Assembly (NCBI GenBank): GCA_025934895.1
Contig: JAICWH010000028.1
Coordinates: 1 to 34,516 of the forward strand
Direction: 5' to 3'
DNA from: Nocardioidaceae bacterium
GTDB lineage: Bacteria > Actinomycetota > Actinomycetes > Propionibacteriales > Nocardioidaceae
DNA: 34,516 nucleotides
The number at the start of each line of letters is the position of its first letter. The first letter of the stretch is position 1. A model generated the notes under the pieces. The model had not been told where the DNA came from. It saw nothing but the letters and a program-made list of their open reading frames with translations, and searched no databases. Of the stretch, positions 1 through 34,516 are shown one piece after another. Both the position numbers and the translations under genes were made by a program.

Positions 1-156
1 CGTCGCCGAGCAGAACTCCGCGATCTCCTCGGCCGTGCCCGGCTCCTGGCCACCGAACTGGTTGCACGGCACCCCGACGACGGTGAACCCGCGGTCGGCG
101 TACTTCTCGTGCAGTGCCTCGAGCGCGGAGTGCTGCGGGGTGAGGCCGCACAGGCT
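1..156 (-). pseudogene. Glutathione peroxidase fragment, 5'-truncated; runs off the left window edge
   Basis: Reverse-strand reading ...SLCGLTPQHSALEALHEKYADRGFTVVGVPCNQFGGQEPGTAEEIAEFCSAT matches the GPx core (CGLTPQY, GVPCNQFGGQEPG). Upstream frame reads IHLRHSTFCDFGRARRS with no GPx N-terminus and no evident start. Confidence 0.7.
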
Positions 157-237
157 ACGGCGAGCCCTGCCGAAGTCGCAGAACGTCGAATGCCGCAGAT
201 GGATGCCGTGGCGGCGCCAAACACGGTTGACTGGAGC

Positions 238-1161
238 ATGATCACAGTTGACGGGGTTACCAAGACGTACGGCGCCTTCCTGGCCGTCGATGACGTGTCC
301 TTCACGTGCCGGCCAGGTCAGGTCACCGGGTTCCTGGGACCGAACGGCGCCGGCAAGTCCACCACGATGCGCATCATGGTCGGCCTCACCCCGGCCAGCC
401 GTGGACGTGTCACGATCGGCGGCCACCGCTACCCGGACCTACCGAACCCCGGACGACACGTCGGCGTGCTGCTCGACGCGTCGGCCCAGCACGCCGGACG
501 CACCGGCCGTGAGGTGCTCACCATCGGCGCCGTGACCATGGGACTGTCGATGTCCCGCGTCGACGAGATGCTCGAGCTCGTCTCGCTCTCGCAGAGCGAG
601 GCCAAGCGCCGAGTGAAGAACTACTCGCTCGGGATGCGGCAGCGGCTCGGCATCGCGCACGCGCTGCTCGGCGACCCGGCCATCCTGATCCTCGACGAGC
701 CGGCCAACGGCCTCGACCCGGCCGGCATCCACTGGATGCGCGGGCTGCTGCGGGAGTACGCCGAGCACGGTGGCACGGTCTGCCTGTCCTCCCACCTCCT
801 GCACGAGGTGGAGAGGATCGCCGACGAGCTGATCCTGATCGGGCACGGCAGGATCGTCGCGCAGGGCACGAAGCAGGAGCTGCTGCACGCTCGCGGTGCC
901 TACGTCAGGGCGGTCGAGCGCGAGGAGCTGCTCGACGCCCTGCATCGCGAGGGCATCACCGCCGTGCCCTCGGGGGACGGTCTGCGCAGCGACGCGGAGG
1001 CGATCCAGATCGGCAGGGTCGCCGCCACCAACAACATCACCCTCGTCGAGCTCCGTCCGGCCGACAGTGCGGGCCTCGAGGAGCTGTTCCTCGAGCTCAC
1101 CGCCGACTCCCAGCGCGACACCACCTCCGTCGCCGTACCCACCGAAGGAGCAGTAATATGA
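238..1161 (+). CDS. ABC transporter ATP-binding protein (ABC-2 exporter type)
   Basis: MITVDGVTKTYGAFLAVDDVSF; Walker A GPNGAGKST, signature YSLGMRQRLGIA, Walker B LILDEPANGLDPAG. Start at 238 preferred over 109 because upstream sequence is GPx antisense. Confidence 0.93.
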   Translation: MITVDGVTKTYGAFLAVDDVSFTCRPGQVTGFLGPNGAGKSTTMRIMVGLTPASRGRVTIGGHRYPDLPNPGRHVGVLLDASAQHAGRTGREVLTIGAVTMGLSMSRVDEMLELVSLSQSEAKRRVKNYSLGMRQRLGIAHALLGDPAILILDEPANGLDPAGIHWMRGLLREYAEHGGTVCLSSHLLHEVERIADELILIGHGRIVAQGTKQELLHARGAYVRAVEREELLDALHREGITAVPSGDGLRSDAEAIQIGRVAATNNITLVELRPADSAGLEELFLELTADSQRDTTSVAVPTEGAVI

Positions 1162-1940
1162 GCACCGCCAGCTCCCAACCGACGACCCTCGACGTCTCGA
1201 GAACCCCCCGGATCGGGTTCGCGACGCTGCTGCGGGTCGAGTTGCGCAAGCTGGTCGACACCCGCGCGAGCCGGTGGCTGCTGATCGCCATCGCGGTCGT
1301 CACCGCGGGCATCGTGGTGATCTTCTTCCTGGCCTCGAGCCGCAACGACCGGACCTTCGCCAACCTGACCGGCGCGACAGGGATCCTGCAGAGCTACCTG
1401 CTGCCGGTGCTCCCGATCATGCTGGTCACCAGCGAGTGGTCGCAGCGCACGGCCCTGACCACCTTCACGCTGGTGCCGAGCAGGGCCAAGGTCGTGCTCG
1501 CGAAGGTCGTCGTCTCGCTCCTCGCCGGGCTCGCGGCCGTGTGCCTGGCGTTCGCCCTGGCCGCGGTCGGGGCGCTGGTGGGAGGCGCTCCGCATCCCTT
1601 CAGCGGTGCCGGTGCCGACTGGTTCGGCAGGTTCACGATGCTGGAGTCCATGGGGATCCTCCAGGGCCTTGCGTTCGGCCTGCTGTTCCTGAACTCCGCG
1701 GCTGCCATCGTCGTCTACCTGGTGGTGCCCATCGCGTTCAGCATCATCGCCAACGTCTGGACGGCGCTGCGGCACGCCGCACCCTGGATCGACCTCGGCA
1801 CCGCGCAGACTCCCTTCCAGAACCCGAACGTCAACGTGCACGGTCACGACTGGCTGCACCTGGCGAGCGCCTCCGCCATCTGGATCCTTCTGCCCTTCGT
1901 CCTCGGGCTGGTGCGGGTGCTCCGTGCCGAGGTGAAGTGA
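1158..1940 (+). CDS. ABC transporter permease
   Basis: Multiple hydrophobic segments; ATGA overlap with the ATPase gene. Confidence 0.88.
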   Translation: MSTASSQPTTLDVSRTPRIGFATLLRVELRKLVDTRASRWLLIAIAVVTAGIVVIFFLASSRNDRTFANLTGATGILQSYLLPVLPIMLVTSEWSQRTALTTFTLVPSRAKVVLAKVVVSLLAGLAAVCLAFALAAVGALVGGAPHPFSGAGADWFGRFTMLESMGILQGLAFGLLFLNSAAAIVVYLVVPIAFSIIANVWTALRHAAPWIDLGTAQTPFQNPNVNVHGHDWLHLASASAIWILLPFVLGLVRVLRAEVK

Positions 1941-1966
1941 CCGCCGCCCCCGCCGCGGCCCTGCTG

Positions 1967-2108
1967 CTGATTACCAGGGGATGCAGGCGGATTGGCACTT
2001 CCCATGGGTCATGACCCGTGGGGAGCGCCAGTTCGCCATGGGGAGTGCGGTGGGTCGTGGCGACGAGCCATGGGGAGCGCCAAACGTCCTGCATACCCTG
2101 GTAATCAG
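1967..2108. mobile_element. MITE-like / structured 142-bp element with 21-bp terminal inverted repeats
   Basis: ctgattaccaggggatgcagg (1967-1987) versus reverse complement of 2088-2108, ctgattaccagggtatgcagg: 20/21 match. Interior has an imperfect 19-bp palindrome (1993-2030) and three copies of (C)RTGGGGAGYGCSR. Confidence 0.6.
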
Positions 2109-2128
2109 TCGGGCACCCAGCCGGGCAT

Positions 2129-2498
2129 GCGACCGCCCGCATCGTCCTCCGGCACCAGCTGTTCACCGAGCACCTCGACGCCGCCCCGAGGACGCACGCG
2201 GCGGGGGCCGAGCTGACGGTGCAGGAGACGCGCGCGTTCCTGACCACGGACGCCGAGCTGCGGGAGATGGTGCGCAAGCACCCGGCGGTAGCGGATGCAG
2301 CACGTCCACGAACGCCAAAGGCGCCGGCTCGGGGTGCTGATGGACGGGGACCGACCAGCCGTGGCTGTTCCACTCGGTGATCAGCCCGCTGCTGAACACC
2401 GGTCTCCTCGACCCGCGCACGGTCGTGGCCCGCGCCGGACGCCACGCGGAGGACCACGACGTCGACCTGGCCAGCGTGGAGGGGTTCGGACCAGCAAC
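2129..2498 (+). pseudogene. Cryptochrome/deoxyribodipyrimidine photolyase-related protein remnant (frameshifted, internally deleted)
   Basis: Fragments in different frames: RIVLRHQLFTEH..., QRRRLGVLMDGDRP, then QPWLFHSVISPLLNTGLLDPRTVVARAGRHAEDHDVDLASVEGF, the characteristic photolyase-related C-terminal segment. No continuous ORF. Confidence 0.65.
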
Positions 2499-2546
2499 CT
2501 GCTCGGCCTGACCCGCGACCTCGGCGGGCCTGCCAGACTCGCGGTC

Positions 2547-3464
2547 ATGGAGACACTGCGCACCCCGGACGACCGGTTCCGGGACCTTCCCGGCTTCGAC
2601 TACCCGCCGGCGTACGCCGAGGTGCCGGACGCCGACGGCGGCACCCTGCGGCTGGCGTACGTCGAGGCGGGCCCGGCCGACGGCCCGGTGGCGCTGCTGC
2701 TGCACGGCGAGCCGAGCTGGTCGTTCCTCTACCGCCACCTGATGGACCAGCTGGCCGCAGCGGGCATCCGAGCCGTCGCTCCGGACCTGGTCGGGTTCGG
2801 CCGCTCCGACAAGCCCGGCCGCATCGAGGACCACTCCTACGCCCGGCACGTGGAGTGGGTGCGGGCACTCGTCTTCGACGAGCTGGACCTGCGCGACGTA
2901 ACCCTCGTCGGCCAGGACTGGGGCGGGCTGCTCGGCCTGCGACTGGTCGCCGAGCACCCGGACCGGTTCGTCCGGGTGGTGGCCTCGAACACCGGCCTGC
3001 CCACCGGGGACCTGGGCATGCCGGAGGTCTGGTGGCGGTTCAGGCGCGCGGTCGAGAAGGCGTCGGCGCTCGACGTCGGCCGGCTGGTCGCCTCGGGCTG
3101 CGTGCGGCCGATGTCCGAGGAGGTGCGGGCGGCGTACGACGCGCCGTACCCGGACGAGACCTTCAAGGCGGGCCCGCGCGCCATGCCGCTGCTGGTGCCG
3201 ACCGCTCCCGACGACCCGGCCACCGAGGCGAACCGCGCTGCCTGGGACACCCTGACCCGTCTGGACCTGCCGTTCCTGGTCGCGTTCAGCGACAGTGACC
3301 CGATCACCGCCGCCATGGCACCGGTCCTGGAGCGCGCCATGCCGGGCGCGAAGGGGCGCGAGCACCCGGTGGTCGCCGGCGCCGGCCACTTCCTGCAGGA
3401 GGACGCCGGACCCGTCCTCGGGCGGCTGGTCGCGGACTTCATGACATCCCCCACCGGGGTGTGA
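2547..3464 (+). CDS. Haloalkane dehalogenase-like alpha/beta hydrolase
   Basis: METLRTPDDRFRDLPGFDYPPAYAEV; HGEPSWSFLYRHL, VAPDLVGFGRSDKP, nucleophile elbow GQDWGG, C-terminal GAGHFLQED. Confidence 0.85.
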   Translation: METLRTPDDRFRDLPGFDYPPAYAEVPDADGGTLRLAYVEAGPADGPVALLLHGEPSWSFLYRHLMDQLAAAGIRAVAPDLVGFGRSDKPGRIEDHSYARHVEWVRALVFDELDLRDVTLVGQDWGGLLGLRLVAEHPDRFVRVVASNTGLPTGDLGMPEVWWRFRRAVEKASALDVGRLVASGCVRPMSEEVRAAYDAPYPDETFKAGPRAMPLLVPTAPDDPATEANRAAWDTLTRLDLPFLVAFSDSDPITAAMAPVLERAMPGAKGREHPVVAGAGHFLQEDAGPVLGRLVADFMTSPTGV

Positions 3465-3481
3465 GAGCCCCCGGGGCGGGT

Positions 3482-3515
3482 AGGGAAAGAGGTTGGTAGC
3501 GCCGACCCTTTCCCT
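3482..3515 (+). terminator. Stem-loop between the dehalogenase and MFS genes (terminator or 5' leader structure)
   Basis: agggaaag-a-ggttgg / tagcg / ccgacc-ctttccct: 14 bp stem, one bulged A, one G-U pair, 5-nt loop. Confidence 0.6.
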
Positions 3516-3532
3516 TCGGCTTGGGAGTCCGG

Positions 3533-4801
3533 ATGATGGCCAGCAGCACGCGCACACCCCTCACCGCCGACCAGCGCAACTCCTTCACGGCGGCCCTGCT
3601 GGGCTGGACGATGGACGCGTTCGACTACTTCATCGTGGTCCTGGTCTACGCCGACATCGCCGCGGACTTCGGCACCTCGAAGGAGAAGGTGGCCCTGCTG
3701 ACCACGGCCACCCTGCTGATGCGCCCGGTCGGCGCCCTGCTGTTCGGGTTGTGGGCGGACCGGGTCGGGCGCCGGGTCCCGCTGATCGTGGACGTGCTGC
3801 TCTACTCCACCGTCGGCTTCCTGTGCGCCTTCGCTCCGAACCTCACCGTCCTGCTGGTGCTGCGGGTGATCTACGGCATCGGGATGGGCGGTGAGTGGGG
3901 CCTCGGGGCGGCGCTCGCCATGGAGAAGATCCCGCGTGAGCGGCGGGGCTTCTTCTCCGGTCTCCTGCAGGAGGGCTACTCCTTCGGCTACCTGCTGGCC
4001 GCCGTGGCCTACCTCGTGGTCAGCCAGGTGTTCGGGCTGTCCTGGCGGTGGCTGTTCGCGCTCTCCATCATCCCGGCCCTGATCAGCCTGCTGATCCGCA
4101 CCCGCGTCGAGGAGTCGGAGGTGTGGAAGGAGAGCAAGGAGCAGATGCGCATCACCGAGACCGGTTTCCGGGACGTGTTGCTCAACGTCAGGGTGCTGCG
4201 CCGGTTCGCCTACCTGATCCTGCTGATGACGGCGTTCAACTGGATGAGCCATGGCACGCAGGACGTCTACCCCACGTTCCTCAAGGCCACCGACCAGGGC
4301 GGCGCCGGGCTCTCGGAGTCCACGGCGCTGACCATCGCTGTGATCTACAACGTCGGCGCGATCATCGGCGGGATGACGTTCGGGAGCCTCTCCGAGCGTT
4401 TCGGCCGGCGTCACACGATCGCCTTCTGCGCCGTGATCGGGCTGCCGATCGTGCCGCTGTTCGCCTACTCGACCACGGCCGCGATGCTGTGCCTGGGCGC
4501 ATTCCTGATGCAGGTCGTGGTCCAGGGTGCGTGGGGCGTCATCCCTGCGCACCTGACCGAGATGTCCCCCGACGCCGTCCGCGGCTTCTACCCCGGGGTG
4601 ACCTACCAGCTGGGCAACGTGTTCGCCGCGCTCAACCTGCCGATCCAGGAGCACCTCGCGGCGTCGCACGGCTATCCCTTCGCGCTCGCGGTGACGATCG
4701 TGCCCGTGCTGGTGGTCGTGGCAACCGTCGTGCTGCTCGGCAAGGAGGCGAAGGGCGTGGAGTTCGGAAAGGCACCCACGGGGGTCGCGGCGAGCGGCTG
4801 A
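3533..4801 (+). CDS. MFS transporter, metabolite/lactate:H+ symporter-like
   Basis: [50 protein letters not shown] motifs; 12-TM type hydrophobic pattern. Confidence 0.88.
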
Positions 4802-4881
4802 AAGCCCCTCCGGGTGCGCCGACTCTCGCACCGTCCGGCCCGACAGGGTCACGGATGGAGCGCTCGCCCGGTGCGGCCCGG

Positions 4882-5562
4882 TCAGGTCAGGAAGGCGCAG
4901 AACTCGTTCCCGTCGGGGTCCGCCATCACGCTCCAGCGGATCTCGTTGTCCTGTGCTCGCAGCACGACGGCTCCGGCATCGACGACGGCATCCAGGTCGG
5001 TGGTCCTGACGTCGAGGTGCACGCGGTTCTTCACGGTCTTGGGCTCGGGCACCGGCGCGAACACGAGCGAGTCGAACGGGGCCCCGGCGATGTCGGCGAC
5101 GGACGCGAAGCCGCGGCCACTGTCGACGGCCTGGGCGCCCAGCACGTCGGCCCACCAGGTGGCGATGCGGAGCGCGTGCCGGGGGGAGTCGCCGGTGTCG
5201 ACGCCGATCTCGTAGAGCCGTCGGCTGATCTCCCCGTCCCGCACGAACGCACAGAACTCGCCGCCTTCGGGGTCCGCCATCAGGGTCCAGCGGAACGAGT
5301 CCGCGTCCAGGACGGTGGCCCCGAGCCGCTCGAGCTCCTCGACGGAGCCGGTGTTCACGTCGAGGTGCATGCGGTGCTTGGCAGTCTTGGGCTCCGGCAC
5401 CTGGTTGACCCAGATCGTGTGCTCGCTGGTCGGTCCGGTGAGGTGCGCGCCGCCGTCGTCGTGCCTGTGGGGCTCGAGGCCCAGGGCGGCGGCCCAGAAC
5501 GTCCCCAGCGCGCCGGCGTCGACGGCGTCGATGCAGAGGTCCTTGTAGGTCACCAGCGCCAT
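4882..5562 (-). CDS. VOC/glyoxalase superfamily protein, two tandem domains
   Basis: MALVTYKDLCIDAVDAGALGTFWAAALG...; repeated VPEPKT.K.RxHLDV and MADPxGxEFCAF in both halves. Confidence 0.87.
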   Translation of the reverse strand: MALVTYKDLCIDAVDAGALGTFWAAALGLEPHRHDDGGAHLTGPTSEHTIWVNQVPEPKTAKHRMHLDVNTGSVEELERLGATVLDADSFRWTLMADPEGGEFCAFVRDGEISRRLYEIGVDTGDSPRHALRIATWWADVLGAQAVDSGRGFASVADIAGAPFDSLVFAPVPEPKTVKNRVHLDVRTTDLDAVVDAGAVVLRAQDNEIRWSVMADPDGNEFCAFLT

Positions 5563-5669
5563 GCATGTCACCCTAGGCCGCCCCTCCCGACCCGGCGCAT
5601 CCGCAGGCGTCCAGGGGCGGCGGGCCGCAGGGTGCGACGCCTCGCCGGGCGTGCGGCAGACTTCCGTCC

Positions 5670-6758
5670 ATGAGCCGTGTCGTCTACCTGCACGTCGGGT
5701 CGCCGAAGACCGGCACGACCTACCTGCAGGACCGGCTCGCACTCAACAAGGCCTCGCTGAGCCACCGCCGGGTGCACTACCCACTCTCGCTGCACGCCAG
5801 CCAGTTCCGGCCCGCCCTTGACCTCCTGCAGATGCCCTGGGGTGGGCTGCAGCTGGACGTCGATGGGGAGTGGAACGCGCTGACCGCCCGGGTACGCCGG
5901 CTGAGCGGCACCGTCATCATCTCGCACGAGATCCTCGCGGCCGCCAAGCCGGCCCAGGTGCGCCGCGCGATGGCCGGACTGGCAGGGAGCGAGGTGCACC
6001 TCGTGCTCTCCGCCCGCGACCTGGCCCGGCAGATCCCCGCGGAGTGGCAGGAGGGCGTCAAGCACCAGCGCAAGGTGAGCTACGCCGGGTTCCTCCGGCA
6101 GGTGCAGACGTCCAGGCGAGACCGGCCGAGCCTGTGGTTCTGGCGGGTGCAGAGCCTTCCGGACGTGCTCGGTCGGTGGTCGCGCGGGCTGCCGCCGGAG
6201 CGCGTGCACCTGGTGACGGTCCCCCAGGACGGCGCTCCTCGCAACCAGCTGTGGGAGCGCTACTGCCGGGCCTTCGGCATCGACCCCGCCTGGGCCCCCC
6301 GGGAGTCCGTGCGTGACAACGTCTCGATCGGGGCGGCGGAGACCTTTCTCCTGCGGAGGCTCAACCGGCGGCTGCGCCAGGCGGGCCTGTCCTCGGAGGA
6401 GTACCGCAGGCTGATCCGTGAGGTGGTGGTCCACCAGACGATGGCGAAGCGACCGCACATGACCCGGGTGACCCTGCCTCCGGCTGCGTTCCCGTGGGCC
6501 GCCGAGGTGGCCGAGGAGTGGGTCCGGTGGGTCCGGGGCTCGGGGATCGACGTGATCGGCGACGTCGAGGACCTCCGTCCGGTGCCGGTGCCGGACCAGC
6601 GCTGGGTGAACCCGGACCGTCCGCGGCGCCCCGAGATGGTCGACGCGGCCGTCGACGCACTGGTGGCGCTGGCGCTGGAGGCCGCCAAGCGCCCGGACCC
6701 CAACGAGCTGCTGACTGCCAAGCTCACCCGGGCAGCCCGCCGGCTGCGGCTCCGGTGA
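5670..6758 (+). CDS. Sulfotransferase-like protein (paralogue 1)
   Basis: N-terminal PAPS-binding P-loop HVGSPKTGTTYLQ; LVLSARDLARQIPAEWQE; VHLVTVPQDG. Confidence 0.82.
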   Translation: MSRVVYLHVGSPKTGTTYLQDRLALNKASLSHRRVHYPLSLHASQFRPALDLLQMPWGGLQLDVDGEWNALTARVRRLSGTVIISHEILAAAKPAQVRRAMAGLAGSEVHLVLSARDLARQIPAEWQEGVKHQRKVSYAGFLRQVQTSRRDRPSLWFWRVQSLPDVLGRWSRGLPPERVHLVTVPQDGAPRNQLWERYCRAFGIDPAWAPRESVRDNVSIGAAETFLLRRLNRRLRQAGLSSEEYRRLIREVVVHQTMAKRPHMTRVTLPPAAFPWAAEVAEEWVRWVRGSGIDVIGDVEDLRPVPVPDQRWVNPDRPRRPEMVDAAVDALVALALEAAKRPDPNELLTAKLTRAARRLRLR

Positions 6759-6780
6759 CCCGTGCCGGGGCGAGGCCGCC

Positions 6781-6828
6781 CAGTGGGTGACCCAGTGGGT
6801 GACCCGGTGGGTGACCGGGTGGGTGACC
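6781..6828. repeat. 12-bp tandem repeat, 4 copies (nnGTGGGTGACC)
   Basis: cagtgggtgacc cagtgggtgacc cggtgggtgacc gggtgggtgacc read directly. Confidence 0.9.
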
Positions 6829-6843
6829 GGTGGGAGGTCGGCC

Positions 6844-8121
6844 GTGAGTGAGCCCGGGCCCTACGAGCGGTCGGTGTGGTCCTGGCAGCGGCACCTGGCC
6901 GCCGGCGGGAGCACCTGCTGGCGGGACTGGGTCGCTCGAGGCGACGTCGCCGCCGCAGCGCCGGTGCCGGCAGGTTGGTCGCCGCCGGGTGCGGCCCAGC
7001 TCGAGGTCCTGCGCCGGGTGGCCGTCCGCGGGGAGCTGGCCGGTGCCGCCCTGGGCGTCTTCGCGGACCTGGTGACCCGTCGCTCCGGACCCGGACGAGG
7101 ACTCGCACAGCAACCGTTGCGCTGGCCGGACGCCGATGCTGCGGAGACCGCTGGTGCCGCAGGACGCCGGTTCGGGGCCCCGCCGGTCGACCCCTCCGAG
7201 GTGCCCGCCGAGGAGCTGGTGCGGGTCGGGACCGGGGCGCTCACGGAGCTGCTCCTCGCCCGGACCGCGGAGCACAGCGAGCCCCGGCGCACCCCCCGGC
7301 GGCGCTCGGGCCGGCTGAGGAGGATCCACCGGTCCCGCAGGACGACCCCCTTCGCGCTGGCCGGCGCGCCGGTCACCACGTCCGTCGTACGACGGGCGCT
7401 CGAGGCCGCGGGTCACGCGGAGGGCGCGAGGCCCCGGCTGGCGCTGCTGCTCGCCGAGCCGTTCGACCTGGCCCTCGCCCAGTCCTGGTCGGCCCGGGTC
7501 CAACGGGGTGCCCCGGTGCGCTGGCACGGCTTCGTGGCCCGATGGTCCGGGCGCCGGAGGCTGCCGCCCTCCATGGACCTGCCGGCACTCGCCCGACGGT
7601 GGGCCGACCGGGTGGGTGCGGACAACGTGCACCTCGTCGTGGCGCCGGCCGGCTCCGATGCCGCGATCCGGACGGCCGTCACTCTCCTCGGCGCCGACAC
7701 CAGCGGGCGGCGGCACGGGCCGGGACCGGGCGGTGCACGGGACCTGAGCCCGGCGGCCGTCGACGTCGGGCGACGGGTCAACGCCGTGCTCGGGGTCCGG
7801 GTCGGCGAAGAGCGGCACGCTGCCGTGCTGGGTCGGCTGGTCCCCCTGCTGGAGCAGTCCGGCCCTGGGTCGGCGACGACCGGCCCGGCTCTGACCGTCC
7901 CCCTGTCCGCTCGGGACTGGGCCTTCGGTCGGGCGGCGCAGATCGCCGACGAGCTGAGCGCCGGCGGCTACCCTGTGCACGGATCGCCGGCCGGGGTGCT
8001 TCCCCGGCTCGAGGGCCTGGCGAGCCACCCTCGACGCGAGGACGCTCTGGAGGTCCTCCTCATGGCGTGTGCGCGCCTGGTCCGGCGCGAGGACGGAGTC
8101 GAAGGAACAGTGAGGCGGTGA
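6844..8121 (+). CDS. Uncharacterised protein; divergent P-loop-less paralogue of the flanking sulfotransferase-like proteins
   Basis: C-terminal two thirds aligns by eye with neighbours (RWADRVGADNVHLVVAP; VGRRVNAVLG...ARDWAFGRAAQIADELSAGGYPVHG). No GxPKTGT motif. GTG start at 6844. Confidence 0.75.
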   Translation: MSEPGPYERSVWSWQRHLAAGGSTCWRDWVARGDVAAAAPVPAGWSPPGAAQLEVLRRVAVRGELAGAALGVFADLVTRRSGPGRGLAQQPLRWPDADAAETAGAAGRRFGAPPVDPSEVPAEELVRVGTGALTELLLARTAEHSEPRRTPRRRSGRLRRIHRSRRTTPFALAGAPVTTSVVRRALEAAGHAEGARPRLALLLAEPFDLALAQSWSARVQRGAPVRWHGFVARWSGRRRLPPSMDLPALARRWADRVGADNVHLVVAPAGSDAAIRTAVTLLGADTSGRRHGPGPGGARDLSPAAVDVGRRVNAVLGVRVGEERHAAVLGRLVPLLEQSGPGSATTGPALTVPLSARDWAFGRAAQIADELSAGGYPVHGSPAGVLPRLEGLASHPRREDALEVLLMACARLVRREDGVEGTVRR

Positions 8122-9353
8122 CCGGACCGACCGTGCCGCAGCCGGCCGTCCCCCGCCGGGTCCTGGTCCACGTCGGTGCCCCCAAGACCGGGACGTCCTT
8201 CGTGCAGGACGTGCTGTGGCTGAACCGCGGGTCTCTGGCCGGACAGGGCATCCTCTACCCCGCCGAGCGGTTCGACGAGCACTTCCTGGCCGCCCTCGAC
8301 CTGCTGGAGCTGCCCTGGGGCGGCCTGGAGAGGCAGGCGGTGGGTGCCTGGGACCGCCTCGCGGAGCGGGTCCGGGGCTGGCCGGGCACCTCCATCGTGT
8401 CCCACGAGATCCTCGCCACCGCGACCCGGCAGCAGGTACGACGGGCGATCGACTCGTTCGGTGACGTCGAGGTGCACGTCGTGCTGTCCGCGCGGGACCT
8501 GGTCCGGCAGATCCCCGCGGAGTGGCAGGAGAACATCAAGCACCGCAGGACGCTGGGCTACCGCGAGTTCCTGGACCGGATCACCGACCCGCGGCGGTCC
8601 GGTGAGCTCGCGTCGTGGTTCTGGGGGGTGCAGGAGGTGCCCGACATCCTCGACAGATGGGGGAGCACGCTGCCCCGGGAGCGGGTGCACCTGGTCACGG
8701 TCCCCAAGCCGGGGCAGCCGCGCACCCTGCTGTGGGAGCGGTTCTCCTCGGTGCTCGGCCTGGACGCGGCGGCCCTGGAGCCGGAGACCAACCGGTCCAA
8801 CGCCTCCCTGGGTGTCCCGGAGACGGTGCTGGTGCGCCGCATCAACCAGCAGGTCAACAACGGCGTGCTGCGCAACGAGGACTACCGCCTGCTGGTCCGT
8901 GAGCTGCTGGCGCACCGGACTCTGTCGCTGCGCACCGGCTCGGCGCGGCTCGGCCTGCCTCCCGACGTACGCGACTGGGCCCTCGAGCTGTCCGAGGAGT
9001 GGATCTCGGTGCTCGCCGAGCGAGGGTACGACGTTCGCGGCAGCCTCGACGAGCTCCGTCCCGACCTCGTGCCCACGGAGTTCACCGACCCGGACCGTCC
9101 CGAGGAGCAGGCGGTCACCGATGCCGCCGTCACGGCGGTCGTGACCCTGCTGGACGAGGTGGCCCGGCTGATGGAGACCGAGCGGACGCTGCGGGAGGAG
9201 CTCGAGTCGGCCTACCAGGAGCTGGAACGCTCGCGCTCGCTGTGGTTCCGCGCGAAACGGCGGCTCGTGCGACAGGCCGAGGTGAGCCGGACCGCTGCGC
9301 TGGGGCTGGCGGCCTACCGCAGGGTGCGCGGACGCAGCTCACGGTCGGCGTAG
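8118..9353 (+). CDS. Sulfotransferase-like protein (paralogue 2) with C-terminal coiled-coil-like extension
   Basis: VHVGAPKTGTSFVQDVLWLN; VVLSARDLVRQIPAEWQENIKHRR; GTG start overlaps the previous stop (gtga). Confidence 0.83.
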   Translation: MTGPTVPQPAVPRRVLVHVGAPKTGTSFVQDVLWLNRGSLAGQGILYPAERFDEHFLAALDLLELPWGGLERQAVGAWDRLAERVRGWPGTSIVSHEILATATRQQVRRAIDSFGDVEVHVVLSARDLVRQIPAEWQENIKHRRTLGYREFLDRITDPRRSGELASWFWGVQEVPDILDRWGSTLPRERVHLVTVPKPGQPRTLLWERFSSVLGLDAAALEPETNRSNASLGVPETVLVRRINQQVNNGVLRNEDYRLLVRELLAHRTLSLRTGSARLGLPPDVRDWALELSEEWISVLAERGYDVRGSLDELRPDLVPTEFTDPDRPEEQAVTDAAVTAVVTLLDEVARLMETERTLREELESAYQELERSRSLWFRAKRRLVRQAEVSRTAALGLAAYRRVRGRSSRSA

Positions 9354-10009
9354 CGCCCGATCTGCCAGCTCGAGAAGGCGTCCGTGCCGGCCCCGACCAT
9401 TCCGCCGACCACCGGCACGCGCCGGCCGACGGTCGTCGCGATCCGCTTGCCGGCGACCTTCGTGAGCAGCTCGGACGCCACCTCAGCGGCTATCACGGTG
9501 TCCAGGTGTGGGTCGTAGGTCGGCGCCGTGGCGATGCCCATCGGCGTGCTCGGCAGCCGGCGCTTGCGGACCAGGGTGGTGACGGTCTCCTCACCCAGGA
9601 TGCAGGCCAGGATCGCGTTGCGGACCCGCTTGTCGGTGAGGTCGTAGCCACGCAGGTGCGCGATCGACGCGACCAGCCGGCACTGGATGAGGGTGAGCCC
9701 GGCGATGTTGGCGGGAATCATGACCGCTGCGGTCACCAGGCCACCGATGTTGGTGCCGAACCCCTGCACGCCGGCGTAGCGCACATGGTCCTCGATGACG
9801 TCGTGGACGGCGCGCTCGAGGTCGCCGCCGACCTTGGCCAGCACGCTGTCGGCCCCTTGGGCCGCGCCGGGCAGCGGCCCGACGCCCTCGATCGCGCGGC
9901 GGAGTGCCTCGTGCACGAAGTGCGAGCTGAGCTGGGGCGCCATCCTGGCCATCCGGGGCGTGATGTTCCTGCCCAGCGAGCTGCCGATGCCCATGGGGCT
10001 CCTTGTCAT
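9314..10009 (-). CDS. EcsC family protein
   Basis: HFVHEALRRAIEGVG..., VGGDLERAVHDVIEDHVRYAGVQGFGTNIGG, GVGAGTDAF-type C-terminus. Confidence 0.75.
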   Translation of the reverse strand: MTRSPMGIGSSLGRNITPRMARMAPQLSSHFVHEALRRAIEGVGPLPGAAQGADSVLAKVGGDLERAVHDVIEDHVRYAGVQGFGTNIGGLVTAAVMIPANIAGLTLIQCRLVASIAHLRGYDLTDKRVRNAILACILGEETVTTLVRKRRLPSTPMGIATAPTYDPHLDTVIAAEVASELLTKVAGKRIATTVGRRVPVVGGMVGAGTDAFSSWQIGRYADRELRPRTLR

Positions 10010-10129
10010 GTCTGCGCCTGCGCGTCTTGTCTGTTCGTGCATGTGTTCGGGTGTCTCGAGCCTATCCGGGGGCCTCGAAGGACTCCCTGCGTCGCGACCT
10101 CCCCCTCGGTGCCCTGGTTGGATGTGCCC

Positions 10130-10825
10130 ATGCCCACCGAGCCGCCCGCCACCGGCTGGGTGTTCCCCGACGTGGCGCAGCTGCCCGTCGGACCGGGTGC
10201 CGAGGACCTGGTTGGGGCGGGCGCGGACCTGGAGCCCGGAACCCTCCTCGCGGCGTACCGGCACGGGCTGTTCCCGATGCCGTCCGGCGACGGGGGACGG
10301 CGGCGACGGCCCTCGCTGCTGTGGTGGTCCCCGGTCGAGCGCGGGGTGCTGCCGCTGGACGGCCTGAAGGTCTCGCGGTCGCTTCGGCAGGCGACCCGGC
10401 ACCTGGAGGTTCGGGTGGACACCGCCTTCGCCGCGGTCATCGAGGCGTGCGCCGACCCCTCCCGAGAAGGGTCCTGGATCGACGGTCGGATCCGCACGGC
10501 CTACACCCGCCTGCACGAGCTCGGCTGGGCGCACTCGGTCGAGGCATGGCGGGACGACGAGCTCGTCGGCGGCCTGTACGGCGTCGCGGTCGACGGGCTC
10601 TTCGCGGGCGAGTCCATGTTCCACCGGGTGAGCAACGCCTCCAAGGTGGCCCTGGTCGGGCTCGTGGACCTGTTGCGCGACGAGCACCGGGACCGGCGGG
10701 TCCTCGACGTGCAGTGGCGCACCGAGCACCTGGCCAGCCTGGGGGTGGTGGCAGTGCCCCGCCCGTCGTACCTGCGGATGCTCGCCGAGGCCCGGGACGT
10801 CCCGCTGCCGCGCGCGTTCCGCTAG
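10130..10825 (+). CDS. aat: Leucyl/phenylalanyl-tRNA--protein transferase
   Basis: WVFPDVAQL, GLFPMP, LLWWSPVERGVLPL, GSWIDGRIRTAYTRLHELGWAHSVEAW, GLFAGESMFHR. Confidence 0.95.
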   Translation: MPTEPPATGWVFPDVAQLPVGPGAEDLVGAGADLEPGTLLAAYRHGLFPMPSGDGGRRRRPSLLWWSPVERGVLPLDGLKVSRSLRQATRHLEVRVDTAFAAVIEACADPSREGSWIDGRIRTAYTRLHELGWAHSVEAWRDDELVGGLYGVAVDGLFAGESMFHRVSNASKVALVGLVDLLRDEHRDRRVLDVQWRTEHLASLGVVAVPRPSYLRMLAEARDVPLPRAFR

Positions 10826-10860
10826 TCGGCGTGGCGTTCCCAGGCGGTCAGGCCGCCGGG

Positions 10861-11211
10861 CTAGACGACCTGCGGGGGGCTGCCGGTCTCGCTGACCATG
10901 GGTCGTCCGGCGGCCTCCCACTCGAGCATCCCGCCCTCGAGGTTCACCACGTCGTGCCCGTGCTGGGCGAGGTACCCGACCGCCTGCGCCGACCGGGCGC
11001 CCACCCTGCAGACCACGAGGGTCCGGGTGTCGGGCACCTCCTCGAGCCGCGCAGGCAGCTCGCGGAGCGGGATGTGGGTGGCGCCGGCGATGTGTCCGTG
11101 GACCCACTCGACGTCCTCGCGCACGTCGAGCACCTGCACCCCCTCGGGAACCGGGTCGGGTACCCCGGTCACGGTCACCGTCGGGATCGCGGGCCTGCTG
11201 CCGAAGCTCAT
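10861..11211 (-). CDS. Rhodanese-like domain protein
   Basis: VLDVREDVEWVHGHIAGATHIPL; active site VVCRVGARS; NLEGGMLEWEAAGRP. Confidence 0.93.
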   Translation of the reverse strand: MSFGSRPAIPTVTVTGVPDPVPEGVQVLDVREDVEWVHGHIAGATHIPLRELPARLEEVPDTRTLVVCRVGARSAQAVGYLAQHGHDVVNLEGGMLEWEAAGRPMVSETGSPPQVV

Positions 11212-11224
11212 CGGGCCACCGTAG

Positions 11225-12091
11225 TCACTTCAGCAGCCGGGACATCCGGCGGTCCGCGAGCGGCTTCCCGCCCGTCTGGCAGGTCGGGCAGTACTGCAGC
11301 GAGGAGTCGGCGAAGGACACCTCGCGCACCGTGTCCCCGCACACCGGGCAGGGCAGCCCCGTGCGCCCGTGCACGGCGAGGTTGCTCTTCTTCTCGCCCT
11401 TGAGGTCCGCGGCGGCCAGCCCCCGGGACCGTTCGACGGCGTCGCCGAGCACGGTGCGGATCGCGTCGTACAGCGTCCGCAGGTCCTCGCCGACGATCGA
11501 GGAGGCAGGCTTGAACGGTGACAGCCTCGCGGCATGGAGCAGCTCGTCGGAGTAGGCGTTGCCGATGCCGGCGATGGTGCCCTGGTGGCGCAGCACGCCC
11601 TTGACCTGCGCGCGGCCGGCAGCCTGCAGGATCCCCCCGAGCACCTCGATGGTGAACGAGTCGTCGAGCGGGTCCGGGCCGAGGCCGGCGATGCCCGGGA
11701 CCTCGAGCGGGTCGCGTACGACGTACAGGGCGAGCCGCTTCTTGGTCCCCGCCTCGGTGATGTCGAGGCCGGAGCCGTCGTCGAGGTGCACCCGCGCCGC
11801 CATCGGGGACCTGTTGCTCGGCTTGGGCGGCAGCGTCGGCACCTCGGCTCGCCAACGGACCCAGCCGCCGCGCGCCAGGTGCATCACCAGGTGCAGCCCC
11901 GACGCGTCGATGTCGATGAACTTGCCGTGCCGGGTGACGCCGTCGACGAAGCTGCCGGCCAGCGCGCTCAGCGGCGGGTCGAAGGTCTTCAGGGCGCTGA
12001 AGGCCGCGATGTCCACCCGGGTGACGGCCCGCCCGACGAGCCGGCCGCGCAGGTCGAGGGCCAGACCTTCGACCTCCGGCAGCTCGGGCAC
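11225..12091 (-). CDS. Fpg/Nei family DNA glycosylase
   Basis: GTG start then PELPEVE N-terminus; IAGIGNAYSDELLHAA (H2TH); zinc finger CPVCGDTV...YCPTCQT. Confidence 0.94.
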   Translation of the reverse strand: MPELPEVEGLALDLRGRLVGRAVTRVDIAAFSALKTFDPPLSALAGSFVDGVTRHGKFIDIDASGLHLVMHLARGGWVRWRAEVPTLPPKPSNRSPMAARVHLDDGSGLDITEAGTKKRLALYVVRDPLEVPGIAGLGPDPLDDSFTIEVLGGILQAAGRAQVKGVLRHQGTIAGIGNAYSDELLHAARLSPFKPASSIVGEDLRTLYDAIRTVLGDAVERSRGLAAADLKGEKKSNLAVHGRTGLPCPVCGDTVREVSFADSSLQYCPTCQTGGKPLADRRMSRLLK

Positions 12092-12109
12092 CGGGCCAGT
12101 GTAGTTTCC

Positions 12110-12188
12110 CGGGCCTGGCAGCCGGGCCTGGCAGCCGGGCCTGGCTCGGGGGCTGGCTCGGGGGCTGGCTCGGGGGCTGGCTCCGGGT
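12110..12188. repeat. Compound tandem repeat: 13-bp unit (cgggcctggcagc) then 12-bp unit (ctggctcggggg) x4
   Basis: Read directly at 12110-12188. Confidence 0.9.
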
Positions 12189-12216
12189 GGGATGACCGGG
12201 GCACACTGGAGAGGTG

Positions 12217-12498
12217 ATGCCGGTCACACCGTTGCCTGCGGCGGGCGAGGTCTTCCTCGACACCCGCGGGTCGGACCGCGCGCTCCGGGTGTCCTGGCAC
12301 CACCTCGGGCCGGACGAGGGTGACCTGGTGGTCCTCTCGCTGTGGAGCGGCGACACGTGCACCGGCACCTTCCGGCTCGCTGCGCACGACGTCCCGGACC
12401 TCGTGGACGCCCTCCGCGGCGGGCTGGCCCGGTCCTTCGACGGTCGGCGGGAGGCCGCTCGCCGGGGCGACGGCCCGGGCCGGGAGCTGACCGGCTAA
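12217..12498 (+). CDS. Small hypothetical protein
   Basis: MPVTPLPAAGEVFLDTRGSDRALRVSWHHLGPDEGDLVVLSLWSG...; alternative GTG start at 12214. Confidence 0.75.
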   Translation: MPVTPLPAAGEVFLDTRGSDRALRVSWHHLGPDEGDLVVLSLWSGDTCTGTFRLAAHDVPDLVDALRGGLARSFDGRREAARRGDGPGRELTG

Positions 12499-12514
12499 CG
12501 GCCGCTCGGACGCG

Positions 12515-12565
12515 CTAGGACTCGCTAGGTCGGTCTAGGCCTCACGCTAGATATCGCGATAACCT
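12515..12565 (+). promoter_or_regulatory. Phased CTAG motifs (12515, 12525, 12535, 12547), TATCGCGATA palindrome (12552-12561) and overlapping -10 TAACCT (12560-12565)
   Basis: Direct sequence; -10 ends 6 nt before the GTG start at 12572. Confidence 0.65.
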
Positions 12566-12571
12566 CCGATC

Positions 12572-13771
12572 GTGGACCCGGTCCGGAACCCCTACGCCCC
12601 CGGTGCGGGGCAGCGCCCGCCCGAGCTTGCCGGCCGGGACCGGCAGCTGACCCAGTTCGAGGTCACCCTGCAACGCGTCGCCGCCGGCCGGCCCGAGCGG
12701 TCGATGGTGCTGTCCGGGCTGCGCGGTGTCGGGAAGACGGTGCTCCTGAACGCCCTGCGTGGCCTCGCGGTGCAACGGGCCTGGGGGACCGGCAAGCTGG
12801 AGGCGCGCCCCGAGCTGTCGATGCGGCTGCCGCTGGCGCAGGCGGTGCACGCCGCGGTGCGCGAGGTGGCGCACCGGCACCGTGACCCCGACCGGGTGGA
12901 TGCGGTCGCGGGCGTTCTCAAGTCGTTCGCTCTGCGCACGTCCGTGTCGGACCGCAAGGGCGTGCGATGGCAGCCCGGGTCGGCGATCGAGGTGCCGGCC
13001 ACCCGCGGTCGCGCGGACTCTGGTGACCTCGAGCTGGACCTCGTGGAGCTGTTCACCGACGTCGCGGACCTCGCGCGTGACCTGGCAGTGGGGATCGCGG
13101 TCTTCGTCGACGAGATGCAGGATCTCGCGGCGTCCGAGCTGGCCGCCCTCTGCGGGGCCTGTCACGAGATCAGCCAGCAGGGCGCGCCGCTTCTCGTCGT
13201 CGGCGCCGGGCTGCCCCATCTGCCGGTGACCCTGGCCGCCTCCAAGTCCTATGCCGAGCGGCTGTTCCACTACGTGGTGGTCGACCGGCTGCCTCAGGAG
13301 ATGTCGGACCGGGCGCTGCTGGTGCCCGCGGCCGCCGAGGGGGTGGACTTCGAGCCGGAGGCGCTCGACGAGCTCTACGCGCTGACCGACGGCTACCCCT
13401 ACTTCGTGCAGGCCTACGGCAAGGTCACCTGGGACAGTGCACCGGCCAGCCCGATCCGGGTGGTCGACGTACGCGAGGCGGCGCCGGAGGCAGAGGGTGA
13501 GCTGGCGGTCGGGTTCTTCGGGGCACGCTACGACCGCGCCACCCCCGCGGAGCGCGACTACATGCGGACGATGGCGGACCTGGCCGTGCACACCGACGAC
13601 GGGGCGGTGAGCACCGCCGACATCGCGCGAGAGCTGGCCCGGCGGCCGCAGAGCCTGTCCCCGGCGCGGGACGGACTGATCAAGAAGGGCCTGGTGTACT
13701 CCAGCGAGCGGGGCACCGTGGCGTTCACGGTGCCGCACTTCGGCCGGTTCCTGCGCCAGCAGAGCGGCTGA
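12572..13771 (+). CDS. AAA family ATPase (ORC/archaeal-type ATPase-like) with C-terminal winged-helix-like region
   Basis: Walker A LSGLRGVGKTVLL, Walker B IAVFVDEMQDL, C-terminal LSPARDGLIKKGLVYSSERGTVAFTVPHFGRFL. Confidence 0.88.
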   Translation: MDPVRNPYAPGAGQRPPELAGRDRQLTQFEVTLQRVAAGRPERSMVLSGLRGVGKTVLLNALRGLAVQRAWGTGKLEARPELSMRLPLAQAVHAAVREVAHRHRDPDRVDAVAGVLKSFALRTSVSDRKGVRWQPGSAIEVPATRGRADSGDLELDLVELFTDVADLARDLAVGIAVFVDEMQDLAASELAALCGACHEISQQGAPLLVVGAGLPHLPVTLAASKSYAERLFHYVVVDRLPQEMSDRALLVPAAAEGVDFEPEALDELYALTDGYPYFVQAYGKVTWDSAPASPIRVVDVREAAPEAEGELAVGFFGARYDRATPAERDYMRTMADLAVHTDDGAVSTADIARELARRPQSLSPARDGLIKKGLVYSSERGTVAFTVPHFGRFLRQQSG

Positions 13772-13872
13772 CAAGGCCCTCGGCAGTCATCGGCCCCGGT
13801 CGCGGCCGTCCGCTTCGTGCCCGGATGACCGGATGTATGTGCACCTGCCCCGTGCGGTGCGACGATGGTCCG

Positions 13873-14679
13873 ATGCAGCGCGTGGAGGGACGCCCGCAGG
13901 TGGTCGCGCATCGAGGAGCCAGCCATGACAACCCCGAGCACACGCTGGGCGCGTACGTCGCAGCGCTGGACGCCGGCGCGGACGGGGTGGAGTGCGACGT
14001 ACGGCTGACCGCAGACGGGCACCTGGTCTGCGTGCACGACCGCCGGGTCGACCGCACGGCGAACGGCCGCGGGGTGGTCTCGACCATGGAGCTGGCCCAG
14101 CTCGACCAGCTGGACTTCGCCTCCTGGAAGAACCCGTGGGCCGACCTGGACGACGAGGCTCCCGAGCTCGCCGAGGACACCCGGCGGGTGCTCACGCTCA
14201 GGAGACTGGTGGAGACCGTGCGTGACTACGCGCGGCCGGTGGACCTGGTCATCGAGACCAAGCACCCCACGCGCTACGCCGGCCTGGTCGAGCGACGGCT
14301 GGTCGACCTGCTCGCGTCGGTCGGCTGGCACGGAGCGGAGTCGCCGGCGCGGGTGATGAGCTTCTCGCCGGTCGCGCTGACCCGGGTCAAGAAGCTGGCT
14401 CCCGACCTCGAGGTGGTGCTCCTCATCGACCGGCAGTTCTCCTGGCAGGTGGCCACCAGCATGCTCGGCCCGGGCTGGATCGTGGGCCCCGGGATCGACC
14501 TGCTGCGGGAGAGCCCGAAGCTCGCCAGACGGCTGCACAAGCGCGGTCGCCGGATGCACGTGTGGACCGTCAACGACCCCGCCGACCTCGACCTGTGCGT
14601 CCGGCTCGGCGCGGAGGTGGTGATCACCGACGACCCGCGGCAGGCGCTGGACCACCTCCACGGGCCGCCATGCGTTTGA
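13873..14679 (+). CDS. Glycerophosphodiester phosphodiesterase
   Basis: VVAHRGASHDNPEHTLGAYVAALDAGADGVECDVRLTADGHLVCVHDRRVDRT; HVWTVNDPADLD. Confidence 0.94.
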   Translation: MQRVEGRPQVVAHRGASHDNPEHTLGAYVAALDAGADGVECDVRLTADGHLVCVHDRRVDRTANGRGVVSTMELAQLDQLDFASWKNPWADLDDEAPELAEDTRRVLTLRRLVETVRDYARPVDLVIETKHPTRYAGLVERRLVDLLASVGWHGAESPARVMSFSPVALTRVKKLAPDLEVVLLIDRQFSWQVATSMLGPGWIVGPGIDLLRESPKLARRLHKRGRRMHVWTVNDPADLDLCVRLGAEVVITDDPRQALDHLHGPPCV

Positions 14680-14710
14680 CCGCACCCTCATCGGGAACGA
14701 TGACTCCGCG

Positions 14711-15148
14711 ATGAACCCACCGGACCCGGGACCGAGGGAGGATGACGTGGCGAGCACCATGCACAAGCCGATCACGCTGCGCCTCCCGTTCGCCGCGGCG
14801 TCGGTGGCGGTGGCCCGTCAGCGGCTGAGGGCCTGGATGCTCGACATGGGGTGCTCGTCGGAGTCGGTGGAGGACGCGCGGATCGTGGTGTCCGAGCTGG
14901 TCGCCAACGCCGTGCGCCATGCCCGTCCGCTCGCCGACGGCGGCCTGGTCGTCACGTGGACCCGCGACCGGGACGAGGTGCGGATCTCCGTCACCGACGG
15001 CGGCAGCACCACCCGGCCACGCTACGTCCATGCGCCGGCCACCGCGCTCGCCGGACGCGGGATGGCGATCGTGGACGCACTCGCCGGGCAGTGGTGGACC
15101 GAGGGCACCGCGTCGCGCTCCACGGTGTACGTGCTGCTCAGCGTCTGA
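14711..15148 (+). CDS. HATPase_c ATP-binding protein, anti-sigma (RsbW)-like
   Basis: DARIVVSELVANAVRHARPLADGGLVVTW; GRGMAIVDALAGQWWTE. Confidence 0.88.
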   Translation: MNPPDPGPREDDVASTMHKPITLRLPFAAASVAVARQRLRAWMLDMGCSSESVEDARIVVSELVANAVRHARPLADGGLVVTWTRDRDEVRISVTDGGSTTRPRYVHAPATALAGRGMAIVDALAGQWWTEGTASRSTVYVLLSV

Positions 15149-15177
15149 GCGGCCGCACCCCTGCGTAGGCTTCCGGG

Positions 15178-16134
15178 ATGGGCAAGAAGTCACGCGTCAA
15201 GGCGCGCACAGCCGCCGACCCGAGCACCACCACCGCTGCCGTCTCGGCGAGGCAGCCGTGTCCGTGCGGGTCGGGACGCCGCTACAAGGCGTGCCACGGC
15301 AGCTCGGCGGGCCCGGTGCAGACCTACGTGGCGCGGCCCTTCGAGGGCATCACCGGCGAGTGCGACCTGATCGCGATGCGCGAGATCGTCGCCGCTGCCA
15401 CCGCCTCGCTGCCGCTGCGGGACGGGGTCGCCGACGGCCGTCCGGTGCAGCTGTGCTCGTTGCTGCCGATGGCGGCTCCGGCGTTGTCGAGGACCGACGG
15501 CAGCGTCTGGCTCGGTCTCCAGGTCCAGCACGGCTTCGGGGACCCGAGCCGGGACCTGGGCGCCGTACTCCTCAAGGCGCTGGCGGTGCCGCCGGGCGAC
15601 GGGGTCGTGGGGCTGACCGACGCACCCGGTGACGGCCCGCGCTTGCAGGATCTGGTCGGCGGCGGCCCTCTCGAGGTCACGGTGCACGACGGGTTCGACT
15701 ACTGGATCGCGGACGTGGACGACCCCACGGGTGCGGCCGCTGCGTCCCTGGAGACGGCGAACGCGGCGGCGAAGCCGAGCGCGCGGCTCAGCTCGGTGGA
15801 GGCGGCGTACTGGACCGACGTCGGCAGCCGCGAGCACCTGCGCTGGGTGATGCCGTACGACGAGGAGCCGCTCCTCGACGCGCTGGCCCGGCTGCACGTC
15901 GCGGGGTCGGATGTGCTGGCCGCGGGGTCGCGCTTCGTGGGGATGTTCCGAGCGCACGGCCGGCTCGTCCCGGTGTGGGACCTGCCGTCGGGCACCGGCG
16001 CCGCCGTCATCGAGGAGCCGGCAGCGCGGTTCGGTCGGGACCTCGAGGAGGCACTCGCGGATGGGTCGCCCCTCACTCCGGCGGAGCGCTCCGCGCGCAG
16101 CGGGCTGGCCAACCGGCAGCTCACCATCCGCTGA
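15178..16134 (+). CDS. DUF5926-type protein with SEC-C motif
   Basis: MGKKSRVKARTA...; RQPCPCGSGRRYKACHG; YVARPFEGITGECDLIAMREIVAAATA. Confidence 0.82.
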   Translation: MGKKSRVKARTAADPSTTTAAVSARQPCPCGSGRRYKACHGSSAGPVQTYVARPFEGITGECDLIAMREIVAAATASLPLRDGVADGRPVQLCSLLPMAAPALSRTDGSVWLGLQVQHGFGDPSRDLGAVLLKALAVPPGDGVVGLTDAPGDGPRLQDLVGGGPLEVTVHDGFDYWIADVDDPTGAAAASLETANAAAKPSARLSSVEAAYWTDVGSREHLRWVMPYDEEPLLDALARLHVAGSDVLAAGSRFVGMFRAHGRLVPVWDLPSGTGAAVIEEPAARFGRDLEEALADGSPLTPAERSARSGLANRQLTIR

Positions 16135-16285
16135 GCACCCGGTCCTGAAGCAACCGCTACGCACTGGCTAGACCAGTCGGTGAACCGTGGGGTTCCTCCG
16201 GTGGTTCGGGTCACCGGTGGTTGATCAGGCTGTCCGTCACCCCTAGGTTGGAGAATGCCCGGTCGTTGTTGTATCCCCCGTCAGC

Positions 16286-16319
16286 AGCGGCCGGGCTTCC
16301 ATGGCAGTGCTCGGCCGCT
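16286..16319 (-). terminator. Stem-loop just downstream of arcA
   Basis: agcggccgggc / 12-nt loop / gctcggccgct: 10 of 11 pairs. Confidence 0.5.
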
Positions 16320-16322
16320 CGG

Positions 16323-17597
16323 TCAGGCTCCCGAGGGTTGTAGCGGCTCGCGCAGCACCGGGCAGGACATGCACCGCGGGCCGCCCCGGCCGGACCCCAG
16401 CTCGGACCCGGAGATCGCCACCACCTCGATGCCGGCCTCCTCGAGGCGGGCGTTGGTCTCGATGTTGCGCTCGTAGGCCACCGCCACCCGGGGGGAGAGG
16501 GCCAGGGTGTTGTTGCCGTCGTCCCACTGCTCGCGCTCGGCGGTCACCGGGTCCAGGCCGGTGTCGATCTGGTGGAACGTGTCGATGCTCATCGCCTTGG
16601 CGGCTGCCACCAGGAACGGCTCGGCGTCGGCGACCTGCAGCACCAGGTCGCCGTCCCGGTCGCCGGTGCGGTCGCCCACCGTCACGGCATAGGCCATGAG
16701 ACTGTCGGCGACGTTGGGGTACATCACGATCTTGTCCACGTCGACCATCGTGCACACGGTGTCCAGGTGCATCGTCGCGCGCTCCTGGGCGATGGGCACG
16801 GCGAGCACCGTGTGCGCGAGGTCCGCCCCGAACACCTGCCGCGCGAGGCGTTCGGCGCCTGCGGGCGTCGTACGCTCCCCGACGCCGACGGCGATCACGC
16901 CGGGAGCCAGGAGCAGCACGTCGCCGCCCTCGACGTGCTCACGCTGCCAGCCGTGGATCGTCGCGGTGCCGGCGAAACGGGGGTGCTCGGTGTAGATCAG
17001 CTCGGTCAGCTGGGTCTCGCGCTCCCGCGCGGGCATCGCGAGGGACGTGACGGCCACCCGGTCGCGGATCCACACGCTCGAGTCCCGCGTGAACAGCAGG
17101 TTCGGCAGCGGGTCGATCAGGAAGTCGTCGTGGGCCAGCAGGCTGGTGACCAGGCCGTGCCCGCCTCGCACCTCGTCGTTGCGGACGCCCGCGGTCAGGA
17201 ACAGCGACAGCTCCTCGGGCGCCTGGTCGTGCAAGGCGCTGTCGAGATAGGTGCGGAGAGTGTCGCCGAGGTGCAGGCTGGACATCGCGCCGGCGATGGC
17301 GTGCTCGCGGGCGGCCTCGGTCTGAAGCGTCTCGGTGAGCAGCTCGGTGAGGTAGAGCACCTCGACGTCGCGGTCCCGAAGGGCAGATGCGAACGCGTCG
17401 TGCTCGTCCTGGGCACGGCTCACCCAGGGGATGCCGTCGAAGAGCAGCTTGTCGTTGTTGCGGGGGGTGAGCCGTTGGAGCTCCGGGCCGGGCCGGTGCA
17501 GCATGACCGTGCGCAGTCGACCGACCTCGCTGTCCACACCGTGCGCTCGGCCGCCGTGCAGACCCGTGCCGGCGGGTTCAGTGCCCAGGTTCGTCAT
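16323..17597 (-). CDS. arcA: Arginine deiminase
   Basis: [74 protein letters not shown]. Confidence 0.96.
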
Positions 17598-17660
17598 AGA
17601 GGGAAGCGTAGTGGCCGATCTGGTGACCCGGCCCGTCCGCTGCGCCGAGGGTGCCGACCC

Positions 17661-17925
17661 GGCGTGTGTGGCGGGGTGCGGGGTGTCGAGTCGGCGCGTG
17701 TGGCGGGGTGGGCGTGTCGAGTCGGCGTGTGTGGCGGGGTGCGGGGTGTTGAGTCGGCGCGTGTGGCGGGTGGCAGGTGTCGAGTCGGCCGGGGGTCGGC
17801 CCTGCCGATGGGCCGACTCGGCGGGGTCGGGCCCTGCGGATAGGCCGACTCGGCAGGTTCGGGCCCTGCGGATGGGCCGACTCGGCAGGTTCGGACCCTG
17901 CGGATGAGCCGACTCGGCAGGGTGG
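17661..17925. repeat. Composite ~32-bp minisatellite: type-1 units (ggcgtgtgtggcggggtgcggggtgtcgagtc) then type-2 units (cgactcggcaggttcgggccctgcggatgggc)
   Basis: Unit boundaries read directly: 17661, 17693, 17724, 17756 (32/31/32/31 bp), a hybrid unit to 17813, then 17814, 17846, 17878, 17910 (32 bp each). Confidence 0.9.
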
Positions 17926-17969
17926 GCGTGTGCCCGCCCGCCCCCGAGCCCGCAGGCCCATGACCCTGG

Positions 17970-18575
17970 TCAGGCGGTGGCCAGCTCCACGAGGGTCACG
18001 CCGGCGAGGAGCAGGCAGACCGCGGCGCCGATGTAGTGGAGAAGCGAGAGCCGGAGGTGGCGCAGCAGCACCCGACCGGCGAGCACGGCGAGCCCGGAGA
18101 CCACGAGCAGCGCCCCCCAGGCGCCGAAGAAGACGTTGACGTGGTCGTCGAACCTGGTGACGAAGCTGATCGTCAGAAGCTGGGAGAGGTCGCCCCACTC
18201 GGCGGCGAACAACACCAGGAACGACGCGACGCACGCCTTGAGGAACGACCGGGCCTCGGTGGCCTGCGCCGCGTACTCCTCCTCCTGGTCCTTCTCGGCC
18301 GCGTCGGCCCCGGGCGCCGTGCGCAGCAGGACGACCGCGCCGATCAAGAAGATGGCCGCCGCGACGCTCCGCACCACCAGGCCGGGCAGCAGGGTCGCCA
18401 GGGCCCCGATGGTGACCGCGACCAGGGTCTGCACCCCGAAGGCGACCCCGACGCCGAGCCACACCGCGAGCGGCGGGTAGCGGGTGGACAGCACGAGCGC
18501 TGCGATGAAGGTCTTGTCCGGCAGCTCGACGACGAAGATCGCGCCGAACGTGGCGGCGAGGATGGCCAGGTCCAT
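17970..18575 (-). CDS. TMEM165/GDT1 (UPF0016) family membrane protein, putative divalent cation transporter
   Basis: Two family motifs: VVELPDKTF and AAEWGDLSQ; 6-TM pattern. Confidence 0.93.
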   Translation of the reverse strand: MDLAILAATFGAIFVVELPDKTFIAALVLSTRYPPLAVWLGVGVAFGVQTLVAVTIGALATLLPGLVVRSVAAAIFLIGAVVLLRTAPGADAAEKDQEEEYAAQATEARSFLKACVASFLVLFAAEWGDLSQLLTISFVTRFDDHVNVFFGAWGALLVVSGLAVLAGRVLLRHLRLSLLHYIGAAVCLLLAGVTLVELATA

Positions 18576-18584
18576 GAGGCCCTT

Positions 18585-19781
18585 CTAGCGGGGGCGTGGG
18601 TCGTCGGTCAGCCAGGCCCTGCTGGCAGCGGACGCGTCGGCGAGCACGTCCTTGACCGGTCGACCGGTGGCCGTCGCGGCCCTGACCACGTCGTCGTACT
18701 CGGGTTGCGCGTTGACCACCCGCCCTTGATGAACCGCTATCTTCACATGGACCGGCTGACCACCGACCTGCACGGTCCGGATGCTGCGCTCGAGGGCGGT
18801 CTTGCCGACCGGGATCTCACGCAGCCCGATCGTCGAGGTCTGCGCGAACATCGCCGTGCGTACGGCGCCCGCCCGGGTCGAGCCCACCAGCGCGCTCAGC
18901 GTATGCGCCGGCCGGCCCTTCTTCATCAGGATCGGCGTCAGCCAGGCATCGGCGGCGCCGGCCGCGAGCAGGGCCGAGATCACGTCGGGCCACAGCCGCG
19001 GGTCGAGGTCGTCGATGTTCGTCTCGAGCAGCAGCGGGGCGTCGAGCGCCAGATGCGCCGGCTCGCCGACGAAGAGCCGCAGCACGTTGGCATGGCTGTC
19101 CGGGTCTCGAGCTCCGGCGCCGACCCCGATGGCCGTGACCGACATCATCGGCTGGTCGCCGTACGACGTGCCGTTCGTGATGAGCAGCGCCGCTCCAGTG
19201 GGCGTGCACAGCTCGCCGGCGAGCCCGGCGGGTCCCGGGCCGGCGTACGACGGGACGCCGCGCAGCAGGTCGGAGACCGCCGGCACCGGCACCGGCAGCT
19301 CGCCGTGCGCCCCCCGCACCTGTCCTGAGCCGACCGCGACGGGTGAGACCACGAGCCGCTCCAGGCGCAGGTGCTCGATGCCGGCGCAGCCGCCGACGAC
19401 GTCCGCGATGGCGTCCAGCGCCCCCACCTCGTGGAAGTGCACCTGCGTGAGAGGGGTCCCGTGGACCGCTGCCTCCGCCTGCGCGAGCCGCTCGAACGTC
19501 GCGTGGGCCCGAGCGCGCACCGGCTCGTCGAGGTCCGCGTCCGCGAGCAGCGCTGAGACGTCCGGCCAGGTCCGGTGCGCGGTGCTGTCGGCCACCTCGA
19601 CGTGGCACCGGGTGGCGGCGAAGCCGTTGCGGCTCACCGTCTCGGCGCGGAGCGACACGGCCTCCGGGGCGACGGCGGTGACGGCGGAGGTCAGCACGTC
19701 GAGGGGCACGCCGGCACCGAGCAGCGCTCCGAGCAGCATGTCCCCGCTGGCTCCCGAGGTGGCGTCGAGCCAGCCGATCAC
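18585..19781 (-). CDS. larC: LarC: nickel-pincer cofactor biosynthesis, nickel insertion protein
   Basis: IGWLDATSGASGDMLLGALLGAGVP; HFHEVGALDAIADVVGG; LLETNIDDLDPR; TPILMKKGRPAHTLSAL. Confidence 0.94.
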   Translation of the reverse strand: MIGWLDATSGASGDMLLGALLGAGVPLDVLTSAVTAVAPEAVSLRAETVSRNGFAATRCHVEVADSTAHRTWPDVSALLADADLDEPVRARAHATFERLAQAEAAVHGTPLTQVHFHEVGALDAIADVVGGCAGIEHLRLERLVVSPVAVGSGQVRGAHGELPVPVPAVSDLLRGVPSYAGPGPAGLAGELCTPTGAALLITNGTSYGDQPMMSVTAIGVGAGARDPDSHANVLRLFVGEPAHLALDAPLLLETNIDDLDPRLWPDVISALLAAGAADAWLTPILMKKGRPAHTLSALVGSTRAGAVRTAMFAQTSTIGLREIPVGKTALERSIRTVQVGGQPVHVKIAVHQGRVVNAQPEYDDVVRAATATGRPVKDVLADASAASRAWLTDDPRPR

Positions 19782-20470
19782 GCCCGGTCCCGAGGCATCG
19801 CGTTGCGGGCGACCCGGGCCGCGAAGAGTCCGGCGCCGAACCCGTTGTCGATGTTCACCACCGTCACCCCCGGTGCGCAGGAGTTCAACATCCCGAGCAG
19901 CGCGGCCAGCCCACCGAACGAGGAGCCGTAGCCGACGCTGGTCGGCACCGCGACGATCGGGACGCCCACCAGCCCACCGACCACACTGGGCAGGGCACCC
20001 TCCATGCCGGCGACGACCACGAGACAGTCGGCCGCCGCGAGCTCGTCGCGCACGGCGAGCAGCCGATGCAGCCCGGCGACGCCGACGTCGGTCACGACGG
20101 ATACCGCGGTGCCGTGCACCCGGGCGGTGAGCGCCGCCTCGGCCGCGACCGGGGCGTCGGAGGTCCCCGCGGACACCACGACGACGGTGCCACGGGCGGC
20201 CGGCAGCGGACCCAGGGTCGCTGCCCGCGCGACGGTGTCCACGACGGCGTCCGGGAGGATCCCGACCACGGTCTCTAGCGCGTCCTCCGCCAGCCGGGTG
20301 GCCAGCACGGCACGGTCGGGGTGCGCCCGGTGCAGCGTGCCGAGGATCTCGACGACCTGCTGCGGGGTCTTGCCGGCCCCGTAGACCACCTCCGGGTCAC
20401 CCGTCCGCGACGCGCGACCGGTGTCCAGGCGGGCGTAGCCCCCCACGGCGGTGACGGCATCGTCGCTCAT
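19778..20470 (-). CDS. larB: LarB: nickel-pincer cofactor biosynthesis carboxylase
   Basis: PEVVYGAGKTPQQV; VVVSAGTSDAPVAAEAA; VTDVGVAGLHRLL; VVVAGMEGALPSVVGGLV; VPTSVGYGSSFGGLAALLGMLNSCAPGVTVVNIDNGFGAG. Confidence 0.95.
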   Translation of the reverse strand: MSDDAVTAVGGYARLDTGRASRTGDPEVVYGAGKTPQQVVEILGTLHRAHPDRAVLATRLAEDALETVVGILPDAVVDTVARAATLGPLPAARGTVVVVSAGTSDAPVAAEAALTARVHGTAVSVVTDVGVAGLHRLLAVRDELAAADCLVVVAGMEGALPSVVGGLVGVPIVAVPTSVGYGSSFGGLAALLGMLNSCAPGVTVVNIDNGFGAGLFAARVARNAMPRDRA

Positions 20471-20477
20471 GGACTCG

Positions 20478-20497
20478 AACCTATCGGTGCGTACTCT
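20478..20497. promoter_or_regulatory. Back-to-back -10 elements: larB TAGGTT (- strand, 20478-20483) and pheA TACTCT (+ strand, 20492-20497)
   Basis: Spacing to start codons 7 nt (larB ATG, 20470) and 6 nt (pheA GTG, 20504), fitting leaderless transcripts. Confidence 0.6.
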
Positions 20498-20503
20498 GTC
20501 CCC

Positions 20504-21442
20504 GTGCCCGGAGTCCCGCCCGCCCGCTACGCCTACCTCGGCCCTGCGGGCACCTTCACCGAGCAGGCCCTGCGCTCCGTGCCGGCTGCGGCGAAGGCCG
20601 ACCTGCAGCCGTGCGCGACGGTGACGGTCGCCCTGGACGCGGTGCGCGCCGGGGAGGCCGACGGGGCCGTCGTACCCATCGAGAACTCGGTCGAGGGGTC
20701 CGTGCCCGTGACCCTCGACGAGCTGGCCACCGGCGAGCCGCTGATGATCACCCGCGAGATGACCGTGCCGGTCGCGTTCAGCCTGCTGGCCCGGCCCGGC
20801 GTCACCGCGGAGGACGTACGACGGGTGGCCACCCATCCGCACGCCGCGGCGCAGACCCGCCGCTGGTGTGCGCTGCACCTGCCCGCGGCCGAGGTCGTGC
20901 ACACGAGCTCGACGGCGCACGCGGCGTTCGAGCTCACCCAGCCGGACCCCGGGTGGGACGCAGCGATCTCCGCGCCAGTGGCCGCCGACCACTACCGGCT
21001 CGCGACGCTTGCGCACGGCATCGGCGACAACCCGGACGCGCTGACCCGGTTCGTGCTGGTCTCCCGGCCGGGACCCCCACCGCCCGCGACCGGCCGGGAC
21101 AAGACGTCGATCGTGGCGTTCATGCGCGAGGACCATCCCGGTGCCCTGATGGAGATCCTCGACCAGCTGACCATGCGCGGGGTGAACCTGACCCGCATCG
21201 AGTCGAGGCCGACGGGCGCGGCGCTCGGCAACTACTGCTTCTCCATCGACTGCGAGGGCCACGTGGAGGATGCGCGGGTCGGCGAGGCGCTGATGGGCCT
21301 GCGCCGGGTGTGTGCCGACGTACGCTTCCTCGGCTCCTACGAACGCCACGACGGGGTGGCGCCCGACATCCGCGCCGGCACGAGTGACCGGGAGTTCCAG
21401 GACGCCGCCGCCTGGCTCGCGCGCCTCCGCAACGGAGCCTGA
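20504..21442 (+). CDS. pheA: Prephenate dehydratase with ACT domain
   Basis: YAYLGPAGTFTEQAL; PIENSVEGSVPVTLDEL; DKTSIVAFMREDHPGALMEIL...NLTRIESRPT. Confidence 0.96.
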   Translation: MPGVPPARYAYLGPAGTFTEQALRSVPAAAKADLQPCATVTVALDAVRAGEADGAVVPIENSVEGSVPVTLDELATGEPLMITREMTVPVAFSLLARPGVTAEDVRRVATHPHAAAQTRRWCALHLPAAEVVHTSSTAHAAFELTQPDPGWDAAISAPVAADHYRLATLAHGIGDNPDALTRFVLVSRPGPPPPATGRDKTSIVAFMREDHPGALMEILDQLTMRGVNLTRIESRPTGAALGNYCFSIDCEGHVEDARVGEALMGLRRVCADVRFLGSYERHDGVAPDIRAGTSDREFQDAAAWLARLRNGA

Positions 21443-21465
21443 GCGCGTGCCTAGGCTTCGCCGCG

Positions 21466-21891
21466 ATGGACGTCTCGCTGCTCGCCGCCCTGGTGCTTGC
21501 GCTGCTCGTGGTCAGTCTCGCCGCCCTGGTCGTCGGCATCCTGGCCCTGCGACGTACGTCGCAGCACGCCCGGCGCACCTCCCGACGGAACCCGGCGACC
21601 GTGCCCGCGGACCTGGAGGGGCTTCGCGGTGAGGTGCAGGCGCTCCGCGTCGAGGCTGCCGAGGCGCTGCGGCACCTCGCGGTGGTGCGCTACGACGCGT
21701 TCGGTGACATGGGCGGCCGGCTGTCGTGGTCGCTGGCGCTGCTCGACGAGGCCGGCAACGGGGTGGTGCTGACCTCGATCCACGGGCGCAGCGAAGCGCG
21801 CACATACGCCAAGAACATCGCCGGCTGGTCGTGCGACCAGCAGCTGTCCCCGGAGGAGGAGGAGGCCGTCAGCGCAGCGCGGGCCGAGTGA
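21466..21891 (+). CDS. DUF4446 family protein
   Basis: N-terminal TM; VVRYDAFGDMGGRLSWSLALLDEAGNGVVLTSIHGRSEARTYAKNI. Confidence 0.9.
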   Translation: MDVSLLAALVLALLVVSLAALVVGILALRRTSQHARRTSRRNPATVPADLEGLRGEVQALRVEAAEALRHLAVVRYDAFGDMGGRLSWSLALLDEAGNGVVLTSIHGRSEARTYAKNIAGWSCDQQLSPEEEEAVSAARAE

Positions 21892-21981
21892 GACATGCGG
21901 CTGCCCGGCAACCCGCGTGTCGAGCCCTGCGCCACACGAGGTGGACGGCAGCCCTTGCCACACCACGGCTGAGGGGTTCGG

Positions 21982-23058
21982 TCAGGCGGGCTGCTCGACG
22001 GTGAGCATCCGGTGCCCGCAGGGTCCGTCGGGGCGCACGTGCAGGGCGCGGGCGCGGACGTCGATGGCCACCGTGGCCAGGGTTCGGTGCCAGAGGACCG
22101 GGTCGGTGCCGGTGAACGGGTGCCGGCAGACCCCGCCGTCGGGCAGGTGGTGGGTCATCGCGGCGACCACCTCCTCCGCGGATGTCGGTCGGTGGCCGGC
22201 GAACGCGTCGAGCAGGTGGTCGCGGCGCAGCTCGGTGCTGACGCCGATGGTGCTCGCCAGGCAGCCGTCCCGGCCCTCGTCGGAGACGAAGTGGTTGGTG
22301 CGCACCAGCAGCCGGTCGGTCGCTCGGACCAGTCCGGGCCCGTTCGGGAAGAGCTCGACGGAGACGGCGTCGCCACGGTCGTCGACGAACGTCAGCGCGG
22401 TCGCGGCCGACGTACGTGCCCCGGACGCGATCTCCACCGCCTGACTGGTCGACGCGGCGTCGTCGAGGACCGACCTGCTGATCAGGTGCACCGGGTGCCC
22501 GACCTCGCCGGTCGCGACGGCGGCGGCATTGTCGCGGTGGTGCAGCATGTTGAGCATCACGCCCACGCCCCGGTCGTTGACGCCGATCTTGGCCAGCATC
22601 CCGAACTCGGTGACCGTCCGCACCACGCGTCCGTCGGGGTGCGGGATCACCCAGCACAGCCAGCCGTCCGACATGGCGTCGTACCAGTCCCAGGTCTGGA
22701 CGGCCACGGGGGTCCGTCCCGGAGGCAGGGAGACGACCGTGGAGCACTCGGTCCGCCCGGTCGGGTTGGCGGCGACGACGATCTCGGTGCGCGCGTTGAC
22801 GGAGGCGACCTGCTCCGCGCTCAGGCCGGCGCCCTCGGCGATGCCGGCGATCTCCTCGGCGTTCTGGGGCGCCACCCGCTGGATGCTCGTCCAGGCCCGG
22901 TCCGACCACAGGTCGACGTCGAACGGGCCGAGGGCGACGGTCTCGAAGAGCCGGCGGTAGCTCGCCACCGTCGCCGCGACCTCGTCCCCGAAGCGCTTTC
23001 CGAGCTCGACGCCCCGGGCGTGCGGGGAGAGGACCGACGACGTGAAGGTGATGGTCAC
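21982..23058 (-). CDS. C45-type autoproteolytic acyltransferase/hydrolase-like protein
   Basis: NARTEIVVAANPTGRTECSTVV, VQTWDWYDAM, GMLAKIGVNDRGVGVMLN. Start set at the GTG at 23058 from -10 spacing; the ORF track uses 23067. Confidence 0.75.
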   Translation of the reverse strand: MTITFTSSVLSPHARGVELGKRFGDEVAATVASYRRLFETVALGPFDVDLWSDRAWTSIQRVAPQNAEEIAGIAEGAGLSAEQVASVNARTEIVVAANPTGRTECSTVVSLPPGRTPVAVQTWDWYDAMSDGWLCWVIPHPDGRVVRTVTEFGMLAKIGVNDRGVGVMLNMLHHRDNAAAVATGEVGHPVHLISRSVLDDAASTSQAVEIASGARTSAATALTFVDDRGDAVSVELFPNGPGLVRATDRLLVRTNHFVSDEGRDGCLASTIGVSTELRRDHLLDAFAGHRPTSAEEVVAAMTHHLPDGGVCRHPFTGTDPVLWHRTLATVAIDVRARALHVRPDGPCGHRMLTVEQPA

Positions 23059-23091
23059 CGTGCCCACGCTAACCCCGTCGGATGGTGTGCC

Positions 23092-24669
23092 TCAGCGGGG
23101 CACCCGGACCAGCAGCGTCCCGTGCACGCACACCGCGTGCAGCTCCCGACCGGCGCCGATCGGGTCGCCGTCGAGCTGACGGGGGGTGTCGGCATGGGCC
23201 CGCAGGCTCACCGTCCGGCCGGTCATCCGGTTCACCAGGTCGTCGGTGCGCCGGCCCTTGCGCAGCACGCGTACGGCGAGCGGGATCCAGCTCAGGAACC
23301 GGCTGGGGTGCAGCAGCACCACGTCCAGGACCCCGTCGTCGATGGCCGCGTCGGGCAGCAGCGGCATCCCGGCCTGCAGGTAGCCCACGTTGCCGATCAG
23401 CACCGTGCGGGCCCGGTGCCGGGTCCACTCACCGCCGTCGAGGCGCACGTCCACGCGTACGGCGGGGTACATCATGTTGCGCACCCCCGAGACGACATAG
23501 GCCAGCCAGCCGACCCGCGCCTTGATCTGCTCGTTGGCGCCCTCCATCACGGCCGCGTCCAGACCCATCCCGGCCATCACCATGAAGTGCTCCCCGGCGG
23601 GCAGCCCGTCACCGGAGACCTCGACGAGGTCGATCGCGCGGTCCTGTCCGTGCAGGGCCACGTCGACAGCGGCCTGCAGGTAGAGCGGGATGCCCAGGTT
23701 GCGGGCCAGCAGGTTCCCGGTGCCCGCCGGGACCACTCCGACCGACACGCCGGTGCCGGCGAGCTCCGCGCACACGGTCCGCACGGTGCCGTCGCCGCCG
23801 CAGACCACCACCAGCTCCGCGCCCGCGATGGCGGCCGCCTCGGCCATCGACCGGCCGGGGTCCTCGATGGTGGTGGTGTACCAGGTCGGGGCTCCCCAGC
23901 CCCCCGCAGCGGCGCTGCGCTCGAGCATCGCCCGGAACGCGTCCGCGTCCTCGACCTTGACCGGGTTGAGCACCACCGCCAGCTGCTTGGTGGTCGGGAC
24001 CGGGGTGCTGAAGTCCTCGCGGGGCCTGCTCCGCCGACCCGGCGGGTAGACCACCAGCCCGGTGAACACCCAGAACCCGCCCACGGACCAGCCGGCCATC
24101 ACGTCCGAGGCGTGGTGCACCCCCAGCAAGATCCGGTCCAGCCCGACCAGCAGCGCGAGCCCGAGCGCGACGGCGTACAGCACCCGCCGCAGCCCCCGCC
24201 GGCGCACCAGCAGCAGGGTGAGCACGATGACCACCCCCGCCGCCGCCCCGATCTCGGTCGCGTGACCGGACGGGAACGAGAAGCTTGTCAGCGTGGTCAC
24301 CGGGTCCTGCCACACCGGTCGGTGCCGTCGCAGTTCCCCCTTGAGGACGTACGTCGTCAGCGAAGCCCCCGCCATCACGCCCACCGTCCACACCGCGGCG
24401 CGGACGTGCCTGCGGAACGCCAGCAACCCCGCCGTGAGCACCGTGTAGACGGTCATCGGCACGGTGCCGAACACGACGGCGACGAGCATCAGGAACTGCT
24501 GGGTCGCCTGGTGCCGGTAGGTCCAGCCCTGTGGACCGGAGCCCATGCCGTTGTCGATGGAGTCGAGCTCCCGCACGTCCGCCCGGTAGACGACCGCGAG
24601 CACGACCACCACGAGCAGGCAGAACAGCGCCCCGGCCAGCATCCGGTAGCGGGGCGAGGTGAGCGGCAC
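23092..24669 (-). CDS. Fusion: N-terminal PAP2 phosphatase plus C-terminal diacylglycerol/lipid kinase catalytic domain
   Basis: PAP2 motifs LKGELRRHRP, SFPSGHATE, GLDRILLGVHHASDV; DAGK motifs LNPVKV, VVVCGGDGTVRTV, GVVPAGTGNLLARNLG. Start uncertain (GTG 24669 or ATG 24642). Confidence 0.88.
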   Translation of the reverse strand: MPLTSPRYRMLAGALFCLLVVVVLAVVYRADVRELDSIDNGMGSGPQGWTYRHQATQQFLMLVAVVFGTVPMTVYTVLTAGLLAFRRHVRAAVWTVGVMAGASLTTYVLKGELRRHRPVWQDPVTTLTSFSFPSGHATEIGAAAGVVIVLTLLLVRRRGLRRVLYAVALGLALLVGLDRILLGVHHASDVMAGWSVGGFWVFTGLVVYPPGRRSRPREDFSTPVPTTKQLAVVLNPVKVEDADAFRAMLERSAAAGGWGAPTWYTTTIEDPGRSMAEAAAIAGAELVVVCGGDGTVRTVCAELAGTGVSVGVVPAGTGNLLARNLGIPLYLQAAVDVALHGQDRAIDLVEVSGDGLPAGEHFMVMAGMGLDAAVMEGANEQIKARVGWLAYVVSGVRNMMYPAVRVDVRLDGGEWTRHRARTVLIGNVGYLQAGMPLLPDAAIDDGVLDVVLLHPSRFLSWIPLAVRVLRKGRRTDDLVNRMTGRTVSLRAHADTPRQLDGDPIGAGRELHAVCVHGTLLVRVPR

Positions 24670-24785
24670 GGGGTTCCCGTCGGGAGGCGCAGCAGGGGCA
24701 GCGGCGGCGGACGAAGTCGCTCCAGTATGACGGTGCGGGCGGCGACGGCTGCCGCTGACCGGGGACGCCGCGGCCGGCCAACCGA

Positions 24786-24816
24786 CGTGAGGGGGGCACC
24801 TCACGGCGGTTAGGCT
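24786..24816 (+). promoter_or_regulatory. serS promoter: inverted repeat CGTGAGG-N6-CCTCACG (24786-24805) and -10 TAGGCT (24811-24816)
   Basis: Perfect 7-bp arms; -10 ends 6 nt before the GTG at 24823. Confidence 0.6.
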
Positions 24817-24822
24817 GGCGCG

Positions 24823-26103
24823 GTGATCGACCCGAAGGTGCTGCGAGACGACCCCGACCGGATCCGTGCGGCTCAGGCCAAGCGGGGCCTGTCCGCGGAC
24901 GTGGTCGACGACGCACTCGCCGCGGACGGCCGCCGTCGGTCGGCGATCGTCGAGTTCGAGCGGCTGCGAGGAGAGCAGAAGACCCTCGGCAGGCAGATCG
25001 CGACCGCGAGCGGCGAGGAGAAGCAGGCCCTTCTCGAGCGGACCAGGCGGCTCTCCGCCGAGGTCAAGGAGGCCGAGGCCGCGCAGTCGCAGGCGGAGGA
25101 GACCTACCGGGCGCTCGTGATGACGATCCCCAACCCGGCCGCCGAGGAGGCGCCCGCGGGTGGCGAGGACGACTACGTGGTTCTCGAGCACGTCGGCAAG
25201 CCACGGGACTTCGAGGCCGAGGGCTTCGAGCCGCGTGACCACGTCGAGCTCGGCCGGCTGCTCGGCGCCATCGACATCGACCGCGGCGCCAAGGTGTCGG
25301 GCGCACGGTTCTACTACCTCACCGGCGTCGGCGCCGACCTCGAGCTCGCGCTGGTGTCCATGGCGATGGACCAGGCCCGCAGGTCCGGGTTCACCACGAT
25401 GATCCCGCCGACCCTGGTCAAGCCCCGGGCCATGGAGGGCACCGGGTTCCTCGGCCAGGCGGCCGACGACGTCTACCGCGTCGAGGGCGAGGACATGTAC
25501 CTCGTCGGCACCTCGGAGGTGCCGCTGGCGGCGTACCACTCCGACGAGATCATGGAGGCCGAGTCCTTGCCGCGCCGCTACGCCGCGTTCAGCCCGTGCT
25601 TCCGCAAGGAGGCAGGGTCCTACGGCAAGGACACGCGCGGCATCATCCGGGTGCACTGGTTCGACAAGGTGGAGATGTTCTCCTACACGACCCTGGACGA
25701 CGCCGCGGCAGAGCACCAGCGCCTGCTGGGCTGGGAGAAGGAGTGGCTCGAGAAGCTGGAGCTGGCCTACCGGGTGATCGACACGGCCGCCGGTGACCTC
25801 GGCCTGTCGGCGCAGCGCAAGTTCGACTGCGAGGCGTGGATCCCGACCCAGGGCCGCTACCGTGAGCTGACCTCGACGTCGAACTGCACGGACTTCCAGA
25901 CCCGGCGGCTCGACATCCGGGGCCGGTTCCCGGACGGCGTGCGGCCGATCGCGACCCTCAACGGCACCCTGGTCGCGATCCCGCGCACCATCGTGGCGAT
26001 CCTCGAGACCCACCAGCAGACGGACGGGTCGGTGCGGGTCCCGACCGCGCTGCAGCCCTATCTGCAGGGCCGTGAGCTCCTCGAACCGGCGTCGAGCCGG
26101 TGA
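24823..26103 (+). CDS. serS: Seryl-tRNA synthetase
   Basis: [105 protein letters not shown]. Confidence 0.98.
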
Positions 26104-26921
26104 CCTTCACCCCGCGACTGGTGGCGCTCGACATCGACGGCACGCTGTTCAGCAACGTCCCCTCGACCGGCGTGGTCGAGGAGATGATCAGCGGCCCGGT
26201 CCGCGCCGCCGTACGGCGTGCCTACGCCGCCGGCGCGCACGTGGTCCTCGCCACGGGCCGGTCCACGTTCGGGATCACCCACGTCTGGGACCTGCTCGGG
26301 CTGCCCGATGACGGCCGCGCCGTCCTGTCGGTGGCCAGCAACGGGTCCGTCACATTCCGCTACCCGCCGCTCGAGATTCTCGACGCGGTCACCTTCGACG
26401 CGAGCGAGATCGTCGCCATGCTGCTCGAGCACGTGCCGAACGCGGCCGTCGCCGTCGAGGAGGTCGGTGTCGGCTACCGGATCAACCGGCCGTTCCCGGA
26501 CGGGGAGATCACCGGGCGGATGGTGCTGGAGAGCGTCGAGGACCTGGTCGCCGAGCCGGTGACCCGGGTGATCATCCGGGACCCGCACTCCTCGGAGGAG
26601 GAGTTCCTGGAGCTCGCGGAGAAGCTCGGCCTGCACGGCACGAACTACTTCATCGGCTGGACCGCCTGGCTCGACATCGCGCCGGAGGGCGTCTCGAAGG
26701 CGTCCGCGCTCGTCGGGGTCGCCGAGCAGCTGGGGGTCGAGCAGCGAGAGGTCCTCGCGATCGGTGACGGCCGCAACGACATCGAGATGCTGCAGTGGGC
26801 CGGCCGTGGGGTGGCGATGGGGCAGGCCCCGCTGCAGGTCCAGGAGGCCGCCGACGACGTGACCGACACGGTGACCGACGACGGCGTCGCCCGGGAGCTG
26901 AACCGCTGGTTCCGACCGTGA
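26100..26921 (+). CDS. HAD superfamily (Cof-type) hydrolase 1
   Basis: [57 protein letters not shown] overlap with the serS stop. Confidence 0.93.
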
Positions 26922-26998
26922 CCGTCCGGTGACGGCCTGATGCGCGACCGGGGCCGGCGAGCGGTGGTCCGCACGGCCGTCTCCTTGCTGGAGCGGGC

Positions 26999-27805
26999 GT
27001 GAGGGTGCGGCCGTCCCAGCTGCGGCTGGTGGCCACGGACCTGGACGGCACCCTGCTGCACAGCGACGGCACCATCACCGAGCGCACAGCGGCGACGCTG
27101 GAGGCGGTCGAGGCGCTCGGGGTCACCGTGGTCTTCGTGACCGGGCGACCGGTGCGCTGGATGGTGGACCTGTGGCAGCACGTGGGCGAGCACGGCCTGG
27201 CCATCTGCTCCAACGGCGGCATCGTCTACGACGTCCCCACGCGCGCTGTGCGCATCGCCCGGCCGATCCGCCGGGAGGTGGCCCTCGAGGTGGCGGACCT
27301 GATGCGGGCGGCCGTGCCTGGCACGACGTTCGGGGTGGAGCGGATCAGCGGGTTCGGCAGGGAGCCCGGGTTCATGGAACAGCACGCGGTGCCCGACGAC
27401 GTGAAGGTGGGGTTCCTGCCCGAACTGCTCGACGACGTCGCGGTCAAGATGCTGGCGCGTCACGAGGAGATGGCGCCCGAGGCGTTCTGGGCGGAGACCG
27501 AGCGCGTGGTCGGGCATCTGGTCACCACCACGTGGTCCTCGCTCGGTGCGCTCGTGGAGATCAGCGCCGCGGGCGTCACCAAGGCCAGCACCCTGGCGCT
27601 GCTGTGCGAGGAGCTGGGGGTGACGGCCGAGGAGGTCGTGGCCTTCGGGGACATGCCCAACGACCTGGCGATGCTCGAGTGGGCCGGGTGCTCCTACGCC
27701 ATGTCGAACGGGCATCCCAGCGTCCTCGAGCTGGCCGGAAACACTGCTCCGGCGAACGTCGACGATGGCGTGGCGACGGTCCTGCAGGAGCTGTTCGGGC
27801 TCTGA
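26999..27805 (+). CDS. HAD superfamily (Cof-type) hydrolase 2
   Basis: LVATDLDGTLLHSDGTI; GVTKASTLALLCEELGV; AFGDMPNDLAMLEWAGCSYAMSNG. Confidence 0.93.
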   Translation: MRVRPSQLRLVATDLDGTLLHSDGTITERTAATLEAVEALGVTVVFVTGRPVRWMVDLWQHVGEHGLAICSNGGIVYDVPTRAVRIARPIRREVALEVADLMRAAVPGTTFGVERISGFGREPGFMEQHAVPDDVKVGFLPELLDDVAVKMLARHEEMAPEAFWAETERVVGHLVTTTWSSLGALVEISAAGVTKASTLALLCEELGVTAEEVVAFGDMPNDLAMLEWAGCSYAMSNGHPSVLELAGNTAPANVDDGVATVLQELFGL

Positions 27806-27855
27806 TCCGGCCACTCGGACATGCGGTTGTTCCCGCGGACGGGCGTTTCGGGGCG

Positions 27856-27939
27856 CCGGAAGGGGAGTTGCATGTCGGTCTGGCCGCGTCCCCCTTCCGG
27901 AAAGCCCGATTCCGCGCAAGACTCGGCCCCATCGGGGCC
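27856..27939 (+). terminator. Pair of stem-loops after the HAD genes (27856-27900 and 27925-27939)
   Basis: ccggaagggg / 25-nt loop / ccccttccgg (10 bp perfect) and ggcccc-atc-ggggcc. Confidence 0.45.
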
Positions 27940-27986
27940 AGCTCCGACCCCCAGCGCTCGTCGACCCTCAACCGGGAGGTCCGTGG

Positions 27987-28262
27987 ATGCCAGCTCAGGA
28001 CGCGGTCACAGCCACCCGCGAGGCGCTCGCCACCCTCGCCGCGGCCGTGCTGCAGATCCGCAACGAGTACGGCGACACGCTCGGCGTCCGGCGGCTCGCC
28101 TCCGACGTGGACCGGCTCGCCGAGGCGCTCGACCAGCTCGGGGACCCCCAACCGGGTCACCGTCCCGCGGTCAGCGCCGAGGAGATGATCCTGATCCCCG
28201 ACGAGGCCTACGACGAGAGCATGTGGCGCGACGCACAGTCAGAGACGCATCTGGGGCAGTAA
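27987..28262 (+). CDS. Small hypothetical protein
   Basis: MPAQDAVTATREALATLAAAVLQIRNEYGDTLGVRRLASDVDRLAEAL...; gggagg RBS upstream. Confidence 0.75.
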   Translation: MPAQDAVTATREALATLAAAVLQIRNEYGDTLGVRRLASDVDRLAEALDQLGDPQPGHRPAVSAEEMILIPDEAYDESMWRDAQSETHLGQ

Positions 28263-28352
28263 AGTGCCCCATGATGTGACCTGTGTGGTGAAGTTGGCGC
28301 GCCCGCCCCGGACGTCGAAGGACGTCCACCGAGAAAGTAGGTAGTCGCACAT

Positions 28353-29138
28353 ATGTCCTACGGCGTCCGCAGCCCCGGCCGCGCCCAGATCGAGCAGAAG
28401 ACGCTGCGCCAGGACAGGTGGTGGCTCTACCCTGCGGTGACGTTCACCGTCTTCATGGCGTTCATCGTCTACGCGACCTGGCGGGCCTTCGCCGGCCACG
28501 ACTACTACTCGGCGCCGTACCTCTCACCGTTCTACTCGCCGTGCCTGGGCAGCTGTGTCAAGGGCTCCTCCGACTTCGGTCAGCCGTTCGGCTGGTGGCC
28601 CCTGTCGGCGGCGCTGATCGTGCTGATCTTCCCGCTCGGGTTCCGGATGAGCTGCTACTACTACCGCAAGGCCTACTACCGCTCGTTCTGGCTCAGCCCA
28701 CCGGCCTGCGGGGTCGCCGAGCCGCACACGAAGTACACCGGGGAGTCGCGCTTCCCCTTGATCCTCAACAACATCCACCGCTACTTCTTCTACGCCGCGG
28801 TGCTGGTCGCGGTGGTGCTCAGCTACGACGCGGTGCTGGCATTCCGCGACGCGACGGGGCACTGGGGGCACATGGGCCTGGGCACCCTGGTGCTGGTCGT
28901 GAACGTGGTGCTGATCTGGGCCTACACCCTGGGCTGCCACTCCTGCCGGCACGCAGTCGGTGGCCGGCTGCGGCACTTCTCCAAGCACCCGCTGCGCTAC
29001 AAGGCCTGGACCCTGGTCTCCAAGCTCAACGCCAACCATGCGCGCTACGCCTGGCTGTCGCTGTTCTCGGTCGCGCTCGCCGACCTCTACGTCTACCTGC
29101 TCGCCATTGGCGCCTTCTCCGACCCGAGGTTCTTCTAG
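28353..29138 (+). CDS. Sdh1-type succinate dehydrogenase membrane anchor subunit
   Basis: Multi-TM, His/Cys-rich (NNIHRYFFYAAV, LGCHSCRHAVGG); immediately precedes SdhA and SdhB genes. Confidence 0.85.
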   Translation: MSYGVRSPGRAQIEQKTLRQDRWWLYPAVTFTVFMAFIVYATWRAFAGHDYYSAPYLSPFYSPCLGSCVKGSSDFGQPFGWWPLSAALIVLIFPLGFRMSCYYYRKAYYRSFWLSPPACGVAEPHTKYTGESRFPLILNNIHRYFFYAAVLVAVVLSYDAVLAFRDATGHWGHMGLGTLVLVVNVVLIWAYTLGCHSCRHAVGGRLRHFSKHPLRYKAWTLVSKLNANHARYAWLSLFSVALADLYVYLLAIGAFSDPRFF

Positions 29139-29139
29139 G

Positions 29140-31017
29140 ATGTCCCACATCAGTCAGCAGCCGGACGAACGTCACCCGATGACCGGCAACCGGATGGACT
29201 CGGGAGACGACACCGGCTTCGAGCGCCACGAGTACGACGTGGTGGTGATCGGCGCCGGCGGAGCGGGGCTGCGGGCCGCGATCGCCGCCCACGACGCGGG
29301 GGCGCGGGTCGCTATCGTCTGCAAGTCCCTGCTGGGCAAGGCGCACACGGTGATGGCCGAGGGTGGCATCGCCGCGTCGATGGGCAACGTCTACCCCGAC
29401 GACAACTGGCGCGTGCACTTTCGCGACACGATGCGCGGTGGCAAGATGCTCAACAACTGGCGGATGGCACAGCTGCACGCGCAGGAGGCCCCCGAGCGGG
29501 TGCTCGAGCTCGAGGAGTGGGGCGCGCTGTTCGACCGCACCCCCGAGGGGCTGATCTCGCAGCGCGACTTCGGCGGCCACAAATACGCCCGGCTCGCGCA
29601 CGTCGGCGACCGCACCGGCCTGGAGATGATCAGGACCCTGCAGCAGCATGCGGTCTCGCTCGGCATCGACGTGTTCATGGAGTGCACGGTCACCGACATC
29701 TTCAAGGATGGCGACGCGGTGGCGGGGGCGTTCGCCTACTGGCGGGAGACCGGGCGCTTCGTGGTCTTCGACGCCCCGGCCGTCGTCCTCGCCACCGGGG
29801 GGATCGGCAAGTCCTACCAGGTGACGTCCAACTCCTGGGAGTACACCGGCGACGGGCACGCGCTCGCGATGAAGACCGGGGCCTCGCTGATCAACATGGA
29901 GTTCGTGCAGTTCCACCCCACCGGGATGGTCTGGCCGCCGTCGGTCAAAGGCATCCTGGTCACCGAGTCGGTGCGGGGTGACGGGGGTGCGCTGAAGAAC
30001 TCCGAGGGCAACCGGTTCATGTTCGACTACATCCCGGAGTACTTCAAGTCCGAGACGGCCGACTCGGTCGAGGAGGCCGAGGGCTGGTACGCCGACAAGA
30101 AGAACAACCGCCGCCCGCCGGAGCTGCTGCCGCGCGACGAGGTGGCCAGGGCGATCAACTCCGAGATCAAGGCGGGCCGCGGGTCACCGCACGGCGGGGT
30201 GTTCCTGGACATCGCGTCACGCCGCGACGCGGACTTCATCAAGCGCCGACTGCCCTCGATGTACCACCAGTTCAAGGAGCTCGCCGACGTCGACATCACC
30301 GCGGAGCCGATGGAGGTCGGCCCCACCTGCCACTACGTGATGGGCGGGGTCGAGGTGGACGCCGACACCGAGCAGAGCAGGGTCCCCGGGCTGTACGCCG
30401 CGGGGGAGGTCGCCGGCGGGATGCACGGCTCCAACAGGCTCGGCGGCAACTCGCTCTCGGACCTGCTGGTGTTCGGGCGTCGGGCCGGTGAGAGCGCGGC
30501 CGCCTACGTGCAAGGCCTCAAGGACGTCCGGCCGCGGATCGTGGCGGACGACGTCAGGCTGGCCGCCCGGACCGCCCTCGCCCCCTTCGCGATCGAGAAC
30601 GGCGGTGAGAACCCCTACACGATCCAGAAGGACCTCCAGGACGTCATGCAGCGCCTGGTCGGGATCATCCGCAAGGCCGAGGAGCTCGAGGAGTCCCTCG
30701 AGGAGATCCAGAAGCTCAAGGACCGGGCCACCCGGCTGTCGGTGGAGGGTCACCGGCAGTACAACCCCGGCTGGCACCTGGCGATCGACCTGACCAACAT
30801 GCTCATCGTGTGCGAGTGCATCGCCAAGGCGGCGCTCGAGCGCAAGGAGTCGCGCGGCGGCCACACCCGCGACGACTACCCCGGTCCCGACGACAGCTGG
30901 GGTCAGGTGAACCTCGTGCTGACGCTCGCCGGCGGGGACTACTCGGCACCCGTCGACCTGGAGCACAAGCCGCTGCCGCAGATGCCCGACGACCTGAGGG
31001 AGCTGTTCGACCAGTGA
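29140..31017 (+). CDS. sdhA: Succinate dehydrogenase flavoprotein subunit
   Basis: YDVVVIGAGGAGLRAAIAAHDAGARVA; MAEGGIAASMGN; NMEFVQFHPTGM; GGMHGSNRLGGNSLSDLLVFGRRAGE. Confidence 0.96.
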   Translation: MSHISQQPDERHPMTGNRMDSGDDTGFERHEYDVVVIGAGGAGLRAAIAAHDAGARVAIVCKSLLGKAHTVMAEGGIAASMGNVYPDDNWRVHFRDTMRGGKMLNNWRMAQLHAQEAPERVLELEEWGALFDRTPEGLISQRDFGGHKYARLAHVGDRTGLEMIRTLQQHAVSLGIDVFMECTVTDIFKDGDAVAGAFAYWRETGRFVVFDAPAVVLATGGIGKSYQVTSNSWEYTGDGHALAMKTGASLINMEFVQFHPTGMVWPPSVKGILVTESVRGDGGALKNSEGNRFMFDYIPEYFKSETADSVEEAEGWYADKKNNRRPPELLPRDEVARAINSEIKAGRGSPHGGVFLDIASRRDADFIKRRLPSMYHQFKELADVDITAEPMEVGPTCHYVMGGVEVDADTEQSRVPGLYAAGEVAGGMHGSNRLGGNSLSDLLVFGRRAGESAAAYVQGLKDVRPRIVADDVRLAARTALAPFAIENGGENPYTIQKDLQDVMQRLVGIIRKAEELEESLEEIQKLKDRATRLSVEGHRQYNPGWHLAIDLTNMLIVCECIAKAALERKESRGGHTRDDYPGPDDSWGQVNLVLTLAGGDYSAPVDLEHKPLPQMPDDLRELFDQ

Positions 31018-31048
31018 CCCGCACGACCACCCGGATGGAGCACCACTG

Positions 31049-31813
31049 ATGGGCTACGACCTGAGACTCCGTGTCTGGCGCGGCGACAGGAGCGGTGGTC
31101 AGCTCGGCGACTACAGCGTCCCGGTGGAGGAGGGCGAGGTCGTCCTCGACGCCATCCACCGGCTGCAGGCCACCCAGGCGGGTGACCTCGCCGTGCGCTG
31201 GAACTGCAAGGCCGGCAAGTGCGGGTCGTGCAGCGCCGAGATCAACGGCCGCCCGCGGCTGATGTGCATGACGCGGCTCTCCGACTTCGAGGAGAGCGAG
31301 ACCATCACCGTCACCCCGGTGCGCACCTTCCCGGTGATCCGGGACCTGGTCACCGACGTGTCCTTCAACTACGAGAAGGCCAAGCAGGTTCCGGCGGTCA
31401 AGCTGACCCCGCGTGACCCCGACGGCAAGCGCCGGATGATGCAGGTCGACGTGGAGCGGGGCCAGGAGTTCCGCAAGTGCATCGAGTGCTTCCTGTGCCA
31501 GAACGTCTGTCACGTCGTACGCGACCATGAGGAGAACAAGGAGGCCTTCGCCGGCCCTCGGCACTTCCTGCGCTACGCCGAGCTCGACATGCACCCCCTG
31601 GACACCCACGACCGGCGCAAGCTGGCCCAGGACGTCGCCGGGCTCGGGATGTGCAACATCACGAAGTGCTGCACCGAGGTGTGCCCGGAGGGGATCCACA
31701 TCACGGACAACGCGATCATCCCCATGAAGGAACGCGTCGTGGACCGCAAGTTCGACCCGGTCACCTGGCTCGGCTCCAAGATCGGCCGCCGCGACCCCCG
31801 CGACGAGGTCTAG
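31049..31813 (+). CDS. sdhB: Succinate dehydrogenase iron-sulfur subunit
   Basis: CKAGKCGSCSAEINGRPRLMC; CIECFLCQNVCH; CNITKCCTEVCPEGI. Confidence 0.96.
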   Translation: MGYDLRLRVWRGDRSGGQLGDYSVPVEEGEVVLDAIHRLQATQAGDLAVRWNCKAGKCGSCSAEINGRPRLMCMTRLSDFEESETITVTPVRTFPVIRDLVTDVSFNYEKAKQVPAVKLTPRDPDGKRRMMQVDVERGQEFRKCIECFLCQNVCHVVRDHEENKEAFAGPRHFLRYAELDMHPLDTHDRRKLAQDVAGLGMCNITKCCTEVCPEGIHITDNAIIPMKERVVDRKFDPVTWLGSKIGRRDPRDEV

Positions 31814-31847
31814 CCGCGCCCTCGTCGCAGCCCGGCCGAGGCGTCGC

Positions 31848-32486
31848 TCACAGGTACATGCCGCCGCGGTTCCCCTGCTCCTCGCCCGGCTGACCCGGCT
31901 GACCCGGCTGGCCCGGCCGGCCGGGGTGCGGAGGCGGCCCGTCGTCGGGGATCATCCCCGGCGGCAGGGCGCGGCGCATCTGCTCGAGTTGGGCCCGGGC
32001 GGCCACCTGCTGGGCATAGATCGCGGTCTGGATGCCGTGGAACAGCCCCTCCAGCCAGCCGACCAGCTGCGCCTGGGCGATCCGCAGCTCGGCCTCGGAC
32101 GGGGTGTCGGAGCTGAACGGCAGGGACAGCCGTTCCAGCTCCTGGACCAGCTCGGGCGCCAGGCCGACCTCGAGCTCCTTGATGGAGGACTCGTAGATGC
32201 TCGCCAGCCGGGTTCGGCTCGCCTCGTCGAGAGGTGCGGACTTCACTTCGTCGAGGAGCTGGCGGATCATCCCGCCGATCCTCATCACCTTCGCCGGCTG
32301 CTCGACCAGCTCGGTGATGTTCCGCTCGCCGCCAGGCTCGTCGTCAGCGCCCCGATCCCCGGCCACCGGCCTGCCGTCCGGCCCGACGACCACCGGCCGG
32401 CCGTTCGGCCCGATGACCACCGTGCCGGGCTCCTCCTCACTCGGCGGGGCGGAGGCAGTCGGGCCGTCGGGGTGCTCAGAGGTCAT
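31848..32486 (-). CDS. bpa: Bacterial proteasome activator (Bpa/PafE family)
   Basis: Central helical domain VMRIGGMIRQLLDEVKSAPLDEASRTRLASIYESSIKELE...WLEGLFHGIQTAIYAQQ; C-terminal GMYL, close to the GQYL-type proteasome-docking tail. Confidence 0.88.
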   Translation of the reverse strand: MTSEHPDGPTASAPPSEEEPGTVVIGPNGRPVVVGPDGRPVAGDRGADDEPGGERNITELVEQPAKVMRIGGMIRQLLDEVKSAPLDEASRTRLASIYESSIKELEVGLAPELVQELERLSLPFSSDTPSEAELRIAQAQLVGWLEGLFHGIQTAIYAQQVAARAQLEQMRRALPPGMIPDDGPPPHPGRPGQPGQPGQPGEEQGNRGGMYL

Positions 32487-32495
32487 GCGGCAAGA

Positions 32496-33473
32496 CTATG
32501 CGGTCAGCACGATCTTCCCGATGTGGTCGCTGGCCTCCATGATCCGGTGACCCTCGCCGGCCTGGTCGAGCGGGAGCGTGGTGTGCACCAGCGTCCGGAC
32601 CGAGCCGTCGGCGACCAAGGGCCAGACGTGCTCGACGACCGAGGCGCAGACCGCAGCCTTCTCCGCTGCCGGCCGGGCTCGCAGCGTGGTGGCGATGACG
32701 GCGGCGCGCTTGCGCATCAGCACGCCGAGGTCGAGCTCCGCCTTGGTTCCGCCCTGCATGCCGATGACCATGAGCCGGCCCTCGACCGCGAGGGCGTCGA
32801 CGTTGCGGGCGAGGTACTTCGCGCCCATGTTGTCCAGGATCACGTCGGCGCCGGCGCCGTCGGTGGCCGCCCTGACCTCCTCGACGAAGTCCTGCTCGCG
32901 GTAGTTGACGGTCACGTCGGCCCCCAGGGACCGGCAGACCTCGAGCTTCTCCGCGGAGCCCGCGGTGGTGACCACCCGGGCGCCCAGCGCGTGCGCCAGC
33001 TGGATGGCGAAGGTGCCGATCCCACCCGCGCCGCCGTGCACCAGCAAGGTCTCCTCCCTCCGCAGGCCGGCGACCATGAAGAGGTTCGACCACACGGTGC
33101 AGGCCACCTCGGGCAGTGCGCCGGCCGAGACGAGGTCGACACCGGCAGGCACCGGCATCACCTGGCCGGCCGGGACGAGCACCTTCTCGGCGTACCCTCC
33201 GCCAGCCAGCAGCGCGCAGGCCTCGTCGCCCACGGTCCAGCCCTCGACGTCGGGTCCGACGACGCTGACCACCCCGGAGCACTCGAGGCCGAGCACGTCC
33301 GAGGCACCCGGTGGCGGTGGGTAGCCGCCCTGCCGTTGCAGGGTGTCGGCCCGGTTGACCGCCGTTGCCGTCATGTCCAGGACCAGCTCACCGGGTCCGG
33401 GGGTGGGGTCCGGGCGGTCGGCGACGACGAGGGCCTCGGGGCCGCCCGGTTCGGGAGCGATGACAGCACGCAT
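32496..33473 (-). CDS. NAD(P)H-quinone oxidoreductase (zinc-free MDR family)
   Basis: MRAVIAPEPGGPEALVVADRPDPTPGPGE; LVHGGAGGIGTFAIQLAHALGARVVTTAGS; NYREQDF. Confidence 0.94.
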   Translation of the reverse strand: MRAVIAPEPGGPEALVVADRPDPTPGPGELVLDMTATAVNRADTLQRQGGYPPPPGASDVLGLECSGVVSVVGPDVEGWTVGDEACALLAGGGYAEKVLVPAGQVMPVPAGVDLVSAGALPEVACTVWSNLFMVAGLRREETLLVHGGAGGIGTFAIQLAHALGARVVTTAGSAEKLEVCRSLGADVTVNYREQDFVEEVRAATDGAGADVILDNMGAKYLARNVDALAVEGRLMVIGMQGGTKAELDLGVLMRKRAAVIATTLRARPAAEKAAVCASVVEHVWPLVADGSVRTLVHTTLPLDQAGEGHRIMEASDHIGKIVLTA

Positions 33474-33506
33474 GCGCCACACCCTAGGCGGCCGTCGGCC
33501 CGGACC

Positions 33507-33812
33507 TCACTCGACCTCGACCAGCGCCTCGTCGATCTCCTCGACGTCCTCGAGCACGACCTCCTCGGCGGGCTTGCCGCCCTCCCACTTCTCGGCCAAC
33601 TCGGTGGCCACCGCCGCGAGTCGTTCGACCGTCTCGGGGTCGGCGTCCTGCAAGCCGGCGGCGTACCCCAGGAGGTACGTCGTGATGGGTGCCGCAGGGC
33701 GCTCCACGTTGTGCGCTGCGTCGCGGGCGAGGTCGAGGACGAGAGCCTCGTCGACCTCCGCGTCGATGTCCAAGGCGTCGCAGAGCTCATCGATCCAGTC
33801 GTGCAGGTTCAC
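33507..33812 (-). CDS. DUF6457-type protein
   Basis: MNLHDWIDELCDALDIDAEVDEALVLDLARDAAHNVERPAAPITTYLLGYAAG. Confidence 0.8.
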   Translation of the reverse strand: MNLHDWIDELCDALDIDAEVDEALVLDLARDAAHNVERPAAPITTYLLGYAAGLQDADPETVERLAAVATELAEKWEGGKPAEEVVLEDVEEIDEALVEVE

Positions 33813-33858
33813 GCCTCAAGGGTCGCTCGCCGCCGGCGATCTGGCAACCGGCAACGGG

Positions 33859-34434
33859 CTATCTGAGCTCCCAGTCGGCATCCCGGAGGTCGTCCAGGTC
33901 GGCCGAGGTGTCCACGTCTCGGGCCTCGTCACCGACTGCGGGGACCTCGACGAGCCGCATCCCGGCGACCAGCCGTCGCATCGGTAGGCCGTGCCCGCGT
34001 CCCGGCCCGGTCGGTCGCGCGGCGACCAGGACACCGAGCCGGTAGACCGCGGCCAGCATCTGGATGCGGCCCGTGGGATCCAGCAGCACGGCACCGTCCA
34101 CGGCCGGATCCGCCTCCACTGCCCAGGTGAGCCGGGCGATCGTGGCCGCGCCGACCTTGGGCATGTCAACGGCGAGGACCGCGACCAGGTCCGGCGGGGG
34201 CGACGCGAACAGGTCCAGGGCGCTCAGCAGGCCGGCCGCCGGCCCGCCCTCGGGTGGGTCCTCCACCGTCCAGGTGACCGGCCGCGTGGTCGGCACCGCA
34301 GGCCCCACGACGACCACCTCGGAGGCTGCCATGGTGGCGGTCAGCGCCCTCTCGAGCAGCGTGACCCCATGCACCTGGATCGAGCCCTTGTCGACGCCGC
34401 CCAGCCGCTGCCCGGTGCCTCCGGCGAGGACCAC
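33859..34434 (-). CDS. mobA: Molybdenum cofactor guanylyltransferase-like NTP transferase; true N-terminus may lie upstream, possibly beyond the window
   Basis: VVLAGGTGQRLGGVDKGSI; EGGPAAGLLSAL; VLAVDMPKV. Confidence 0.87.
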   Translation of the reverse strand: MVLAGGTGQRLGGVDKGSIQVHGVTLLERALTATMAASEVVVVGPAVPTTRPVTWTVEDPPEGGPAAGLLSALDLFASPPPDLVAVLAVDMPKVGAATIARLTWAVEADPAVDGAVLLDPTGRIQMLAAVYRLGVLVAARPTGPGRGHGLPMRRLVAGMRLVEVPAVGDEARDVDTSADLDDLRDADWELR

Positions 34435-34457
34435 GGCACCCAGCCGCAGCGGTCCCC

Positions 34458-34516
34458 CGGTGCCTGACCCGGTGCCTGTCCCGGTGCCTGTCCCGGTGCC
34501 TGTCCCGGTGCCTGTC
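34458..34516. repeat. 12-bp tandem repeat (ccggtgcctgtc), at least 5 copies, truncated by the window end
   Basis: Direct reading of 34458-34516; the first copy has gac instead of gtc. Confidence 0.92.

Follow-up and report, generated by a model that had tools for sequence, protein, structure and literature searches.

Catalytically dead proteins that serve as partners of active enzymes have been studied in detail among kinases and polyamine enzymes. The trypanosomatid prozymes (AdoMetDC prozyme and DHSp) are dead paralogues that form heteromers with the active enzyme and activate it 1000-3000-fold (PMC3663545). Inactive sulfotransferase paralogues in metazoa are mentioned in the same paper, whose reference list includes Pils and Schultz 2004. 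The full-text literature searched yielded no account of a bacterial pseudo-sulfotransferase in an operon with active sulfotransferases, many subscription papers being outside its scope. Here we describe a candidate of this kind, encoded in a 34,516-nucleotide stretch of a Nocardioidaceae genome (contig JAICWH010000028.1, hereafter the window). The protein, MID, lies between two sulfotransferase-like proteins, STA and STB, in a set of three codirectional genes spanning positions 5670-9353 (Table 1). Like the metazoan proteins it appears to be a sulfotransferase fold devoid of catalytic residues, although those are eukaryotic; like the prozymes it is a presumably dead paralogue kept beside an active enzyme. 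Pseudoenzyme partners are thus known in general, but one with a novel N-terminal module such as that of MID appears to be undescribed. Our main reading, to which we give a probability of roughly two in three, is that MID is a pseudo-sulfotransferase and a dispensable, non-catalytic partner of STB, the two probably acting on a cell-envelope glycan.

Table 1. Features of the STA-MID-STB locus, in window coordinates
Feature	Position	Strand	Description	Basis
STA	5670..6758	+	sulfotransferase-like, 362 aa, P-loop HVGSPKTGT	
STA P-loop	5697..5717	+	GSPKTGT, predicted PAPS 5'-phosphosulfate loop	read from translation
Tandem repeat	6779..6834	+	12-bp repeat in the STA-MID gap, motif CCCGGTGGGTGA, 4.8 copies	
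MID	6844..8121	+	putative pseudo-sulfotransferase, 425 aa, GTG start	homology, orthologue alignment, AlphaFold model
MID N-terminal module	6844..7347	+	residues 1-168, predicted all-helical	orthologue alignment, model
MID core	7348..8118	+	residues 169-425, sulfotransferase-like, equivalent to STB from strand 2 on	
MID/STB overlap	8118..8121	+	GTGA, MID stop and STB start	
STB	8118..9353	+	sulfotransferase-like, 411 aa, C-terminal helical extension and basic tail	
STB P-loop	8175..8195	+	GAPKTGT	

None of the three proteins scored above the Pfam or NCBIfam cut-offs. STA and STB share 46% identity and carry the P-loops and the further common motifs that an initial annotation of this DNA had pointed out. 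A weak match to Sulfotransfer_3 was seen in 8 of 31 STA/STB relatives (best 0.011) and one to Sulfotransfer_4 in a single relative. In STB the P-loop, Arg126 and a sulfotransferase-like fold are all present. The AlphaFold model of STB (pLDDT 92.9) resembles the tyrosylprotein and heparan sulfate 3-O-sulfotransferases in fold: Foldseek retrieved TPST1 (probability 0.99) and 3-OST-3 (probability 1.00), at E values of only about 2e-3 and with other P-loop kinases alongside. From the weak Pfam signal, the motif and these Foldseek values we infer that STA and STB are sulfotransferases, a good inference short of proof. An APS kinase is encoded in the genome of the window, so PAPS can be made.

MID was described in the initial annotation as a P-loop-less paralogue of its neighbours, with degenerate counterparts of their motifs in the same order, and the open reading frame and the order of these motifs are as given there. 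By BLASTP, MID and STB are 24% identical over 227 columns (E 3e-6, as a single comparison); MID against STA gives an E of 0.003. A profile comparison built from 38 MID orthologues and 31 STA/STB proteins is much stronger: hhalign aligns MID 180-414 with STB 105-346 over 217 columns at a probability of 99.4 and E 3e-21, and the cores alone reach 99.5 and 2.6e-22. The similarity is far above chance and, judged from these alignments, MID has diverged from the flanking proteins but is homologous to them. An unrelated fold, or the lack of any common core, had been considered as the outcome that would undo the proposal; both are ruled out by the profile match and by the AlphaFold model of MID (pLDDT 88.4, pTM 0.89). 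In a tree of the cores, the MIDs are united in a single clade (100/100) that has a long branch and falls outside every sampled sulfotransferase; STA and STB are sister clades. The word paralogue therefore holds in a deep sense, and not in the sense of a recent copy of STA or STB.

When the two models are compared by the order of their secondary structure elements, MID is colinear with STB from strand 2 to the C-terminus. The MID elements (strand 170-174, helix 176-188, strand 199-204, helices 207-220, 227-237 and 246-257, strand 262-266, then the C-terminal helices) follow, one by one, STB 91-96, 104-113, 118-125, 128-141, 148-156, 174-182, 190-194 and onward. The MID model has no equivalent of STB strand 14-19 (strand 1) or of the P-loop. 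A Foldseek search of the PDB with this model returned no sulfotransferase and no solved structure resembling it. The GxPKTGT loop, already noted as missing from MID, is absent from all 38 MID orthologues in the alignment, which offer no equivalent of the P-loop lysine. The position of STB Arg126, which we take from sulfotransferases generally to bind the 3'-phosphate of PAPS, is arginine in 30/30 sulfotransferases versus 4/38 MIDs in the merged alignment. Several other, non-catalytic core positions are kept in the MIDs (STB/MID numbering): Trp136/215 and Arg240/310 in 38/38, Trp287/359 and Gly308/380 in 36/38; STB Val306 is retained in nearly all of them. Compared with P-loop PAPS-dependent sulfotransferases (Sulfotransfer_3/Sulfotransfer_4), MID would thus share, via STB, the fold core from strand 2; it has neither strand 1 nor the P-loop, nor the arginine for the 3'-phosphate, and possesses an extra N-terminal module. 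The loss of the PAPS-binding positions gives good support to the earlier proposal of a pseudoenzyme, and MID is best regarded as a pseudo-sulfotransferase that is predicted to be non-catalytic.

Within the family to which the window belongs, 244 of 346 genomes contained matches to MID, mostly near full length, some short ones being other sulfotransferases. Beyond the family, single-sequence searches of the order and class gave only sulfotransferase-like partial matches. One might suppose that MID is a decaying gene copy that survives by accident between its two sulfotransferase neighbours, given that its rate of evolution is about double that of STB and that it has been reduced to a 219-aa remnant in one lineage (L088) and to a split frame in another (L087). 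The median dN/dS is nevertheless 0.22 for MID, and none of the 40 close pairs exceeds 0.34 (STB, 0.11 in the 40 pairs; STA, 0.15 in 24 pairs), the frame is intact in many genomes at 33-59% identity, and ten residues are invariant among the orthologues. MID is under purifying selection, and we reject the pseudogene explanation on the dN/dS data as highly improbable.

The combinations in which the three genes occur provide clues regarding the partner of MID. About 76 loci were inspected. They were drawn from search hits and from genomes that have STB and gave no match to MID, so that the counts describe combinations and not frequencies. About 49 loci have the whole trio, which bears out its conservation; at least 12 have MID-STB without STA and 9 have STA-STB without MID. 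MID without STB was not seen in these loci, except at a contig end. In the initial annotation MID was proposed as a partner or regulator of both flanking proteins; the data are in favor of STB as the genomic partner, and not of STA, since MID persists without it. On the STB tree the absence of MID requires four changes, at least three of them forced by supported branches, while STA-STB stayed. MID is therefore not obligatory and can be dispensed with by the STA-STB pair. This one-sided dependence, of MID on STB and not of STB on MID, is what one would expect if MID were an accessory subunit. The operon is conserved with 4-base overlaps; one of these, GTGA, joins the end of MID to the beginning of STB, recurs in most relatives and makes translational coupling likely.

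These observations are consistent with the following mechanism. The sulfotransferase core of MID no longer has strand 1, the P-loop or the arginine for the 3'-phosphate, and a new helical module has taken the place of the N-terminal part, as both the sequence and the confident model show. MID would be made in translational coupling with STB and may associate with it through the common fold. As an accessory subunit it could stabilize STB, tune it allosterically or present the acceptor glycan. Binding of PAPS and transfer of the sulfate would fall to STB, and to STA in loci that have it. As in the prozymes, MID is a paralogue of its partner devoid of the catalytic residues and retained under selection with STB. 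Unlike the prozymes, it was lost repeatedly while the active enzymes stayed, is far more diverged and has a new N-terminus. The natural losses, STA-STB without MID and MID-STB without STA, together with the independent parallels described below, are ready comparisons for the contribution of a dead subunit.

Changes in STB that accompany the loss of MID were considered as a guide to an interface. Only Arg272, otherwise conserved in STB, stood out; it is changed in 5/8 MID-less loci, from two separate losses, which is too little to claim an interface. Some MID-less STB lineages (L079-L084) sit on long branches (0.9 for L084 and 0.65 for L079), and the constraint on STB was possibly relaxed after MID loss. 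Most loci are flanked by an HMG-CoA-lyase-like gene on one side and by EcsC-like and aat-like genes on the other. In the window, VOC/glyoxalase-like and MFS genes (4882-5571) precede the trio; in most relatives acyl-CoA carboxylase and HMG-CoA-lyase-like genes are found there.

Two further cases resemble the pairing of MID with STB. First, a genome of another family of the class (G790) encodes a 734-aa fusion (L126:8038-10242, minus strand) of a sulfotransferase domain with P-loop GAPKSGS and an intact RD to a second domain in which the loop reads GVPGAGG and RD has become PP. As in MID-STB, a P-loop-less sulfotransferase domain is paired with an intact one. The fusion differs from MID in being a single polypeptide, in its independent origin (its halves form a group of their own, 92/95, separate from MID), in a remnant of strand 1 (HVGVPGAGG) and in having no MID N-terminal module. 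The fusion gene sits in a cluster with further sulfotransferase genes. Second, in Actinomadura harenae (L038:5530-8024) an intact sulfotransferase gene overlaps a second one with the degenerate P-loop GAPLLGA. From these two, the only cases seen in a limited sample, the pairing of an intact with a P-loop-less sulfotransferase looks recurrent.

The N-terminal module of MID is conserved among its orthologues in the motifs W..HLR.GGTTPW, LPGAxQLELLRRLN, PGRG and PPVDP, and Gly84-Arg85-Gly86, Arg57 and Arg127 are invariant in 38/38. About 170 N-terminal residues had been noted as having no counterpart in the neighbours. An hhalign comparison of residues 1-168 with the sulfotransferase N-terminus scored 11.2, within the range of 30 column-shuffled controls (7-17). 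No relatives of the module were found in Pfam, NCBIfam or PDB, sporadic single-member matches being treated as chance, and it appears to be a new protein module with no known relatives. A MAFFT merge sets PGRG over PKTG; we do not claim that PGRG is a remodelled P-loop, because the N-terminal hhalign is no better than shuffled and the model has a helix, not a strand, before PGRG.

The invariant residues could indicate a ligand or structural site, and the MID model resembles no known structure. Hence MID may have been repurposed, as an enzyme or as a binder of some ligand, with PGRG, Arg57 and Arg127 forming a new active or donor site; it would then work in the same pathway and make no contact with STB. 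We consider this unlikely: invariant residues can be structural, the strongest linkage of MID is to STB and to no fixed pathway gene, and the independently evolved P-loop-less domains fused or adjacent to active sulfotransferases favor partnership. If MID is a partner of STB, one may go further and suppose that Actinobacteria repeatedly evolved pseudo-sulfotransferase subunits and that the wholly new N-terminus of MID, having taken over from its PAPS pocket, switches or directs its partner, a prozyme-like regulation of bacterial glycan sulfation. This broader view is tentative, and we would sooner bet against it than for it. MID further points toward a route of sulfation, so far unrecognised, in a large family of Actinobacteria, and toward a protein module with no known relatives.

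Genes linked to the relatives may provide some clues to the acceptor. The A. harenae locus adjoins a UDP-galactopyranose mutase gene, a galactofuranosyltransferase-2-like gene and an ABC exporter (a galactofuranan-type cluster). The displaced STB-MID pair of L087 adjoins a galactofuranosyltransferase-2-like gene and an exporter, a sulfotransferase pair lies near a mutase gene in L130, and in L085 and L086 a glycosyltransferase is encoded between STA and STB. The genome of the window has a mutase gene and adjoining genes reading as galactofuranosyltransferase and exporter, unlinked to the trio. A glycan of the cell envelope is the probable acceptor; judged from the linked genes in relatives, one of galactofuranan type is plausible but weakly indicated. 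The same glycosyltransferase, galactofuranosyltransferase and exporter genes could also suggest that MID serves in glycan binding or targeting, its retained acceptor side keeping the polysaccharide in place for the two sulfotransferases with no stable heteromer being formed, and the conserved part of MID is indeed the C-terminal, acceptor-side core. That face is assigned from sulfotransferases in general, however, no carbohydrate-binding signature was found in MID, and the tight overlap of the two genes suggests that MID and STB are made in stoichiometric amounts. We regard such a role as improbable, somewhat more so than a repurposed MID. A role in phage defence was not indicated either, as PADLOC gave no match.

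Finally, the 5'-end of the MID gene deserves comment. An alternative in-frame GTG at 6787 would read through the 12-bp tandem repeat and extend the protein by VTQWVTRWVTGWVTGG. The repeat is missing in relatives, and the MID orthologues begin at the position equivalent to 6844. In most of the closest relatives the STA/MID boundary is a 4-base gene overlap and not a 12-bp repeat. No Rfam match to a structured RNA was found in the operon. Arrays of 12 bp similar to that in the STA-MID gap are also present at 12137-12187 and 34456-34516 of the window, and two adjoining arrays with a 32-bp period lie at 17649-17927, between two minus-strand genes.
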